From an uncultured Oscillospiraceae bacterium (GTDB taxonomy: Bacteria; Bacillota; Clostridia; Oscillospirales; Oscillospiraceae), in the NCBI GenBank assembly GCA_947627735.1, contig CANQXG010000001.1, positions 144,406 through 207,477 on the forward strand: a stretch of DNA of 63,072 nt, read 5' to 3'. Both the position numbers and the translations under genes were made by a program. Positions 1 through 63,072 of the stretch are shown here, piece by piece (the stretch's first letter is position 1; every line of letters starts with the position of its first letter). The notes below the pieces were generated by a model. The model did not search any database and had not been told where the DNA came from. It saw only the letters and a program-made list of their open reading frames with translations.

Positions 1-1758
1 ACCAGCGTGGAGTACAACAAGGCCAACCAGGGCGCCCGGGGCATCCTCATCAGCGAACCCTACTTCACAGGCCGGAAGGTGATCGTGGCCCGGGAGGACC
101 TGACATACTCCTACGAGGCCAACCTGTCCGTGGCGGTGTCCAGCGGCTCCCAGACCCTGCGCCAGGTGCTTGCCGCCACCTATCCCAACTTCACCCTGGA
201 GGATTACGACACCATCACCGACTGCTTTGACGCCGTGCGCACCGGCGATGCGGATCTGATGATCCTCAACCAATACGTGGTGGAATACTGGCTCACGAAG
301 CCCATCTATGAGCACCTGAAGGTGATCCCGGTGATGGGTCTGGACGACCAGCTGAGCTTCTCGGCGGTGGTCCCCTTCGACGCCAACGGCGAGCCGGTGG
401 GCGAGGACGGCTATACCCTCATCTCCATCCTGAACAAGGCCATCGCCGCCATGCCCGAGGACCTGGAGGGCAGCTATACCATCCAGGCGGTCATAGACAA
501 CCGCTACACCTACACCATGGCGGACATCCTGTACCGGTACCGGTACGCCTTCACGGTGCTGGCCGTATCCCTGGTCCTGATCGCGGGGCTGCTACTTCTG
601 CTGTACCGCCAGCACATCCGCTCCGTGAAGGCCCAGGCCGACGCCAGGGCGAAGAACCAGTTCCTGTCCACCATGAGCCACGAGATACGCACGCCCCTGA
701 ACGGCCTGATCGGCCTGAACTACCTGATGGAGCGCAAGGGCGGCGACCAGGTCCAGATGGCCCGGTACCTGGAGCAGTCCACCGCCACGGCCAAGTACCT
801 TCTCAGCCTGGTCAGCGACATTTTGGACATGTCCATGCTGAACAAGGGGGACGTGGAGCTGGACCGGAAGAGCACGGACATGCGCTCGCTGCTCAGCACC
901 GTGGAGGCCATCGAGCACAGCGCCATGGCGGACAAGGGCCTGGCCTTCGCCGTGGATGTGGACCTGGCCTGCCCCCAGCTGGAGGCCGACGCCGTGCGGG
1001 TGCAGCAGGTGCTGCTGAATCTGCTGGACAACGCCCAGAAGTTCACCCCCGCCGGCGGCAGCGTCACCCTCACCGCCCGCCAGGACCCGCCCGCCGAGGG
1101 CCATGTGGTCACCCGCATCCAGGTGGCCGACACCGGTCGGGGCATGAGCGAGTCGTTCCGCCGGAGCATCTTCGACGCCTTCTCCCAGGAGCGGGACAGC
1201 GTTTCCAAGGGCGACCAGGGCGTGGGCCTGGGCCTGGCCATATGCCACCGGCTGGCGAAGATGATGGGCGGGGAGCTGACCTTCACCAGCGAGCAGGGCA
1301 AGGGCAGCACCTTCGTCTTTTCCTTCCCCGCCGACGTGGCCCGGCCCGCCGAGCGCAGGGCCGATACCGGCGCCGGCGGCTGCGCGCCCCGGCCCCGGGT
1401 GCTGGTGGCGGAGGACAACGACCTCAATGGGGAGATCATGCTGGAGCTGCTGGCCGAGAACGGCTTCGAGGCGGATCGGGCCGCCGACGGACGGCAGGCC
1501 CTGGACATGTTCGGCGCCTCCCAGCCGGGGCGGTACGGCGTGGTGCTGATGGACCTGCTCATGCCCAATATGGACGGCTTCGCCGCCGCCTCCGCCATCC
1601 GGGCCTTGGACCGGCCCGACGGGGCGAGCGTGCGGATCATCGCCTGCAGCGCCAACTGCACGGCGGAGGACCGCTCCCGGGCCGCCGCCAGCGGCATGGA
1701 CGGATTCTTGTCCAAGCCCGTGGACGTGGACGAGCTGCTGGCCGCGCTGGAAAAATAA
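1..1758 (+). CDS. Hybrid sensor histidine kinase/response regulator, 5' end missing
   Basis: The reading frame is open from base 1, so the true start lies upstream; 585 residues are visible. The first ~170 residues look like the second half of a periplasmic amino-acid-binding-type (SBP_bac_3-like) sensor domain. One membrane segment follows at about residues 180-202. A HisKA domain carries the phosphoacceptor His at about residue 227 (FLSTMSHEIRTPLNG). The ATPase domain shows NLLDNAQKF, DTGRGM and GVGLGLAI. A C-terminal receiver domain has its phosphoacceptor Asp at about residue 518 (VLMDLLMP) and the conserved Lys in LSKPVD. The protein therefore senses an external ligand and passes phosphate to its own receiver. 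No output domain or separate regulator is visible, so the target is unknown. A perfect hairpin terminator follows. Confidence 0.93.
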   Translation, partial: TSVEYNKANQGARGILISEPYFTGRKVIVAREDLTYSYEANLSVAVSSGSQTLRQVLAATYPNFTLEDYDTITDCFDAVRTGDADLMILNQYVVEYWLTKPIYEHLKVIPVMGLDDQLSFSAVVPFDANGEPVGEDGYTLISILNKAIAAMPEDLEGSYTIQAVIDNRYTYTMADILYRYRYAFTVLAVSLVLIAGLLLLLYRQHIRSVKAQADARAKNQFLSTMSHEIRTPLNGLIGLNYLMERKGGDQVQMARYLEQSTATAKYLLSLVSDILDMSMLNKGDVELDRKSTDMRSLLSTVEAIEHSAMADKGLAFAVDVDLACPQLEADAVRVQQVLLNLLDNAQKFTPAGGSVTLTARQDPPAEGHVVTRIQVADTGRGMSESFRRSIFDAFSQERDSVSKGDQGVGLGLAICHRLAKMMGGELTFTSEQGKGSTFVFSFPADVARPAERRADTGAGGCAPRPRVLVAEDNDLNGEIMLELLAENGFEADRAADGRQALDMFGASQPGRYGVVLMDLLMPNMDGFAAASAIRALDRPDGASVRIIACSANCTAEDRSRAAASGMDGFLSKPVDVDELLAALEK

Positions 1759-1774
1759 CGTCGGCATAATGTGC

Positions 1775-1809
1775 AAACCGGGCGCACCTTCTGGTGCGCC
1801 CGGTCTTTG
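1775..1809. terminator. Bidirectional rho-independent terminator
   Basis: A perfect 12-bp stem (ACCGGGCGCACC, loop TTCT) sits at 1777-1804 between the convergent hybrid kinase and DUF4364 genes. It has an A-run on the left and CTTTG on the right, so it can serve both strands. Confidence 0.85.
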
Positions 1810-2331
1810 TCAGCTCTCCGTCAGCATCCGCAGTATCTCGTTGTAGATGTCCTCGGCCCCGGCGCGGAAGCGCTGCTCGATGGCCCTGGCCTGTTCCTCG
1901 TCCGGCACCGCCAGGCGCATGGAGATGATCTCTCCCACCCCGTCGCTCAGCCGCAGGCTCACGCTCCGGCCCCCCTTGGGTCCCGGCTCCGTGGCCGTGT
2001 CGATCATGCTGGCCCGGCGCATGGCCGCCGCCACCGGGGCGGTGAGCCGCTCGGCCTTGGCCCGGACCGTATAGGGCAGACTGGAGGAAACGGTGTTCAC
2101 GTTCCGCCGGCCCTTTTCGGTGATGGCGTACTTCCCCTTTTCCTCGGCGATGTGCCCTGTGGCGATCAGCTCGCCCAGGCAGTCGGTGTAGTCGAACCAG
2201 GTGAACCCCCCGTCGAACAGCGCCAGATCCGACAGCGTCACCGGCTCCACCGGCTTGGGCAGCTTTTCCAGTATGAACAGGATGAGTATCTTGATGTCCA
2301 GCTTATCCCGGATGAATCCGAGCCGCTCCAT
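1810..2331 (-). CDS. DUF4364 family protein (winged-helix type)
   Basis: 173 residues starting MERLGFIRDKLDIKILILF. The start at 2331 is chosen because an AGAGGGGG ribosome site precedes it; a longer frame upstream has no such site. The N-terminal ~80 residues have the helix pattern of a winged-helix DNA-binding domain (KLPKPVEPVTLSDLALFDGG, then YAITEKGR for the wing). The C-terminal part is the usual DUF4364 alpha/beta region. DUF4364 proteins are small and Clostridia-restricted, and most have no assigned function; a transcriptional regulator role is inferred from the fold. It faces the kinase gene across a shared terminator. No operon partner is visible. Confidence 0.85.
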   Translation of the reverse strand: MERLGFIRDKLDIKILILFILEKLPKPVEPVTLSDLALFDGGFTWFDYTDCLGELIATGHIAEEKGKYAITEKGRRNVNTVSSSLPYTVRAKAERLTAPVAAAMRRASMIDTATEPGPKGGRSVSLRLSDGVGEIISMRLAVPDEEQARAIEQRFRAGAEDIYNEILRMLTES

Positions 2332-2476
2332 GTCCGCGCCCCCTCTCTTTGTATCCCATATCATGATACCACATTTCCGCCCCGCCGTACAGGAAAACTT
2401 CACATATTTCCCCCGCCGGCATAGACTGTACTGAAACCGCCGGGGCGGCCCGGCGACTATGATAGGAGGTATCAGC

Positions 2477-3283
2477 ATGGCGGACAGCCAGGAATGCACC
2501 GAAGCCGTGTGCATCCATACAAGGAAAATATACGACAGCTGCCGCGATAAGGACTGTGTGGAGGATCTGCGGGTCTACCCCACCGCCAGCTCCCAGCCGT
2601 ACATAGAGAGCGCCTTCAGCGTACGGCCCACCGGGGCCACGCTGCTGTTTGCGGATGTGGACGTGGACGAGATCAGCTTCAACCGGGGCTATTACACGGT
2701 GGACGTGACCTATTTCTACGAGGTCAGCGGCATCACCTTCCCCGGGGAGAACCAGGTCAGCGGCCTGGCCGTATTCAACAAGCGGGTCATGCTCTTCGGC
2801 AGCGAGGGTTCCGCCAAGGTGTTCTCCTCCGACGGCTCCTTTGCCGACAGCTACACCCAGCCCATCGCCGTGGTGGAGTGCGTGGACCCCATCGCCCTGA
2901 ACATGAAGGTGGTGGACGCCTGCCCCACGGGCCTGATGGCGGACGTGAACGCCATCCCGGCGGCCATCCTGGCCCACTTCGGGGAGGATCTGGTGCTCAC
3001 CGACGGCTCCCGGATGCTGCTGGCCACCCTGGGCCAGTTCTCCATCATCCGTCTGGAGCGGGACAGCCAGCTGGTGGTGCCGGTATACGACTACTGCCTG
3101 CCCGACAAGGACTGCGTCTCCGGCTCGGAGGACGACCCCTGCACTCTCTTCAGTCGGATCAGATTTCCCGTCGAGGAGTTCTTCCCGCCCGACAGCATCG
3201 ACGCGGCGGAGGATTACCGCTCCGCCATCCAGAACCTGAACATCCCCCAGACCCCGGCGGTGAACCTCAACGCAAACAACTGA
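2477..3283 (+). CDS. Conserved hypothetical protein with N-terminal Cys pattern
   Basis: 268 residues from ATG 2477, preceded by a good AGGAGG (2464-2469); an upstream in-frame ATG at 2459 overlaps that ribosome site and is less likely. The N-terminus has Cys residues in CTEAVCIHTRKIYDSCRDKD, followed by CVEDLRVY. Further Cys occur in the C-terminal third (DYCLPDKDCVSGSEDDPC). There is no signal peptide or membrane segment. Proteins beginning this way are seen in many clostridial genomes as hypothetical, and I do not know a function. The beta-rich composition and paired Cys suggest a disulfide- or metal-stabilised structural protein, and a spore-coat role is only a guess. A strong terminator follows directly, so it is probably monocistronic. 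Confidence 0.85.
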   Translation: MADSQECTEAVCIHTRKIYDSCRDKDCVEDLRVYPTASSQPYIESAFSVRPTGATLLFADVDVDEISFNRGYYTVDVTYFYEVSGITFPGENQVSGLAVFNKRVMLFGSEGSAKVFSSDGSFADSYTQPIAVVECVDPIALNMKVVDACPTGLMADVNAIPAAILAHFGEDLVLTDGSRMLLATLGQFSIIRLERDSQLVVPVYDYCLPDKDCVSGSEDDPCTLFSRIRFPVEEFFPPDSIDAAEDYRSAIQNLNIPQTPAVNLNANN

Positions 3284-3284
3284 A

Positions 3285-3322
3285 AAAACGGGCTGCCCCG
3301 CGGCAGCCCGTTTTCGCGTTTT
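3285..3322 (+). terminator. Rho-independent terminator
   Basis: Stem 3285-3297 / 3302-3314 (CGGGCTGCC core, loop CCGC) with flanking A and T runs. It ends the 2477-3283 gene and may also serve the convergent esterase gene. Confidence 0.9.
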
Positions 3323-3336
3323 TACATAGCAGCGCC

Positions 3337-4110
3337 TCACCTGTCCAGCCACAGGAAGTCCATGAACCCCGGCACCAATTTTTCCCAGCTGGCCTCGCTG
3401 TGGCCGCCTCCGCGCTGGCACACGACCCGGGTCACGGCGCCCTTTTGCCCCAGCAGGCCGGCGATCTCCAGGTTGTTCTGGGCAGTGGGCGTGTCATAAT
3501 CCCCCGCCTGACGCCGGCCCCCGGCCTCCTTCGTCCCCCAGGAGAGGTAGAAGCGGCTGTCCGGGTCGATGGGCGCGGTCCGGATATCCTCCCGCAGACT
3601 GGGCATACAGGGGGAGATGGAGCTGGAAACGCAGGCGGCCTTGGAGTAGACGCCGTTATATTTTATCGCGGCGTACAGGCTCATCAGCCCGCCCATGGAC
3701 GAGCCGCCGATGGCCGTGGCCTCCCGGAAGGCATAGGTGCGGTACCCCCGGTCGATCATGGGCTTCAGCTCATAGGCCATGAAGTCCATCGTGGCCGCGC
3801 CCGTGCCCCACAGGTCGCCCCAGAACTTGCCCTGGAAGTGATAGGGGCAGTATTCCCGCAGCCGCTCGTTCCCCTCGTGGCCGCACTCGATGCCCACCAC
3901 GATGATGGGCTTGGCCCACGTGCGCAGAAACTCCGCCATGCCCCAGCTCTTGCCGTACGTGGCGTCCGCGTCGGAAAAGAGGTTGTGCCCGTCGAAGAAA
4001 TACATCACCGGGTAGCGCTCATCGCTGGCCTCATAGCCGTCCGGCAGCCATATGTGCAGCGGACGGTTCTTGCCCGCAGGGGTGAAGATCATGTCGCGCT
4101 TGATGAGCAT
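3337..4110 (-). CDS. Alpha/beta-hydrolase, putative esterase family
   Basis: 257 residues, a full-length esterase-D/Fes-like alpha/beta-hydrolase. The nucleophile elbow is GGSSMGG (about residue 147). A C-terminal GGGHSEASW supplies the catalytic His, and an early YFFDGHN motif is typical of this family. There is no signal peptide, so it is probably cytoplasmic. The start is preceded by AGGAGGATTTTCG. Family members hydrolyse carboxylic esters such as acylated sugars or siderophores; the substrate here is unknown. It lies downstream of glmM and the beta-helix gene on the same strand, but a terminator at 4126-4153 separates them. Confidence 0.88.
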   Translation of the reverse strand: MLIKRDMIFTPAGKNRPLHIWLPDGYEASDERYPVMYFFDGHNLFSDADATYGKSWGMAEFLRTWAKPIIVVGIECGHEGNERLREYCPYHFQGKFWGDLWGTGAATMDFMAYELKPMIDRGYRTYAFREATAIGGSSMGGLMSLYAAIKYNGVYSKAACVSSSISPCMPSLREDIRTAPIDPDSRFYLSWGTKEAGGRRQAGDYDTPTAQNNLEIAGLLGQKGAVTRVVCQRGGGHSEASWEKLVPGFMDFLWLDR

Positions 4111-4125
4111 CGAAAATCCTCCTGT

Positions 4126-4153
4126 AAAACCGGGCTGCCCTGGGGCAGCCCGG
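4126..4153 (-). terminator. Rho-independent terminator after the beta-helix gene
   Basis: 10-bp stem CCGGGCTGCC (4130-4139) / 4144-4153, loop CTGG. On the minus strand it is followed by TTTT, ending the glmM/beta-helix transcript. Confidence 0.8.
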
Positions 4154-4161
4154 CTCGCGTT

Positions 4162-4827
4162 TTATAGCAGCGTTTTCGGTACGATGTTGTTCTGGCTTTT
4201 GAAGATGGAATTTTCCGGCACCACGCCCCGCACCGAGGACAGGGGGTAGACGCTGCTGTCCCGGCCTATGACCGTGCCGGGGTTCAGCACGCTGTTGCAG
4301 CCGATCTCCACCCGGTCGCCCAGCATGGCCCCCACCTTCTTCCGGCCTGTGGCCATGGCCTGCTGGCCGCTGCGGACCACCACCAGGGTCTTGTCGCTCT
4401 TGACGTTGGAGGTGATGCTCCCCGCCCCCATGTGGGCCTTGTAGCCCAGGATGGAGTCGCCCACGTAATTGTAGTGGGGCACCTGCACGCCGTCGAACAG
4501 GATGACGTTTTTCAGCTCCGTGGAATTGCCCACCACGCACTTGTCCCCCACCAGGGCGCTGCCCCGGATAAAGGCGCACTGGCGCACCTCGGTGCCATGG
4601 CCGATGATGCAGGGGCCTTTGATATAGGCGCTGGGGAACACCGCGGCGTCCTTGGCGATCCACACGTCCTCCGCCGGGTGGTCGTACTCCGACTCCGGCA
4701 GCGTGGGTCCCAGGGCCAGGATGAACGCGCCGATGCCGTCCAGGGCCTGCCAGGGGTACTCCGCCCCGGCCAGCAGCGCCGCCGCGGCGGTGTGGCTCAG
4801 GTCATAAAGCTCCGCCGTCTTTATCAT
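4162..4827 (-). CDS. Left-handed beta-helix (hexapeptide) sugar-phosphate acetyltransferase-like protein
   Basis: 221 residues. After ~55 N-terminal residues the sequence is a hexapeptide-repeat left-handed beta-helix (VWIAKDAAVFPSAYIKGPCI and on to IGCNSVLNPGTVIGRDSSVY). This matches the C-terminal half of GlmU-type enzymes, which acetylate GlcN-1-P. The N-terminal uridyltransferase domain of GlmU is absent. Its start overlaps the glmM stop by 4 bases (4824-4827), so the two are translationally coupled. It probably acts just after GlmM in UDP-GlcNAc synthesis or on a related sugar phosphate. Databases often label such proteins UDP-GlcNAc pyrophosphorylase, which the missing domain does not support. 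Confidence 0.85.
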   Translation of the reverse strand: MIKTAELYDLSHTAAAALLAGAEYPWQALDGIGAFILALGPTLPESEYDHPAEDVWIAKDAAVFPSAYIKGPCIIGHGTEVRQCAFIRGSALVGDKCVVGNSTELKNVILFDGVQVPHYNYVGDSILGYKAHMGAGSITSNVKSDKTLVVVRSGQQAMATGRKKVGAMLGDRVEIGCNSVLNPGTVIGRDSSVYPLSSVRGVVPENSIFKSQNNIVPKTLL

Positions 4828-6179
4828 TTGCGCACCTCCACCAGCAGGCCCTGCCGCTCCATGGCGGCGATGATCCTATCCACGCTCTGCTCGCACAGCT
4901 CCGGCGTGGGCGCCTCGGCCATCACCCGCAGCACCGGCTCGGTGCCGCTCTTGCGCAGCAGCACCCGTCCGTCGGTGCCCAGCGCCGCCTCCACGGCGGC
5001 GGTCTCCGCCTGGACGGCGGCGTCGGCCAGGGTGGTCTCCTTGTCCGTGACCACCACGTTTTTCAGCACCTGGGGATAGGTCTTCACCGGCGCCGCCAGG
5101 GTGGACAGGGGCAGGTTGGTCTGGATCATCACCTGCATGACCATGATGGCGGTGATCAGCCCGTCACCGGAGCGGGCGTACTTGCGGAAGATGATGTGGC
5201 CGGACTGCTCCCCGCCGATCAGGTGGTTGTTGGCCTTCATGTTCTCGTACACGTACCGGTCCCCCACGGCGGTCTTTTCATAGCGGATGCCGATCTCGTC
5301 CAGGGCCTTGTAAAGGCCCAGGTTGGACATGACCGTGGTCACCACGGTGTTGTCGGGCAGCTGGCCGTGCTCCTTCATATACTTGGCGCAGATATACATG
5401 ATCTTGTCGCCGTTGACCACCGCGCCCCGCTCGTCCACCGCCAGGCACCGGTCCCCGTCCCCGTCGAAGGCGAAGCCGCAGTCCACCTGGCCCTGGCGGA
5501 CCAGCTCCTGGAGCTGCTCGATGTGGGTGGAGCCGCAGGCGAAGTTGATGTTGGTGCCATCGGGCCGGTCGTTGATGACCTTCACCTTCGCCCCCAGGGC
5601 GGTGAACACGGACCGGGCGATCATCCAGGTGGAGCCGTTGGCGCAGTCCAGGGCCACGGTCCGGTTCTCAAAGGGGCACTCCGCCACGGAGGCCAGGCGG
5701 CCTATGTACCGGTTGCGGCCTGAGTAGAAGTCCACGGTGCAGCCGATCTGGTCCTTGGTGGCGTAGGGCAGCTCCCCCGTGCGGCCGTCGATATAGTCCT
5801 CGATGGCGTCCTGGACGGCGTCGTCCATCTTCTCGCCGTTGCCGTTGAGCAGCTTGATGCCGTTGTCATAGTAGGGGTTGTGACTGGCGGAGATCATCAC
5901 CCCGCAGTCGAAGCCCTCGCTGCGGGTGATGTAGGCCACGCAGGGGGTGGTGGTCACGTGCAGCAGATAGGCGTCCGCGCCGGAGGACACCAGGCCCGCG
6001 GCCAGGGCATTCTCGTACATATAGCTGCTGCGGCGGGTATCCTTGCCGATGACCACCTTTGCCTTGTGGTCACGGCCATAGTACCAGCCCAGGTACCGTC
6101 CGATCTGAAAGGCGTGGACCGGATTGAGGACCACGTTGGCCTCCCCCCGGAAGCCGTCTGTGCCGAAGTATTTTCCCAT
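4824..6179 (-). CDS. glmM: Phosphoglucosamine mutase
   Basis: 451 residues, the usual length. It converts glucosamine-6-phosphate to glucosamine-1-phosphate for peptidoglycan precursor synthesis. All four alpha-D-phosphohexomutase signatures are present: the active-site phosphoserine at S99 (ISASHNP), the Mg loop DGDGDR at D239/D241/D243, the sugar-binding GGEQSGH, and the phosphate-binding RKSGTEPVLRVM near the C-terminus. The N-terminal GKYFGTDGFRG is classic GlmM. AAGGAGAAAC precedes the start. It is coupled by a 4-base overlap to the beta-helix gene downstream. Confidence 0.97.
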   Translation of the reverse strand: MGKYFGTDGFRGEANVVLNPVHAFQIGRYLGWYYGRDHKAKVVIGKDTRRSSYMYENALAAGLVSSGADAYLLHVTTTPCVAYITRSEGFDCGVMISASHNPYYDNGIKLLNGNGEKMDDAVQDAIEDYIDGRTGELPYATKDQIGCTVDFYSGRNRYIGRLASVAECPFENRTVALDCANGSTWMIARSVFTALGAKVKVINDRPDGTNINFACGSTHIEQLQELVRQGQVDCGFAFDGDGDRCLAVDERGAVVNGDKIMYICAKYMKEHGQLPDNTVVTTVMSNLGLYKALDEIGIRYEKTAVGDRYVYENMKANNHLIGGEQSGHIIFRKYARSGDGLITAIMVMQVMIQTNLPLSTLAAPVKTYPQVLKNVVVTDKETTLADAAVQAETAAVEAALGTDGRVLLRKSGTEPVLRVMAEAPTPELCEQSVDRIIAAMERQGLLVEVRK

Positions 6180-6246
6180 AGTGTCTGTTTCTCCTTGCTG
6201 GATAGTGCCCGCTCATAAGACGGGCCGTCGGCGGCATACTAATGCC

Positions 6247-6924
6247 ATGGTTTTGAAGATCGTTGTGAATTCGGTTATCATGTATGCGCTGCTCATCCTG
6301 TTTATGCGGGTGATGGGCAAGCGCCAGCTCGGCCAGTTGGAGCCGTCGGAGCTGGTGGTGACCATCCTGATCTCCGAAGTGGCCTCCACGCCCATGGCCG
6401 ACCCGACCAAGCCGATCTATTACGGCGCGGTGCCGGTGTTCGTGCTGTTTCTGACGGAGCTGGCCATGAGCCTTATCATGGCCAAGAGCGTGCGCCTGCG
6501 CACCCTTTTGGCGGGCAAGCCCTCCCTGCTCATCGTCCATGGCCGGATCGACCAGGCCCAGATGCGCCGCAACCGCTTCACCCCCGACGAGCTGGCGGAG
6601 GCCCTGCGCAGCCAGGGGGCGCTGGATCTGAACCAGGTCCAGTACGCCATCCTGGAAACGGACGGACAGCTGAACGTTATCATGGACCCCGCCGACCGGC
6701 CCGTCACCGCCGGCCAGATGGGTCTGGCGGAGGCGGACGCCGGCTATCCCATGATCGTGGTCAACGATGGCCGGGTGCTGGAGGAGAACCTGCGCCTGCT
6801 GGGGCTGGACAGCCGGTGGCTGGAAAAGAAGCTTCGGGAGCAGGGCGTGTCCTCGCCCAGGGACGTGTATCTGATGACCGTGGACGCCGCCGGCGGGATA
6901 TACCTCTCCCCCCGGCAGCGGTGA
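6247..6924 (+). CDS. DUF421 (YetF/YcaP-type) membrane protein
   Basis: 225 residues. Three N-terminal membrane segments include the family hallmark MRVMGKRQLGQLEPSELVVT. A soluble alpha/beta domain follows, with GKPSLLIVHGRIDQ, RNRFTPDELAEALRSQG and YAILETDGQLNVI. The start at 6247 places the hallmark at the usual position, although no good ribosome site precedes it. The role of the family is poorly defined; spore-related and envelope roles have been proposed for Bacillus relatives. It converges on nrdR, with two bases between the stop codons. Confidence 0.88.
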   Translation: MVLKIVVNSVIMYALLILFMRVMGKRQLGQLEPSELVVTILISEVASTPMADPTKPIYYGAVPVFVLFLTELAMSLIMAKSVRLRTLLAGKPSLLIVHGRIDQAQMRRNRFTPDELAEALRSQGALDLNQVQYAILETDGQLNVIMDPADRPVTAGQMGLAEADAGYPMIVVNDGRVLEENLRLLGLDSRWLEKKLREQGVSSPRDVYLMTVDAAGGIYLSPRQR

Positions 6925-6925
6925 A

Positions 6926-7393
6926 TCAGGCGTTCTTGGTCTTGTCCCCCAGGAGCTTGGTCAATTCTTCCATGAAGGTGTTGATGTCCTTGAACTGGCG
7001 GTACACGCTGGCGAAGCGGACGTAGGACACCTCGTCCACGTTCTTCAGCTGCTCCATGACCATGTCGCCGATCTCCGCCGTGGACACCTCCCGCTCCAGA
7101 GCGCTCTGCAGCTCCGTTTCGATGTCGTCGGCGATGGACTCGATCTTGTCCAGGGGCACGGTCCGCTTCTCGCAGGCCCGGACCATGGAGTTGATGAGCT
7201 TGACCTTGTCGAAGGTCTGGCGGCTGCCGTCCCGCTTCACCACCACCAGAGGCATGCGCTCCACCTTCTCATAGGTGGTGAACCGCTTGGAGCACATCAG
7301 GCACTCTCTCCGGCGGCGGATGGTGCTGCCCTCGTCCGCCGGACGGGAGTCGATGACCTTGCTCTCGCTGTAACCGCAATAGGGACATTTCAT
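6926..7393 (-). CDS. nrdR: Transcriptional repressor NrdR
   Basis: 155 residues from ATG 7393 (GGGAGGG ribosome site); the frame continues seven codons upstream without better support. The zinc ribbon uses C3/C6 and C31/C34 (MKCPYCG ... CLMC), followed by the ATP-cone domain ([20 protein letters not shown]). NrdR senses ATP/dATP and represses ribonucleotide reductase genes. It is probably monocistronic, since the 3' end abuts the convergent DUF421 gene. Confidence 0.97.
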
Positions 7394-7446
7394 GTGTCTG
7401 CCCTCCCGAACCACACTGCCGCGGCCCTAGGCCGCTGATTTACATA

Positions 7447-7475
7447 ATTATACCACAGCCCTTGCGATATTGCCA
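7447..7475 (-). promoter_or_regulatory. Candidate sigma-A promoter for nrdR
   Basis: On the minus strand a perfect -10 TATAAT (7447-7452) lies about 17 bases from a weak -35 TGGCAA (7470-7475), some 55 bases upstream of the nrdR start. Confidence 0.5.
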
Positions 7476-7556
7476 CAAAAATGTTTCCCATTTCGCGAAA
7501 TATCTCTCCATTTTGCCGTTTGTGCCGGGATTTTCCCCGGCGCAGCCTTGTTTTTA

Positions 7557-7585
7557 TTGAAAAACAGGCCCGGGTATTATATAAT
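7557..7585 (+). promoter_or_regulatory. Sigma-A promoter for the sirtuin gene
   Basis: -35 TTGAAA (7557-7562), a 17-bp spacer and a perfect -10 TATAAT (7580-7585), 54 bases before the start at 7640. Confidence 0.8.
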
Positions 7586-7639
7586 AAGTTGATTTAGAGG
7601 CCCCAAATTATGGGAACAGTACAGGGGGAGGTGCGCCTG

Positions 7640-8356
7640 ATGGACAGTGCGCTGGAAACTCTGCGCCAATGGACGGCTGAGAGCAACAACATCGTCTTTT
7701 TCGGCGGCGCCGGCGTGTCCACCGAGAGCGGCATCCCGGACTTCCGCAGCGTGGACGGCCTGTACAGCCAGCAGTGGGCCTATCCCCCGGAGACCATCCT
7801 CTCCCACAGCTTCTTCGAGCGCGACCCGGCGGAGTTTTACCGCTTCTACCGGGCGAAGCTGGTGGTGAAGGGCGCCAAGCCCAACGCCGCCCACCTGAAG
7901 CTGGCCCAGTGGGAGCGGGAGGGAAAGCTCCGGGCGGTGCTCACCCAGAACATCGACGGCCTGCACCAGGCCGCGGGCAGCCGGGAGGTGCTGGAGCTGC
8001 ACGGCTCCACCCTGCGCTGCTACTGCTCCCGGTGCCGCAAGCCCTATCCGGTCAGCTTCATCAACGACGGCGAAGGGGTGCCCCGCTGCGGCTGCGGCGG
8101 CGTGGTCCGGCCTGACGTGGTTCTGTATGAGGAGCCGCTGGACGAGGACATCCTCCGGCGCAGCGTGATGCACATCCGCGCGGCGGACATGCTCATCGTG
8201 GGCGGGACCAGCCTGGCCGTATACCCCGCGGCGGGCCTTATCAACTACTACCGGGGCAGCCGTCTTGTGCTGGTGAACCGGGGCGTCACCCCCCGGGACG
8301 GGGAGGCGGACCTGATCGTGCGGGGCAACATCGGCGAGATATTCTCCCAGCTATGA
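7640..8356 (+). CDS. cobB: NAD-dependent protein deacylase, Sir2 family
   Basis: 238 residues from ATG 7640, which has GGGGGAGG just upstream; an ATG at 7610 in the same frame lacks a ribosome site. NAD-binding motifs are GGAGVSTESGIPDFR (residues 22-36) and TQNIDGLH. The catalytic His is in LELHGS. A structural zinc site is formed by CYCSRC and CGCGG. The enzyme removes acyl groups from lysines at the cost of NAD. The stop overlaps the next gene's start (ATGA), so the glycosyltransferase is co-translated. Confidence 0.95.
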   Translation: MDSALETLRQWTAESNNIVFFGGAGVSTESGIPDFRSVDGLYSQQWAYPPETILSHSFFERDPAEFYRFYRAKLVVKGAKPNAAHLKLAQWEREGKLRAVLTQNIDGLHQAAGSREVLELHGSTLRCYCSRCRKPYPVSFINDGEGVPRCGCGGVVRPDVVLYEEPLDEDILRRSVMHIRAADMLIVGGTSLAVYPAAGLINYYRGSRLVLVNRGVTPRDGEADLIVRGNIGEIFSQL

Positions 8357-9087
8357 CCGCGCGCATCCTGGGCGTGGACGTGGACAGCCTGACGCTGCCG
8401 GAGGCGGCGGACAAGGCCATGGCCCTGGCGGTATCCGGCCGGAGCGCCTATGTGTGCACCCCCAACCCGGAGATGATCTGGCTGAGCCGGTCCGATCCCG
8501 CTCTGCGCGATGCCCTGGCCGGCGCGGATATGACCGTGGCCGACGGGGTGGGCGTGCTCTGGGCGGCCAAGCTGCTGGGCGCTCCCCTGCCCCAGCGGGT
8601 GACGGGCTACGAGCTGATGGAGGCCCTGCTGGCGAAAGGCCCCGGTCGGGTCTATTTCCTGGGCGGAAAGCCCGGCGTGGCCCGGCGGGCGGCCCAGGCC
8701 GTATCCCGGCGCTGGCCGGGCCTCACCGTGGCCGGCTGCCGTGACGGATACTTCTCCGATGCGGCCCCCGTGCTGGCGGACATCGCCGCGGCGGAGCCGG
8801 ACGTGATCCTGGTGTGCCTGGGCTGCCCCCGGCAGGAGCGGTTCATGGCCGGGGCCAAAACCATCCTGCCCCGCGGGCTGATGATGGGCCTGGGCGGCAG
8901 TCTGGACGTGCTGGCCGGGGACGTGCCCCGGGCGCCGGAGCGCTGGCGCGGCGCGGGCCTGGAGTGGCTCTACCGGCTCATAAAGCAGCCCAGCCGCATC
9001 CGGCGGATGCCCCGCCTTATCGGCTTTGCGGCGGCGGTGCTGGGCGAGAAAATAAAAAGGGGGCTCCGAAGAGCCCCGAATGTGTGA
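8353..9087 (+). CDS. WecB/TagA/CpsF family glycosyltransferase
   Basis: 244 residues. It starts ILGVDVDSLTLPEA and has CTPNPEMIWLS, the ADGVGVLWAAKLLG motif with the catalytic Asp region, VYFLGGKPGVA, and LVCLGCPRQE near the C-terminus. Family enzymes transfer ManNAc from UDP-ManNAc to undecaprenyl-diphospho-GlcNAc, the linkage unit of wall teichoic acid and related polymers, at the inner membrane face. The terminal residues (WLYRLIKQPSRIRRMPRL) are typical of the membrane-contacting appendage. It overlaps the sirtuin stop by 4 bases. Its last codons also contain a terminator for the minus-strand peptide gene at 9113-9253. Confidence 0.92.
   Translation: MTARILGVDVDSLTLPEAADKAMALAVSGRSAYVCTPNPEMIWLSRSDPALRDALAGADMTVADGVGVLWAAKLLGAPLPQRVTGYELMEALLAKGPGRVYFLGGKPGVARRAAQAVSRRWPGLTVAGCRDGYFSDAAPVLADIAAAEPDVILVCLGCPRQERFMAGAKTILPRGLMMGLGGSLDVLAGDVPRAPERWRGAGLEWLYRLIKQPSRIRRMPRLIGFAAAVLGEKIKRGLRRAPNV
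9051..9077 (-). terminator. Minus-strand terminator inside the end of the TagA-type gene
   Basis: Minus-strand hairpin GGGGCTC-TTCG-GAGCCCC (9077-9060) followed by CTTTTTATT. The UUCG tetraloop and T-run make it a strong terminator for the 46-residue peptide gene. It lies within the last coding bases of the plus-strand gene. Confidence 0.85.
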
Positions 9088-9112
9088 AGGTCTTTCTGTC
9101 TGCGACAGGCTT

Positions 9113-9253
9113 TTAGTTGCAGCCGCACCCGCAGCCGCAGCCGTTGTTGCCCTCGTTGCAGCCGCAGCCGCAGCCATAGCCGCCGGCGACGGAGAACAGG
9201 AGGATCAGGATGATGATGAGCCAGAGCCAGCTGTAAGAGTTGTTGTAGAACAT
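9113..9253 (-). CDS. 46-residue Cys/Gly-rich membrane peptide
   Basis: A small gene, ATG at 9253 and TAA at 9113-9115, preceded by GAAAGGGAAAG. An N-terminal hydrophobic helix (YSWLWLIIILILLFSVAG) is followed by GYGCGCGC, a short spacer NEGNNG, then CGCGCGCN. The seven Cys alternate with Gly. It resembles YjcZ-type and other short Cys/Gly sporulation peptides of Firmicutes in layout, but I cannot assign it firmly. It has its own terminator downstream. The upstream region holds a sigma-K-like arrangement (AC, 17 bases, CATAATATG), which would fit late mother-cell expression. Metal binding or disulfide cross-linking in a membrane is plausible. Confidence 0.7.
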   Translation of the reverse strand: MFYNNSYSWLWLIIILILLFSVAGGYGCGCGCNEGNNGCGCGCGCN

Positions 9254-9333
9254 GGTTCTTTCCCTTTCTGCGCGCTATATATTCATCGCGGCCGTGCCTG
9301 CGCGGTAAGGGTCCGGCGCGTTGCCATCCGAGC

Positions 9334-9361
9334 CATATTATGACCGACCGCCCCCGGGCGT
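9334..9361 (-). promoter_or_regulatory. Possible sigma-K-type promoter for the Cys/Gly peptide
   Basis: On the minus strand, AC (9361-9360), 17 bases, then CATAATATG (9342-9334). This matches the sigma-K pattern AC-N17-CATANNNTA except for the last base. The pattern is short and could occur by chance. Confidence 0.3.
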
Positions 9362-9385
9362 GACGGCACCACAAGGAGCGTTTTC

Positions 9386-10864
9386 ATGTCACAGATGACA
9401 CCCAACGACGAATACGATCTCTACGGCGCGGACCCCGACGGGTCCGACGACGGCGCCTATATGACCCCGGACGCCCCCCGTCACGCCGCCCCGGAGCCGC
9501 CCGAAGAGCCTGCCCCGCCCCCCGTGCCCGCGGCACAGGGAAAGCGCCGCGGTCTTGCCCGCCGGCGCAGCGGCAAAAAGGGCCTGACCCGGTCCGGCAG
9601 GCGCTCTGACGCCCCCGCGGTCCGGGAGTCCCCCATCGTGGGCCGGGACCTGCGCCCGGGCCAGATGCTGGTGTACGACTCGGAGCTGGACGAGGTGGAC
9701 TACACCGACTCGGAGGACCTGCCGGAGGTGCGGGATTACCTGCCGGTCCGGTTTAGGCGCTATGGCCGCAGCGGCCTGGGCGGCGGCATCCTCTATGCCC
9801 TATTCGTCATCAGCGTCAGCATCATCCTGGCCTGCTTTGCCTGGATGTGCGCGGTGGACGTGCTGGCCCTGAACAAGGACATGGTGTCCAAGTCCGTCAC
9901 CATCCTGCCCTATGAACCCACGGGCGACATGCCCGCCACCGTCACCGTGGAGAATGCCGACGGCACCACCAGCGAGGTGGAGATCCAGGTGGACATCGAC
10001 CAGGTAGCGGACGCGCTGAAGAGTTCCGGGATCATCGAATACAAGTGGCTGTTCAAGATCTTCGCCTCCTTCTCCCACGCCAACATCAAGATGGACCCGG
10101 GCACCTACGATCTGGACACCTCATTGGACTACCGGGCACTGGTGACGAAGATGCAGTTCGGCTCCGGCGCCCAGGAGGTCACCCAGGTCACCTTCCCCGA
10201 GGGCTTCTCCCTGGATCAGATCTTCACCCTTCTGGAGCAGCAGTATATCTGCAAGAAGAAGGACCTGTACGAGGCCTGCGCCAACTACGAGTTCGACTTC
10301 GACTTCCTGTCCGACCTGCCCTACGGCGACGAAAACCGGCTGGAGGGGTACCTGTTCCCGGACACCTATGAGTTCTTCCAGGGCGAGGGCGGGGCCACCG
10401 CCATCCGCCGGTTCCTGCGCAACTTCGACAGTCGCTTCACCCAGGAGATGCGCGACAAGGCCGCCAGACGGGGCCTGACCATCCGGGAAGTGGTCACCAT
10501 GGCCTCCCTCATCGAGAAGGAGGCCGGCGCCACCGAGGGCGAGCGGGAGAAGATGGCCTCGGTCATCTACAACCGCCTCAGCGCCGGTATGCCCCTGGGG
10601 CTGGACAGCACCATCAACTATATCAAGGGCACCAGCACCTTCGACCTGACGGAGGAGGATCTGGCCATCGACGATCCCTACAACACGTACCTTTACACCG
10701 GCCTGCCCCCCGGGCCGATCTGCAACCCGGGCCTGGCCTCCATCCAGGCGGTCCTGGACCCGGCCAGCACCAACTATTACTACTGGTATTCCGTGGACGG
10801 CGTCAGCACCTTCTTCACCACCTATGAAGAGCAGCAGGCCTTCGCCCACGATCACCCCTACTGA
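9386..10864 (+). CDS. mltG: Endolytic murein transglycosylase MltG
   Basis: 492 residues. A cytoplasmic, acidic and Pro/Ala-rich disordered tail of ~125 residues is followed by one membrane helix (about 130-155, GGILYALFVISVSIILACFA) and an extracytoplasmic YceG-like domain. The catalytic Glu lies in ASLIEKEAG; LEGYLFPDTYEF and LDSTINY are family motifs, as is the terminal YNTYLYTGLPPGPICNPG. It cleaves nascent glycan strands and sets their length. AAGGAGCG precedes the start. alaS follows 32 bases downstream without a terminator, so the two may be co-transcribed. Confidence 0.95.
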   Translation: MSQMTPNDEYDLYGADPDGSDDGAYMTPDAPRHAAPEPPEEPAPPPVPAAQGKRRGLARRRSGKKGLTRSGRRSDAPAVRESPIVGRDLRPGQMLVYDSELDEVDYTDSEDLPEVRDYLPVRFRRYGRSGLGGGILYALFVISVSIILACFAWMCAVDVLALNKDMVSKSVTILPYEPTGDMPATVTVENADGTTSEVEIQVDIDQVADALKSSGIIEYKWLFKIFASFSHANIKMDPGTYDLDTSLDYRALVTKMQFGSGAQEVTQVTFPEGFSLDQIFTLLEQQYICKKKDLYEACANYEFDFDFLSDLPYGDENRLEGYLFPDTYEFFQGEGGATAIRRFLRNFDSRFTQEMRDKAARRGLTIREVVTMASLIEKEAGATEGEREKMASVIYNRLSAGMPLGLDSTINYIKGTSTFDLTEEDLAIDDPYNTYLYTGLPPGPICNPGLASIQAVLDPASTNYYYWYSVDGVSTFFTTYEEQQAFAHDHPY

Positions 10865-10896
10865 TATCATCAATCCACCACAGAGAGGTACAGCAA

Positions 10897-13566
<2,670 letters not shown>

Positions 13567-13593
13567 GACCCGATATAGAAAGGAGTCCCTGCC

Positions 13594-13923
13594 ATGCTCA
13601 TCAACTTTTCCAACATCGACGAGGCCGTCAACCACTGCTTCAAGGGCGGCGAGAAGGACACCTGCATGAAGAAGGCCGAGTTCGGCGACAGCCGCGTCAT
13701 GCGCATCCGCCTGGTCCCCGGCGCCTCCATCGGCCTGCACACCCATGAGGACAACTGCGAGGTGTTCTACTTCCTGTCCGGCCACGGCAAGTGCCTGTAT
13801 GACGGCCAGTGGGAGCCGGCGGAACCCGGCACCGCCCACTACTGCCCCAAGGGCCACAGCCACAGCCTGGTCAACTCCGGCGACGAGGACCTGGTGCTGT
13901 TCGCCGCGGTCATCGCCCAGTGA
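13594..13923 (+). CDS. Cupin domain protein
   Basis: 109 residues forming one cupin barrel. Motif 1 is GLHTHEDNCEVFYFLSGHG (metal ligands His, His, Glu) and motif 2 is PKGHSHSLVNSGDEDL (His). AGAAAGGAG precedes the start. Single-domain cupins of this size bind a metal and may isomerise sugars or sense small ligands; the substrate here is unknown. It lies between alaS and the HIT gene in a same-strand run, with 8 bases to the next start. Confidence 0.9.
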   Translation: MLINFSNIDEAVNHCFKGGEKDTCMKKAEFGDSRVMRIRLVPGASIGLHTHEDNCEVFYFLSGHGKCLYDGQWEPAEPGTAHYCPKGHSHSLVNSGDEDLVLFAAVIAQ

Positions 13924-13931
13924 GGCGCGCC

Positions 13932-14276
13932 ATGGACAACGACTGCCTCTTTTGCCGGATCATCGCCGGCGACATCCCCTCGTCCAAGGTCTATGAGGAC
14001 GAGCTCTGCTACGCCTTCCGGGACATCAACCCCCAGGCGCCCGTCCACATCCTGGTTGTGCCCAAAAAGCACATCGGCTCCTGCGGGGAGCTGACCGAGG
14101 CGGACGGCGCGCTGCTGGGCCGGCTGTTCGCGGTGATCGCCGCCATCGCCCGGCAGGAGGGCCTGGAAAACGGCTGGCGGGTGGTGTCCAACGTGGGTCC
14201 CGACGCCGGTCAGACCGTGCCCCACCTGCACTTCCACATCCTGGGCGGGCAGCGGCTGAGCGACCGCATGGCGTAA
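13932..14276 (+). CDS. HIT family nucleotide hydrolase (HinT-like)
   Basis: 114 residues. The N-terminal DCLFCRIIAGDIPSSKVYED and the C-terminal histidine triad HLHFHILGG mark the HinT branch, purine-nucleoside phosphoramidases that also act on aminoacyl-adenylates. That makes the position a few hundred bases after alaS attractive but not proof of a link. Cys5 and Cys8 suggest a zinc site. GTGAGG, part of which is the cupin stop, serves as ribosome site. The comEC start follows immediately after the stop. Confidence 0.95.
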   Translation: MDNDCLFCRIIAGDIPSSKVYEDELCYAFRDINPQAPVHILVVPKKHIGSCGELTEADGALLGRLFAVIAAIARQEGLENGWRVVSNVGPDAGQTVPHLHFHILGGQRLSDRMA

Positions 14277-16547
14277 ATGCGAAAACTGGCGTGGGCGGCG
14301 CTGGGCTTTGCCGCGGCGGCGGCCCTGGCCGAGTACATCCTGCCCATAAGAGGGCTGCCGTATCTCGCGGCAGCCCTTGTCCTATTATCCCTGTGCTGCA
14401 TCCCCCTGCGCCGGCGGCTCACCCGCGCCCGGGCCATGATATGCCTGCTGGCAGCTGCGGCGGGCCTTCTGGCCTGGTGGGGACGGTATACCCTAATCGT
14501 CGCCCCTGCTGAGGCAAAAGTGGGGAAAACCGTTCAAATACAGGCCATTGTGACCGACTATGTGGAGCGCCACCCGGAATATGAGCGGCTGGAGGCGCGG
14601 CTGGTGGATGAAGGCGGCAGCCGCGGGGAGCACGTCTACCTGTACCTCTATGAGGGCAGCCTGCCCGACCTGGAGCCGGGCCAGCGGATCGGCGCCCAGG
14701 TGCGCCTGACCTCCGCCATCACCCGCCGGGGCGAGCGCAGCCACATCTACACCTCCCAGGGCGTGGACATGCTGGGCTACATCACCCCGGACACCCTCAC
14801 ATTGGAGGGAGAGCCGACCGACCGCTGGCGCTATCTTCCCCAGCGGCTGAGCCAGGCGGTGAAGGAGCTGTGCGGCCGGCTTTTCCCCGCCGACGCCGCC
14901 CCCTTCGTCAAGGCCCTGCTCACCGGGGACACGGTGGACCTGCAGCGGGACACCGCCGGCTACGCGGCCATGCGCACGGCGGGGGTGCTGCACATCGTAG
15001 CGGTGAGCGGGATGCACCTGTTCGTGCTGACGGCCTTTTTGCAGCTGCTGGTGGGAAAGGGCCGCCGGGCGGCCCTGGCGTGCCTGCCGGCCATATGGCT
15101 GTTCACCCTCATGGCCGGCTGCCGGCCCAGCGTGGTCCGGGCGGCGGTGATGCAGTCGGTGTATCTGCTGGCCCCGGCGGCGGACCGGGAGTCGGACGGC
15201 CTGACCAGTCTGAGCGCGGCGCTGCTGGCGCTGCTCATAATAAACCCCATGGCCATCGGCGGCGTGGGGCTGCAGCTGAGCTTCGCCTGCATGGCGGGGC
15301 TGGTGTGGCTGCTGCCCTCGGTGCTGGGCTGGATGGAGGAGCACCTTCCCATGCACAGGCCGCTGGTGGCGGCCCTGGCGGGGAACGCGGCCTGCTCCCT
15401 GGCCGCCACCGCCTTTTCCATCCCCCTGGCCGCCTATTACTTCGGCCAGATCCCCCTGCTGGGTCCGGTGGCAAACCTGCTGACCATGTTCGTGGTGGAG
15501 GCGGTGTTCGCCGCGGGCTATGCCGTGTGCGCCATCGGCGCCGCGCTGCCCGCCCTGGGCCGGATATTGGGCGGGATCGTCGCCTGGCCGGTGCGCTGGT
15601 GCCGGTGGGTGTACCGGACCATCGCCGCCGTGCCCTTCGCCGGACTGTACGCCGGCACCCTGGCCGCCGCGCTGTGGCTGGCGGGGCTGTACGTCATGGG
15701 CTTCGTGTGCTGGCGGCTGCGAAAGCGGGGCCGCCACGTGCCGCTGGATATACCGGTGTGCCTGGGGATCATGGGTCTTTGCCTGGTGCTGATCGGCGGC
15801 AAGCTGTCCATCCCCGCCGGGGAGGGCCGGCTGTCGGTGCTGGACGTGGACCAGGGCCAGTGCGTGGTGCTGGCGGACCGGGACACAGCCGTGGTGGTGG
15901 ACTGCGGCGGCGCGGGCCTGAACAGCGCCGGCGACGCCGCCGCCAACTGCCTGCTCAGCACGGGCCACACCCGGGCGGACGCGCTGGTGCTGACCCATCT
16001 GCACCGGGACCACGCCAACGGGGCGGAGACGCTGCTGTACCGTCTGAAGGTGGACAGGCTCCTCCTCCCCGCCGACGCGGAGGACACGGACGGCCTTTTG
16101 GCCCCCATCCTGGCGGCGGCCCGGGACCGGGGCACCCAGGTGCTGTTCCTCACCGAGGAGCAGACCGCCCACATCGGGGACATGTCCCTGGACCTGCTGC
16201 TGCCCCAGGGCGGCAGCGTCAACGAGCGGGGCGTGGTGGTCCGGGCCACGGCGGCGGGCCGGAGCGTGTTCATCATGGGCGACGCGGGCACCGACGCAGA
16301 GATGAGCCTGCTGCGGGCCGGCTCCGTGCCGGACGTGGACGTGCTGGTGGCGGGCCACCACGGCTCCAAGACCGCCTCCGGGGCGGTGTTCCTCACCGCC
16401 GCCGCGCCGGAGACGGCGGTCATCTCCGTGGGCTACAACACCTACGGCCAGCCCGCCGAGGAAACATTGGCCCGGCTGGAGCGATTCTGCTCCGCCGTGC
16501 ACCGCACCGATCTGGAGGGGGATGTGACCATCCCCTTGAAAGGATAG
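14277..16547 (+). CDS. comEC: DNA internalization competence protein ComEC/Rec2
   Basis: 756 residues, close to the family norm. An N-terminal membrane pair and DUF4131-like OB region is followed by the multi-spanning Competence domain (about 200-470; AVSGMHLFVLTAFLQLLVGK is the hallmark). A C-terminal metallo-beta-lactamase-like domain has LTHLHRDHANG at about 572-582 and VAGHHGSKTAS. It forms the channel for single-stranded DNA entry, and the MBL domain may degrade the other strand. The ATG directly follows the HIT stop (TAAATG), implying coupling. holA begins 7 bases after its stop. No other competence genes are in the window. Confidence 0.95.
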   Translation: MRKLAWAALGFAAAAALAEYILPIRGLPYLAAALVLLSLCCIPLRRRLTRARAMICLLAAAAGLLAWWGRYTLIVAPAEAKVGKTVQIQAIVTDYVERHPEYERLEARLVDEGGSRGEHVYLYLYEGSLPDLEPGQRIGAQVRLTSAITRRGERSHIYTSQGVDMLGYITPDTLTLEGEPTDRWRYLPQRLSQAVKELCGRLFPADAAPFVKALLTGDTVDLQRDTAGYAAMRTAGVLHIVAVSGMHLFVLTAFLQLLVGKGRRAALACLPAIWLFTLMAGCRPSVVRAAVMQSVYLLAPAADRESDGLTSLSAALLALLIINPMAIGGVGLQLSFACMAGLVWLLPSVLGWMEEHLPMHRPLVAALAGNAACSLAATAFSIPLAAYYFGQIPLLGPVANLLTMFVVEAVFAAGYAVCAIGAALPALGRILGGIVAWPVRWCRWVYRTIAAVPFAGLYAGTLAAALWLAGLYVMGFVCWRLRKRGRHVPLDIPVCLGIMGLCLVLIGGKLSIPAGEGRLSVLDVDQGQCVVLADRDTAVVVDCGGAGLNSAGDAAANCLLSTGHTRADALVLTHLHRDHANGAETLLYRLKVDRLLLPADAEDTDGLLAPILAAARDRGTQVLFLTEEQTAHIGDMSLDLLLPQGGSVNERGVVVRATAAGRSVFIMGDAGTDAEMSLLRAGSVPDVDVLVAGHHGSKTASGAVFLTAAAPETAVISVGYNTYGQPAEETLARLERFCSAVHRTDLEGDVTIPLKG

Positions 16548-16554
16548 AGAACAT

Positions 16555-17604
16555 ATGGCGTACAGGGACAAAAACACAGGGCCGGACTACTCCGCCGTGC
16601 TGCGCACGCTGCGGGAGGGCGGCCCCCTGCCGGTATACATCCTCCGGGGGGAGGAGGACTATCTGCGGGACAGCTTCCTTGCGGAGCTGAAAAAGCTGTG
16701 CCTGCCCGAGGGCACGGAGGCGTTCAACTACCACCGCCTCCAGGGGCCGGGCCTGGACATGGGCCAACTGCGCCAGAGCGTGGAGGCCATGCCCTTCATG
16801 GGCGAGCGCACCCTCACGGAGGTGCGGGACTTTGACGTCAACCGCACCGCCGCCTACGACGGCGAGGCCCTGCGCGCCTTCCTGGAGGACCTGCCCGAGT
16901 GGGCCACCGTCGCCTTCGTCTTCTCCCCCGGCTACGCGCCGGACAGCCGCCTTGTGGCGGTGAAGGCCATGAAAAAGGCCGGCGCGGACATCGCCTTCAC
17001 CAGCCCCGGGGAGGCGGAGCTGCGCCGCTGGGTGACCCGGCGGGTGGAGAGCCTGGGCAAGAAGATCGACCCGCCGACCGCCAGCCACCTTATATGGGTG
17101 TGCGGCGACCGGATGAACAGCCTCATCCCGGAGATCCTGAAGATCGCCGCCTACGCCCCCGGGGACACGGTGGCCAAGGAGCACATCGACGCCGTGGCGA
17201 AAAAGGCCCCGGAGACCACCATCTTCGACCTGACCGACGCGCTGGGCGCGGGCAATTACGACAAGGCAGCCGGCCTGCTGGCCGACCTGCTGGCGGACAA
17301 GGACGAGCCGCCCCAGAAGCAGATCGCCATGGTCAGCGAGCAGTTCCGCCGGCTGTACGTGGCCCGTCTGGCCCTGGACAGCGGCCGGGGCGAGAGCTAC
17401 ATCACCGCCTGCGTGCCGGAGCTGGCAGGCCGGTCCTACCCCCTGCGGCTGCTCCAGCGGGCCTGCCGCGGCTTTTCCGCCCGGCGGCTGGCCCGGGCGG
17501 TGTCGGCCTGCGCCCAGTGCGACTACGCCATGAAGGACACCGGCGGCGAGCCGGAGGCGCTGATGAAGGAGCTGGTCCTGCGCCTGGCCATGGATCAGCC
17601 GTGA
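16555..17604 (+). CDS. holA: DNA polymerase III subunit delta
   Basis: 349 residues. The N-terminal PVYILRGEEDYLRDSFLAEL corresponds to the Walker-like region of delta. Central AAA+ domains and a C-terminal helical collar (QIAMVSEQFRRLYVARLALD, CAQCDYAMKDTGGEPEALMK) follow. Delta opens the sliding clamp within the clamp loader. The end overlaps the next gene by 4 bases (GTGA). The order comEC-holA is common in Firmicutes. Confidence 0.95.
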   Translation: MAYRDKNTGPDYSAVLRTLREGGPLPVYILRGEEDYLRDSFLAELKKLCLPEGTEAFNYHRLQGPGLDMGQLRQSVEAMPFMGERTLTEVRDFDVNRTAAYDGEALRAFLEDLPEWATVAFVFSPGYAPDSRLVAVKAMKKAGADIAFTSPGEAELRRWVTRRVESLGKKIDPPTASHLIWVCGDRMNSLIPEILKIAAYAPGDTVAKEHIDAVAKKAPETTIFDLTDALGAGNYDKAAGLLADLLADKDEPPQKQIAMVSEQFRRLYVARLALDSGRGESYITACVPELAGRSYPLRLLQRACRGFSARRLARAVSACAQCDYAMKDTGGEPEALMKELVLRLAMDQP

Positions 17605-18209
17605 TCCGGGTCCGGGAGGCCATCGTGGTGGAGGGCCGGTACGACAAGGCGGCCCTGGCCAACGCGGTGGACGCGGTGATCGTGGACACCGCCGGGTTCG
17701 GGGTGTTCTCCGACCGGGAGAAGCTGGCCCTGCTGCGCCGGCTGGCCAAGGCCCGGGGCCTGGTGGTCCTCACGGACAGCGACGGCGGCGGCTTTCTCAT
17801 CCGCAGCTTTCTGAAAAGCGCCATCGACCCGTCCCTGGTCAAGCACGCCTACATCCCCGAGATATACGGCAAGGAGCGGCGAAAAAAAGCCCCCTCCAAG
17901 GAGGGGAAGCTGGGCGTGGAGGGCATGGGTCCCACCGTGCTGGAGCAGGCCCTGCGCCGGGCGGGGGCCACCATCGACGGTGAGGCCGCCCCGGGCGGGT
18001 GCGTCCCGCCGCTGACGAAGGCGGAGCTGTACGCCCTGGGTCTGTCCGGCCGGCCTGACAGCAACCTCCGGCGAAAGGCGCTGCTGAAGGCCCTGGACCT
18101 GCCGGGCGGCCTGACAGCGAACGCCCTTCTGGACGTGCTGAACGTGCTCATCACCCGCGACGAGCTGTCGGAGCTACTTGAAAGCCTCACCGGGGACTCT
18201 CCGCGATGA
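17601..18209 (+). CDS. RNase M5-like TOPRIM protein (DUF4093 type)
   Basis: 202 residues with a GTG start at 17601 that overlaps the holA stop; the family N-terminus IRVREAIVVEGRYDKAALAN begins right there. The TOPRIM core shows EGRYDK (catalytic Glu) and VVLTDSDGGGFLIR (DxD). The C-terminal region is typical of DUF4093 (TKAELYALGLSG, RKALLKALDLP). RNase M5 matures 5S rRNA, and this relative probably cleaves a structured RNA, but that is inferred from family alone. The last 23 bases overlap the convergent small membrane protein gene. Confidence 0.88.
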   Translation: MIRVREAIVVEGRYDKAALANAVDAVIVDTAGFGVFSDREKLALLRRLAKARGLVVLTDSDGGGFLIRSFLKSAIDPSLVKHAYIPEIYGKERRKKAPSKEGKLGVEGMGPTVLEQALRRAGATIDGEAAPGGCVPPLTKAELYALGLSGRPDSNLRRKALLKALDLPGGLTANALLDVLNVLITRDELSELLESLTGDSPR

Positions 18210-18426
18210 TCAGGCCGATCCCCGCCAGCAGCAGCACCCCCGCCGGCGTTTCCGCCAGCGCCCGGGCCAGCCGGTACTGCCCGTAGCTATCCACCCCCGG
18301 CGCCCCGGCGAACAGGCACAGCGCGAACCCCGCAAAGGCCATGGCGCAGCACAGCGCCAGCACGATCCGCACCGCCGCCAGGCCCTCCGGGGAGATCTTT
18401 TGAAAGCTATGTAAAAACCGTTTCAT
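18187..18426 (-). CDS. Small hypothetical membrane protein
   Basis: 79 residues from ATG 18426. Two hydrophobic segments (AAVRIVLALCCAMAFAGFAL and TPAGVLLLAGIGLII) are joined by a short loop. GGGAGGG lies 12 bases upstream, a little far. I do not recognise the family. Its 3' end overlaps the TOPRIM gene by 23 bases. The composition and helix pattern look coding, but no homologue comes to mind. Confidence 0.6.
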   Translation of the reverse strand: MKRFLHSFQKISPEGLAAVRIVLALCCAMAFAGFALCLFAGAPGVDSYGQYRLARALAETPAGVLLLAGIGLIIAESPR

Positions 18427-18863
18427 GGCCCCATGATACCCTCCCTTTGCCCCCTTGGCAAGGCACAAATACTGCCAGCAGGCCCTTCGGCGGGCACGTT
18501 TTCGGCGTCAAATGTGCGTTTTCAGCCTGCTTTGACCCGGTTTTCGCCCTCGCACATTCCTAGAAAAACCGCCGCCCCGGCGGCCATCGGCCCTGCGCGT
18601 GATTTGCACCGCACGGGGCCATTTCTTTGTTATATTCGCCCATGTCATTCCTTTGACAGACTTTCTGTTTGGGCACATTCTCCCCTATCGGCCCGCGTCT
18701 GTTTCTTTGCGCCGGTCCTGTTTGCGTATTCGTTTGCGCTGATTTTCGTGATTTGAGGCCATTTACGCAAATTATTTCCGGACTTTGTGCGTAAAAAATA
18801 GGCGTCCTTTTTTGTCCAATAGTGAGAATTTTTAGAACTATCCTCTCTTTTGGAAAGATTCGT
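18427..18863. other. Intergenic region, comparatively AT-rich, no gene seen
   Basis: About 440 bases between the small membrane protein and the hppA promoter. Base composition shifts towards AT from about 18640. Short open frames on both strands have no ribosome site and no recognisable product. I see no tRNA, riboswitch or repeat here. Confidence 0.5.
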
Positions 18864-18892
18864 TTGAAATCCCGTTTCAGAGGGTTTATTAT
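18864..18892 (+). promoter_or_regulatory. Sigma-A promoter for hppA
   Basis: -35 TTGAAA (18864-18869), 17-bp spacer, -10 TATTAT (18887-18892). The leader to the ATG at 18934 is about 35 bases. Confidence 0.75.
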
Positions 18893-18933
18893 ATTCCCAC
18901 CCAAAACGATACGATGACAAGGAGTGTGAGCTT

Positions 18934-21084
<2,151 letters not shown>

Positions 21085-21104
21085 GCGGCCCGAGCCTCTG
21101 CACG

Positions 21105-21144
21105 AAAACAGTCCGCACACTTGCAACAGTGTGCGGACTGTTTT
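21105..21144 (+). terminator. Rho-independent terminator after hppA
   Basis: 16-bp perfect stem (21105-21120 / 21129-21144, core CAGTCCGCACAC) with T-run. Confidence 0.95.
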
Positions 21145-21382
21145 ATTCTGCCGATCTTGCGCTTTTCTGAGAAAAAAGCAGACTTTTTTTACCAGCTGAA
21201 AAGGGCCATGACGCGGGCCGTTTCCCCCGTGCTTACTTATTGATTATAGCAATCCCATGATCCAAATGCAATCACCAACTGGTTACAAACCTCTATGTTT
21301 GGAACCAGCGCCGGCCCGGCGCGTATGCTCTCCCCCAGGCGGCCTTCCGGCCACCCCTGTTCCGGCAGACCGACCAAGATTT
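21145..21382. other. Intergenic region before the Sel1-type gene
   Basis: About 240 bases. It contains A/T tracts near 21170-21190 and small GC-rich inverted repeats near 21300-21360. I find no convincing promoter, RNA or gene; the promoter of the following gene should lie here. Confidence 0.4.
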
Positions 21383-21394
21383 AGGAGGAAGATC

Positions 21395-22879
21395 ATGGCC
21401 CTTGTTATCACACTTATCATCGTTCTCTTCATCCTGTGGCGCGTGAAGAAGAAAAAAGCCCGGAAGGTCCAGCGCGCGGCATACCAGACGCAGCAGCAGG
21501 TCCAGGCGGACCCCACGCTGGGTCCCGTGATCCCACCGTCCAGGCCCCAGCTGCGGGGAACGCCTGTGACCGAGAACAGCTTCCCGAAAAAGAGAAAACA
21601 GATCTACACAGCGGCGGACCATTTCGGCGCCCTGGAACCCGGCGGCCCGGAAGACCCGGACCTGGCCTTTGCCTGCACGAAGTATGCCTTCGAGGAGGTC
21701 ACCAGGAACGTCAAAAGCATTTCCATCGCCTTGGACGAGGACAGCAGCTGCTGCCGTGCCCTGCGCTGGGGCGTCCGGCTGGCGCAGTTCTACCGGGACG
21801 GGCACGGCTGCGACCCGGACGCCCAGGCCGCCATCGACGTGATGGACAAGATCGACTTTCTCTGGGCGCGTGTCGACGCGCTTGTCGGCAGCCGGGCGCT
21901 GAACCCGCGCGAGAGCCAGGCGGCGCATGCCGTGCTTGGTGACAGCCTTGAAAACCAGCTTTGCTACGCCGACTGCTGCAGCATGCTCGGCGACGGCGAC
22001 CGCGCCGATACATGCTACAGAGAGAGCTTCCATATGGCACAGGCCATCCCGAACGCGGACTACTGGCGGGAAAAGGTCATCCGGCACGCCATGGGCGACT
22101 ATTCGACGGCCTATCCCCGCCCGGTCAGATATGGCGTGGCGGTGGAGCTGGCGCTCAGCCTGGCAGGGCTGAAAAAGCCCATGGGCGGACACTATCTCAT
22201 GGCCCTGATGGAGATACGCAACCTGGACCTCAACGCGCTCGGCCACAGCTGGGAGAAGGATCTCAGCCTCTACAGCAGTGCGGAGGGCGCATACCCGCTG
22301 TACCGTACAGGTCTCGCCCTGCTGCACGGTCTTGGAACGGCGCAGGACGTCAAAGCGGGACTCACGGCCCTGGCGGAGGCATACCGGCAGGGAAATATCA
22401 TGGCCGCCGAGGCGCTGTACGAATACTACGACGGCATCCGGTATTCCGATCGGCTCAACGCGCAGCAAAAGGCGCTCGTGGAAAAGCTGCTGACCGAGTG
22501 GTCGGGAAAGTACAAACGGATGAAGGCCGACCCCTCGACCCTGGAGAAGATCATGAGCACCGGGACGGTGAACGAGGCCGCGGCGGCGTTTTCTTCCCAG
22601 TACCGCCAGCCGGAGCGGTCGGAGGATGGGGAGGCGGCCGAGGGCGGCGACATCCACGATATGCCCCAGATCATCACAGACGACATGGGCAGACCCTGGG
22701 TCTTTGTAGACTGGGTCGGGAGCGAGGCGCGCAGATACCGCCCCCAGTATCAGACAGACAGCGACAGCGTCCTCTATCCGCTCAACACGGACGCCGACGG
22801 CAATACGGAGGTCATCATCCGTCAGAGCCACATCCACGGCAACACAGCCTCCCTGTTTTCCAGGACCTTCCACTGGTAA
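21395..22879 (+). CDS. Membrane-anchored Sel1/TPR-like protein, unknown function
   Basis: 494 residues from ATG 21395 (AGGAGG at 21383-21388). A single N-terminal membrane helix (ALVITLIIVLFILWRV) is followed by a very basic stretch (KKKKARKVQRAA), so the bulk is cytoplasmic. Helical repeats include a Sel1-like unit (YRTGLALLHGLGTAQDVKAG, then GNIMAAEALYEYYDG) and an earlier WGVRLAQFYRDGHG unit. The last ~70 residues (DDMGRPWVFVDWVGSEARRY onward) form a beta-rich tail I do not recognise. Codon use looks less GC-biased than the flanking housekeeping genes, hinting at acquisition. A scaffold or assembly role is a guess. Confidence 0.8.
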   Translation: MALVITLIIVLFILWRVKKKKARKVQRAAYQTQQQVQADPTLGPVIPPSRPQLRGTPVTENSFPKKRKQIYTAADHFGALEPGGPEDPDLAFACTKYAFEEVTRNVKSISIALDEDSSCCRALRWGVRLAQFYRDGHGCDPDAQAAIDVMDKIDFLWARVDALVGSRALNPRESQAAHAVLGDSLENQLCYADCCSMLGDGDRADTCYRESFHMAQAIPNADYWREKVIRHAMGDYSTAYPRPVRYGVAVELALSLAGLKKPMGGHYLMALMEIRNLDLNALGHSWEKDLSLYSSAEGAYPLYRTGLALLHGLGTAQDVKAGLTALAEAYRQGNIMAAEALYEYYDGIRYSDRLNAQQKALVEKLLTEWSGKYKRMKADPSTLEKIMSTGTVNEAAAAFSSQYRQPERSEDGEAAEGGDIHDMPQIITDDMGRPWVFVDWVGSEARRYRPQYQTDSDSVLYPLNTDADGNTEVIIRQSHIHGNTASLFSRTFHW

Positions 22880-22901
22880 GGGCGACCCTAAAATACATGA
22901 A

Positions 22902-22940
22902 AAGCCCGCCGCAGGCCATATGCCTCGCGGCGGGCTTCTT
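22902..22940 (+). terminator. Rho-independent terminator
   Basis: GCCCGCCGC (22904-22912) pairs with 22927-22935, with an inner AGGC/GCCT pair, followed by TTCTT. It ends the Sel1-type gene. Confidence 0.7.
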
Positions 22941-22945
22941 CCGCG

Positions 22946-22989
22946 TTTACAAGATATCCACGGCAAAGGCCTGGGTCCTCTCCTCCCTC
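22946..22989 (-). pseudogene. Fragment matching the 3' end of the aldose-epimerase-like gene
   Basis: On the minus strand these 44 bases encode EERTQAFAVDIL and a TAA stop. They match the last codons of the gene ending at 23824 (EERTQAFSVDIL) with about six mismatches, including an uninterrupted run of about 22 bases. Upstream of EE the similarity stops. It is a remnant of a second copy or of a rearrangement that brought in the XRE regulator gene. Confidence 0.65.
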
Positions 22990-23002
22990 TTGTCCCCTAT
23001 GG

Positions 23003-23031
23003 TTGACTTTCGCCCTATCCGGATGTATAAA
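23003..23031 (+). promoter_or_regulatory. Sigma-A promoter for the XRE regulator gene
   Basis: -35 TTGACT (23003-23008), 17-bp spacer, -10 TATAAA (23026-23031). Confidence 0.75.
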
Positions 23032-23056
23032 AGTAGTCGGCCCCTGCGGCCAATCG

Positions 23057-23069
23057 CAACCGCCGGTTG
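23057..23069. promoter_or_regulatory. Candidate operator upstream of the XRE gene
   Basis: Palindrome CAACCG-C-CGGTTG, about 20 bases downstream of the predicted transcription start. It would suit autoregulation, but it is short and unproven. Confidence 0.3.
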
Positions 23070-23124
23070 ACAAATAGTTGGTGGCGCGCAGCTGTGTCTT
23101 TTGATAGGATAAGGGCACAGGGAG

Positions 23125-23754
23125 GTGGGCGATACGAGCCTCGGAGAGAATATAAAGCGGCGGCGGGAGGAGCTGAAGCTGTCCCAGGAATATGTGGCGG
23201 AGCAGCTGGGGGTGAGCCGCCAGGCGGTCTCAAAATGGGAGACGGGCCAGTCGGAACCCACGGCGAGCAATCTCGTGCAGCTGGCAAAGCTCCTCGAGCT
23301 CAGCCTGTCCCAGCTGGTCGAGCCGGAAAGCGCCGGCCCCGCCGCGCCCGACAGCGCACCGGCGCGGCAGAAAAAGGCGCCGAACCCGATCCTGCAGGCC
23401 GATCTGACCAAGTGGGCCATCATCTTCCAGTCGGCATTCGCCAATGCCACCGCCAGCCACATCTACTGGCACGCGGATTCTCCTGACTACAGCTTCGTCA
23501 TCCTGCTGGACCTGCTGCTGGTGGCGGCGTGTTCGGTGTGGATGGCGTCCAATCACCGCTTTGAACCCGATCCGGACCGGCGGCGGAAAAACGTGTACAT
23601 CGAGCTGGGATACTGCCTGGTGATCGCGGTGATCTGTGTGATCGACGCCCGCGTCGGGATGAGCCTGGTGGGCGCCACCCTTTTCATCGCCGCCGCGCTG
23701 GTCTACATCCTGTACGTCAACCCAAAATATATGGGCCGCAAGCTGACCCGGTGA
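23125..23754 (+). CDS. XRE-family regulator with C-terminal membrane segments
   Basis: 209 residues with GTG start at 23125; AAGGG lies about 9 bases upstream and the family N-terminus LGENIKRRREELKLSQEYVA follows at once. The HTH occupies about residues 6-62 (LGVSRQAVSKWETGQSEPT). A Pro/Ala linker follows. The C-terminal half has three hydrophobic segments (FVILLDLLLVAACSVWMA, YIELGYCLVIAVICVID, LVGATLFIAAALVYILYV). It is thus a DNA-binding protein tethered in the membrane, a layout used by sensors of envelope state. It has its own promoter and terminator. Its insertion point is marked by the duplicated epimerase tail. Confidence 0.88.
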   Translation: MGDTSLGENIKRRREELKLSQEYVAEQLGVSRQAVSKWETGQSEPTASNLVQLAKLLELSLSQLVEPESAGPAAPDSAPARQKKAPNPILQADLTKWAIIFQSAFANATASHIYWHADSPDYSFVILLDLLLVAACSVWMASNHRFEPDPDRRRKNVYIELGYCLVIAVICVIDARVGMSLVGATLFIAAALVYILYVNPKYMGRKLTR

Positions 23755-23781
23755 CGGCCCGTCAGCCGCAAAAAACAAGAG

Positions 23782-23810
23782 CGCCGCACCCTGCCCAGGT
23801 GCGGCGTTTT
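23782..23810 (+). terminator. Rho-independent terminator after the XRE gene
   Basis: CGCCGCACC (23782-23790) / 23798-23806, loop CTGCCCA, then TTTT. Confidence 0.85.
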
Positions 23811-23823
23811 CTTGGTATGTCAT

Positions 23824-24705
23824 TTACAGTATATCCACTGAGAAGGCCTGGGTCCTCTCCTCCCCCGGCGCCAGGGCGACGCTGCAGGGCTTGTCCTGAA
23901 ACAGGCCCGTTTCATCCGCGAAGGCGGCGCAGCCCTGCCACGGCTCGATGCAGATATAGGGGGCGTTCTTCCCCGGCATGGTCCAGACGCCCAGCATGGG
24001 AAACGCATGGAAGTCCACCCGCAGGCCCCGGCCCGTGTCCCGGTGCACCAGGGACACGCCCCGGGAGCGCAGAGCGCTGAAAATGAGGGTATCCGCCTCG
24101 TCGAATATCCCGTGGCGCAGTTCGAGGGTGTCCGTCCCCCGCAGGTACTCCCTCGGCACGGACCGGTCCAGCACCCCGCCCGGCCCCACGGCGGCGGAGG
24201 GGCCTGTTTCCGCCTGGTCGAACACCAGCCGGTAGTCCTCGAACCGCTCTCCGGGATACAGGGGGCAGCGGAAGGCGGTGTGGCCGCCGACGCAGTACAG
24301 CATGGTCCCCTCGCCGGTGTTCTTCACCGCGTAGGCCGTTTCAAAGCCCCGCTCCGTGAGCCGATGGGTCACCCGCAGCCGGAAGGGATAGGGGTACTGC
24401 TCCAGGGTCTCCGGGTTCTCCGTCAGCTCCAGCACCGCGAAGTCCTCCCCCCGCTGGGCCAGGGTGAAACGGGAATGGCGGGCGAAGCCGTGGCGGGCCA
24501 TGGCGTACTCCCCCTCGGGAAAGCGGACCTTTCCGCCCCGCAGCGCCCCCACGATGGGGAACAGGATGGGGTCCCGTCCGGCCCAGACCGCCGGGTCCCC
24601 CTGCCACAGGTACTCGGTCCCGTCGCCGTCCCGGAAGGAGATCAGCTCCCCGCCCTGGGCGGTCACCACGGCGGTATATCTCCCGTTTTGCAGGGCGATC
24701 TCCAT
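23824..24705 (-). CDS. Aldose 1-epimerase family protein
   Basis: 293 residues from ATG 24705 with an AGGAGG 8 bases upstream. The GalM-like beta-sandwich has GGELISFRDGDGTEYLWQGD near the N-terminus, ILFPIVGALRGGKVRF, and the C-terminal catalytic-Glu region TMPGKNAPYICIEPWQGC. Members catalyse mutarotation of hexoses or of sugar-6-phosphates (YeaD-like); the substrate is not clear. The start lies just after the msrA stop. The last codons are duplicated at 22946-22989. Confidence 0.9.
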   Translation of the reverse strand: MEIALQNGRYTAVVTAQGGELISFRDGDGTEYLWQGDPAVWAGRDPILFPIVGALRGGKVRFPEGEYAMARHGFARHSRFTLAQRGEDFAVLELTENPETLEQYPYPFRLRVTHRLTERGFETAYAVKNTGEGTMLYCVGGHTAFRCPLYPGERFEDYRLVFDQAETGPSAAVGPGGVLDRSVPREYLRGTDTLELRHGIFDEADTLIFSALRSRGVSLVHRDTGRGLRVDFHAFPMLGVWTMPGKNAPYICIEPWQGCAAFADETGLFQDKPCSVALAPGEERTQAFSVDIL

Positions 24706-24706
24706 C

Positions 24707-25234
24707 TCAGCGTCCCTCCTGGCCACCGGGCCGGAACGCCCGGGCCGCGGCGAACTGGGCCGGGCCGATGTGGCAGTAGCCGCCGGGGTTCTTGTCCAGA
24801 TACTTCTGGTGGTACTCCTCCGCCGGATAGAAGTTCTCCAGGGGCAGGCACTCCACCATCAGCGGCGCGTCGTACTGCCTCTGCAGCGCGTCCAGGGACG
24901 CGCGGATCACGTCCCGCTGCCCGTCGGTGGTGTAATACACCCCCGTGCGGTACTGCTCGCCGATGTCCCCGCCCTGGCGGTGGTAGCTGGTGGGGTCGAT
25001 GGCCTTGTAATACTGCTCCAGCAGCTCCTCCAGCCGGATCGTGTCTGCGTCGTATGTCACCTTCACCGTTTCGGCGTGGCCGGTGCCCTCGTAGCGCACC
25101 TGCTCATAAGTGGGCGCGGCGGTGCGGCCATTGGCATAGCCCACCTCCGTTTCCAGCACCCCCGCCAGACAGTCGAAGTACCGCTGGGCGCCCCAGAAGC
25201 AGCCCCCGGCCAGATAGATGGTCTCCCGCCTCAC
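24707..25234 (-). CDS. msrA: Peptide methionine-(S)-S-oxide reductase
   Basis: 175 residues with a GTG start at 25234 overlapping the previous stop (GTGA). The catalytic motif GGCFWG has the nucleophile Cys12. HRQGGDIGEQYRTGVYYT and AEEYHQKYLDKNPGGYC are typical MsrA motifs. It repairs oxidised methionine. No msrB domain is fused or adjacent. It lies in a three-gene run with the flavin reductase upstream and the epimerase-like gene downstream, spaced by 1 base. Confidence 0.96.
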   Translation of the reverse strand: MRRETIYLAGGCFWGAQRYFDCLAGVLETEVGYANGRTAAPTYEQVRYEGTGHAETVKVTYDADTIRLEELLEQYYKAIDPTSYHRQGGDIGEQYRTGVYYTTDGQRDVIRASLDALQRQYDAPLMVECLPLENFYPAEEYHQKYLDKNPGGYCHIGPAQFAAARAFRPGGQEGR

Positions 25235-25707
25235 TTTTCCAGCACCTCCAGTACCTGGCCGATGTACATGGTGTGGGGCGCCTCGGTGGCGTAGAAGGCC
25301 GCGGCCTCCTCCGCCGGCACGGCGGCCAGGTCCAGGTCCTGGCGATAGATCTTCCGGCACACCAGCGTCCGCTCGGCCTCCCGGAAGGTGACGGCCCCGT
25401 CCAGGTATTCCGGCGTGAGGCCCGCGGCGGCCACCTTGTCCCCGTCCCGGCCGGAGCGGCTGCCCAGCAGGCCCAGGGCCTTTTTATAGGTCTCGGGGAA
25501 GAAGCTGACGGTGAACTTATCGTACCGGTCCAAAAACGAGTGGGTGTACCGGACGGGCTTGACGTACACCGTGGCCACGGGCTTTCCCCACAGGGTGCCC
25601 AGGCCGCCCCAGCTGATGGTCATGGTGTTGAAATCCCCCTCCTGGCCGGCGGTGACCAGCGCCCACTGGCGGTCAAAGACGGAAAAGGCGTTCACGTTCA
25701 GATCCAT
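25231..25707 (-). CDS. Flavin reductase-like FMN-binding protein
   Basis: 158 residues from ATG 25707, which has AAGGAGG 7 bases upstream; in-frame Met codons further upstream lack this. Flavin-reductase split-barrel features include WALVTAGQEGDFNTMTISWG, PVATVYVKPVRYTHSFLD and FTVSFFPE. Such proteins bind FMN and pass electrons to partners or act as small flavoenzymes. It is the first gene of the run leading to msrA, suggesting redox stress handling. Confidence 0.9.
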   Translation of the reverse strand: MDLNVNAFSVFDRQWALVTAGQEGDFNTMTISWGGLGTLWGKPVATVYVKPVRYTHSFLDRYDKFTVSFFPETYKKALGLLGSRSGRDGDKVAAAGLTPEYLDGAVTFREAERTLVCRKIYRQDLDLAAVPAEEAAAFYATEAPHTMYIGQVLEVLEK

Positions 25708-25879
25708 GTCGATCCTCCTTGGCATCTCTTTTTCTCCATTATACCATGTCGCGCGGTTGCGGCGCAAGCCGGGAGCGCGACCGGTATCTTTTTGGTATAA
25801 CAGCGCAAAGCGTCTGTTATATCACGCCTCCCTGCTGTTGCAAGCACCCGTGCGCCGCGCCGCTTGCGGCGAAAAGCGC

Positions 25880-25907
25880 TTGACAAACAGCGTGAATCTG
25901 CTATAAT
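25880..25907 (+). promoter_or_regulatory. Consensus sigma-A promoter for tRNA-Leu
   Basis: Perfect TTGACA (25880-25885), 16-bp spacer and perfect TATAAT (25902-25907), 13 bases before the mature tRNA 5' end. Consensus hexamers are normal for stable RNA genes. Confidence 0.9.
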
Positions 25908-25920
25908 TATCTGGCGTCGA

Positions 25921-26007
25921 GCGGGGTTGCTGGAATTGGCAGACAGGCAGGCTTGAGGTGCCTGTGTTCATCAGGACGTGTGGGTTCAAGTCCCATACCC
26001 CGCACCA
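25921..26007 (+). tRNA. tRNA-Leu (anticodon GAG)
   Basis: 87 bases with encoded CCA. The acceptor stem GCGGGGT pairs with ACCCCGC (25997-26003). The anticodon stem CAGGC/GCCTG encloses loop TTGAGGT with GAG at 25955-25957. A long variable arm is present, and GGTTCAAGTCCC gives the T arm. It carries a consensus promoter. The 3' end borders an AT-rich island. Confidence 0.97.
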
Positions 26008-26044
26008 AATCCCGGAGGCCTTGAAAATCAAGGCTTTCGGGATT
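26008..26044. repeat. Hairpin directly after the tRNA
   Basis: Two-part stem: AATCCCG (26008-26014) with CGGGATT (26038-26044), and GCCTTGA (26018-26024) with TCAAGGC (26028-26034). It has no clear T-run. It may act as tRNA terminator or belong to the island end. Confidence 0.6.
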
Positions 26045-26404
26045 ATTGCTAGTGTTTTCAACCGTTTGCGGGTTTTTGCCATTATACAAATAGTTTATTA
26101 AATATATTTCTATGATAACACAAAAACCTTGATTTTACAAAAAATGCGGATGAAATAGCCGGGGGCTTTAGCTTGCCTCCGGCTTGAAAAATTCCTGTAA
26201 TGTTTCTGTGTGCTTTTTTCTGTCAGACTGTGCCAGGCACTTGTAATGCTTCCTCGTAGTCTAATAATCGCTCCATTCGCTGATCTCCACAATGACAGGA
26301 ACATTGCTGCCAATTCACTTGAAGATTTCGACTAATCTGACCCTGTCGTTAACTGAATCATCGACGCGGGCGATGTTATAGCTTCTAGGCTGCAGAGGGT
26401 ATTT
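26045..26404. other. AT-rich non-coding stretch at the left end of the island
   Basis: About 360 bases. It holds the left subterminal inverted repeat at 26054-26073. Short minus-strand open frames exist but lack ribosome sites and recognisable products. Confidence 0.4.
26054..26073. repeat. Left subterminal inverted repeat of the island
   Basis: GTTTTCAACCGTTTGCGGGT is the inverted copy of 28409-28428 with two adjacent mismatches. Confidence 0.55.
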
Positions 26405-26668
26405 CTATATGATTCTCTCAAATACCATTGTGGCCTGGATTCGGTCACCACCGCCCCATCCTGAACTGCTTGCGCTAGATGTGGCAATCGTATGGAGCCG
26501 ATAACCCTTCGCGGCCTGTTCGTTGATAACGGCCTCCAATGCTGTCAAGTTCCCAGAACCAGTCCCAAAAAGTTTCTCCTTCAACGTCACCTGTAGAACA
26601 ACATATTGGAGTTGTTCACCAGAGGCGTATGAGTATGTGGATACATCTGTTTTTCCTCTTAGTGCCAT
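26405..26668 (-). CDS. DUF4177-like small protein
   Basis: 87 residues. An N-terminal beta strand with YVVLQVTLKEKLFG is followed by the helix LEAVINEQAAKGYRLHTIAT and a final strand RIQATMVFERI. This is the beta-alpha-beta pattern of DUF4177, small proteins with no known function. GGAGG lies 10 bases upstream of the ATG. It sits 19 bases downstream of the unknown gene at 26688-27560 on the same strand, so the two are probably co-transcribed. Both have the AT-rich composition of the island. Confidence 0.75.
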   Translation of the reverse strand: MALRGKTDVSTYSYASGEQLQYVVLQVTLKEKLFGTGSGNLTALEAVINEQAAKGYRLHTIATSSASSSGWGGGDRIQATMVFERII

Positions 26669-26687
26669 ATCGCTGATTCCTCCACTT

Positions 26688-27560
26688 CTATGTTATTTTA
26701 TATCCAAGCTCTTTTGCTTTAGCTACGATTGCTTGGTAGTTCTTGGAATTTGTGGTTTTCATATGACGGTAACCCGTCAAACTTTTCGGGCATTTATCAG
26801 ATATGTTCTCTTGCAACCACTTAAAATCAACTTCTTCCTGTGCTCTTACACGCTCAAGCTCAATAAGCGATGGACTTTTGTAAACGGTAGTAACAGGGCA
26901 ATCAATTTCATCATTGAGGGTTGCTTTTACCTGTTGTAAGATTAGACTATTCTCATTATGCACGAATGTAAACCACCATCCAATGCCGGTTTCAATCATC
27001 GGTTTTCTTATTCTTAAATAGATGTTTGCCGTAGCATTTTCAATATATCCAGCAGATGAATATACAATCTGCCCACATACCATGTATGGTTCGGCTGGTT
27101 GCCTTGAAGTATACCAAAGCGTAAGAGGCCGTGCAGACAACTTGCCGCTAAAAGTTTTTGGTGTACACATGAGCCTTGTATAGCCGTAGTTCTTGCTGTA
27201 CTGGTGAAATATTACTGCGTTCACATTCAGGTATATGTCCTTTGGCATTGATGGTATAATGTGTCTATGAGATTCGATTATCTTCTCCAATGTCATTAAA
27301 TGGCTCTTGGCAACCTTGATATTTCTGCCTGTCAAGTTCATGTATGCGAATGCATGAGCGCCCGGTTTGTCATACTTGTACAAATGACAATGCAGATCGT
27401 ATGGCAACTCTGGGAACAAGAGCATATCTTTTGCTGTCATTCGCTGTACCATGATACGCTCTTTTTCCACGTATGAAAGCTTTTCGCTTTCTAACTGCCC
27501 TTTCTTTACGTGAACAGCATCCGAGGACATAGCTTTTCTTATGAGAGCGATAATCCCCAT
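26688..27560 (-). CDS. Island hypothetical protein, unknown function
   Basis: 290 residues, ATG at 27560 with AAAGG upstream. There is no signal peptide or membrane helix. A central beta-rich part (LYKYDKPGAHAFAYMNLTGR onward, including TGIGWWFTFVHNENSLIL) could be a binding domain. The last ~45 residues (DFKWLQENISDKCPKSLTGY and NSKNYQAIVAKAKELGYKI) form a helical tail of a type I have seen at the ends of otherwise unrelated clostridial proteins. Low GC content sets it apart from the chromosome. I cannot assign a function. It shares a transcript with the DUF4177-like gene. Confidence 0.75.
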   Translation of the reverse strand: MGIIALIRKAMSSDAVHVKKGQLESEKLSYVEKERIMVQRMTAKDMLLFPELPYDLHCHLYKYDKPGAHAFAYMNLTGRNIKVAKSHLMTLEKIIESHRHIIPSMPKDIYLNVNAVIFHQYSKNYGYTRLMCTPKTFSGKLSARPLTLWYTSRQPAEPYMVCGQIVYSSAGYIENATANIYLRIRKPMIETGIGWWFTFVHNENSLILQQVKATLNDEIDCPVTTVYKSPSLIELERVRAQEEVDFKWLQENISDKCPKSLTGYRHMKTTNSKNYQAIVAKAKELGYKIT

Positions 27561-27732
27561 AAGGCTACAACCTTTCTTTATCGGTAATAATTACAAATCG
27601 GGCATTAGGAAATCTATATTACATACAGTTACTGTGGCCAATCTGCCCCAGCGTAATATCGACAGAGAGAAAAATGACAGCCGGAGCTTTTTCTACCCTC
27701 TGTGCCTGTGTTGGATCGTCTGCTTGTGCATG

Positions 27733-28035
27733 CTAAAACTGGCTGGGAGCATATCGCACGGTCACGACATGGACCTGTCGCTGGTCTTTCAGCACCTTAT
27801 AGATGATGACATAGTTTTTGACAAATAGCTGACGGTAGCCCTGCCTAGCATAGATACCCGTCTGTCGCACGGACCCGCGTTCCGGCAATTCTTCCAGGCT
27901 GTAAATCGCTTCTTCCAGAGCATCGACCATAGCAGCGGCGGTACCTGGGGCAAGCAGATTATGAGCGATATAGGAGTAGATGCCATCCAAATCGCGGCTG
28001 GCACGGGAATAAAGTTTGACAGTATATTTATCCAA
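27733..28035 (-). CDS. RelE/ParE-type toxin
   Basis: 100 residues with a TTG start at 28035, preceded by GGAGG 7 bases upstream; the start overlaps the antitoxin's last codons by 8 bases. The ParE/RelE fold is recognisable in LYSRASRDLDGIYSYIAHNL, LEEAIYSLEELPERG and YRQLFVKNYVIIYKVLKDQRQVHVVTVRYA. Toxins of this family either cleave mRNA on the ribosome or inhibit gyrase. The pair probably stabilises the island. Confidence 0.9.
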   Translation of the reverse strand: MDKYTVKLYSRASRDLDGIYSYIAHNLLAPGTAAAMVDALEEAIYSLEELPERGSVRQTGIYARQGYRQLFVKNYVIIYKVLKDQRQVHVVTVRYAPSQF

Positions 28036-28291
28036 AGTGTTTCCTCCGCAGAGCAGGAAGTGCAGTTCTGGCGTCCAAGAGAACACTGTCCGCCTCAAAT
28101 TCCTTTTCTGCGTCGCGGATAGCAGCATCGGTCCGTGCGGTCCCGATCAGCTCGTCGTATGCCTCAATGCTCATGACCACCAGATCGCCATAGCCGTTTT
28201 TTGTAATGAACAGCGGCTCCCTGTTCGCATGACAGAGTTCGGAAATCTCGGTGGTGTTTCGCAGGTCGGTGATAGGCCTGATTTGCGGCAT
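28028..28291 (-). CDS. Phd/YefM-type antitoxin
   Basis: 87 residues from ATG 28291 (AAAGGGGG upstream). The N-terminal Phd/YefM DNA-binding domain is PQIRPITDLRNTTEISELCH, followed by EPLFITKNGYGDLVVMSIEAYDEL. The acidic C-terminal helix should wrap the toxin. It lies first in the operon, as usual. A palindrome over its promoter (28311-28339) is the likely autoregulatory operator. Confidence 0.92.
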   Translation of the reverse strand: MPQIRPITDLRNTTEISELCHANREPLFITKNGYGDLVVMSIEAYDELIGTARTDAAIRDAEKEFEADSVLLDARTALPALRRKHFG

Positions 28292-28310
28292 GATTCTAAG
28301 CCCCCTTTCT

Positions 28311-28347
28311 TGCACATAATTATAGCAGAATTATGTGCAAAGCGCAA
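28311..28347 (-). promoter_or_regulatory. Toxin-antitoxin promoter with overlapping palindromic operator
   Basis: Minus-strand -10 TATAAT (28319-28324), 17-bp spacer, -35 TTGCGC (28342-28347). A perfect 11-bp inverted repeat TGCACATAATT / AATTATGTGCA (28311-28321, 28329-28339, 7-base centre) covers the -10. Phd/YefM antitoxins repress their own operon from such sites. Confidence 0.8.
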
Positions 28348-28408
28348 CATAAACATTCAATGGTTCTTAATGCTTTACTCAACAAAGCGAAAATATCGCT
28401 GTGTGTCT

Positions 28409-28428
28409 ACCCGCAAACCATTGAAAAC
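28409..28428. repeat. Right subterminal inverted repeat of the island
   Basis: ACCCGCAAACCATTGAAAAC is the inverted copy of 26054-26073 with two mismatches. It lies 31 bases inside the recurring CCCGCACCA. Confidence 0.55.
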
Positions 28429-28468
28429 AGGGACTTTTTCAAAAAATGCTGTAAGAACACCCGCACCA

Positions 28469-28641
28469 CGTCAGAAGCGTCTTGGAGATTCGAGGCCCTG
28501 GCAAGCCAGGTCCACTCATCGGCCAAGGCGCTTCTTCCTTTTCCCCACGCGGCAGGCGTGCCGCGCGGGGGCCAAGCAGTGTAAAACTCGCTTTGCGACC
28601 ACGATTCCTTTTGCCTGCGGTACAATACACTTTCTCCCCCG
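28469..28641. other. GC-rich stretch with inverted repeats, no gene assigned
   Basis: Between the island edge and an orphan terminator. It contains GCGGCA/TGCCGC-type repeats near 28540-28565. It has no convincing coding frame and does not resemble SRP RNA, tmRNA or RNase P. It may be the end of a gene or RNA lost on island entry. Confidence 0.35.
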
Positions 28642-28681
28642 CCCCGGGGCCTGGTTTAACAGGCCCCCGGGGTCTTTTTTT
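28642..28681 (+). terminator. Strong plus-strand terminator without an upstream gene
   Basis: Long GC stem (CCCCGGGGCCTG, 28642-28653, with 28660-28672; loop GTTTAA) followed by TCTTTTTTT. No plus-strand gene precedes it except the tRNA 2.6 kb upstream. Confidence 0.85.
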
Positions 28682-28758
28682 GTCCGTGTACAGGGCCTTT
28701 TGTTCTATTGGAATTTTCTATATATGCCCTTTGGCGGCCCAAATTCCCCATAAAATCA

Positions 28759-28787
28759 TTGACGCTTTTCATCACATTCTGTATAAT
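28759..28787 (+). promoter_or_regulatory. Sigma-A promoter for the M20D operon
   Basis: -35 TTGACG (28759-28764), 17-bp spacer, perfect -10 TATAAT (28782-28787). It starts a leader of about 67 bases. Confidence 0.85.
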
Positions 28788-28860
28788 GTAACCAATAATT
28801 CCCCGCGTGCGGTCCGTCTTTTTTGCCGGACCCGGTAATAATTTCTTAGGAGGGACCGGA

Positions 28861-30030
28861 ATGAACTACTATGAGCGCGCGTTGGAGCTGAAGCAGCAGT
28901 TACTGGACGACCGCCGGTATATGCACACCCACGCCGAGGCCGGGCTGGACATGCCTGTGACGAAGGCCTACGTGATGGAAAAGCTCCGCGCCTACGGACT
29001 GGAGCCGAAGGACTGCGGCCACGGCGTCACCGCCACCCTGGGCCACGGGGGGAAGACGCTTCTGCTGCGGGCGGACATGGACGCGCTGACCATGCCGGAG
29101 GAGAGCGGCCTGCCCTTCGCCTGCCCCACCGGCCAGACGGCCCACGCCTGCGGCCATGACATGCACGCGGCTATGCTCCTCACCGCCGCGAAGATGCTCA
29201 AGGAGAACGAGTCGGACCTGGAGGGCACCGTCAAGTTCATGTTCCAGCCAGCGGAGGAGACCTTCCAGGGCGGTCGGGACATGATCGCAAACGGCATCCT
29301 GGACGGCGTGGACGCGGCCCTGGCCTATCACGTGGGGCCGGGAAAGATGCCGGTGGGCATCTATATGTTCAACGCCGGCGGCACCATGATGTTCTCCAAT
29401 GACGGCTTCACCATCACCGTGAAGGGCCACGGCGGCCACGGCGCCTATCCCCACACCAGCATCGACCCCATCAACATCGGCGTGCACATCCATCTGGCCC
29501 TGCAGGAGCTGCTGGCCCGCGAGAGCGACCCCAGCTGGGCCTGCGTGGTGACGGTGGGACAGTTCACCGCCGGCTCCGCCCCCAACATCATCCCCGACAC
29601 CGCCGTGCTCCGGGGCACCATCCGCGCGGACAAGGCCGAGGCCCGGGAGAAGCTGGTCCGCCGCGTCCGGGAGGTATCCGAGGCGGTGGCCGCCGTCTAC
29701 GGCGGCAGCGCGGAGGTGGAGATGGCCGTGGGCGTGCCGCCGCTGATCTGTGACAAGAAGATGGTGGAGGACGTGGCCGGCTATATGAAGGAACTTGCCT
29801 TCCCCGGCGCCATGCCCTATCCCGGCGTCCAGGCCAGCGCCAGCGAGGACTTCGCCCTGGTGGCGGAGAAGGTCCCCTCGGCCTTCATGTATCTGTCCGC
29901 GGGCTTCCTGGACGAGCAGGGCGACTGGCCCGCCCACAACCCCAAGGTCCGCTTCAACGAGGATGTCCTGCCCATCGGCGCCGCCTGCCTTGCCCACTGC
30001 GCGGTTCGCTGGCTGCAGGACAACAAGTAA
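28861..30030 (+). CDS. M20D family amidohydrolase (aminoacylase-like)
   Basis: 389 residues from ATG 28861 (TAGGAGGG upstream). Metal ligands follow the M20D pattern: Cys97 and His99 in HACGHDMHAAM, Glu132/133 in FQPAEE, and a His in ALAYHVGP. A dimerisation domain contains VKGHGGHGAYPHTSIDPI. M20D enzymes hydrolyse N-acyl or N-aryl amino acids and some dipeptides in the cytoplasm. It heads a three-gene operon with two integral membrane proteins, which suggests that its substrate is imported by them. Confidence 0.92.
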   Translation: MNYYERALELKQQLLDDRRYMHTHAEAGLDMPVTKAYVMEKLRAYGLEPKDCGHGVTATLGHGGKTLLLRADMDALTMPEESGLPFACPTGQTAHACGHDMHAAMLLTAAKMLKENESDLEGTVKFMFQPAEETFQGGRDMIANGILDGVDAALAYHVGPGKMPVGIYMFNAGGTMMFSNDGFTITVKGHGGHGAYPHTSIDPINIGVHIHLALQELLARESDPSWACVVTVGQFTAGSAPNIIPDTAVLRGTIRADKAEAREKLVRRVREVSEAVAAVYGGSAEVEMAVGVPPLICDKKMVEDVAGYMKELAFPGAMPYPGVQASASEDFALVAEKVPSAFMYLSAGFLDEQGDWPAHNPKVRFNEDVLPIGAACLAHCAVRWLQDNK

Positions 30031-30067
30031 CGGCAACAAATAATTTGAAAGGAAGGAAGAGTATCAA

Positions 30068-30790
30068 ATGGCAACTATGAGAGACATCGCGACCAGCCCG
30101 CTGCTGCTGGTGCTGGTCGCCGTCGGCCTGGCGTACATCGTCGGGTTCTCCGTGCTGTATCTTGTCAAGGCGTATAAACGCGCCCAGGCGCTGGGGGTCA
30201 CGAAGGAGGACCTGTCCCGCGTCATCAAGACCAGCGCGGTTTCCTCCATCGTCCCCGCCATCTCCATCGCTATCGGCCTGTTCGCCCTCATCGGTTCTCT
30301 GGGCACGGTCTGGTCCTGGTGGCGGCTGAGCGTCATCGGCTCGCTGTCCTATGAGACCCTGTTCTCCGGCAACATCGCCAAGGTCCTGGGCTATATGAGC
30401 TCCGCCGAGATGATGAACACCGCCTCCGGCCAGGAGTTCGGCATCATCATGATCCTGATGAGCGTGGGCATGCTCAGCGGGTTCCTGATCCTGATCCCCT
30501 TCGGCAAGAAGTACGCCACCAGCGTGGACAAGTCCCAGGGCGCGACCAACCCCTGGAAGATGGTCTTCAGCGGCTGCTTCATGCTGTGCCTGCTGGCTGT
30601 GTACGTGCCGGTGCTGCTGTTCGGCGACACCGTCCAGGCGGCGGTCATGCTCACCGGCCTGGTGGTGGCGATCGTCCTCGGCATCCTGGCAAAGAAGCCC
30701 AAGCTGGGCTGGCTGAACGACTTTATCATGGCCATCTCCATGATAGCCGGCATGGCCTCCGCGCAGCTGTGGGTCAACCTCTTCGGTTGA
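30068..30790 (+). CDS. DUF5058 integral membrane protein
   Basis: 240 residues with about six membrane helices (LLLVLVAVGLAYIVGFSVLY at the N-terminus, SSIVPAISIAIGLFALIGSL, IIMILMSVGMLSGFLILIP and others). The conserved WSWWRLSVIGS follows the second helix. DUF5058 proteins have no demonstrated function. AAGGAAGGAAG precedes the start. It lies 37 bases after the M20D gene and 18 bases before another membrane gene. This arrangement points to a two-component transporter or channel for an acyl-amino acid or peptide. Confidence 0.88.
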   Translation: MATMRDIATSPLLLVLVAVGLAYIVGFSVLYLVKAYKRAQALGVTKEDLSRVIKTSAVSSIVPAISIAIGLFALIGSLGTVWSWWRLSVIGSLSYETLFSGNIAKVLGYMSSAEMMNTASGQEFGIIMILMSVGMLSGFLILIPFGKKYATSVDKSQGATNPWKMVFSGCFMLCLLAVYVPVLLFGDTVQAAVMLTGLVVAIVLGILAKKPKLGWLNDFIMAISMIAGMASAQLWVNLFG

Positions 30791-30808
30791 TAAAAGGAGG
30801 AACTGACA

Positions 30809-31573
30809 ATGAGTAAGAAAAACAGCACTCCCGTGGCTCTTGATCCCTTCCAGGCGTGGTGCCACCGCTGGGGCCGCGCCGGAACGGTCATCGCCCTGAT
30901 CTATATGGTCGCCCTGCCCTTCGTCGTTCTGGGCGTCTACCACTGCGTCCCGCCCATCGGGCAGGTGTTCAACCTGGCCACCTTTGGCCTGCTTATCATC
31001 TATATCGCCGTGGGCATCTCCGAGGCGCTGAGCTATATCCCCATCATGGGCGCGTCCTCCTATCTGGGCTTCATCACCGGCAACATCATGAACCTGAAGG
31101 TCCCCGTGGCCGTCAACGCCATCAAGACCGCCAATCAGGAACCCAGCACCCCCGCCGGCGACTGTGTGGCCGCCATCGGCATCGCGGTCAGCTCCATCGT
31201 CACCGTGGTGATCCTGGCCGTCACCGCCCTGCTCAGCTCCCAGCTCAGCTTCCTGTATGACATCCCCGCCTTCCGTACCGCCTCCGACTACCTGATCCCG
31301 GCTCTGTTCGGCTCCATGACCCTGGGCCTGTTCGCCAGCACCAGCTCCGGCAGCAAGGTGGTCAAGAACGGCATCATGGGCGTGGTCCCCGTGATCGTCC
31401 TGGTCAGCGTCATCACCCTGGGCGCCCGCATCGTGGGCGGCACATCCGCCTCCACCGCCATCATGGGCCTGGTGGGTCCCATCATCATGGTGATGCTCCC
31501 CATCGCCATCCTGTCCAGCTGGATCATGTACAAAAAGGGCATCATCAAGGTCGTGGACAACGACAAGAAGTGA
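30809..31573 (+). CDS. Integral membrane partner of DUF5058 protein
   Basis: 254 residues with about six membrane helices. It begins with a soluble ~25-residue stretch. Conserved-looking loops are EALSYIPIMGASSYLGFITG and NIMNLKVPVAVNAIKTAN. The Asn/Met/Gly-rich region between helices 3 and 4 resembles substrate-binding hairpins of small transporters, but this is impressionistic. AAAGGAGG precedes the start. I do not recognise a named family. With DUF5058 it probably forms one transport unit feeding the M20D enzyme. A terminator closes the operon. Confidence 0.85.
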   Translation: MSKKNSTPVALDPFQAWCHRWGRAGTVIALIYMVALPFVVLGVYHCVPPIGQVFNLATFGLLIIYIAVGISEALSYIPIMGASSYLGFITGNIMNLKVPVAVNAIKTANQEPSTPAGDCVAAIGIAVSSIVTVVILAVTALLSSQLSFLYDIPAFRTASDYLIPALFGSMTLGLFASTSSGSKVVKNGIMGVVPVIVLVSVITLGARIVGGTSASTAIMGLVGPIIMVMLPIAILSSWIMYKKGIIKVVDNDKK

Positions 31574-31585
31574 TCCCCACACAAG

Positions 31586-31616
31586 AAAAACGCCCGCCTC
31601 TCGGCGGGCGTTTTTT
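31586..31616. terminator. Bidirectional terminator
   Basis: CGCCCGCC (31591-31598) / GGCGGGCG (31603-31610), loop TCTC, with A-run before and T-run after. It ends the M20D operon and the convergent HerA-like gene. Confidence 0.95.
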
Positions 31617-31630
31617 GTTGCTGTCTGGAT

Positions 31631-33292
31631 TTACCGGAAGAAACCGCCGATCAGGTCGCTGACGATGTTGCCGGCGAATTGGCTGGCGGCGTTGCGCACG
31701 GTCTTGCTGGAGTTGCCCAGCAGGCCCCGGGTGATGCTCTTGGTGGCCTGGCGGCCCATGCTCTTGGCGGTGTTGCGGGTGGCCCGGATGATGCTCTGCT
31801 CCATCTTGGTGTGGCCGTACTTGTCCCGGCCCTCGGCCTTATACTGGGCCTGGAGGGCCTTCTCCTCGGCCTTGCGCTGGCGCTCCTCCTCCCGGGCGGC
31901 CTTTTCGGCGGCCTTCTGCTGGGCGAGGGCGGCCTTCTCCTCGGCCTTGGCCTCCTCCTCGGCCTGCTTTTCCGCCTCGATCTGTGCCTGCTCCTGGGCG
32001 GCGGCCTCGGCCTGCTCGGTGAGGATCTCATAGGCGGAGCGCTCGTCCACCGCGTCCTTATACTTGCCGAAGAGGGGATCGTTCACCACCAGCATGGCCC
32101 GGGCGGCATCATCCAGGGCCACCAGCCCGCTCTGGGGCGGGCAGATGGTGGTCTTCTCCACCACCGAGGGCACGCCCCCCTCGTCCAGCATGGACACCAG
32201 CGCCACGCCGGTGCCCAGCGCGCCGATGGCGTCCTCGGTCTTGAAGGCGGGATTGGGCCGGAAGCTCTGCACCGCCGCCCGCACGGCCTTCTGCTCGGCG
32301 GGGGTATAGGCGTGCAGGGCGTGCTGCACCCGGTTGTTCAGCTGGGCCAGCACCGCGTCGGGGATATCCGCCGGGCTTTGGGAGATGAAGAAGATGCCCA
32401 CGCCCTTGCTGCGGATCAGCTTCACCACCTGCACCACCTTCTCCACCAGCGCCTTGGGCGCGTCGGAGAAGAGCATATGGGCCTCGTCGAAGAAGAACAC
32501 CAGCTTGGGCTTGTCCTGATCCCCCACCTCCGGCAGGGCCTCGTACAGCTCCGACAGCATCCACAGCATGAACGTGGCGTACAGCAGCGGCGTCTGGGCC
32601 AACTGGACGCAGTGGAGGATGTTGATGGTCCCCCGGCCGTCGGCGGCCTGGGACAGCCAGTCGCCGATCTCCAGGTCCGGCTCGCCGAAGAACTGCACGG
32701 CCCCCTCGTTCTCCAGGGCCAGCAACGCCCGCTGGATGGCGCCCACGCTCTGGCTGGTCACGTTGCCGTAGGTGTTGACGAAGTCGCCCTTGTGCTCCCC
32801 CAGCCAGGCCAGCAGCGCCCGCAGGTCCTTCAGGTCGATGACCTCCCAGCCGTTGTCGTCCGCCACACGGAAGGCGATGTTCAGCACCCCCTCCTGGGCG
32901 TCGGTGAGATCGAGAAGCCTGCTCAGCAGCACCGGCCCCACGTCCGTGACCGTGGCCCGCACGGGGATGCCCCCCTTGCCGAACACGTCCCAGAACCGGC
33001 AGGGATAGCCGGTGTACCTGAAGTTCGCCGGGTCTATGCCCACGCTCTCCAGCCGCTGGCGCATCTTGTCGCTGTCGGCGCCGGCCAGGGCCGCGCCGGA
33101 CACGTCGCCCTTGATATCCGCCAGGAATACGGGCACCCCCATGTCGGAGAAGCCCTCCGCCAGCACCTTCAAGGTGACGGTCTTGCCGGTGCCGGTGGCG
33201 CCGGCGATGAGGCCGTGGCGGTTGGCCATGCCGGGGATGAGCCAGACGGGCTGATCGCCCTTGCCCACCAGTATTTTGCCGTCCTGGAGCAT
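31631..33292 (-). CDS. HerA/DUF853-type ATPase (YjgR-like)
   Basis: 553 residues from ATG 33292 (AGGGGG about 10 bases upstream); a frame reaching 33325 has a poorer site. Walker A is GATGTGKTVTLKVLAEGF, Walker B LVFFFDEAHMLFSDAPK, and FFISQSPADIPDAV is the sensor motif of this group. The C-terminal ~130 residues contain a long Ala/Glu/Lys coiled coil, then a basic tail. DUF853 proteins are related to HerA translocases, but no process has been settled for them. No nuclease partner such as NurA is adjacent. It is monocistronic. Confidence 0.93.
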   Translation of the reverse strand: MLQDGKILVGKGDQPVWLIPGMANRHGLIAGATGTGKTVTLKVLAEGFSDMGVPVFLADIKGDVSGAALAGADSDKMRQRLESVGIDPANFRYTGYPCRFWDVFGKGGIPVRATVTDVGPVLLSRLLDLTDAQEGVLNIAFRVADDNGWEVIDLKDLRALLAWLGEHKGDFVNTYGNVTSQSVGAIQRALLALENEGAVQFFGEPDLEIGDWLSQAADGRGTINILHCVQLAQTPLLYATFMLWMLSELYEALPEVGDQDKPKLVFFFDEAHMLFSDAPKALVEKVVQVVKLIRSKGVGIFFISQSPADIPDAVLAQLNNRVQHALHAYTPAEQKAVRAAVQSFRPNPAFKTEDAIGALGTGVALVSMLDEGGVPSVVEKTTICPPQSGLVALDDAARAMLVVNDPLFGKYKDAVDERSAYEILTEQAEAAAQEQAQIEAEKQAEEEAKAEEKAALAQQKAAEKAAREEERQRKAEEKALQAQYKAEGRDKYGHTKMEQSIIRATRNTAKSMGRQATKSITRGLLGNSSKTVRNAASQFAGNIVSDLIGGFFR

Positions 33293-33375
33293 GATATGAT
33301 GTCCCCCTGTCCTGTTTTTTCCCATGATACCACACTTTTCCCCAAAAGGAAAGACACATCCCGCGCGATCGTTCG

Positions 33376-33404
33376 TTGCGGCGGCCTGCGGAAAGGGGTA
33401 TAAT
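33376..33404 (+). promoter_or_regulatory. Sigma-A promoter for the DUF4358 lipoprotein
   Basis: -35 TTGCGG (33376-33381), 17-bp spacer, perfect -10 TATAAT (33399-33404). The leader contains a GCCGGAG/CTCCGGC hairpin at about 33441-33462. Confidence 0.75.
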
Positions 33405-33502
33405 GGACCTGACCCCAGATGCCGGGAACATTTTCCCCGCCGGAGCGTCTGACCTCCGGCCGGAGCATCCCGGTCGATAACATGAGCAAGGAGAAATGAC
33501 TT

Positions 33503-33976
33503 ATGATACGGATGAAAAAGTCCCTGGCCCTGCTGCTGGTCCTGTGCCTGGCAGCGACGGTGGCCGGCTGCGGCAAGGCCGACAGCTTCACCACGGACCT
33601 GTCCGCCTTTTACGGCGATATCACGGCGGACGAGGGCTTCCCCATGATGATGGAGATCGACGAGGACATAGCGGAGAACTTCTATCCAGGCCTGGCCGCC
33701 ATCGAGCGGAAGCAGACGGTGCTCTATACCGCCGCCATCTCCGCCACCCCCTGCGAGATCGCCATGGTGGAGGTGGCCGACCCCGCCGACGCCAAGGCGG
33801 TGGAGGAGATCTTCCAGGCCCGCATCGACGCCCAGGTGGCCGGCGGCGCCTGGTACCCGGACACCATCGCGGGCTGGGAGAACAACGCCGTCATCGTCAC
33901 TCGCGGCGGGTGCGTGTGCCTGTTCGTGGTGGACCCCTCCCTGGGCGACCCGGCGGCGGCCTTCAACGCCCTGTGA
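33503..33976 (+). CDS. DUF4358-type lipoprotein
   Basis: 157 residues. A signal peptide with a basic start and hydrophobic core ends in a lipobox-like AATVAGC, so the mature protein is lipid-anchored. The body has the DUF4358 pattern (FYPGLAAIERKQTVLYTAAI, CEIAMVEVADPADAKAVEEI). DUF4358 proteins are Firmicutes surface proteins of unknown function. AAGGAG precedes the start. It has its own promoter and terminator. Confidence 0.85.
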   Translation: MIRMKKSLALLLVLCLAATVAGCGKADSFTTDLSAFYGDITADEGFPMMMEIDEDIAENFYPGLAAIERKQTVLYTAAISATPCEIAMVEVADPADAKAVEEIFQARIDAQVAGGAWYPDTIAGWENNAVIVTRGGCVCLFVVDPSLGDPAAAFNAL

Positions 33977-33994
33977 CCATCCCTCAAACGCACA

Positions 33995-34032
33995 AAGGCG
34001 GATATGTCTTTCGACATATCCGCCTTATTTTT
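33995..34032 (+). terminator. Rho-independent terminator
   Basis: 14-bp perfect stem (AAGGCGGATATGTC, 33995-34008, with 34013-34026, loop TTTC) followed by ATTTTTA. It lies between the convergent DUF4358 and serpin genes. Confidence 0.9.
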
Positions 34033-34041
34033 ATCCCGACC

Positions 34042-35289
34042 TCAGGCCGGGTCCGTCATGGCGCCGATGAAGATGGGCACGTTGGTCTTTGCGTCCAGGA
34101 TCATGTACAGGAACGGCCTGTTCAGGGTGATGGTCTCGTACTGCATGGCCGCCCCGGCCTCCACCTCCACGGCGGTGGCCGCTCCGGCCTGGGTGCCCTG
34201 CTCGTCCACGGCCAGATAGGTCTTGTGCAGCACCCGGCTGACGTACAGCGGCCCGGCGGAGCATGTGCCCATGGCGGACAGGTCCGCTTTGGACGGGTCG
34301 AACAGGTCCCCCATGCCCATGTCCGTCAGGGCCTGGTCCAGCTCTCCGGCGTACTCGGTGGTGAACCGGGGGATGGCGGCGAACACGGGCACATCCTCCC
34401 GCACCGCGCCCAGCGTCCGGCTCAGCCGTTCCCCGGTCAGGCCGGACACGTACTCCGCCAGGGACACGCCCTCCTCCGGCAGCAGCGCCGCAAAGGCGTA
34501 ATCCCGCCCCTCGTAGTACTTCACGAATCCCTTGGCCTGCTCGTCCTCAAAGTAGGCGAACTCCGTGGAATACATCAGCTCCACAGGCCGCTCTTCGCCG
34601 CTTTCCGTGACGAACACGCTCTCGTCCACCTGGTCCTCCCGGTAGATCTGCTCCCAGGTGCCGTCGAAGCTCAGGGCGTTGACCAGATAGAGCACGGCCT
34701 CTGCGGGGATCTCGTCCACGATCCGCTCGATCCGGCCCTTGGTATTGGCCGCGACGAAGGCGTTGATGTCCGCCGCGGCGGAGCCGTCGAAGGGCACGGC
34801 AAAGGCCCCCGCGCCGTAATAGTCGGCGTTGGCCTGCAAAAACGCCTTGGCCGGCTCCACGGCCCCCTCCCGGAACCATATGCCGTTGGCCATGGCGGTG
34901 CCCGGCCCCAGGCTGTCCGCCCAGGCGGCCATGGCGCCGTTCAGGCTGTCCCGGTCCAGGCCGAAGGCCGCCTCCATCTGTGCCAGGGTGTCCCCCGCCG
35001 CGCCGTTGGCGGTCATGGCCATGGCCTGGATCACCGACAGTGGCGAGATGAGGATATTGTCCCCGTCCATGGACGACTTGAGAAGCTCCACGCCGAAGCC
35101 GGTGACCGCCCGGGCGGCGTCGCCGTCCATGGCCGCGGCGTCCGCCGGATCACGGGCGGACACGTCCTCCATCAGGTCCCGGCTCCCGGGCCGGGCCGGC
35201 TCCGGGCCAGGTTCCTTCCCCGCCAGGTCCCCGCCGGCGCACCCGGCCAGCAGCGCCATCGTCAGCGCTAGAGCAAACACACGCTTCAT
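34042..35289 (-). CDS. Serpin (serine protease inhibitor) lipoprotein
   Basis: 415 residues. A lipoprotein signal ends LLAGC, then a ~45-residue linker leads to a full serpin domain (NILISPLSVIQAMAMTANGA near its start, ALSFDGTWEQIYREDQVDES mid-domain, LNRPFLYMILDAKTNVPIFI at the end). The reactive-centre hinge is DEQGTQAGAATAVEVEAGAA, with small residues at P15-P9 as required for an inhibitory serpin. Counting from the hinge puts P1 near Gly or Ala, which would suit elastase-like proteases; the loop length makes this uncertain. AAGGAGG precedes the start. It could shield the cell from host or community proteases. Confidence 0.93.
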   Translation of the reverse strand: MKRVFALALTMALLAGCAGGDLAGKEPGPEPARPGSRDLMEDVSARDPADAAAMDGDAARAVTGFGVELLKSSMDGDNILISPLSVIQAMAMTANGAAGDTLAQMEAAFGLDRDSLNGAMAAWADSLGPGTAMANGIWFREGAVEPAKAFLQANADYYGAGAFAVPFDGSAAADINAFVAANTKGRIERIVDEIPAEAVLYLVNALSFDGTWEQIYREDQVDESVFVTESGEERPVELMYSTEFAYFEDEQAKGFVKYYEGRDYAFAALLPEEGVSLAEYVSGLTGERLSRTLGAVREDVPVFAAIPRFTTEYAGELDQALTDMGMGDLFDPSKADLSAMGTCSAGPLYVSRVLHKTYLAVDEQGTQAGAATAVEVEAGAAMQYETITLNRPFLYMILDAKTNVPIFIGAMTDPA

Positions 35290-35367
35290 ATCCCGTGCCT
35301 CCTTGTTTACCAGTCTGTCCCCTATGACGGCCCGCGGGCCAAAAAGTTCCCGCCTGTCCGGGTTTTT

Positions 35368-36585
35368 TTATTGGCAGTCCAGCACGATCTTGAACACGCC
35401 GGTCGGATCGTCCATGGCCAGGCGCAGGGCCTTTTTGTATTCATCCAGGGGGAAGTGGTGGCTGACGAAGCCGTCCACGGTGTACCTGCCGTCCCGTATC
35501 CACTGCTGGGTGAGGTCGAAGGTGTACATCCGCTGACCCTGCCACTGCTCCATGCCGTGGGAGTCCACGCCGATCACGGTCAGCTCCTGCCACCAGACCG
35601 GCGTTTCGTCGTACCGGATGGCGTTCATATGGTGGCCCAGCTTCACGAAGGTGCCCCGTGCCCGCAGCAGCCGCACCCCCAGGGTGTTGGACCAGTCCCC
35701 GCCGATGCAGTCGTAAGCCCGGTCGAAGCCGCCGAAGAAAAACCGGTTTTTCCGGTTCATGCCCTGATAGACGGGGCTGCCGCCGCAGGCAGCGCTGGCC
35801 GCCTCCAGCGCGTCGCCTGTGAGGATATGGTCCGCCCCCAGACGCAGGGCGAAGTCCAGCTTGTCCTTCGTCCGGCTCATGGCCCAGATCTCACACGCCG
35901 GCTGGATCACCTTCAGCGCCTGGACGATGGCCAGGCCGATGACGCCGCAGCCCATCACCAGCACCTTCTCCCCCGGCTTAGGCACGCTCAGCAGCACCGC
36001 GTGCACCGCCACGCTGGCCGGCTCCACCATCACCGCCTGGTCCACGGTCAGCTCCGGCAGGATCTTGTAAAGCTGCTGCTGGGGCGCGATGAAGCTGTCG
36101 CCCCACCCCGCGCCGGTCCAGGGCAGATCGAACCGGGGCTTGGCGCCGTAATTCATGCAGATGCTGTAATTGCCGGCGGCGCAGTTGGGGCACCGGGGCA
36201 GGTCCTTGTTGTCGCACCCGGCCATATAGGCCCGGATGCCCACCCGGTCGCCCACCTGTACGTCCGTGACCGCGCCGCCCACCTCCGTCACCACGCCCAC
36301 GTTCTCATGGCCCAGGAAGGTCCTGCGGCTGGCGGGGATAGGTTCCAGGGCGGAGTCGGTGCCGGTGGTGGCCTTGAAAAAGCTCACGTCCGTGCCGCAG
36401 ACGCCGCAGGCGATGTTCTTCACCCGCACCCAGTTGTCCGCCGGCAGGGGCGGATCGGGGATGTCGGCGGCATATTTCACCGCGTTGATGCCGGTGAACA
36501 GCAGCCCCCGGGTGGCCTTGGTCCGGGCCGCCGCCTTGGTGGCCAGGATACGGGGGATGTCTTTATCAAAATAGATGGTCTTCAT
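35368..36585 (-). CDS. Zinc-dependent medium-chain alcohol/polyol dehydrogenase
   Basis: 405 residues from ATG 36585 (GGGAGG upstream). Catalytic zinc ligands are Cys in ACGVCGTD and His in LGHENVG. A structural zinc lobe is suggested by AGCDNKDLPRCPNCAAGNYSIC, with atypical spacing of the first Cys. The Rossmann fold has VMGCGVIGLA. The length and inserts (WWQELTVIGVDSHGMEQW, QGQRMYTFDLTQQWI) resemble uncharacterised threonine/sorbitol-dehydrogenase-like enzymes. Substrate unknown. It lies between the serpin and M1 peptidase genes on the same strand, but 78 and about 70 bases from them. Confidence 0.9.
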   Translation of the reverse strand: MKTIYFDKDIPRILATKAAARTKATRGLLFTGINAVKYAADIPDPPLPADNWVRVKNIACGVCGTDVSFFKATTGTDSALEPIPASRRTFLGHENVGVVTEVGGAVTDVQVGDRVGIRAYMAGCDNKDLPRCPNCAAGNYSICMNYGAKPRFDLPWTGAGWGDSFIAPQQQLYKILPELTVDQAVMVEPASVAVHAVLLSVPKPGEKVLVMGCGVIGLAIVQALKVIQPACEIWAMSRTKDKLDFALRLGADHILTGDALEAASAACGGSPVYQGMNRKNRFFFGGFDRAYDCIGGDWSNTLGVRLLRARGTFVKLGHHMNAIRYDETPVWWQELTVIGVDSHGMEQWQGQRMYTFDLTQQWIRDGRYTVDGFVSHHFPLDEYKKALRLAMDDPTGVFKIVLDCQ

Positions 36586-36655
36586 CGCGCGCCTCCCGCC
36601 TTTGTCGTCGGCAAGATTGTACCAAATTTTCCCCGTCCCAGCAAGGGGCATGGTT

Positions 36656-38050
36656 CTATTTTTGGATGTATTCCGCCAGGATGTCCTCCACGTCCCCGTC
36701 GGTCCCCGCCTCTATCGCCGCCAGGAAGTCTGCCGTGGTGGCCACGCCCATCCAGTGGTCCCGGCAGTAGCCGCCCAGGATGGCGAGAAATTCCTCCCGC
36801 CCCACGGCGTCCATCAGCTCCTTCAGGCACATGCACCCCCGGTCGTAGACCCCCCACTGGTACACGGGGTGCTCATCGGCGGGCAGATTCACCTTGTCGT
36901 CCTTCACCTGCTCCGCGCCGGCGGCGTTGGCGGCAATCTCCCATGCCGGCCAGTCGCTGCCCCACGCCTCCAGGCACAGAACTCCGGCGAAATCCGCGAA
37001 CCCCTCGTCCAGCCACGGCTCCTCGTTCTCATCGTTTCCCACGGCGCCATAGAACCACTGGTGGGCCGCCTCGTGGAATGTGATGTGGGTGCGGGCGGTG
37101 GGGTCGGCCTCCAGGTCGAAGTAGACGGTGATGAGGCCGGAATACTCCATGCTCTGGGCGAAGTTGGTGCCCAGGGCGGCGTTGGTGACCACCAGGGTGT
37201 CGTGGGGGTAGGCGCCGAACAGCCCGCCGAAGTATCCCAAAGCGAACGCCGCCGCGTCCATCACCTGGTCCATGGCCGCCTCCGTCACCCCGGCGACGGC
37301 GGGGTCGAAATACCCCAGCACCCGCGTCCGCCCCACCTGCCGCTCCCGGCGCACGTAGTTTTTGCAGGCGATGAGCACCAGGTCCCGCCTATCACGGCAG
37401 ATATAGCGGCGCTCCGTCACGCCGTCCAGGGCCGTCACGCTCTGTTCGTCCCCGTTGCAGGCCAGGGTATACCCCTCCGGCGCCCGGACCGTCACGTCGT
37501 AGTCCGCCGTGTGGGCGTACCGGCCGTCCCCCTCCTCCGGGAGGGGGTCCGTGTCCCAGCCGTTTTCATCGTACACCGCCAGAAGCAGGTTGAACCCCGG
37601 CAGCTGCAAGTCCCCGTCCGGGGACATGCCGTACTTGCTCTCCAGGTCCGGGACGGTCACCGTGCACTCGAACAGGATCACCGCCGTCCCGCCCGGCGCA
37701 AGGGGTTCGCCCAGCTCCACCCGGTACAGCACCCCCTCCTGGCTGCGCTCATAGGAAAGGGGCCGGCCCGCCCCGTCGGTGACAGAGCTGACCCACACGT
37801 CCCCGTCCTCGGTCTGAAAAAGGCCCTTGTACATATTGGCGTACAGGTGGAACCACAGCTCCTCCGCGCTGTCGGAGCCGGTGTTGGTGATCTCCGCCCG
37901 CTGGGTATAGGTCATGGTCCGCCCCTCCGGGTCCAGGTCGGCGTCGATGGTATACCGCTCTTCAAAGGCCAGGTCCCGCTCCCCGCCGGCGCACCCCGCC
38001 AGGGCGGCCAGCGTGAGCAGCAGCGCGGCCAGCAAAACGGTCCGTTTCAC
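36656..38050 (-). CDS. M1 family metallopeptidase lipoprotein
   Basis: 464 residues. The signal peptide ends in lipobox LAALAGC. Zinc ligands are HEAAH and the Glu 18 residues later (WLDEGFADF). The GAMEN-equivalent is altered (TNFAQSMEYSGL). It is shorter than aminopeptidase N (about 870 residues), lacking the long C-terminal helical domain. It should trim peptides at the outer membrane face. GGAGGG precedes the start. A promoter and a long palindrome just upstream (38065-38125) suggest that it is regulated. Confidence 0.92.
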   Translation of the reverse strand: MKRTVLLAALLLTLAALAGCAGGERDLAFEERYTIDADLDPEGRTMTYTQRAEITNTGSDSAEELWFHLYANMYKGLFQTEDGDVWVSSVTDGAGRPLSYERSQEGVLYRVELGEPLAPGGTAVILFECTVTVPDLESKYGMSPDGDLQLPGFNLLLAVYDENGWDTDPLPEEGDGRYAHTADYDVTVRAPEGYTLACNGDEQSVTALDGVTERRYICRDRRDLVLIACKNYVRRERQVGRTRVLGYFDPAVAGVTEAAMDQVMDAAAFALGYFGGLFGAYPHDTLVVTNAALGTNFAQSMEYSGLITVYFDLEADPTARTHITFHEAAHQWFYGAVGNDENEEPWLDEGFADFAGVLCLEAWGSDWPAWEIAANAAGAEQVKDDKVNLPADEHPVYQWGVYDRGCMCLKELMDAVGREEFLAILGGYCRDHWMGVATTADFLAAIEAGTDGDVEDILAEYIQK

Positions 38051-38064
38051 GGATCATCCCTCCA

Positions 38065-38097
38065 TTCTATTGAGATAGACTTTCTATCGTAATAGAA
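38065..38097. promoter_or_regulatory. Palindromic candidate operator for the M1 peptidase gene
   Basis: TTCTATT-GAG-ATAGA-CTT-TCTAT-CGT-AATAGAA, a 33-base two-tier palindrome. It lies just downstream of the -10 box, where a bound repressor would block initiation. No regulator of the operon is adjacent. Confidence 0.65.
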
Positions 38098-38125
38098 CAA
38101 TAGCACATCCGCCGGTCCCTGTCAA
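38097..38125 (-). promoter_or_regulatory. Sigma-A promoter for the M1 peptidase gene
   Basis: Minus-strand -35 TTGACA (38120-38125), 17-bp spacer, -10 TATTGT (38097-38102). Confidence 0.75.
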
Positions 38126-38206
38126 GGAAAATGTTGCGCTCGTCCGCCGACGGTGGTACAATATCCCGGCGCTCTTATCGCACATTTTTCTCTGAGGTAT
38201 AGGACT

Positions 38207-39313
38207 ATGGGACGTGTCCGCTCCTTCATCCGGCGGGAGCCGGTGCTCTGCGCGGCGGCCGCCGCGGCGGCGGTTAGCTGCTTTTTCGTGCCCCCGGACG
38301 GGGCCTATCTTGGCTACATAGATTTTCGGACCCTGGCGCTGCTGTACGCGCTGATGACGGTGGTGGCGGGCCTGGGCAAGGCGGGGCTGTTCACCTCCCT
38401 GGCCCACGGGCTGTGCGTCCGGGCCGGGAGCACCCGGGCTATCGGCGGGATGCTGGTGATGCTGTGCTTTTTCAGCGCCATACTCATCACAAACGACGTG
38501 GCCCTGCTGACCTTCGTGCCCTTCGCGGTGGTGGTGCTGACCATGGCCGACCGTGGCCAGGACCTGATCCGGGTGGTGGTGCTGCAGACTGTGGCCGCCA
38601 ACCTGGGCAGCATGCTCACCCCGGTGGGCAATCCCCAGAACCTATATCTCTATTCCTATTACGATATGTCCGCCGGGGCGTTCTTCGCCGCCACCGGCCC
38701 GGTGTGGCTGGCGTCCCTGGCGCTGCTGGCATTGTGCTGCATGAGCCTGCCCAAGGCCCCCATCCGGCCCCAGCTGGGCCAGGCGCCGGGACTGGACAGG
38801 AAACTGCTGGCACTTTATGGGGCGCTGTTCGCCCTGTGCCTGACCACGGTGGTGCGGCTGGTGCCCTGGCCGGTGATGCTCGCGGGCGTGATCGCCGCCG
38901 CGGCGGCGCTGGACCGGAGGACCCTGCTGCGGGCGGATTTCATGCTGCTGGCCACCTTTGTGGCCTTCTTCATCTTCGCCGGGAACCTGGCCCGCATCGG
39001 CGCGGTGGACGCGCTGCTCAGGCGCCTGCTGGCCGGGCGGGAGTATCTGACGGGCCTGCTCACCAGCCAGGTTATCAGCAACGTGCCGGCGGCGCTGCTG
39101 CTGTCCGGCTTCACCGACAACGCCCGCGCCCTGCTGCTGGGGGTGAACGTGGGCGGCCTGGGCACCCCCATCGCCAGTCTGGCCAGCCTCATCGGCCTGA
39201 AGCTCTACTCCCGCTCGGAGGGGGCCAGGACCGGCCGGTTTTTGGCGGAGTTCACGGCGGTGAACGTGGCGCTGCTGCTGCTCCTGTCGGCGCTGGTGTT
39301 TTTCATGGGCTGA
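38207..39313 (+). CDS. ArsB/NhaD/SLC13-superfamily permease
   Basis: 368 residues from ATG 38207 (GAGG 9 bases upstream). About ten hydrophobic segments. The superfamily marker SAILITNDVALLTFVPFAVV and the repeat-related QVISNVPAALLLSGFTDNAR are present, as is GSMLTPVGNPQNLYLYSYYD. Members export arsenite or exchange Na+/H+, or carry dicarboxylates; the substrate here cannot be told. The protein is somewhat shorter than typical ArsB. It is transcribed away from the M1 peptidase gene. Confidence 0.87.
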   Translation: MGRVRSFIRREPVLCAAAAAAAVSCFFVPPDGAYLGYIDFRTLALLYALMTVVAGLGKAGLFTSLAHGLCVRAGSTRAIGGMLVMLCFFSAILITNDVALLTFVPFAVVVLTMADRGQDLIRVVVLQTVAANLGSMLTPVGNPQNLYLYSYYDMSAGAFFAATGPVWLASLALLALCCMSLPKAPIRPQLGQAPGLDRKLLALYGALFALCLTTVVRLVPWPVMLAGVIAAAAALDRRTLLRADFMLLATFVAFFIFAGNLARIGAVDALLRRLLAGREYLTGLLTSQVISNVPAALLLSGFTDNARALLLGVNVGGLGTPIASLASLIGLKLYSRSEGARTGRFLAEFTAVNVALLLLLSALVFFMG

Positions 39314-39367
39314 CCGCGGCCCGATATTGGGATTTTTTCCCTCCCCGTTTTTTGTATAAGTTTCACC

Positions 39368-39397
39368 TTGACAGCCAGCCGCCCCCTGGGGCATTAT
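39368..39397 (+). promoter_or_regulatory. Candidate promoter of the glycolipid-type operon
   Basis: -35 TTGACA (39368-39373), 18-bp spacer, -10 CATTAT (39392-39397). Confidence 0.5.
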
Positions 39398-39434
39398 GGC
39401 AGTGGATAATCAGAGAAAGACCCTGAGGTACCCC

Positions 39435-40559
39435 ATGAAAGTATTGATCCTGACCTGCAGCACCGGCGAGGGCCACAACTCCGTTTCTTCGGCGGTGCGG
39501 GAGGCGATAACGGCCCGCGGCGTGACATGCGACATCGCCGACGCGCTGTCCTTCCTGTCGGAGAAGATGTCGGAACTCATCTGCCGGTGGCATGCCCGGC
39601 TCTACCGGCACATGCCCTCCGTCTGGCGGGTCAGCTATCGGCTGCTGGAGCAGCACCCCTCCCTGGGGGAGGATCACAACCTGGTGGCCGGCGTGCTGGC
39701 CCTGGGCGCGGAGAAGCTGTACGCCCTGGTCGTCCAGGGGGGATATGACTGCCTGCTGTGCCCCCATGTGTTCTCGGCGCTGATGGTCACCCAGCTGCGC
39801 AAGACCCATCCGGGGCTGGCGCTGGACGCCTCCTTCATCGCCACGGACTACACCTGCAGCCCCCTGGTGGAGGACTGCGTGATGGACCGGTACTTCGTCC
39901 CCTCCCCCTCCGCGGCGGAGGAGTTCGTCCAGGCGGGCATCCCTGCCGGGCAGGTCGTCCCCATCCCGGGAGTGCCTGTGCGCCGGGCCTTTTATAAACA
40001 TGTGAGCAAGATCGAGGCCCGCCGGCGGCTGGGCCTGCCCCTGCCGGGCCGGCTGGTGCTGGCCATGTGCGGGTCCATGGGCTGCGGCCACCTGGACGAT
40101 CTGACGGAGCTGCTGGCCCAGCGTCTGCCGGAGAACTGCTCCCTGGCGGTGGTCTGCGGCACCTACGTCCACCTGCAGAAAAAGCTGGAGCGTCTCTTCG
40201 CCGGACGGCCGGACGTGGCCGTGTGGGGCTACCGGGAGGACGTGCCCCTGCTGATGGACAGCGCGGACCTGTTTTTGACCAAGCCCGGGGGCGTGAGCAC
40301 CTCCGAGGCGGCGGTGAAGGGCCTGCCCATGGTGCTGGTGGACGCGGTGTCCGCCTGCGAAACGCCCAATCTGCGCCATTTCTGCGCCCTGGGCGGCGCG
40401 GTGACGGCCCCCGATCCCGAGGCGCTGGCGGCGCTGTGCCTGCGGCTGCTGAAGGACGGGGAACAGCTGGAAAGAATGGGCGCGGCGCTGGCCCTGGAGG
40501 GCAGCGCCGCGGAGGAAATATGGTCCTATCTGGCGGAAAGGGAGAAGGCGGCGCGATGA
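39435..40559 (+). CDS. MGDG-synthase/UgtP-like glycosyltransferase
   Basis: 374 residues from ATG 39435 with GAGG 6 bases upstream; an upstream ATG at 39396 has no ribosome site. N-terminal motif VLILTCSTGEGHNSVSSAV is the acceptor-site signature of MGDG-synthase-type GT28 enzymes. The C-terminal donor domain has LTKPGGVSTSEAAVKGLPMV. Relatives transfer glucose or galactose to diacylglycerol at the inner membrane face. The stop overlaps the next start (ATGA). Two further lipid-type genes follow, so a glycolipid product is likely. Confidence 0.9.
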   Translation: MKVLILTCSTGEGHNSVSSAVREAITARGVTCDIADALSFLSEKMSELICRWHARLYRHMPSVWRVSYRLLEQHPSLGEDHNLVAGVLALGAEKLYALVVQGGYDCLLCPHVFSALMVTQLRKTHPGLALDASFIATDYTCSPLVEDCVMDRYFVPSPSAAEEFVQAGIPAGQVVPIPGVPVRRAFYKHVSKIEARRRLGLPLPGRLVLAMCGSMGCGHLDDLTELLAQRLPENCSLAVVCGTYVHLQKKLERLFAGRPDVAVWGYREDVPLLMDSADLFLTKPGGVSTSEAAVKGLPMVLVDAVSACETPNLRHFCALGGAVTAPDPEALAALCLRLLKDGEQLERMGAALALEGSAAEEIWSYLAEREKAAR

Positions 40560-41029
40560 AAAAGCTGTGGTGGAGCGTGCTGTATCTGGCGGCGATCAGT
40601 CTGCTGTCCAATGTGGCGGCGGCCTTCATAAAGCGCGATTTCCGCACGGACGCGTTCCCCTTCCGGCCCTGGCCCTTCGAGCGGGAGGGCCGGTTTTACG
40701 AGCGGCTGAAGATCCGCAAGTGGAAAGACCGGGTGCCGGACATGAGCAAATATCTCCGCTCCCTGCCCCGGAAGGCCCTGGGCGGCGCTACCGGCGGCCA
40801 GGTGCGGATGCTGGTGCAGGAAACGTGCGTGGCGGAGCTGGTCCACGGCGCGCTGATGGTGCTGGCGCTGCCGGTGCTGCTGTGCCGGGAGCCGTGGGCC
40901 GCGGCGCTGGTGCTGGTGTATGTGCTGGGCAACCTGCCCTTCATCATGATCCAGCGGTACAACCGGCCCCGGCTGCTGCGCCTGGCGGAGAAGCTGGAGC
41001 GCCGGGAGGAGGCGACGGTCCATGAGTGA
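40556..41029 (+). CDS. CrtO-like glycosyl-lipid acyltransferase
   Basis: 157 residues; the ATG overlaps the glycosyltransferase stop by 4 bases. Two hydrophobic regions are present (SVLYLAAISLLSNVAAAF and HGALMVLALPVLLC into VLVYVLGNLPFIM). KIRKWKDRVPDMSKY and LPFIMIQRYNRPRLLRL closely match the pattern of CrtO, the staphyloxanthin enzyme that acylates a glycosylated carotenoid. No carotenoid genes are nearby, so here it more probably acylates the sugar made by the upstream enzyme. The stop overlaps the PAP2 gene start by 8 bases. Confidence 0.75.
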   Translation: MKKLWWSVLYLAAISLLSNVAAAFIKRDFRTDAFPFRPWPFEREGRFYERLKIRKWKDRVPDMSKYLRSLPRKALGGATGGQVRMLVQETCVAELVHGALMVLALPVLLCREPWAAALVLVYVLGNLPFIMIQRYNRPRLLRLAEKLERREEATVHE

Positions 41030-41720
41030 GCCATCCCGGCCCGATTACCGTGGTCTGCGGCTCGGGAACATCACGGACCCGGCCTACCGGCACATCCTGC
41101 TGCTTTTGTACTGGCCCATCCATGGGCTGGCGTTCCTGCTGCTGGAGCGGGGCGGCTTCATCCGGCGGTACTGCACCGTACAGTGCGCCCTGGACGGCCT
41201 CATCCCCTTCAACGAGTGGTTCTTCATCCCCTACCTGTTCTGGTTCGTGTACCTCATCGGCGGCCTGGTCTACACCTTTTTCCGGGATGTGCCCTCCTTC
41301 CGCCGGATGATGCGCTTCATCATCCTCACCTACGGCGTGACGCTGGTGATATACGTCCTCTGGCCCACCCGGCAGCTGCTCCGACCGGACACCTTCCCCC
41401 GGGACAACGCCATGACCCGCTTCGCCGCCTGGTTTTACAACTTTGACACCAATACCAATGTCTGCCCCTCCATCCACGTGCTGGGGGCCGTGGCGGTGTC
41501 GGTGGGGCTGTGGGACTGCGGCCGGCTGGCCCGGCCCGGCTGGCGTCTGGCCTTCGGGGCCATGACCGCGCTGATAAGCATCTCCACCCTGTTCGTCAAG
41601 CAGCACTCGGTGCTGGATGTGCTGGCCGCGGCGGCGCTGAGCGCGCTGATGCTGCCCCTGGCCTGCGCCCCAGCCCGGCATCACACCCACCGGCACAGGC
41701 CCGCCGCCGCCAGGCGATAA
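41022..41720 (+). CDS. PAP2-family membrane phosphatase/transferase
   Basis: 232 residues with about six membrane helices. PAP2 motifs: CPSIHVLGAVAVSVG (motif 2, PSxH) and VKQHSVLDVLAA (motif 3, catalytic His). The first motif is reduced to VLWPTRQLLRP. This resembles the inositol-phosphorylceramide-synthase-like branch, which can transfer head groups as well as dephosphorylate lipids. It is the last gene of the lipid operon, and its His/Arg-rich tail is cytoplasmic. The terminator follows 20 bases later. Confidence 0.88.
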   Translation: MSEPSRPDYRGLRLGNITDPAYRHILLLLYWPIHGLAFLLLERGGFIRRYCTVQCALDGLIPFNEWFFIPYLFWFVYLIGGLVYTFFRDVPSFRRMMRFIILTYGVTLVIYVLWPTRQLLRPDTFPRDNAMTRFAAWFYNFDTNTNVCPSIHVLGAVAVSVGLWDCGRLARPGWRLAFGAMTALISISTLFVKQHSVLDVLAAAALSALMLPLACAPARHHTHRHRPAAARR

Positions 41721-41734
41721 TGACCGCATACATA

Positions 41735-41771
41735 AAAAACGTCTGCCGCTGATTCGCGGCAGACGCTTTTT
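41735..41771. terminator. Rho-independent terminator
   Basis: CGTCTGCCGC (41740-41749) / GCGGCAGACG (41756-41765) with A-run and T-run on either side. It serves the lipid operon and the convergent C69 gene. Confidence 0.92.
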
Positions 41772-41786
41772 GTTTTCTCCTGTCTT

Positions 41787-43337
41787 TTACTCGGCGGTGA
41801 TCTGGGCGTACAGGTCCACGGCTGTCTGGTGGGCCTGCTGGGCCATGGCGGCGCTGGCGGCGGTCACGGTGTCGGCCATGGCCTCCATATCCTCCGCGCT
41901 CTCCACCTGGGCCTGGAGGGTGACGAACTCCTCGTCGATGTCCGCCTGCAGGTCCGCGTAGGCGTCGGCCACGGTCTGCTGCTGGCTTTCGTCCACATAC
42001 AGCACGTGGTTGCTCACCACGTTGAAGGACCAGTACATGCTGTCCGCCCAGTCGGCAGGCTCGACCATGAAGCCCTCGGTGCCGTCCCGCAGGGTCCTGG
42101 GATAGTAGGGCGTGCTGCCGTCCGGCTCCTCCTCCACGAACTCGGCCTCGCCCACGGTGACCTGGTAGGCCTCATAGGTGTCCTTGGTCAGCATGGGCCA
42201 GTAGGGCACGAACACGGTGTACGCCCCGTCGTCCATGGCCACCCACTCCACGGTGCCCGCCTCGGCAGGCACGTCGGCGTCCAGCTGGAAGATGTGGATG
42301 TCCAGGTTGGCGTCCCGGGCCACCTTCTCCACCTTGTAGAAGTCCTTCAGGTCCTGCAGGGTGAAGGTCCGGTCGGCCTCGATGTTGGTGTACAGGGGCA
42401 CGATCTGGCCGTCCTTGACGTTGCTCAGGCAGAAGTCCTCATAGGCCAGGCTGTCCACGGTGTACCCATACCCGGCATTCACGTAGTTCAGGCAGTTGGG
42501 CATACGCGCGTCCATGTAGTCCTCGCTGTAGCTGGCCCGGTAGTCGATCTGATTCTCCGCCTCGTCGCCCACGAAGGTGCCGGCGTCCTGGGCGGTCTTG
42601 ATCAGGTCCGGGGTGGCGATGACGTTCTCATCGTCCAGGTCGATCAGGCCGAACAGGCTCATGTTGGGGTTGACCAGCACCAGGTCATTGGGCAGCTTCA
42701 TGGCGATGTACTGGGTGCCGGAGCAGTTTTCGATGTACCACACCTCGTTCTGGTCGCCGATCATGATGGAGGAGCCGCCGCACATGCCGTACTCGTCATA
42801 GATACCCATCAGGAGGTCCAGGCCGTCCTTGGCGCTGTCCGCCTGGCTGAGCACCACGGTGACGATCTCGGCCTCCTCGATGCCCGTGTCCACGTAGGGA
42901 TCGGTCTCCTCCATGGCCTCGTTGGGGTAGATGCTCACCGTAGCGGTCATGCTCACGCCCATCTCGTTGGTGCCGCCGGCCTCATAGGGGGTGTGCTCAT
43001 GGGTCAGATCCACCACCTCCGGGTCGCAGTCGGGGCACTCGCCGGCCAGGTTGTCGTCCCGGAAGGCGGTATAGGCGTAGCTGTCCTTCTCGAAGGTGTA
43101 CTCAAAGCCGTAGCAGCCGGTGTACGCGTCGCCGGCCTTGTGGTTGCCGGCAGGGCTGACATAGAACACCTTGTTGTAGCTGTTGGCCAGATCCTCGCTG
43201 CGGGCGAAGTAGGCGTCTCCGTCGTCGGTCAGATCGGAGCCGACGTAAATAGACGTGCAGGCCAGCGCCCCGGTGGACAGGCTCATCACCAAAGTCAGGG
43301 CGACGGCCAGGGCCGTCAGCTTTTTCATCATTTTCAT
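41787..43337 (-). CDS. Secreted C69 family dipeptidase
   Basis: 516 residues from ATG 43337. A signal peptide ends GALA, placing Cys27 (ACTSIYVGSDLTDDGDAYFA) at the new N-terminus, as needed for an N-terminal-nucleophile Cys peptidase. GGTNEMGVSMTATVS and GMCGGSSIMIGDQNEVWYIE are typical C69 motifs. A C-terminal helical region is acidic. It should act outside the membrane on dipeptides. The start is preceded by AGG 9 bases upstream. Confidence 0.93.
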   Translation of the reverse strand: MKMMKKLTALAVALTLVMSLSTGALACTSIYVGSDLTDDGDAYFARSEDLANSYNKVFYVSPAGNHKAGDAYTGCYGFEYTFEKDSYAYTAFRDDNLAGECPDCDPEVVDLTHEHTPYEAGGTNEMGVSMTATVSIYPNEAMEETDPYVDTGIEEAEIVTVVLSQADSAKDGLDLLMGIYDEYGMCGGSSIMIGDQNEVWYIENCSGTQYIAMKLPNDLVLVNPNMSLFGLIDLDDENVIATPDLIKTAQDAGTFVGDEAENQIDYRASYSEDYMDARMPNCLNYVNAGYGYTVDSLAYEDFCLSNVKDGQIVPLYTNIEADRTFTLQDLKDFYKVEKVARDANLDIHIFQLDADVPAEAGTVEWVAMDDGAYTVFVPYWPMLTKDTYEAYQVTVGEAEFVEEEPDGSTPYYPRTLRDGTEGFMVEPADWADSMYWSFNVVSNHVLYVDESQQQTVADAYADLQADIDEEFVTLQAQVESAEDMEAMADTVTAASAAMAQQAHQTAVDLYAQITAE

Positions 43338-43383
43338 CTTGTATCCTCGCTTCCTCCGCCGCGCGGCGGTTTTTGATGGTCTG

Positions 43384-43413
43384 ATTATACCCCCGGCAGA
43401 CGAATGAAAACAA
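43384..43413 (-). promoter_or_regulatory. Candidate sigma-A promoter for the C69 gene
   Basis: Minus-strand -10 TATAAT (43384-43389), 18-bp spacer, -35 TTGTTT (43408-43413). Further upstream (43420-43525) the DNA is AT-rich with repeated ATTCATTAT and GCATAAT words, which may bind a regulator. Confidence 0.55.
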
Positions 43414-43526
43414 GATGAAAATTCAATAAAATTCATTATATCTGCATAATTATACCCATCAAAATTCACAAAATCCCGGATTTCAGCGAAAAATTTACTG
43501 CATAATCTATTAAATATTCATTATGT

Positions 43527-43562
43527 AAAAATGCGGCGGCCCCCTCGCGATGAGGGGGCCGC
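43527..43562 (-). terminator. Terminator after the lipoprotein gene
   Basis: GCGGCCCCCTC (43536-43546) / GAGGGGGCCGC (43552-43562). On the minus strand it runs into CGCATTTTTAC. Confidence 0.85.
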
Positions 43563-43572
43563 TTTGGCGTTA

Positions 43573-44037
43573 TTATTCGATGGTCAGCTCCACGGAGCCG
43601 GTGAAGCCCTCGCAGACCAGGTTGAAATAGTTGCTGCCGGGGGCCAGGTAGATCACCTCGTCGCAGGTATCCTCCCCCGCCGTGTCCGCCAGGACCACGG
43701 CGGTATCGTAGCCGCAGTTCCACTCCAGCCGGGCCGTGCCGGTTCCCTGCACAGAGCAGGTGACGCGCACATGCTCGTTTTCCCGCCGCTCCAGGGCCGT
43801 GCCGCCAAAAGGGCACTCCTGGCCGGTGAAGTCCTCATATTGGGCCGTGTAGGTGCCGGTGTACTTATCCTCGCCGAAGGTCCGCTCCCCCTGCAGGGTC
43901 CACTCGCTGTCCAGGCCTAAGTTCCCCGCGGCGGACACCAGATCCCCGTACACCGCCAAAATCTCGTCCTTGCCGCAGCCGGGCAGCAGCGCCCCCGCCA
44001 GCAGCAGTATGATAAAGATCACCGCCGTGATACGCAT
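43573..44037 (-). CDS. Small lipoprotein downstream of the Bce-type module
   Basis: 154 residues from ATG 44037 (AAAGGGGGAGGAGAG upstream). The signal peptide ends in LLPGC. The body is beta-rich with YTAQYEDFTGQECPFGGTAL and LAPGSNYFNLVCEGFTGSVE, and mature Cys residues could form disulfides. I do not recognise a family. It starts 14 bases after the permease stop, so it is probably the fifth gene of the module and may bind the peptide ligand or present it to the permease. Confidence 0.82.
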   Translation of the reverse strand: MRITAVIFIILLLAGALLPGCGKDEILAVYGDLVSAAGNLGLDSEWTLQGERTFGEDKYTGTYTAQYEDFTGQECPFGGTALERRENEHVRVTCSVQGTGTARLEWNCGYDTAVVLADTAGEDTCDEVIYLAPGSNYFNLVCEGFTGSVELTIE

Positions 44038-44051
44038 CTCTCCTCCCCCTT

Positions 44052-46064
44052 TCACATGCTCACCAGCCGGTAGTAGGTCCGGGCGGTGAGGGCATACACC
44101 ACCGCGTACAGCACCGCGAACACCCCGAAACTGCCCAGCACGCACCACAGGTAAAAGTCCGTGCTCATCAGGTTGAACAGCACCATCACCCGGTTGATGA
44201 TGGGAAAGGCGAAGCCGGTGTGCACCCCCGCCGTGACCAGGGGCAGGAAGAACACGATCAGCACCTGTTCATGGATGGTGCGCTTCACCTCCGCGCGGCT
44301 CATGCCCACCTGCTGCATGATCTGGAACCGCTCCCGGTCGTCCCGCCCCTCGCTCATCTGCTTGTAGTAGATGATGAGGATGGCCGCCATGGTGAACAGC
44401 AGCCCCAGGAACATCCCCAGGCAGAAGAGGCTGCCGTACAGGCTCAGAAAGTCCTGCCGCTCCCAGACCCGGATCTCATAGGTGCCGGACAGGTCCGCGG
44501 ACTCATCCTCCGACGCCCTGCCCCAGGCCTCACGGATGGCGAGGCGGGCGTTCAGAGCCGTTTCGTCGTCGTGACCGGGCACGTCGAAGCCGTAGAACCG
44601 GCTCATATAGTATCGCCCCGCCTGATACTGCTCGGACGCCTTGACGCCCTCCTCGCCTGCCAGGGCTGCGTCGATCCGCTCCAATTCGTCCCTGTCCGGC
44701 ACCACGATGTACCAAGTGCTGGTGAGGTTGGCGGTCAGATTGCCGTACTTCACCATGGGTTCCACCTGCTCTTTGACGGTGTAGGTCCTGCCCAGCAGCG
44801 TCAGCGTGTCCCCGTCATAGACCGTCCGCTCCACCTTGAGCAGTATCTCGTCCGGTGCCAGGGTATAGTCCTGGCCGGTGCAGCGGTTGTAATCCTCCAG
44901 ACAGATCACCATCACGTCCGCCAGGGAAGACTCCGTATCCAGCGTATAGTCTCTGGTGACCTCCAGTCCGCCGGGCACGCTGTAGGCGGCGGAGGTCAAA
45001 TAATCGTACTCCGTCTCGTTCTCCGCCTGGATGCCTGCGTCCGCCACCGCCCTTTTGACCATTTCGATGGTGGCGGCGTTGCTGCGGGAGATGTTCACGT
45101 CGCAGGGGTAGCGCTCATGAAGAGCACTCTCCATGCCCAGCATGAGGCAGGATGTGCCGGACACCATCACCAGCACCATGGTGGAGAGGATGCAGATGTT
45201 GGCCAGGCCCACCGCGTTTTGCTTCATCCGGTACATCATGCCGGACACGGCGGTGAAGTGTCGGGTCTTATAATAGTACCGCTTGTTTTTCCTGAGCAGC
45301 TTCAACAGCGCCACGCTGCCGGCGGTGAACAGCAGGTAAGTCCCGACGATCACCAGCACCACCGCCACGAAGAACAGGAAGATGGCCTGTATCACATCCG
45401 TGGTGGTGACGGCGATATAGTACCCCGCCCCCAGGCAGGCCGCGCCCATGAGGGCCAGCAGCCACTTGGCCTTCGGCTCCCGCTCCCCGGCGTGCTCGGC
45501 CTGCAGCAGCTCCACCGGCCTGGCCACGTACACCTGCCGGATGCCGTACAGGAAGATCAGCAGGAAGATGCCGCCGAACAGCGCCGCCGTGACGGCGATG
45601 ACCCAGGGGCTGACGAAAAAGCCCATGGGCGGCGGCGCGGACAGGATCTTGGCCACCACCAGAAGCAGCGTCTTGTCCAGGGCCATGCCCACGACCAGCC
45701 CCAGCGCCAGGCTGATGAGGCCGGCGTAGAGGGTCTCCAGGCCGATGACCCGGGCCAGGTGGCGCTTTTCCAGGCCCAGCACGTTGAAGATGCCGAACTC
45801 CCGCTTCCGCCGCTTGATGAGGAAGCTGTTGGTGTAAAACAGAAATATCACCGCGAACAGCCCCACCACGACCATGCCGTAGCGGATCACCACCTGGATG
45901 GTGGTGGCGCCGGTCATGGACTGCAGCCCCGGGTTGACGGACAGGGACGAGATGATGTAGAACATGGCCACCGTCAGCACCGCCGCCAGGATGAAGGGGC
46001 CGTAGGCCCGGCTGTTCTTGCGCAGGTTCTGGCGGGCAAGGCGCGCGTAAAAGCCCTTAGTCAT
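44052..46064 (-). CDS. BceB-type ABC transporter permease (FtsX-like)
   Basis: 670 residues. Membrane helices are arranged 1+3 / 3 / 3 with a large extracytoplasmic domain between about residues 310 and 530, the BceB layout. The start KGFYARLARQNLRKNSRAYGPFIL is typical. VIFLFYTNSFLIKRRKREFG and GIFNVLGLEKRHLARV mark the FtsX domain. With the ATPase it removes peptide antibiotics from their lipid II-cycle targets and signals flux to the kinase. The start overlaps the ATPase stop by 8 bases. Confidence 0.93.
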   Translation of the reverse strand: MTKGFYARLARQNLRKNSRAYGPFILAAVLTVAMFYIISSLSVNPGLQSMTGATTIQVVIRYGMVVVGLFAVIFLFYTNSFLIKRRKREFGIFNVLGLEKRHLARVIGLETLYAGLISLALGLVVGMALDKTLLLVVAKILSAPPPMGFFVSPWVIAVTAALFGGIFLLIFLYGIRQVYVARPVELLQAEHAGEREPKAKWLLALMGAACLGAGYYIAVTTTDVIQAIFLFFVAVVLVIVGTYLLFTAGSVALLKLLRKNKRYYYKTRHFTAVSGMMYRMKQNAVGLANICILSTMVLVMVSGTSCLMLGMESALHERYPCDVNISRSNAATIEMVKRAVADAGIQAENETEYDYLTSAAYSVPGGLEVTRDYTLDTESSLADVMVICLEDYNRCTGQDYTLAPDEILLKVERTVYDGDTLTLLGRTYTVKEQVEPMVKYGNLTANLTSTWYIVVPDRDELERIDAALAGEEGVKASEQYQAGRYYMSRFYGFDVPGHDDETALNARLAIREAWGRASEDESADLSGTYEIRVWERQDFLSLYGSLFCLGMFLGLLFTMAAILIIYYKQMSEGRDDRERFQIMQQVGMSRAEVKRTIHEQVLIVFFLPLVTAGVHTGFAFPIINRVMVLFNLMSTDFYLWCVLGSFGVFAVLYAVVYALTARTYYRLVSM

Positions 46065-46824
46065 GGCCGCTCCCTCCCGTGGCCAGCAGGGTGAGGGTGT
46101 CGGCGATCTTCTGGTACATCTGCTCGTTGGTGGCCCCGCCCCGGTAGATCTGATGGAACAGCTCCCCGTCCTTGATGAAGATCACCCGCCCGGCGTGGCT
46201 GGCGGCCTTGGTGGAGTGGGTGACCATGAGGATGGTCTGCCCCTCCCGGTTCAGGTCCGCGAACAGGTCCATCAGCGCGTCGGAGCTTTTCGAGTCCAGC
46301 GCCCCGGTGGGTTCGTCCGCCAGCAGCAGCTTTGGCCGGGTGATCACCGCCCGAGCCACGGCGGCGCGCTGCTTCTGGCCGCCGGAAACCTCGTAGGGGT
46401 ATTTCGTCAGCACATCGGTGATGCCCATGCGCTGGGCGATGGGCTGCAGCCGCTGGGCCATCTCCACGTAGCCCATGCCCCCCAGCACCAGGGGCAGGAA
46501 GATGTTGTCCCGCAGGCTGAAGGTGTCCAGCAGGTTGAAGTCCTGGAACACGAATCCCAGGCTCTCCCGCCGGAAGGCGGCCAGCTCCCCCTCCCTGATG
46601 GCGGTCAGGTCCCGCTCCTGCAGGAACACCTGCCCGGAGGTAGGCCTGTCGAAGGCCGCCAGGATGTTGAGCAGCGTGGTCTTGCCGGAGCCGGACTCGC
46701 CCATGATAGCCACATATTCCCCCTGCTCCACGTCGAAGGACACGTTGGTCAGGGCATGGACCTGGTTGCCGCCGAAGCGGCCGGTATAGATCTTCCCCAG
46801 GTTCTCCACTTTCAGGATCGTCAT
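46057..46824 (-). CDS. BceA-type ABC transporter ATPase
   Basis: 255 residues. Walker A GESGSGKTT, Q-loop LGFVFQDFNLLDT, signature VSGGQKQRAAVARA, Walker B LLLADEPTGALD. It pairs with the overlapping permease gene. AAAAGGAGG precedes the start. A Bce-type operator and promoter lie in the gap upstream (46825-46979). Confidence 0.95.
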   Translation of the reverse strand: MTILKVENLGKIYTGRFGGNQVHALTNVSFDVEQGEYVAIMGESGSGKTTLLNILAAFDRPTSGQVFLQERDLTAIREGELAAFRRESLGFVFQDFNLLDTFSLRDNIFLPLVLGGMGYVEMAQRLQPIAQRMGITDVLTKYPYEVSGGQKQRAAVARAVITRPKLLLADEPTGALDSKSSDALMDLFADLNREGQTILMVTHSTKAASHAGRVIFIKDGELFHQIYRGGATNEQMYQKIADTLTLLATGGSGHD

Positions 46825-46892
46825 AACGCACGACCTCCTTTTCTTACGTGTCCATCATAGCAGGATATCCGGGCCGCCAAAATCGATTCGCG

Positions 46893-46927
46893 TGACATTT
46901 TGACGCCCGGATATGACAGTTTTGTCA
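46893..46927 (-). promoter_or_regulatory. Candidate BceR-type operator upstream of the transporter genes
   Basis: Inverted repeat TGACA-GTTT-TGTCA (46914-46927) fits the TnACA-N4-TGTnA sites known for BceR-like regulators. A further TGACA half-site lies exactly 21 bases away (46893). A -10-like TATGAT with a weak -35, typical of activated promoters, follows nearer the ATPase start. Confidence 0.65.
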
Positions 46928-46929
46928 CA

Positions 46930-46955
46930 TCGCGAAAATGCGGGCATTTTCGCGA
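46930..46955. repeat. 26-base perfect palindrome after the kinase gene
   Basis: TCGCGAAAATGC-GG-GCATTTTCGCGA. It is adjacent to the Bce-type operator. It lacks a T-run, so it could be a protein site or a weak terminator. Confidence 0.7.
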
Positions 46956-46979
46956 AAAGACTTATCTCGCCGCTTTGTT

Positions 46980-47975
46980 TCACTCCACCTCCAGCGCGTC
47001 CCGGTGCAGGTCCAGGAAAAACGTGCTGCCCTTCCCCGGCTCCGACTCTGCCCACAGCCGGTGGCGCAGCTTCTCCGCCGCCCGCCGGCACAGATAAAGC
47101 CCCAGGCCCGTGGCGGTCTTGTCCGCCCGGCCGTTATAGCCGGTGAAGCCCTTTTCGAATATCCGGGGCAGGTCCGACGGGGCGATGCCGATGCCCGTGT
47201 CCGACACCCGCACCACCGGCCCCGGCTCCACCGCGACGGTGACGCCCCCGGCGGAGGTGTACTTCACCGCGTTGTCCAGCAGCTGCTCCAGGATGAAGGC
47301 CAGCCACTTCTCGTCGGTGACGGCCCGCTCATCCGTCCCCTCATAGGTGAGGCGCAGCCGCTTCATCACGAACAGCGGCGCGTACTTGCGCACCGCCTGG
47401 CGTATGACGCCGTCCAGCTCGCAGGGGCCGATGGCCAGGTCCGACCCGCCCTCGTCCAGCCGCAGGTAGTTCAGCGCCATGTCCGCGTACTGCCGCACCC
47501 GGAACAGCTCTCCCTCCAGCGCCCGGTGCTCCGGGGTGTCCTCTGCCTGGAGGGTCATGTGCATGACGGCGATGGGGGTCTTGATCTGGTGCACCCAGGC
47601 GGTGAACCAGTCCAGATTCTCCTGTCTGGCCCGCTGGCCGGCGGTGAGCTGGGTCCTGTACGCCCCGGTCATCCGCTCCGCCATGGCCCGGAAATCCGCC
47701 TCCGCGGGGGTGTGCGCCTCCGGCAGGGGCTGGGTGCGGTAGGGCAGGCTCTCCAGCGCCGCCCGGCGCTCCCGCTCCGCCGTCAGATGCCGCCGGTAGC
47801 CCGCCGCCAGCATTCCCGCCCCCGCCAGCGCACACAGCCCGGCGGCGTATAAGACCGGCTCCACGCTCAGGCCGTAGAGATAAAATATCCCCCCGAAGAT
47901 GGCCGCGAACAGCCCCAATGCCGCCGCGGTGCGCCAGTGCACGCCGATCCATCCGAAAAAGCCCGTCCGCTTCAT
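46980..47975 (-). CDS. BceS-type intramembrane-sensing histidine kinase
   Basis: 331 residues. Two N-terminal membrane helices are joined by a very short loop, so there is no external sensor domain. The phosphoacceptor His lies in WVHQIKTPIAVMHM. The ATPase domain has QLLDNAVKYTSAG, VSDTGIGIAPSD and TGLGLYLCRRAA. Such kinases read the transporter's activity rather than the antibiotic itself. It starts 4 bases after the regulator stop. Confidence 0.94.
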   Translation of the reverse strand: MKRTGFFGWIGVHWRTAAALGLFAAIFGGIFYLYGLSVEPVLYAAGLCALAGAGMLAAGYRRHLTAERERRAALESLPYRTQPLPEAHTPAEADFRAMAERMTGAYRTQLTAGQRARQENLDWFTAWVHQIKTPIAVMHMTLQAEDTPEHRALEGELFRVRQYADMALNYLRLDEGGSDLAIGPCELDGVIRQAVRKYAPLFVMKRLRLTYEGTDERAVTDEKWLAFILEQLLDNAVKYTSAGGVTVAVEPGPVVRVSDTGIGIAPSDLPRIFEKGFTGYNGRADKTATGLGLYLCRRAAEKLRHRLWAESEPGKGSTFFLDLHRDALEVE

Positions 47976-47979
47976 CCCC

Positions 47980-48654
47980 TCACCCCACGATATAGCCCAC
48001 GCCCACCCGGGTGGCGATGAAGTCCCGCAGCCCCGCGTCCTCCAGCTTTTTCCGCAGCCGGGTCACGTTCACGGTGAGGGTGTTCTCCTCCACGTAGCTG
48101 TCCTGCTGCCACAGCCGGGTCATCAAAGTGTCCCGGCTGACCACCTTGCCCTTGTTCTCCAGCAGGGTCTGGAGGATGCGAAACTCGTTTTTCGTCAGCT
48201 CCACCCGCCTGCCCTCATAGGTGAGGCTGGCGTCGTTCAGGTTCAGCACCGCCCCCCGATGCTCCAGCACCGGGGCCTTGCCGCTCATGTCATAGGCCCG
48301 CCGGAGCACCGCCTGCAGCTTCGCCGTCATCACGCTCAGGTCCACCGGCTTGGGCAGAAAGTCGTCCCCGCCCATGGCCATGGCCATGACGATGTTCATG
48401 TTGTCCGAGGCCGAGGAGATGAACACCACCGGCACGCCGGACACCGCCCGGATGCGCTCGCACCAGTGGTAGCCGTTATAAAACGGCAGCGCGATGTCCA
48501 GCAGCACCAGGTGGGGATCGTACCGGGCGAAGGTGCCCATCACGTCCCGGAAATCCTCCACGCAGCACACGTCCATGCCCCAGCTGCGGATCTGTCTGGC
48601 CATGGCCGCGGCCATGGCGGCGTCGTCCTCCACGATCAGCACCTTGTATACCAT
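47980..48654 (-). CDS. BceR-type response regulator (OmpR/PhoB class)
   Basis: 224 residues. The receiver has acidic residues in IVEDDAA and the phosphoacceptor Asp in LVLLDIALPFYNGY, with Lys in FLPKPVDL. The C-terminal winged helix includes LTKNEFRILQTLLENKGKVVSRDTLM and DSYVEENTLTVNVTRLRKKL. It should bind the TGACA-type site in front of the transporter genes. Confidence 0.95.
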   Translation of the reverse strand: MVYKVLIVEDDAAMAAAMARQIRSWGMDVCCVEDFRDVMGTFARYDPHLVLLDIALPFYNGYHWCERIRAVSGVPVVFISSASDNMNIVMAMAMGGDDFLPKPVDLSVMTAKLQAVLRRAYDMSGKAPVLEHRGAVLNLNDASLTYEGRRVELTKNEFRILQTLLENKGKVVSRDTLMTRLWQQDSYVEENTLTVNVTRLRKKLEDAGLRDFIATRVGVGYIVG

Positions 48655-48690
48655 GTGCCCGCCTGTCCCCCTTTGCTCGTTCTCCCGGCT

Positions 48691-48719
48691 ACTTTACCAT
48701 ACCCCGGGCCATCCGTCAA
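48691..48719 (-). promoter_or_regulatory. Candidate promoter for the regulator-kinase genes
   Basis: Minus-strand -35 TTGACG (48714-48719), 17-bp spacer, -10 TAAAGT (48691-48696). Confidence 0.5.
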
Positions 48720-48726
48720 ACCGTAA

Positions 48727-48754
48727 CAAAAGGGCGGCCCCGGCGGGGCCGCCC
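48727..48754 (-). terminator. Terminator after the M16C peptidase gene
   Basis: GGGCGGCCCC (48732-48741) / GGGGCCGCCC (48745-48754); on the minus strand it is followed by TTTTG. Confidence 0.85.
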
Positions 48755-48765
48755 CATGATACAGT

Positions 48766-51657
48766 TTACTGCAGGCTCTCCACGCTGTCCAGCGCCGGAC
48801 AGGCGTCCAGCGCCTCCTTCCCGCCGATGACGCACACGTGCCCGGCGGCGCACACCGCCTCCAGCGTCCCGGCGAAGGCGGTCAGCCCCTCCGGGGTGGT
48901 GTGCAGGATCTCCCGGCGCTGCCGGTCCAGATCGGCCTCGCCCTGGCCGTTGAGCCACAGGTTCACCGCCCGCGCTCCCTCCATCCGGGGGGACATCACC
49001 GGCTCCGTGGAGGCGATGGTGCTGATGATATACTTGTCTATCTCGCCCCCGGCGCAGGCCGCCCGCAGGGCCTTGCCGGCCCCGGCGAAGGTGTCCAGGG
49101 TCCCGGCGGGACTGGGGTCACGGTAGCTGGAGAAGCCCACGTCCCCCATGGGCCGCACCGACAGGTTCACCCCATAGGCGCCGCCCTTGACCCGGACCTC
49201 GTTCCACAGATAATCAAAGGTGAGCAGCTGGGCCGCCACCATGCCCGTGCCGGAGAAGGCCGCGCCCAGGCCGTTCAGGTTTGCCCCCGCCGCCGCGAAG
49301 CCGACGGCCGCGGGGATGATGAAGCCCTCCTTCTTTGCGGGCAGCGGCGCGTATGCCGCCGGCACACCCATGGGCGCGTCGCCCAGCACCGCCATCGCCT
49401 GGGCCGCGAAGCCGTCGTCCCGCTCGCCGGTGAGGCTCACGGCCAGCCGCTTTTTGGAGAACACCCGCCCGCACAGGGCCGTAAGCTCTGCGCACAGCGC
49501 CGCGCCATTGCTCTCAAAATCCTTGTCCCAGGCCTGGAGCGCGCGCAGCATGGAGATGCCCGACACCGCCTCGTTCACCGCCGCGGCGGCGGAGCACTGG
49601 GCGGCGGCGCGCATGGTGCCGAAGGAGTTGCCGCTCATGGTGACGGCCTGCTCCAGCCCCAGCCGCTCCTGGCGCAGGATGTTGTAGATGAACTGGGTGC
49701 CGTCGAACTTGGACTTGTTCAATATCTCGTCCAGCAGCCGCACCGCGTCGGCCTTATGGTCCGGCAGCAGGGACAGCCCCACCGCCAGATAGGGCGAGGC
49801 CTCGCCGGTCCGGCCCGGCTGGGAGGCCACGGACACGGACGCGGAGAACCGGCCCAGGCAGCCCTCCAGCTCGCTGCGCAGAGCCAGGGGATCGTAGTGC
49901 TCCGTGGCCACCTGGCCCAGCAGCTTGGTCAGCAGCTTCACCTTCTGCAGCTCCGCCGCCGGCAGGTCGCCCAGGGCGAAGTACAGGTCCAGATACACGA
50001 TGCCGTCCGTTTCAATGGGCTGGTGCAGCAGCGTCACGCCCTCCACCGCGGCGATCTCCTGGCGCACGGGCATCCCCTTTTCTGGGATGTCGGCCAGGGA
50101 CAGCACCGGCAGGCAGGCCAGCTTCTCCGGCGTGTCCGCCTCGTTCTGCCGCTCCCGCAGGGCGGCAAAGTCGGCGATGACCTTTTCCGTCTGGGTCCGG
50201 TCCCAGCCGGCCTTGATCTTCGCGCAGCGCTCGGCCTCGGCGCGGGCCTTCTCCGCGCCCAGGGTCTTGGACGGCAACATCACCAGCCGCGCCCGGTGGG
50301 GGTTATCCAGCAGCGCCTGGCGCAGGAACGATTCGAACCAGCCCTCGTCCACCTTCCGCCGCAGGGAGGCGAACACCGCGTCGTACTGCAATCCCATGGC
50401 CGGGTCGCCGCCGTACAGCCACCCCTCCGTGGCCGAGATGGCGTACACCAGTCCCCGGGGCATGGAGCCGTAGTCCTTCTCCCGGGCGGCAAATTCCAGC
50501 CGGTCGAGGATGCTGTGCAGGCGCTTTTTATCCAATCCGCCGTCCGCCAGGGCGCGGAGAGTGCTTTCCACCAGCGCCCAGATCTCGTCCTTTTTGGCCG
50601 GATCGGCGTTTTTGATCTGCAAAATGGCATACAGCTGCTGCACCCCGTCCAGCTTCTCCAGCGCCACGTCCTGGCACAGGCCCGCGTCCAGCAGCGGCTT
50701 TGTCAGCGGCGACTCGTTGGAGCCGCACAGCAGCCGGGCCAGGGCGGAGAAGGCCACGTTGCGCTCCATGTCGGCAAAGGTGCCGAACACCCAGCCGCCG
50801 GCCAGGATGGCCTTGTCCTTCTCGTCCTCCTCCGGGCCGATCTCGTACAGGCAGGTCTTTTCCGCCGGGGCCACCGGCGGCTGCATGGGGATGTCCGCAT
50901 CCGGGTCGATGCGCTCGTAATCCTGCAAAAACCCGTCCAGCTTACCAAGCACCGCGTCGGTGTCCACGGCGCCGTCCAGGCAGATATAGGCGTTGGAGGG
51001 GTGGTAAAACCGCCGGTAGCTGGCCAGATAGTTCTCGTATGTCAGCTCCGGGATGTGCTCCGGGTCGCCGCCGGAACTCTTGCCGTAGCAGTTGGACGGG
51101 AACAGCAGCTGGTCCATCTGCTCCATCATCACCGTGTCCGCGTCGGCGTAAGCGCCCTTCATCTCGTTGTACACCACGCCGTTGCACCGCAGCTCCCCCT
51201 CGGGGCTGTCCAGCTCATAGTGCCAGCCCTCCTGGCGGAACACGTGGGGGTCCGTGATGCTCAGGGGATGGAGCACCGCGTCCATGTACACGTCGATCAG
51301 GTTTAGAAAGTCCTGCGGATTCCGGGAGGACACCGGATACATGGTCTTGTCCGGGAAGGTCATGGCGTTGAGGAAGGTGGCCATAGAGCTTTTCAGCAGC
51401 TCCACGAAGGGTTCCCGCAGCGGATACTTCTCCGAGCCGTTGAGGACGGAGTGCTCCAAGATGTGGAACACGCCCGTGTCGTCCTGGGGGATGGTCTTGA
51501 ACGCGATGGAGAAGGTCTTGTTGTCGTCGGGCCGGTCCAGCCAGATCAGGCCCGCGCCGTTTTTGACATACTCCATCCGCCACATGGTCGCGCCGATCTC
51601 CGGCAGGCTCCGGCGCTCCAGCACCCGGAAGCCGTGGATAAGGTCGTTTATCTGCAT
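48766..51657 (-). CDS. M16C insulinase-family metallopeptidase (PreP-like)
   Basis: 963 residues from ATG 51657 (AGGAGAAG upstream). The inverted zinc motif HILEH is at residues 65-69, with the third ligand in VVYNEMKGAYAD. Four M16 half-domains are implied by the length. The last half includes YLWNEVRVKGGAYGVNLSV, the arginine/tyrosine motif that binds substrate. No signal peptide is seen, so it is cytoplasmic and degrades short unstructured peptides. Monocistronic with its own terminator. Confidence 0.95.
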   Translation of the reverse strand: MQINDLIHGFRVLERRSLPEIGATMWRMEYVKNGAGLIWLDRPDDNKTFSIAFKTIPQDDTGVFHILEHSVLNGSEKYPLREPFVELLKSSMATFLNAMTFPDKTMYPVSSRNPQDFLNLIDVYMDAVLHPLSITDPHVFRQEGWHYELDSPEGELRCNGVVYNEMKGAYADADTVMMEQMDQLLFPSNCYGKSSGGDPEHIPELTYENYLASYRRFYHPSNAYICLDGAVDTDAVLGKLDGFLQDYERIDPDADIPMQPPVAPAEKTCLYEIGPEEDEKDKAILAGGWVFGTFADMERNVAFSALARLLCGSNESPLTKPLLDAGLCQDVALEKLDGVQQLYAILQIKNADPAKKDEIWALVESTLRALADGGLDKKRLHSILDRLEFAAREKDYGSMPRGLVYAISATEGWLYGGDPAMGLQYDAVFASLRRKVDEGWFESFLRQALLDNPHRARLVMLPSKTLGAEKARAEAERCAKIKAGWDRTQTEKVIADFAALRERQNEADTPEKLACLPVLSLADIPEKGMPVRQEIAAVEGVTLLHQPIETDGIVYLDLYFALGDLPAAELQKVKLLTKLLGQVATEHYDPLALRSELEGCLGRFSASVSVASQPGRTGEASPYLAVGLSLLPDHKADAVRLLDEILNKSKFDGTQFIYNILRQERLGLEQAVTMSGNSFGTMRAAAQCSAAAAVNEAVSGISMLRALQAWDKDFESNGAALCAELTALCGRVFSKKRLAVSLTGERDDGFAAQAMAVLGDAPMGVPAAYAPLPAKKEGFIIPAAVGFAAAGANLNGLGAAFSGTGMVAAQLLTFDYLWNEVRVKGGAYGVNLSVRPMGDVGFSSYRDPSPAGTLDTFAGAGKALRAACAGGEIDKYIISTIASTEPVMSPRMEGARAVNLWLNGQGEADLDRQRREILHTTPEGLTAFAGTLEAVCAAGHVCVIGGKEALDACPALDSVESLQ

Positions 51658-51772
51658 ATCTTCTCCTGCCTTTCCGATTTTTGAAACACATCCGCTGTCC
51701 GGCGTGCCGGACACAGTCCTATTGTGTCCATATCATAGCACGTTCCCGCCGGTTTCACAACGCCCCGCCGGC

Positions 51773-51802
51773 AAAAAAGCCCCGGGAGCGGCGCTCCCGG
51801 GG
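51773..51802 (-). terminator. Terminator after the soluble pyrophosphatase gene
   Basis: CCCCGGGAGC (51780-51789) / GCTCCCGGGG (51793-51802); on the minus strand it runs into TTTTTT. Confidence 0.93.
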
Positions 51803-51816
51803 ACGATACAGTGCGC

Positions 51817-52350
51817 TCACCGGCAAAACTTGTCCACGTAGTCGGCGAAGGCCTTGCGGATGACCTCGATGGCCTCCTCCCGGCCGTGGGCGTTGTCCAC
51901 CACCGATTCCTTGCCCGGCTCCAGGCTCTTGTACACGGTGAAGAAGTGCTGGATCTCCCGGTGGATATGGGCGGGCAGGTCGTCCAGGTCCTTGAAGATG
52001 TTGTACATGGGGTCCTCAAAGGGGATGGCCAGGATCTTGTCGTCCACCTTGCCGTTGTCCATCATGGTGATGAACCCCACGGGATAGACCCGCACCAGGC
52101 TCAGGGGCCGGATGGCCTCGCTGCACAGCACCAGCACGTCCAGCGGGTCGCCGTCGTCGGCATAGGTCCGGGGGATGAAGCCGTAGTTGGCCGGATAGTG
52201 GGTGGAGGTGTACAGGATGCGGTCCAGGCGCAGGGCGCCCGTTTCCTTGTCCATCTCATACTTGTTCTTCGAGCCCTTCTCGATCTCGATCACCGCCAGG
52301 AAATCCTCCGGCTTCAGGCGGGCGGGGCGAATGTCGTGCCACAGATTCAT
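51817..52350 (-). CDS. ppa: Inorganic pyrophosphatase, family I
   Basis: 177 residues from ATG 52350 (GGGAG upstream). Active-site features: EIEKGSKNKYEMDKETG, ANYGFIPRTYADDGDPLDVLVL (the DGDPLD metal motif) and a later VDDKILAIPFEDP. It hydrolyses cytoplasmic pyrophosphate. The cell also encodes the membrane pyrophosphatase at 18934-21084, so pyrophosphate is both wasted and used for ion pumping, presumably under different conditions. Confidence 0.95.
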   Translation of the reverse strand: MNLWHDIRPARLKPEDFLAVIEIEKGSKNKYEMDKETGALRLDRILYTSTHYPANYGFIPRTYADDGDPLDVLVLCSEAIRPLSLVRVYPVGFITMMDNGKVDDKILAIPFEDPMYNIFKDLDDLPAHIHREIQHFFTVYKSLEPGKESVVDNAHGREEAIEVIRKAFADYVDKFCR

Positions 52351-52465
52351 AAGTATCCACTCCCTTCGGTATGTATGACGGGGAAAATTTATTATAAGGC
52401 ATCCTGGGAAAAAATGCAAGTGCCAGCCGCAGGCGGAAAAATCCGCGCCGATGGCCCCGCGCCTC

Positions 52466-52494
52466 TTGCAACGGGCGGCGGAAATTGCTATAAT
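52466..52494 (+). promoter_or_regulatory. Sigma-A promoter for the BMP importer operon
   Basis: -35 TTGCAA (52466-52471), 17-bp spacer, perfect -10 TATAAT (52489-52494). The leader is about 45 bases, too short for a purine riboswitch. Confidence 0.8.
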
Positions 52495-52545
52495 CTTCCC
52501 GGGCGGCAAAGGCCGCGACCAATGAGATTTGGGAGGAACAGACTG

Positions 52546-53559
52546 ATGAAAAAGATCCTGGCTTTGGCATTGGCCCTGGTGATGATCCTGGCCCTGGCCG
52601 CCTGCGGCGGCAGCGGCAGCGGTTCCGGCGCGTCGGACGCCGACGGCGGCGCCACCCTGGCGCTGGTGGTGGCCGACTCCTTCGGGGACCGGTCGTTCTA
52701 CGACTCGTCCAAGGCCGGCTGCGACCGCCTTGTGGCGGACAAGGCCGTCACCCTGACCACCATCGAGTGCAACGGCGAGAACCACTCCACCCAGATCCGC
52801 AATGCCGCCGACGCGGCGGACATCGTGGTGTGCGTGGGATGGGAGTTTTATGACATCGAGACCATCGCTCCGGAGTACCCGGATGTGAAGTTCATCTGGA
52901 TCGACAACGCCACCTCCGCTCCTGTGGAGAACGTGCTGAACATCACCTACGCCCAGAATGAAGGCTCCTTCCTGGCCGGCTACATCGCCGCGGCCATGAG
53001 CAAGAGCGGCGTGGTGGGCGCCGTGGGCGGCGAGGATGCCGACACCATCAACGACTTCATCGTGGGCTATGAGCAGGGCGCCAAGTACTATGCCGACAGC
53101 ACGGGCACCGACATCGAGGTCATCCACAACTATGCCAATACCTACACCGATCCCGCCGTGGGCAAGGAGTGCGCCATCTCCCTGAACGACTCCGGCGCCG
53201 ACGTGATCTTCCAGATCGCCTCCGCCACCGGCGACGGCGTGTTCGAGGCCGCCGCGGAGAAGGGCTTCTACGCCATCGGCGTGGACTCCGACCAGAAGTA
53301 CATCAACGAGGACGTTATCATCTGCTCCATGAAGAAAGAGGTGGGCGACTCCATCTATGACGCCGTGACCACTCTGCTGGACGGCGACGCGTCCCGCTGG
53401 GGCACCACCTGGGTGGCGGATATGTCCACCGGCTATGTGGGCATCGGCTACGGCGAGGACGGCTCTGTCCAGCAGGTCCCCGACGAGCTGAAGGAATCGG
53501 TGGCCGATATCGCCGAGGCGATCATATCCGGCCAGATCGTGGTGGACACCACCCGCTGA
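52546..53559 (+). CDS. BMP-family substrate-binding lipoprotein of an ABC importer
   Basis: 337 residues from ATG 52546 (GGGAGGAACAG upstream). The signal peptide ends ILALAAC, followed by a Gly/Ser linker. The BMP domain shows VVADSFGDRSFYDSSKAGCD, NEGSFLAGYIAAAMSKSGVV and GADVIFQIASATGDGVFEAA. BMP proteins bind nucleosides or related purines outside the membrane. It is the first gene of a four-gene importer operon and is followed by a hairpin terminator that probably reduces transcription of the other genes. Confidence 0.95.
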   Translation: MKKILALALALVMILALAACGGSGSGSGASDADGGATLALVVADSFGDRSFYDSSKAGCDRLVADKAVTLTTIECNGENHSTQIRNAADAADIVVCVGWEFYDIETIAPEYPDVKFIWIDNATSAPVENVLNITYAQNEGSFLAGYIAAAMSKSGVVGAVGGEDADTINDFIVGYEQGAKYYADSTGTDIEVIHNYANTYTDPAVGKECAISLNDSGADVIFQIASATGDGVFEAAAEKGFYAIGVDSDQKYINEDVIICSMKKEVGDSIYDAVTTLLDGDASRWGTTWVADMSTGYVGIGYGEDGSVQQVPDELKESVADIAEAIISGQIVVDTTR

Positions 53560-53575
53560 CCGCCGGCTTTAACAT

Positions 53576-53607
53576 GGCGCGGAGTTTGCAAGGCTCCGCG
53601 CCTTTTT
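53576..53607 (+). terminator. Intra-operon terminator/attenuator
   Basis: GGCGCGGAG (53576-53584) / CTCCGCGCC (53594-53602) then TTTTT, between the binding protein and ATPase genes. It would give more binding protein than transporter. Confidence 0.85.
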
Positions 53608-53626
53608 GCAGAGAGAGGTGAAGAAC

Positions 53627-55153
53627 ATGGCCGATACCGCCGTGCGCTTTGAGCATGTGAGCATGGCCTTTCCCGGGGTGCTGGCCAATGACGACGTGAC
53701 GCTGGACATCCGCCGGGGCGAGGTGTTCGCCCTGGTGGGGGAAAACGGCGCGGGCAAGAGCACCCTGATGAACATCCTCTACGGCATCCACGCCCCCACC
53801 GACGGACAGGTGTTCATCGGCGGGACGGAGGTGACGGACTTCAACCCCCGCACCGCCATCGGTCTGGGCGTGGGCATGGTCCACCAGCACTTCATGCTGG
53901 TGCCCTCCTTCACTGCCGCGGAGAACATCGTCCTCAGCCGGGAACCCCGGAAGGGCCGGATATTCTTCGACAGCGCCGCCGCCCGGCGCAAGGCCAGCGC
54001 CCTGGCGGAGGAGTACGGCCTGGAGGTGGACCCGGACGTGCCGGTGGGCCAGCTGAGCGTGGGGCTGCAGCAGCGGGTGGAGATCCTCAAGACCCTCTAC
54101 CGGGGCGCGGAGATCCTCATCCTGGACGAGCCTACCGCCGTGCTCACCCCCCAGGAAACGGAGGAACTGTTCGCCGTCATCCGCCGGGTGGTCCGTGAAA
54201 AGCACATGACCGTTATCATCATCACCCACAAGCTGTATGAGGTGCTGGCCATCTCCGACCGGGTGGGCGTGATGCGCAAGGGCCAGCTGGTGGGCGTGCG
54301 GGATACCGCCGACGTGGACGAGCAGACCCTGGCCTCCATGATGGTGGGCCGGCCCATGCTCTACGACACATTGGAAAAGACCGGCGTCCCCGGTCGGGAG
54401 CTGCTGCGCATAGAGGACCTGTCCGTCCGGGACAGCCGGGGCCTGCCCGCGGTGCGGGGCGTGAGCCTGTCCGTCCGGGCCGGGGAGGTGCTGGGCATCG
54501 CCGCGGTGGAGGGCAACGGCCAGAGCGAGCTTATCGAGGCGATCACCGGCATGCGCCGGCCTGAGTCCGGCCGCGTGTGGCTCCAGGACCGGGACGTGAC
54601 CGGCCTGGACCCGGGGGCCATCCGCGCCGCGGGCCTGGCCCACGTGCCGGAGGACCGGCTGGCCACCGGCGTCAGCGCCCAGGCCAGCGTGGCGGACAAC
54701 CTGCTGGCGGGCCGGCAGCGGGAGGCGCGGTTCAACCGCTTCGGCTTCCACCGGCGGGTGTCCACCGTGGAGCGGTACGCAAGCGAACTGTATGAGCGCT
54801 TCGACATCCGGGGCGCGGGGGTGCGCACGGCTGCGGGGGACCTGTCCGGCGGCAACATGCAGAAGGTGGTCATCGCCCGGGAGTTCAGCTTCGACGCGCC
54901 GGTGCTCATCGTGGCCCAGCCCACCCGTGGCGTGGACGTGGGGGCCATCGAGTTCATCCACAGCCAGATCATCGCCAAGCGGAACCAGGGCTGCGCCATA
55001 CTGCTGTGCTCGGCGGACCTGGACGAGGTGTTCCGGCTGTCGGACAGGATCGTCACCCTCTACGAGGGGCAGATCACCGGCCAGTACACCGGCGTGTTCT
55101 CCAAGGATGAGATCGGTCTGGGCATGACCGGCGGAAACAGGGAGGCGGTGTGA
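53627..55153 (+). CDS. Nucleoside-type ABC importer ATPase (two ABC domains)
   Basis: 508 residues from ATG 53627 (GAGAGGTG upstream). The first ABC domain has Walker A GENGAGKST, signature LSVGLQQRVEILK and Walker B ILILDEPTAVLTP. The second has a degenerate Walker A (VEGNGQSELIEAI), signature LSGGNMQKVVIARE and VLIVAQPTRGVD. This one-functional, one-degenerate layout is the rule for YufO/RbsA-type ATPases. It is followed at 2 bases by the first permease gene. Confidence 0.95.
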   Translation: MADTAVRFEHVSMAFPGVLANDDVTLDIRRGEVFALVGENGAGKSTLMNILYGIHAPTDGQVFIGGTEVTDFNPRTAIGLGVGMVHQHFMLVPSFTAAENIVLSREPRKGRIFFDSAAARRKASALAEEYGLEVDPDVPVGQLSVGLQQRVEILKTLYRGAEILILDEPTAVLTPQETEELFAVIRRVVREKHMTVIIITHKLYEVLAISDRVGVMRKGQLVGVRDTADVDEQTLASMMVGRPMLYDTLEKTGVPGRELLRIEDLSVRDSRGLPAVRGVSLSVRAGEVLGIAAVEGNGQSELIEAITGMRRPESGRVWLQDRDVTGLDPGAIRAAGLAHVPEDRLATGVSAQASVADNLLAGRQREARFNRFGFHRRVSTVERYASELYERFDIRGAGVRTAAGDLSGGNMQKVVIAREFSFDAPVLIVAQPTRGVDVGAIEFIHSQIIAKRNQGCAILLCSADLDEVFRLSDRIVTLYEGQITGQYTGVFSKDEIGLGMTGGNREAV

Positions 55154-55154
55154 G

Positions 55155-56249
55155 ATGGAACGGCTGAAAAAACGGAATTGGGGCTATCTCGTGAGCCTGG
55201 CGCTGAGCGTGCTGCTGGCCTTCACCATCGGCGCGGTGATACTGCTGGCCGCCGGCTTCAGCCCCCTGCGGGCCTACGGCGCCATGATCGATGGCGCCTT
55301 CTCCGGCGCCCGGCACATCGGCGACTGGCTGGAGTACGCCATGGTGCTGTGCCTGACGGGCCTGGCCTGCGTGCTGGGTTCCCGGGTGGGCATCTTCAAC
55401 GTGGGCGGCGAGGGCCAGCTGCTGCTGGGGGCCATCGTGTCCTGCCAGGTGGGCGTGTGGCTGGGAGGCAGCCCCGTGTGGATCGCCCTGCCGGCGGCGG
55501 CCCTGGCCGCTATGGCCGTGGGCGGGCTGTACGCCCTGATCCCCGGGTGGCTGAAGGTGAAGGTGAAGGTCAACGAGGTCATCACCACCATCATGCTCAA
55601 CACCGTGGCGGCCAGCCTGTGCCAGTACCTGGCCAAGGGGCCGTGGAAAAACGCCAACAAGAACATGGTGGCCGCCACCGCCCAGCTGGACCCCCGGCTG
55701 TGGTTCCACAGCCTGATCCCCGGGTCCAACCTGTCCACCGCCATCATCGCCGCGGCGGCGATCACGGTGCTGACCTGGTACGTGATGCAAAAGACCTCCA
55801 CCGGCTATGAGATGAAGCTCACCGGCCAGAACCCCCGCTTCGCCTTCTTCTCCGGCATCAAGACCGACCGGCTGGTGATCGTGTGCATGGTGATCTCCGG
55901 GGCCATGTGCGGTCTGGTGGGCATGTTCCGGGTCTACGGCGTGGAGCACCTGTACCGCTCCAGCATCAGCAACCAGTACTATTTCGAGGGCCTGACCGTG
56001 GCCATGATCGCCGGCTACGAGCCGGTGACGGTGATATTCCTCAGCTTCTTCTTCGCCATACTGAAGATCGGCGCCCAGGGCATGGAGCTGACCGCCGGGG
56101 TACCCAACCAGATCTATCTGATCATCCAGACGGTCATCATCTTCTGCATGGCGGCGGAGAGCGGCGTGTTCTCGTCCCTGCGGGCCGGCTCCCAGCGAAA
56201 GAAAGCCCGGGCGGACATCCGCCGGAAGGAGGGTCGGGACCATGCTTGA
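55155..56249 (+). CDS. Nucleoside-type ABC importer permease 1 (YufP-like)
   Basis: 364 residues with about eight to ten membrane helices. LGSRVGIFNVGGEGQLLLGA is the family signature, and VKVKVNEVITTIMLNTVAAS is the coupling helix region. A basic cytoplasmic tail ends the protein. The stop overlaps the next permease start by 8 bases. It pairs with the second permease to form the channel. Confidence 0.95.
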   Translation: MERLKKRNWGYLVSLALSVLLAFTIGAVILLAAGFSPLRAYGAMIDGAFSGARHIGDWLEYAMVLCLTGLACVLGSRVGIFNVGGEGQLLLGAIVSCQVGVWLGGSPVWIALPAAALAAMAVGGLYALIPGWLKVKVKVNEVITTIMLNTVAASLCQYLAKGPWKNANKNMVAATAQLDPRLWFHSLIPGSNLSTAIIAAAAITVLTWYVMQKTSTGYEMKLTGQNPRFAFFSGIKTDRLVIVCMVISGAMCGLVGMFRVYGVEHLYRSSISNQYYFEGLTVAMIAGYEPVTVIFLSFFFAILKIGAQGMELTAGVPNQIYLIIQTVIIFCMAAESGVFSSLRAGSQRKKARADIRRKEGRDHA

Positions 56250-57180
56250 GACCATCCTTTCCAGCATCTTCTCCGCCGGCACCTTCAACCAGATGCTCCG
56301 CTCCGCCACCCCGGTGGCCCTGGCGGCCCTGGGCGGGGCCATGACCGAGCACGCGGGCATCATGAACATCGGCATGGACGGCATGATCCTGATGGGCGCG
56401 TTCTTCGGCGTGCTGGGCAGCTGGTACTTCGGCTCCGCCGCGGCGGGCGTGGCGCTGGTGCTGGTGATGGGCGTGATCGTGGGGCTGTTCTTCGCCCTGT
56501 TCACGGTGAAGTTCCGCTCCGACGAGTTCATCATCGGCACGGCCCTGAACACCTTCGCCCTAGGCCTGACCAGCTTCCTGAGCCGCTCCATCTTCGGCAC
56601 CGGCGGCACCAAGGGCAACCCCGCCCTGCCCACGGTCCACATCCCCGGTCTGGACGCCATACCCTTCCTGGGCCAGGTGCTCAATGACAACTCCCTTTTC
56701 ATCTACCTCACCTGGGCGCTGGTGCTCATCATGTGGCTGTTCGTCTACCGCACGCCTTACGGCCTGTGGCTGCGGGCCAGCGGCGAAAAGCCGGAGACCC
56801 TGCGCACCGCCGGCGTGGCCCCGGAGCGGATGAAGTGGCTGGCCAGCATCCTGTGCGGTCTTCTGTGCGGCCTGGCGGGGGCACACCTGTCCCTGGGCCA
56901 GCTCCAGGGCACCTTCGCCGAGGACATGGCCAACTCCCGGGGCTACATCGCCTTCGCCTGCGTCATCTTCAGCAAGGCCAACCCCGCCGTGGCCTACGCC
57001 GCGGCGCTGATGTTCGGCTTCTTCGACGCCATCGGCCTGCGGCTGCAGGAGTACGTCAGCTCCGACCTGACCGGCACCATCCCCTACCTTATCACCATTG
57101 TGATGATGGTGTACGTGGTGGTCCGCTCCCGGCGCCGCGACATGCGCGCCGGCCGCCGTCTGCCCCAGCGCCAGGGGTGA
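56242..57180 (+). CDS. Nucleoside-type ABC importer permease 2 (YufQ-like)
   Basis: 312 residues with about eight membrane helices. MTEHAGIMNIGMDGMILMGA is the signature and FRSDEFIIGTALNTFALGLT the coupling region. It overlaps permease 1 by 8 bases. A GNAT gene follows about 48 bases later without a terminator, so partial read-through is possible. Confidence 0.95.
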   Translation: MLETILSSIFSAGTFNQMLRSATPVALAALGGAMTEHAGIMNIGMDGMILMGAFFGVLGSWYFGSAAAGVALVLVMGVIVGLFFALFTVKFRSDEFIIGTALNTFALGLTSFLSRSIFGTGGTKGNPALPTVHIPGLDAIPFLGQVLNDNSLFIYLTWALVLIMWLFVYRTPYGLWLRASGEKPETLRTAGVAPERMKWLASILCGLLCGLAGAHLSLGQLQGTFAEDMANSRGYIAFACVIFSKANPAVAYAAALMFGFFDAIGLRLQEYVSSDLTGTIPYLITIVMMVYVVVRSRRRDMRAGRRLPQRQG

Positions 57181-57228
57181 CCGCAGCCCACTCCGCCAAG
57201 ACGGGAGATGTACAAGGAGGCAAATACA

Positions 57229-57690
57229 GTGGAGATACGGCAGATCACCGACGACGGGGAGAAGAAAACCATCACACGGCATATCCTTGAAGCGCTCCCG
57301 GACTGGTTCGGTATCCCGGAGGCGAGAGAGGATTACATCGCCCAGAGCGAGCATAAGCTGTTCTTTTGCGCCTTTGAGGGCGGCCGTCCGGTCGGGTTTC
57401 TGTATTTGAAGGAGACCGGCAGCGCCACCGTGGAGCTGTACGTCATGGGCGTCCTGCAGGCGTTTCACCGCAGAGGCATCGGTCGGGAATTGTTCAAACG
57501 CGCCCGGCAGGCCGCCGTGGAGCAGGGATATTCCTTTATGCAGGTCAAGACCGTCCAAATGGGAAAATACGCGGAATACGACAGCACGAACCGGTTCTAT
57601 CTCTCCCTGGGCTTTCAGGAATTTGAGGTGTTCCCCACGCTGTGGGACGCGTGCAACCCCTGCCAGGTATATGTTATGAGCCTGGGGTAA
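57229..57690 (+). CDS. GNAT family N-acetyltransferase
   Basis: 153 residues with GTG start at 57229; AAGGAGG lies 8 bases upstream, and an ATG at 57208 overlaps that site. The acetyl-CoA-binding loop is LYVMGVLQAFHRRGIGRELF (Q/RxxGxG/A variant HRRGIG). The C-terminal FYLSLGFQEFEVFPTLWDAC is typical. The acceptor substrate is unknown. Codon use is less GC-biased than that of the importer genes upstream. Confidence 0.9.
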   Translation: MEIRQITDDGEKKTITRHILEALPDWFGIPEAREDYIAQSEHKLFFCAFEGGRPVGFLYLKETGSATVELYVMGVLQAFHRRGIGRELFKRARQAAVEQGYSFMQVKTVQMGKYAEYDSTNRFYLSLGFQEFEVFPTLWDACNPCQVYVMSLG

Positions 57691-57715
57691 TTCAAATTTT
57701 GCCCTCTGGAGAAAA

Positions 57716-57748
57716 GTCAGGACCACCCGCTATGCGGGTGGTCCTGAC
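57716..57748. terminator. Perfect 15-bp hairpin
   Basis: GTCAGGACCACCCGC (57716-57730) / GCGGGTGGTCCTGAC (57734-57748), loop TAT. AAAA precedes and TT follows, so it may terminate in either direction. Confidence 0.7.
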
Positions 57749-57761
57749 TTGCAGAAAAATG

Positions 57762-57790
57762 TGGACAAGCACCGGCCACGGTTGTATAAT
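57762..57790 (+). promoter_or_regulatory. Sigma-A promoter for the 718-residue membrane protein gene
   Basis: -35 TGGACA (57762-57767), 17-bp spacer, perfect -10 TATAAT (57785-57790). Confidence 0.8.
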
Positions 57791-57834
57791 TTTAAGATAA
57801 ATAAAAATACTGACATATTAGGGGAGATACGGTC

Positions 57835-59991
57835 ATGGTCGGTCTGAAGAAGGCGCTGAAAGAGCTGGCTAAATTCATCATGGATCTGTGCCGGGCCATA
57901 GGTCGTCTGCTGAAAGCGCTCTGGCAAAAGGTTTTGAAACCTCTTGCTCAGACGATCCGGTCCCTTCCCTGGGGAAAGTGGGCTGCCGGGGTCAAGGACT
58001 TTATAAACCGGACGCCGCACGCAAAACCCCTCCTCTGCGCTGTGCTCGTCTGCATCGTGGCCGTGGCCGTCCTCTCGGGCCTTTTGGGCCGGGGCAGGGA
58101 TGACGCCCCGGCGGCGGATGGACCGGAGGGAGAAACGCTCACCGCGCAAGCGGAGGGATCTGATACGGAGAACGCGGCCGGAACAGAGGGCGATCCAACC
58201 CAGTCACAGCTCTATCAGGAGAGCTATGACGATATGATGGAGCATATGGACGAGGTCATCGCGGTCTACTGGCAGAACGGCGGCGATTCGCTCGTCACGG
58301 CTCTGGAGGGGACCTTTGAGGAGTTCTATGACGCGGTCAACCAGCTGGACCCCAATTTTTTTGACAGCGTTTCCGAGAGCATGGCGTACAAATACGCGGA
58401 AGGTCCGCTCGAAGCCCATCTGATCAAAACGGGCGTAGACACATATTTCAGCGACGATGAGATCGGGCAGGGACTGCGCAGCATCAGCGAGCGATTCTTT
58501 CTGGGACTCCTCGACCGGTCGTTCAGCAAGGACGACGCAGTGCGGAAGGACATGATGCGGTTTTGCGCGGGGAACATGGAATACGCGCTGGCCAGGACCG
58601 CCGGCTCGATCCGGGGCATTCTGGGTCAGATCAGCAAGGACAGCGGGTACTATACGGCCGTGACGGCCATCGATGACTGCTATGAGCAGATCGATGCGTA
58701 TTACACGAGCAATATAACCGCCGAGATGTCGATCGTCATGAACGGGGGCGAGGAGGCTGAAAGGATCGAGGAAAAGTGGGACATCCTGCAGGGAAGAATG
58801 AAGGCCCTGCAGGACAAGAGAGCGGAGTGGGACAGCAAGCTCGAGGAATGGACCAACGATTTCCTCTCCGACCTCCATCTGGACGGGGAGACGCTGGACC
58901 CGGGCATTTTGGACCAGTACATATACGCCGTGGTCGACAAAGACGGGGAGATCTGCGGGACATATATCGCGCCGGGGTCGGTCGACGACCTGATGATCAC
59001 GAGCAGCGGGATATGCTCCTGGCGGGACGATACGGGATTTCATGTCGTGAACAAGGACGGCAGCGAGCTGTACCGCAAGGATGGGTATATTTATTGCTAC
59101 GGCAACAGCAGCCTGCACTTCTTCTACGCCGACTTTGAAACGAAGGACGGGTATTATGATCCGTCGCCGTGCGGGAACCTGCTGCACGAAACGCACACGG
59201 ATGATTTCGACCTCGGCGTCTACGAAACGCTCGCCATCGAACGGCCGGACGGCACCGCGCAGGAGATCGTCACAGGCTACGGCATCACTGCCACGCCAGT
59301 CAACACCGTCAACCATTATTATGGCTACAAGGGCAGCAGAGTCTATCAGAACTGGACGTGGGGCACCAACACCCGGACCGATATCTGGCGGGTGGATTAC
59401 CGCCCACTGGACCAGGAGGATACCAGGACCATCGTCGTGGATATCGCCTCCGGAGAGATATACGAGCCGGACGCTTACCTGTCCGAACACCCTGCCAGCG
59501 ACTGGCGCCACGGGCATTACGACACCGAGATCACGGAGGACTATATGCTGGATACCGATACCTGGGAACTCTACGAAAAGGATGACCCGGAGAAAGTGGT
59601 CGCAGACTTCTCCGCCGGGCAGGGCCTGGAACGGCTGTTCTACGATGAGATCCACCAGCAGTACTGGGCGGTCACTCGGACCGGGTACTATTACGTGACG
59701 GACAAGGATTTTAACCGTATCCACGAGCCGGTGAAGCTGGAGAACGGCTGGTGGGATGTTTCACCCTACGGAATGATCTGCAACACGACGGTCGTCGACC
59801 AGCAGACCGGCGAGAGTTCGACGGTGCGGGGGCTGTTTGACGCGGAGGGGAATCTCCTCTGCACCATTCCCGGAAACGAGATCATGGGCTTTGCGGCGGA
59901 CATTTACAAAGACGACGCGTGGTTCCGTATCGACCGGAACGGATTCTTCCATATGGCCACCCGGGAGCAGCTGTACCTGAAGTTCTCCTGA
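57835..59991 (+). CDS. Large membrane-anchored protein of unknown function
   Basis: 718 residues from ATG 57835 (GGGGAGA upstream). The first ~60 residues are amphipathic and basic (KKALKELAKFIMDLCRAIGR). One membrane helix follows at about 67-87 (PLLCAVLVCIVAVAVLSGLL), then an acidic linker. An extracytoplasmic helical domain (about 120-350; EEFYDAVNQLDPNFFDSVSE) leads to a beta-rich C-terminal half. That half has repeated short blade-like units ending in aromatic residues (ITSSGICSWRDDTGFHVVNK, YWAVTRTGYYYVTDKDFNRI, GRFxM-like ends), suggesting a propeller. I know no family for it. Codon use is less GC-rich than that of neighbours. Confidence 0.82.
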   Translation: MVGLKKALKELAKFIMDLCRAIGRLLKALWQKVLKPLAQTIRSLPWGKWAAGVKDFINRTPHAKPLLCAVLVCIVAVAVLSGLLGRGRDDAPAADGPEGETLTAQAEGSDTENAAGTEGDPTQSQLYQESYDDMMEHMDEVIAVYWQNGGDSLVTALEGTFEEFYDAVNQLDPNFFDSVSESMAYKYAEGPLEAHLIKTGVDTYFSDDEIGQGLRSISERFFLGLLDRSFSKDDAVRKDMMRFCAGNMEYALARTAGSIRGILGQISKDSGYYTAVTAIDDCYEQIDAYYTSNITAEMSIVMNGGEEAERIEEKWDILQGRMKALQDKRAEWDSKLEEWTNDFLSDLHLDGETLDPGILDQYIYAVVDKDGEICGTYIAPGSVDDLMITSSGICSWRDDTGFHVVNKDGSELYRKDGYIYCYGNSSLHFFYADFETKDGYYDPSPCGNLLHETHTDDFDLGVYETLAIERPDGTAQEIVTGYGITATPVNTVNHYYGYKGSRVYQNWTWGTNTRTDIWRVDYRPLDQEDTRTIVVDIASGEIYEPDAYLSEHPASDWRHGHYDTEITEDYMLDTDTWELYEKDDPEKVVADFSAGQGLERLFYDEIHQQYWAVTRTGYYYVTDKDFNRIHEPVKLENGWWDVSPYGMICNTTVVDQQTGESSTVRGLFDAEGNLLCTIPGNEIMGFAADIYKDDAWFRIDRNGFFHMATREQLYLKFS

Positions 59992-60194
59992 AGATACCGG
60001 GCATAGGGCCTGGCCGGCGCGGAGGCCCTCGGTAGGATGGGCACAGCAGCTCGACCAATTCCTTGATATTACACTGTTACATTCTGCTATTACAGAATAT
60101 ATCAACTTGATGATCGCTCATGCGTAAACAAGAAAAATAGGCGTACTCAAAGTATGCCAGCATAGCTAGTGGTCGCCTTTGCTGCTTGCAAAGC

Positions 60195-60235
60195 ATCGGA
60201 CGGCATGGCCTGCGCCATGCCGTCCGATTTCTTTT
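60195..60235 (+). terminator. Plus-strand terminator ~200 bases after the 718-residue gene
   Basis: 15-bp perfect stem (60195-60209 / 60214-60228, core CGGACGGCATGGC, loop CTGC) followed by TTCTTTT. The 200 bases before it hold no gene; it ends that transcript or a small RNA. Confidence 0.85.
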
Positions 60236-60236
60236 A

Positions 60237-60872
60237 TCAACCTTCGCTTTTTTGGGTCAAAATATGCCAGATATCCGTTCCGACAAAGCCGCATCTCCGA
60301 TATAGGCGCTCCGGCCCGGTCGGATCATTCACCTTTCCTGAGACGGTCGCGAACTTCGCCGTACCCTGCATCTTGGAAAGCAGGGCATTCACCACCACCT
60401 GGCCGTAACCCCGCCCCCGATAGGGCGGAAGGACCTGTATCCACTCCAGGATCGATTCGCCGATCTGCCTGTCATAATCGGCGATGCCGCCCGCGAGCAC
60501 AGTATGCGTCCCCTTCTCTCTCAGCAGGACCCACAGCTCCGGGCAGTAGACAGGCGTATGGCGATAGCCCTCCATCTGTTCAGCGGTAACGCGCAGATCG
60601 GTATAGCTTTGATTAATGAGCCGGACAAATTCGGATACCGGCTCCCCGCCAGAAACGACCTCCGCCTCCGGTACGGTCATGCGCCTGATGTTTTTCAGAT
60701 CGTGATACAGCCGAAAGTACGGCTCATCGCTGTGATCGATGAGCAGATCGTCGGTCAACTCTCTATGATAGACGATCATCATCCCGGGCGGCACAGGGAT
60801 GCGTTTGTATTTCCAATAGGGGATGCTCGCCGTTCCGCAGGGATCGCGCAAATAGCTTTCTAACAGGACCAT
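60237..60872 (-). CDS. GNAT family N-acetyltransferase
   Basis: 211 residues, ATG 60872 with GGAGA upstream. The N-terminal ~75 residues are a separate lead-in (YWKYKRIPVPPGMMIVYHRE). The GNAT core has TVLAGGIADYDRQIGESILE, then the CoA loop LPPYRGRGYGQVVVNALL. The C-terminal RLYRRCGFVGTDIWHIL matches the last GNAT strand. The acceptor is unknown. Its start faces the nicotinamidase-like gene's end on the same strand, 36 bases away. Confidence 0.88.
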   Translation of the reverse strand: MVLLESYLRDPCGTASIPYWKYKRIPVPPGMMIVYHRELTDDLLIDHSDEPYFRLYHDLKNIRRMTVPEAEVVSGGEPVSEFVRLINQSYTDLRVTAEQMEGYRHTPVYCPELWVLLREKGTHTVLAGGIADYDRQIGESILEWIQVLPPYRGRGYGQVVVNALLSKMQGTAKFATVSGKVNDPTGPERLYRRCGFVGTDIWHILTQKSEG

Positions 60873-60908
60873 GATACCGTCTCCGCTTTGTGATCGGCAC
60901 CGCCGGTC

Positions 60909-61430
60909 TTACAGGACCTCCACCTGGCACATCTTCATGGTCTCCAGCGCCGCGGCGTGGCTGGCCGGGGTCACTCCGGCACACAGCCCGGCGATGACCT
61001 TCACCGGCGTCTCCGGCAAAAACGCCTTCACCAGCAGGGCGTTGGACACCACGCATATGTCCGTGCACAGCCCCGCCAGCGTCACCTCCAGCGCCTCCTT
61101 CCCGGCCATGGCCGCCAGCATCTTGGCCAGCTCCACGGAGCCAAAGGTGGGCTTGTCGATGATCTTCGCGTCCCCCAGGGCGGCGGCCACCTTCTCGTTG
61201 AGCTGCCAGCCCGCCGTGCCCTTCACGCAGTGGACCACCGGCAGGTTGCGCCCCTCCTGGGTCTGAAGATAATTCTCCGGGTGGGTGTCCCGGGTGGCGA
61301 ACACGTCCTCGGCGGGGTATTTTTTGATCTCCTCCGCCACGCCGTCCACGATGGCGACGGCCTCAGGCGTACCCAGCGCCCCGTCGATAAAATCCTTCTG
61401 CATGTCGATGACCAGCAGTATCTTTCGCAT
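60909..61430 (-). CDS. Nicotinamidase-like cysteine hydrolase
   Basis: 173 residues of the isochorismatase/nicotinamidase fold. The catalytic triad is D9 (LLVIDMQKDF), K93 (IDKPTFGS) and C126 (GLCTDICVVSNA). Likely metal ligands are D48 and H50 in TRDTHPENY. This pattern fits PncA, which deamidates nicotinamide for NAD salvage, but close relatives act on other amides. AGGGATGGCAT precedes the start. Confidence 0.9.
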   Translation of the reverse strand: MRKILLVIDMQKDFIDGALGTPEAVAIVDGVAEEIKKYPAEDVFATRDTHPENYLQTQEGRNLPVVHCVKGTAGWQLNEKVAAALGDAKIIDKPTFGSVELAKMLAAMAGKEALEVTLAGLCTDICVVSNALLVKAFLPETPVKVIAGLCAGVTPASHAAALETMKMCQVEVL

Positions 61431-61487
61431 ATGCCATCCCTCCCGCCGCCATTGTAATCCCCGCCGGGGCGGTTGTCAATGCGCCTA

Positions 61488-61516
61488 TTGCAATCCGGCG
61501 GGAAAGGCTATATAAT
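61488..61516 (+). promoter_or_regulatory. Sigma-A promoter for the ATP-grasp gene
   Basis: -35 TTGCAA (61488-61493), 17-bp spacer, perfect -10 TATAAT (61511-61516). Confidence 0.8.
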
Positions 61517-61560
61517 GTAGTGGCTTAAATGCGCAAATCAGTAAAGTGAAAGGTGACCAC

Positions 61561-62751
61561 ATGAATTTCCTCTTCATCTCCCCCAACTTCCCGGAGGCCT
61601 ACTGGCACTTCTGCGCCTGCCTGCGGGACAACGGCGTGACCGTGCTGGGCGTGGGCGACTGCCCCTACGACGATCTGCTGCCGGAGCTGCGCCAGGCCCT
61701 GACCGAGTATTACAAGGTGGACACCCTGGCGGACTATGACCAGGTGTTCCGGGCGGCGGCCTACTTCTCCTTCAAGTACGGCAAGTTGGACTGGATCGAG
61801 TCCAACAACGAGTTCTGGCTGGAGCAGGACGCCCGGCTGCGCACGGACTTCAACGTGACCACCGGCCTGAAGGCCCATGAGATATGGAAGTACAAGAGCA
61901 AGTCCGCCATGAAGGAGTTCTATAAAAAAGCGGGCGTGCCCGCGGCCCGGTGCCTGCCGGTGACCGATCTGGACGCCGCCATGGACTTCATCCGCCAGGT
62001 GGGATACCCCGTGATCGTCAAGCCGGACAGCGGCGTGGGCGCCACCGCCACCTATAAGCTGCAGAGCGACGACGACGCCCAGGCCTTCTTCGCCGAGAAG
62101 CCGGACGTGCCCTACCTGATGGAGGAGTTCGTCCCTGGGGAGGTCACCACCTACGACGGCGTGTGTGACTCCCAGGGCCAGGTCCTCTTCGCCGCCAGCC
62201 ACATCAGCCCCACCTCCATCATGGACATGGTGAACGAGCACCGGCCTTGTTCGTATTATGTCAACCGCTCCATCCCCCCCGAGGTGGAGGCGGCCGGCCG
62301 GGCCACCCTGGCGGCCTTCGGCGCCAAGAGCCGGTTCTTCCATCTGGAGTTCTTCCGCCTGACCGCGGACAAGGCAGGTCTGGGCAAGACGGGGGACATC
62401 GTGGCCCTGGAGGTGAACATGCGCCCGGCAGGCGGCTTCACGCCGGACATGCTCAACTTCAGCCAGAGCGTGGATGTGTACCGCATCTGGGCGGACATGA
62501 TCGCCTTCGATGAGGCCCGCCACAGCTTCGACGGACCCAAGAGCTACTGCGTCTACGCCGGTCGCCGGGACGAGTGCGACTACGTGCTCACCCTGGACCA
62601 GCTGCACCAGCGCTACGCCGACCACGCCAAGCTGTTCACCCGCATGCCCGACGCCCTGTCCGGCGCCATGGGCAACCAGGTGGGCATATGCTGCTTCGAC
62701 ACCAAGGAGGAGGTGGACGCGTACCTGCGCGACGCCTTCCAGGAGAAGTAA
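61561..62751 (+). CDS. ATP-grasp carboxylate-amine ligase, substrate unknown
   Basis: 396 residues from ATG 61561 (GAAAGGTGACC upstream). The N-terminal pre-ATP-grasp region has FLFISPNFPEAYWHFCACLR. The ATP-grasp core shows SAMKEFYKKAGVPAARCLPV, VGYPVIVKPDSGVGATATYK and LMEEFVPGEVTTYDGV. The metal-binding end is IVALEVNMRPAGGFTPDML. Relatives form amide bonds in dipeptide, peptidoglycan-modifying or secondary-metabolite synthesis. No partner enzymes are adjacent. It is monocistronic, with its own promoter and terminator. Confidence 0.9.
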   Translation: MNFLFISPNFPEAYWHFCACLRDNGVTVLGVGDCPYDDLLPELRQALTEYYKVDTLADYDQVFRAAAYFSFKYGKLDWIESNNEFWLEQDARLRTDFNVTTGLKAHEIWKYKSKSAMKEFYKKAGVPAARCLPVTDLDAAMDFIRQVGYPVIVKPDSGVGATATYKLQSDDDAQAFFAEKPDVPYLMEEFVPGEVTTYDGVCDSQGQVLFAASHISPTSIMDMVNEHRPCSYYVNRSIPPEVEAAGRATLAAFGAKSRFFHLEFFRLTADKAGLGKTGDIVALEVNMRPAGGFTPDMLNFSQSVDVYRIWADMIAFDEARHSFDGPKSYCVYAGRRDECDYVLTLDQLHQRYADHAKLFTRMPDALSGAMGNQVGICCFDTKEEVDAYLRDAFQEK

Positions 62752-62762
62752 AAATACATAGG

Positions 62763-62805
62763 AAAAGGGCGGGCTGCACAGGCAGCCCGCCCTCATTTTG
62801 TTTTT
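62763..62805. terminator. Bidirectional terminator
   Basis: GGGCGGGCTGC (62767-62777) / GCAGCCCGCCC (62782-62792), loop ACAG. T-rich on the right (TCATTTTGTTTTT) and TTTT on the left for the minus strand. It ends the ATP-grasp gene and tsf. Confidence 0.92.
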
Positions 62806-62817
62806 GGTGATCCGCGA

Positions 62818-63072
62818 TCAGCCGATCATCTTGGCCACCTCGGCGGCCAGATCGTCCTGACGCTTCTCGATGCCCTCGCCCTTCTCATAGCGGATATAGC
62901 TCTTCACGGTGATGGGAGAACCCACTTCCTTGGCGACGGCGGCCACATGGGCGGCCACGTCCTCGCCCTCGCCCTTGACGTAGGCCTGCTGGAGCAGGCA
63001 GATCTCCTTGTAGTACTTCTCGATGCCGCCCATGACGATCTTCTCGATGATCTGCTGGGGCTTCTTGGCATT
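62818..63072 (-). CDS. tsf: Elongation factor Ts, C-terminal part
   Basis: The frame is open to the window edge, so only the last 84 residues are seen. KPQQIIEKIVMGGIEKYYKE, CLLQQAYVKGEGEDVAAHV and the terminal YEKGEGIEKRQDDLAAEVAK are characteristic of the C-terminal core and module of EF-Ts, which recycles EF-Tu. The N-terminal UBA-like domain lies beyond the window. rpsB is expected further upstream on this strand. Confidence 0.96.
   Translation of the reverse strand, partial: NAKKPQQIIEKIVMGGIEKYYKEICLLQQAYVKGEGEDVAAHVAAVAKEVGSPITVKSYIRYEKGEGIEKRQDDLAAEVAKMIG

Follow-up and report, generated by a model that had tools for sequence, protein, structure and literature searches.

A probably composite, decayed CIME-like element at the 3' end of tRNA-Leu(GAG) in an uncultured Oscillospiraceae bacterium

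The tRNA-linked island and its genes

The tRNA-Leu(GAG) gene called by ARAGORN at 25921-26007 (+ strand) is intact to its CCA. It is the target gene of an AT-rich island at positions 26008-28468 (2,461 bp) of the window, the whole 63,072-nucleotide stretch of DNA analysed. The GC content is 44% in the island and 65% across the remaining window. Averaged over 200 bp, it drops sharply at the left edge from 0.575 in the flank to 0.37 in the island, and at the right edge it climbs as sharply from 0.405 back to 0.625 in the flank; a scan of the window in 50-bp steps found no equal-sized stretch with a lower GC content. The initial annotation had placed the island next to this tRNA gene, with an AT-rich switch after the CCA that ends near 28460, and both points agree with these data. 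The nine-base repeat of the tRNA end that it reported is also present, CCCGCACCA being found at 25999-26007 and 28460-28468. This 9-mer has five copies on the + strand of the window and therefore proves nothing alone. The right edge, previously given as an inference, is supported by the last 78 bp of the island (28391-28468), which form a conserved end described below. The five copies of the 9-mer would suit a reading without any element, in which a tRNA gene is simply followed by ordinary variable AT-rich DNA and the repeat arose by chance. However, this reading is contradicted by the conserved end, the island-free sites and an integrase remnant, and is extremely improbable: the island is real.

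The left end begins with a terminator-like hairpin (26008-26044, + strand). Comparable hairpins lie directly 3' of the tRNA-Leu(GAG) CCA at loci L004 and L020-L023 of related genomes. Because the element starts after the CCA and supplies its own terminator, the tRNA stays functional. Further inside is the left copy of a 21-nt inverted repeat of the GTTTTCAANNGTTTGCGGGT type (26053-26073, + strand), 90% complementary to 28409-28429; none of 300 shuffles reached the score of this match. The arm-like unit ATGCGGATGAAA (26144-26155, + strand), which occurs once in the window's island and twice in L034, is a putative integrase arm site. Between 25800 and 28800, no Rfam family matched at the gathering threshold.

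Positions 26168-26344 (- strand) hold a decayed tyrosine-integrase C-terminus, which contradicts the earlier statement that no recombinase is present. It was retrieved by Smith-Waterman alignment with the L208 integrase, with 53 residues aligned and in-frame TGA (26315-26317) and TAG (26261-26263) codons. Its score was 94, against 46 for the second-best place in the window and a background of mean 25.0 (sd 4.8) over 2,088 window segments. Among the 14 complete elements scored for integrase traces, only the window (94) and the tRNA-Pro element L102 (1053) stand out. The remaining 12 score 37-64, their own reversed controls reaching 39-60; one of them, L097b, is borderline (64 versus 47 for its reversed control). 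An intact integrase of its own, as an integrative and mobilizable element has, is absent from the island. The host genome, which is 86% complete, contains 10 PF00589 matches, among which no helper integrase cognate to the island was identified. The genomes with known titles in this study are MAGs.

The cargo was initially described as including a DUF4177-like gene and a toxin-antitoxin system, and the domain searches bear this out. An 87-aa ORF at 26405-26668 (- strand) matches DUF4177 (Pfam, E = 3e-6) and phrog_22683 (E = 5.3e-43). The type II toxin-antitoxin (TA) pair consists of a ParE/RelE-type toxin (27733-28035, - strand; PF05016, E = 7e-14) and a Phd/YefM antitoxin (28028-28315, - strand; PF02604, E = 2.4e-9). 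In the five island ORFs scanned, no conjugation families were detected, the matches being to DUF4177, ParE or Phd, or below the cut-off. No serine recombinase was found among the island ORFs, so the island is not itself a large-serine-recombinase element. Nor does it qualify as a phage satellite, since no intact PICI-like genes (own integrase plus interference or packaging functions) were found in it.

The 290-aa ORF at 26688-27560 (- strand) is related to phage proteins. Its residues 16-191 are 31% identical to a protein of Blautia phage Montmirail (E = 5e-21), the only phage with a relative, where the counterpart adjoins the phage integrase gene. Its C-terminal tail resembles phrog_4611, a minor head protein (E = 3e-5). 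Relatives were found in the host genome alone among 300 family genomes, none were confirmed in viral contigs and none were found in plasmids; short C-terminal matches occur in 6 of 391 class genomes, apart from the host genome. Single-sequence structure prediction gave a mean pLDDT of 36.

The conserved right end and its element family

The right end comprises three blocks, defined in an alignment of 32 copies. Conservation begins with block 1 (AAATATCGCTGTG, 28391-28403, + strand), followed by block 2 (28409-28429, + strand), the inverted partner of 26053-26073, and by block 3 with the copy of the tRNA end (ATGCTGTAAGAACACCCGCACCA, 28446-28468, + strand). The final ACCA is invariant in all 32 aligned copies, and the sequence beyond it varies. 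We detected 35 distinct copies of this end, 26 of them in the host's own genus, where 20 of 35 genomes have matches at E <= 0.001. Twelve elements, 0.75-6.8 kb long, are bounded by a tRNA 3' end on one side and a right end of this type on the other. The tRNAs concerned belong to six species (Leu or Pro), and the agreement between the right end and the element's own tRNA end is only 4-13 nt. At the Leu sites L103, L105 and L107, the agreement is just 4-6 nt, which is poor for simple insertion there. Among the matches listed in the open-licence PMC literature, no title or opening of an abstract described this family.

Several other homes and mechanisms were considered. A phage home was rejected, as no viral contig carries the pattern. 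An integron-like attC site was also rejected: the 32-copy alignment folds with five pairs at -0.56 kcal/mol, and no pair is changed on both sides. The hairpins after the tRNA raised IS200/IS605-like transposition, which probably does not apply, given that the hairpins at the left vary from one element to the next. The motif CCTATAA, which we take to resemble dif sites, led us to consider use of the Xer/dif system.

Two candidates exist for the recombinase acting at the shared right end, one of the large serine type and the other a tyrosine integrase. The first, of the DUF4368 class, may have moved the family originally in cis and now in trans, a reading that is possible but falls short of an even chance. 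The end would then be half of a palindromic attP, so that few matching bases would be needed at the tRNA end, as the 4-13 nt agreement and the lack of a conserved single-strand fold would suit. In three relatives (G008, G011 and G034), a perfect 20-nt inverted copy of the block-3-related CGAGTGTTCTTACAGCATTT lies 3 nt after the tRNA-Leu(GAG) CCA, and all three have pieces of a serine-recombinase-like protein (one recombinase) just inside this left end. Both inverted halves flank one element, L043, and the serine-recombinase pieces of two loci, L043 and L199, were checked for Pfam domains. However, every serine recombinase found is a fragment, with no match to the resolvase catalytic domain in L043. 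Among 12 elements compared, the inverted left/right match is clear in L043 and the window only (L102 is weak, its score being reached in 5 of 300 shuffles), and in the window this match is formed by block 2 instead of block 3. The window itself, moreover, carries the remnant of a tyrosine integrase.

The second candidate is the integrase of L102 (G001), with the small elements as its non-autonomous offspring. It is intact (381 aa; PF00589, E = 1.5e-21), the sole such case among the 14 complete elements scored. Beside it, a portion of block 1, TATCGCYGTR, is present in two inverted copies, a pair that recurs among 48 integrase loci (L204-L251) only at L216, which is the same place as L102. The idea of L102 as an autonomous relative is weakened by L217, a 55%-identical relative that lacks these sites and has instead a longer tRNA-like end with a T-arm beside its integrase. 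L102 could also be composite itself, and this origin of the family is unlikely.

It is tentatively conceivable, though doubtful, that these small elements (0.75-5 kb) form a cassette system that docks at tRNA ends. They are mostly recombinase-free and occur mainly in one genus, each with a tRNA terminator, a TA or putative defence module and the common 78-bp right end. In such a system, one recombinase would move them in trans, and the 3' ends of six or more tRNA species would serve as their insertion sites.

Sites without the island

The initial annotation had proposed a search for empty tRNA-Leu sites in relatives. Among 29 tRNA-Leu(GAG) loci of relatives (L004-L032), 26 were readable beyond the CCA. 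At four of these (L011, L014, L018 and L019), CGTC follows the CCA directly, as it follows the right end at window position 28469, and L026 has the same arrangement with one extra G. In the window, CGTC opens a terminator-like hairpin outside the island (28469-28560, + strand), which in the four relatives lies directly 3' of the tRNA. Of 41 matches to window 28460-28570 in four genomes, the best one outside the window is the tRNA-Leu(GAG) site of G026. These island-free sites fit the island edges, but they are perhaps not virgin: their flanks differ from those of the window past ~90 bp and wider synteny is not kept. In addition, the CGTC hairpin belongs to a repeated, terminator-like type, and at L098 and L155 it follows a tRNA with a right end further on, so that it can also be a left end.

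Origin of the island and known systems

The TA block is 81-85% identical at L101, L108, L110 and L096, at none of them with the window's left half, and at L108 it is collinear with the right end. The same block occurs at other loci in other species. This separate occurrence of the TA pair, in one case joined to the right end but never to the left half, makes the island look composite. The left end, the integrase remnant and the phage-related ORF look like parts of one element. We consider it probable that window 26008-28468 is a composite, decayed, CIME-like site-specific element that keeps att-like ends at the tRNA-Leu(GAG) 3' end. The conserved right end, the integrase remnant and the TA block found without the left half are the observed parts of this reading; the two insertions, their order and the loss of self-mobility are inferred. 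In this order of events, the first arrival behind the tRNA CCA would have been an element that carried Phd/ParE and the 78-bp right end. A phage-type tyrosine-integrase element would then have entered the same tRNA end, bringing the terminator, the arm-like repeats, an integrase gene that reads towards the tRNA and phage-type cargo. A later deletion would have taken the internal junction together with most of the integrase. Against this reading, no att remnant was detected inside the island, CGCACCA occurring in the region solely at the two edges. The locus may be lost more slowly because of the Phd/ParE pair.

Block 2 at both ends leaves room for a single CIME that a phage-type integrase, recognising the two ends, would still move in trans as a unit. 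The placement of the paired 21-nt inverted repeats resembles that in L200, an intact prophage of the same genus (G028, tRNA-Leu(CAA)) with a left-end hairpin, block-2-like repeats inverted at both ends and an outer hairpin similar to the window's. L200 differs in its size (17.2 kb), its intact integrase and its 26-bp tRNA repeat, and it counts as evidence for the composite reading as well. However, sites of the block-2 type are also found at the ends of different kinds of element and elsewhere in chromosomes, which weakens the idea that block 2 marks one phage-integrase family. The window's right end lacks the T-arm copy present at the attR of L204-L207, and at E <= 1e-10 no L200-type integrase was found in the 86% complete host genome. 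A single unit is accordingly quite improbable. The initial annotation saw either a remnant or an element moved in trans by a related integrase. The data fit a tRNA-bounded remnant, with the amendments that it holds a decayed integrase tail and looks composite, and its mobilisation in trans is possible.

With these results, what was a loosely defined integrase-less island becomes part of an element family that can be tested, with the right end as a sequence handle for finding copies. If the elements are moved in trans, they would show how single TA or possible defence cassettes that carry no recombinase can spread in gut Oscillospiraceae; if only decay is involved, tRNA ends would record successive insertions.

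Tycheposons are cargo elements at tRNA genes with their own tyrosine recombinases; they share with the island the position of cargo at a tRNA gene. The island also resembles cis-mobilizable elements (CIMEs), whose attL and attR stay recombinogenic and which an accreted or related element can mobilise. A review describes them as having kept their att ends and lost their integration and transfer genes (PMC5704250). Likewise, the island has ends that appear att-like in sequence, only a decayed integrase C-terminus and no transfer genes among the five ORFs scanned. It differs in being just 2.5 kb long, in having ends apparently from different element types and in that mobilisation in trans is only possible. 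Accretion and decay at one target is among the scenarios in the same review (PMC5704250). The Dehalococcoides ssrA islands have one target gene and a 20-bp repeat, with an integration module containing serine recombinases in sixteen islands (PMC3146451). The right-end family, in contrast, shows no intact recombinase in most elements examined and lies at six tRNA species with a 4-13-nt match.

Island and edges

The low-GC island behind tRNA-Leu(GAG) (window 26008-28468) is most likely a composite remnant resembling a cis-mobilizable element (CIME) and a member of a family of small elements with a shared right end. The element itself is of an already known kind. No description of the family was found in titles and abstract beginnings of the papers listed in searches of the open-licence PMC literature, and movement in trans of this family is a question worth testing. 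The tRNA ends at 26007 (ARAGORN), and the 2,461 bp behind it have a GC content of 44.2% vs 64.7% for the remaining window, of which they are the lowest-GC stretch at this size (50-bp steps). The 9-mer repeat of the tRNA end is no evidence on its own, since further copies occur at 12002, 47207 and 52089. The window lies on contig 1 of G000, its own genome (2.36 Mb, 72 contigs, 86% complete). Elsewhere in this genome (L188, G000:C2:30000-39000), an intact 409-aa tyrosine integrase ORF adjoining tRNA-Thr(GGT) probably marks another integrated element.

Of 29 loci fetched with the tRNA from relatives (L004-L032), 26 were readable past the CCA. A CGTC-type hairpin, the one found beyond the island at window 28469, stands directly behind the CCA in L011 (G021), L014 (G002), L018 (G026) and L019 (G014), and after one extra G in L026 (G009); the other 21 carry different sequences there. 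This hairpin (28469-28560) is a repeated terminator-like sequence, frequently but not always placed behind a tRNA CCA, with 41 matches in G000, G021, G026 and G002 (16 each in G000 and G026). Among the 30 matches read (the L264-L293 set), eight lie directly behind an ARAGORN tRNA, the others behind other tRNA-like ends or behind neither. Outside the window, the tRNA-Leu(GAG) site in G026 matches best (87% over 90 bp from within CCCGCACCA). The island-free sites thus support the island edges without proving a virgin state, because their wider flanks show no synteny with the window and because L098 and L155 carry the hairpin directly behind the tRNA despite a right end further along.

A shared right end

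Conservation sets in at 28391 in an alignment of 32 right-end copies, from which L058, L150 and L119, the last interrupted early by other DNA, were excluded. The segment comprises three blocks, AAATATCGCTGTG, CTGCCCGCAAACCCTTGA and CTRTAAGAACACYCGNACCA, and in the third of these the final ACCA is invariant. No conserved fold was found in this alignment, which suggests protein binding on duplex DNA. The loci collected contain 35 distinct copies (at least 60 aligned bases): 26 belong to the window's genus, seven come from differently labelled 'Lapin' bins, and two from further genera within the family (G276, G095). With 28370-28468 as a 99-bp query, matches appeared in 20/35 genus genomes and, in an even family sample, in 13/400 genomes, several of them short and partial in the family sample. 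Pattern scanning of GTDB species genomes retrieved 24 stretches, 18 labelled Oscillospiraceae and six Clostridia, Lachnospiraceae, Acetatifactor or Bacteroides, all in MAGs named 'Lapin', a name from which we infer rabbit gut; viral contigs yielded none in the pattern scan. Either misbinning or transfer may explain why right-end copies occur under the labels Lachnospiraceae, Acetatifactor and Bacteroides among the 'Lapin' bins (L122, L126, L130).

Twelve right-end copies have a tRNA on the same contig, giving elements of 747 to 6,757 bp at tRNA-Leu(GAG) (window, L043), Leu(TAG) (L093, L098, L105), Leu(CAA) (L103), Leu(CAG) (L107, L155), Pro(GGG) (L097, L102) and Pro(TGG) (L099, L106). L150, which has tRNA-Pro(TGG) but whose right end is degraded, was left out. 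The right end matches its tRNA exactly over 11-13 nt at all four Pro sites; at the eight Leu sites this identity spans only 4-10 nt (L103 4, L107 5, L105 6, window 9). By eye, several left ends open with a hairpin that is likely an imported terminator. The cargo tested includes DUF4160/DUF2442 (L098), Schlafen AlbA_2 (L103), a ParA-like ATPase (L102), a weak Mrr-like ORF (L099) and, in the second unit of L097, whose second right end lies 2.3 kb further along, dCTP-deaminase/dUTPase-like ORFs. Any 'defence' role would be a guess, because the PADLOC matches were no more than weak or partial.

The end of an apparent IS3-like insertion (GATAGAAGGTAATC..., transposase assigned by eye) lies directly behind the tRNA CCA at the left ends of L093, L099 and L106, and within the right-end core of L119 and L126. 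These tRNAs may also serve other element families, since a further sort of right end (AAGTCCCTTATGGGGACTCGTACCA type) is seen before tRNA-like ends (L101 around 2345; L014, L018). Large ORFs (867-1188 aa), by eye resembling surface proteins, stand immediately left of the right-end motif in L095, L100, L110 and L111, where the fetched stretch holds no tRNA.

Left end and toxin-antitoxin block

At 26168-26344 (-), 53 residues align to the C-terminus of an integrase beside tRNA-Gln (L208, G009). The alignment covers a WSDF-like box as well as the tyrosine position, and its frame contains two stops. Its score of 94 compares with 46 for the runner-up place in the 63-kb window (mean 25.0, sd 4.8, 2,088 segments); this place also ranks top with the integrases from L204 and L207, and none of 1,000 shuffled versions of the peptide scored as high against integrase tails. 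L034 (G020), also at tRNA-Leu(GAG), shares 74% identity with the window across the 236 bp that follow the tRNA and has a short piece of this integrase tail, yet does not stand out in six-frame scoring. In Blautia phage Montmirail, a relative of the island's 290-aa ORF (31%, E 5e-21) adjoins the integrase gene.

The block encoding a ParE/RelE-type toxin and Phd/YefM antitoxin (27724/27731 to 28357) recurs at 81-85% identity in L101, L108, L110 and L096, none of which (0/4) has the window's left part. In L108 the match continues across the right end to 28468, and in L101 the block lies immediately behind a hairpin and another element's end. This pattern supports an independently moving right half, with the left half derived from a tyrosine-integrase element.

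Block 2 and candidate recombinases

Block 2 (28409-28429) has an inverted copy in the left end (26053-26073). Block-2-like repeats also occur at both ends of L200 (G028:C35), an intact 17.2-kb prophage at tRNA-Leu(CAA) with a 26-bp tRNA repeat, a tyrosine integrase, and terminase, portal and CHAP/LysM lysin-like genes, and at the ends of several further integrase elements. This prophage also holds an Abi-like gene and an AAA_21 ATPase. The strict pattern gave 29 sites in 19/35 genomes (reversed control, 0), read as 13 right ends of the family, one truncated, four sites behind a tRNA left end and 12 elsewhere, five of these sharing one conserved intergenic context. Given such varied settings, block 2 does not single out one recombinase. 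TTTCAAGGGTTTGCGGG occurs as a single copy per genome at a conserved intergenic spot in five genomes (L161, L163, L164, L171, L174), away from any element end and before a CACAAGATGTTGT(G) palindrome, which we take to resemble an NrdR box.

Two kinds of enzyme could act on the right end. For a serine recombinase, block 3 recurs inverted in G008, G011 and G034 as a perfect 20-nt copy 3 nt behind the tRNA CCA, with pieces resembling one such enzyme just inside it; L043, one element bounded by both inverted halves, encodes Recombinase, zinc-ribbon and DUF4368 domains, and L199 DUF4368. For a tyrosine integrase, L102 encodes an intact integrase with two block-1-type sites next to it, sites that are missing from its relatives in the loci checked. 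No clear tyrosine-integrase trace was detected in 12 of the 14 complete elements scored, and at least one of those 12 (L043) has a serine-recombinase fragment. Five integrase-like ORFs (278-281 aa), four near-identical at the N-terminus, lie in tRNA-free stretches fetched from separate places in G021 (L193-L197).
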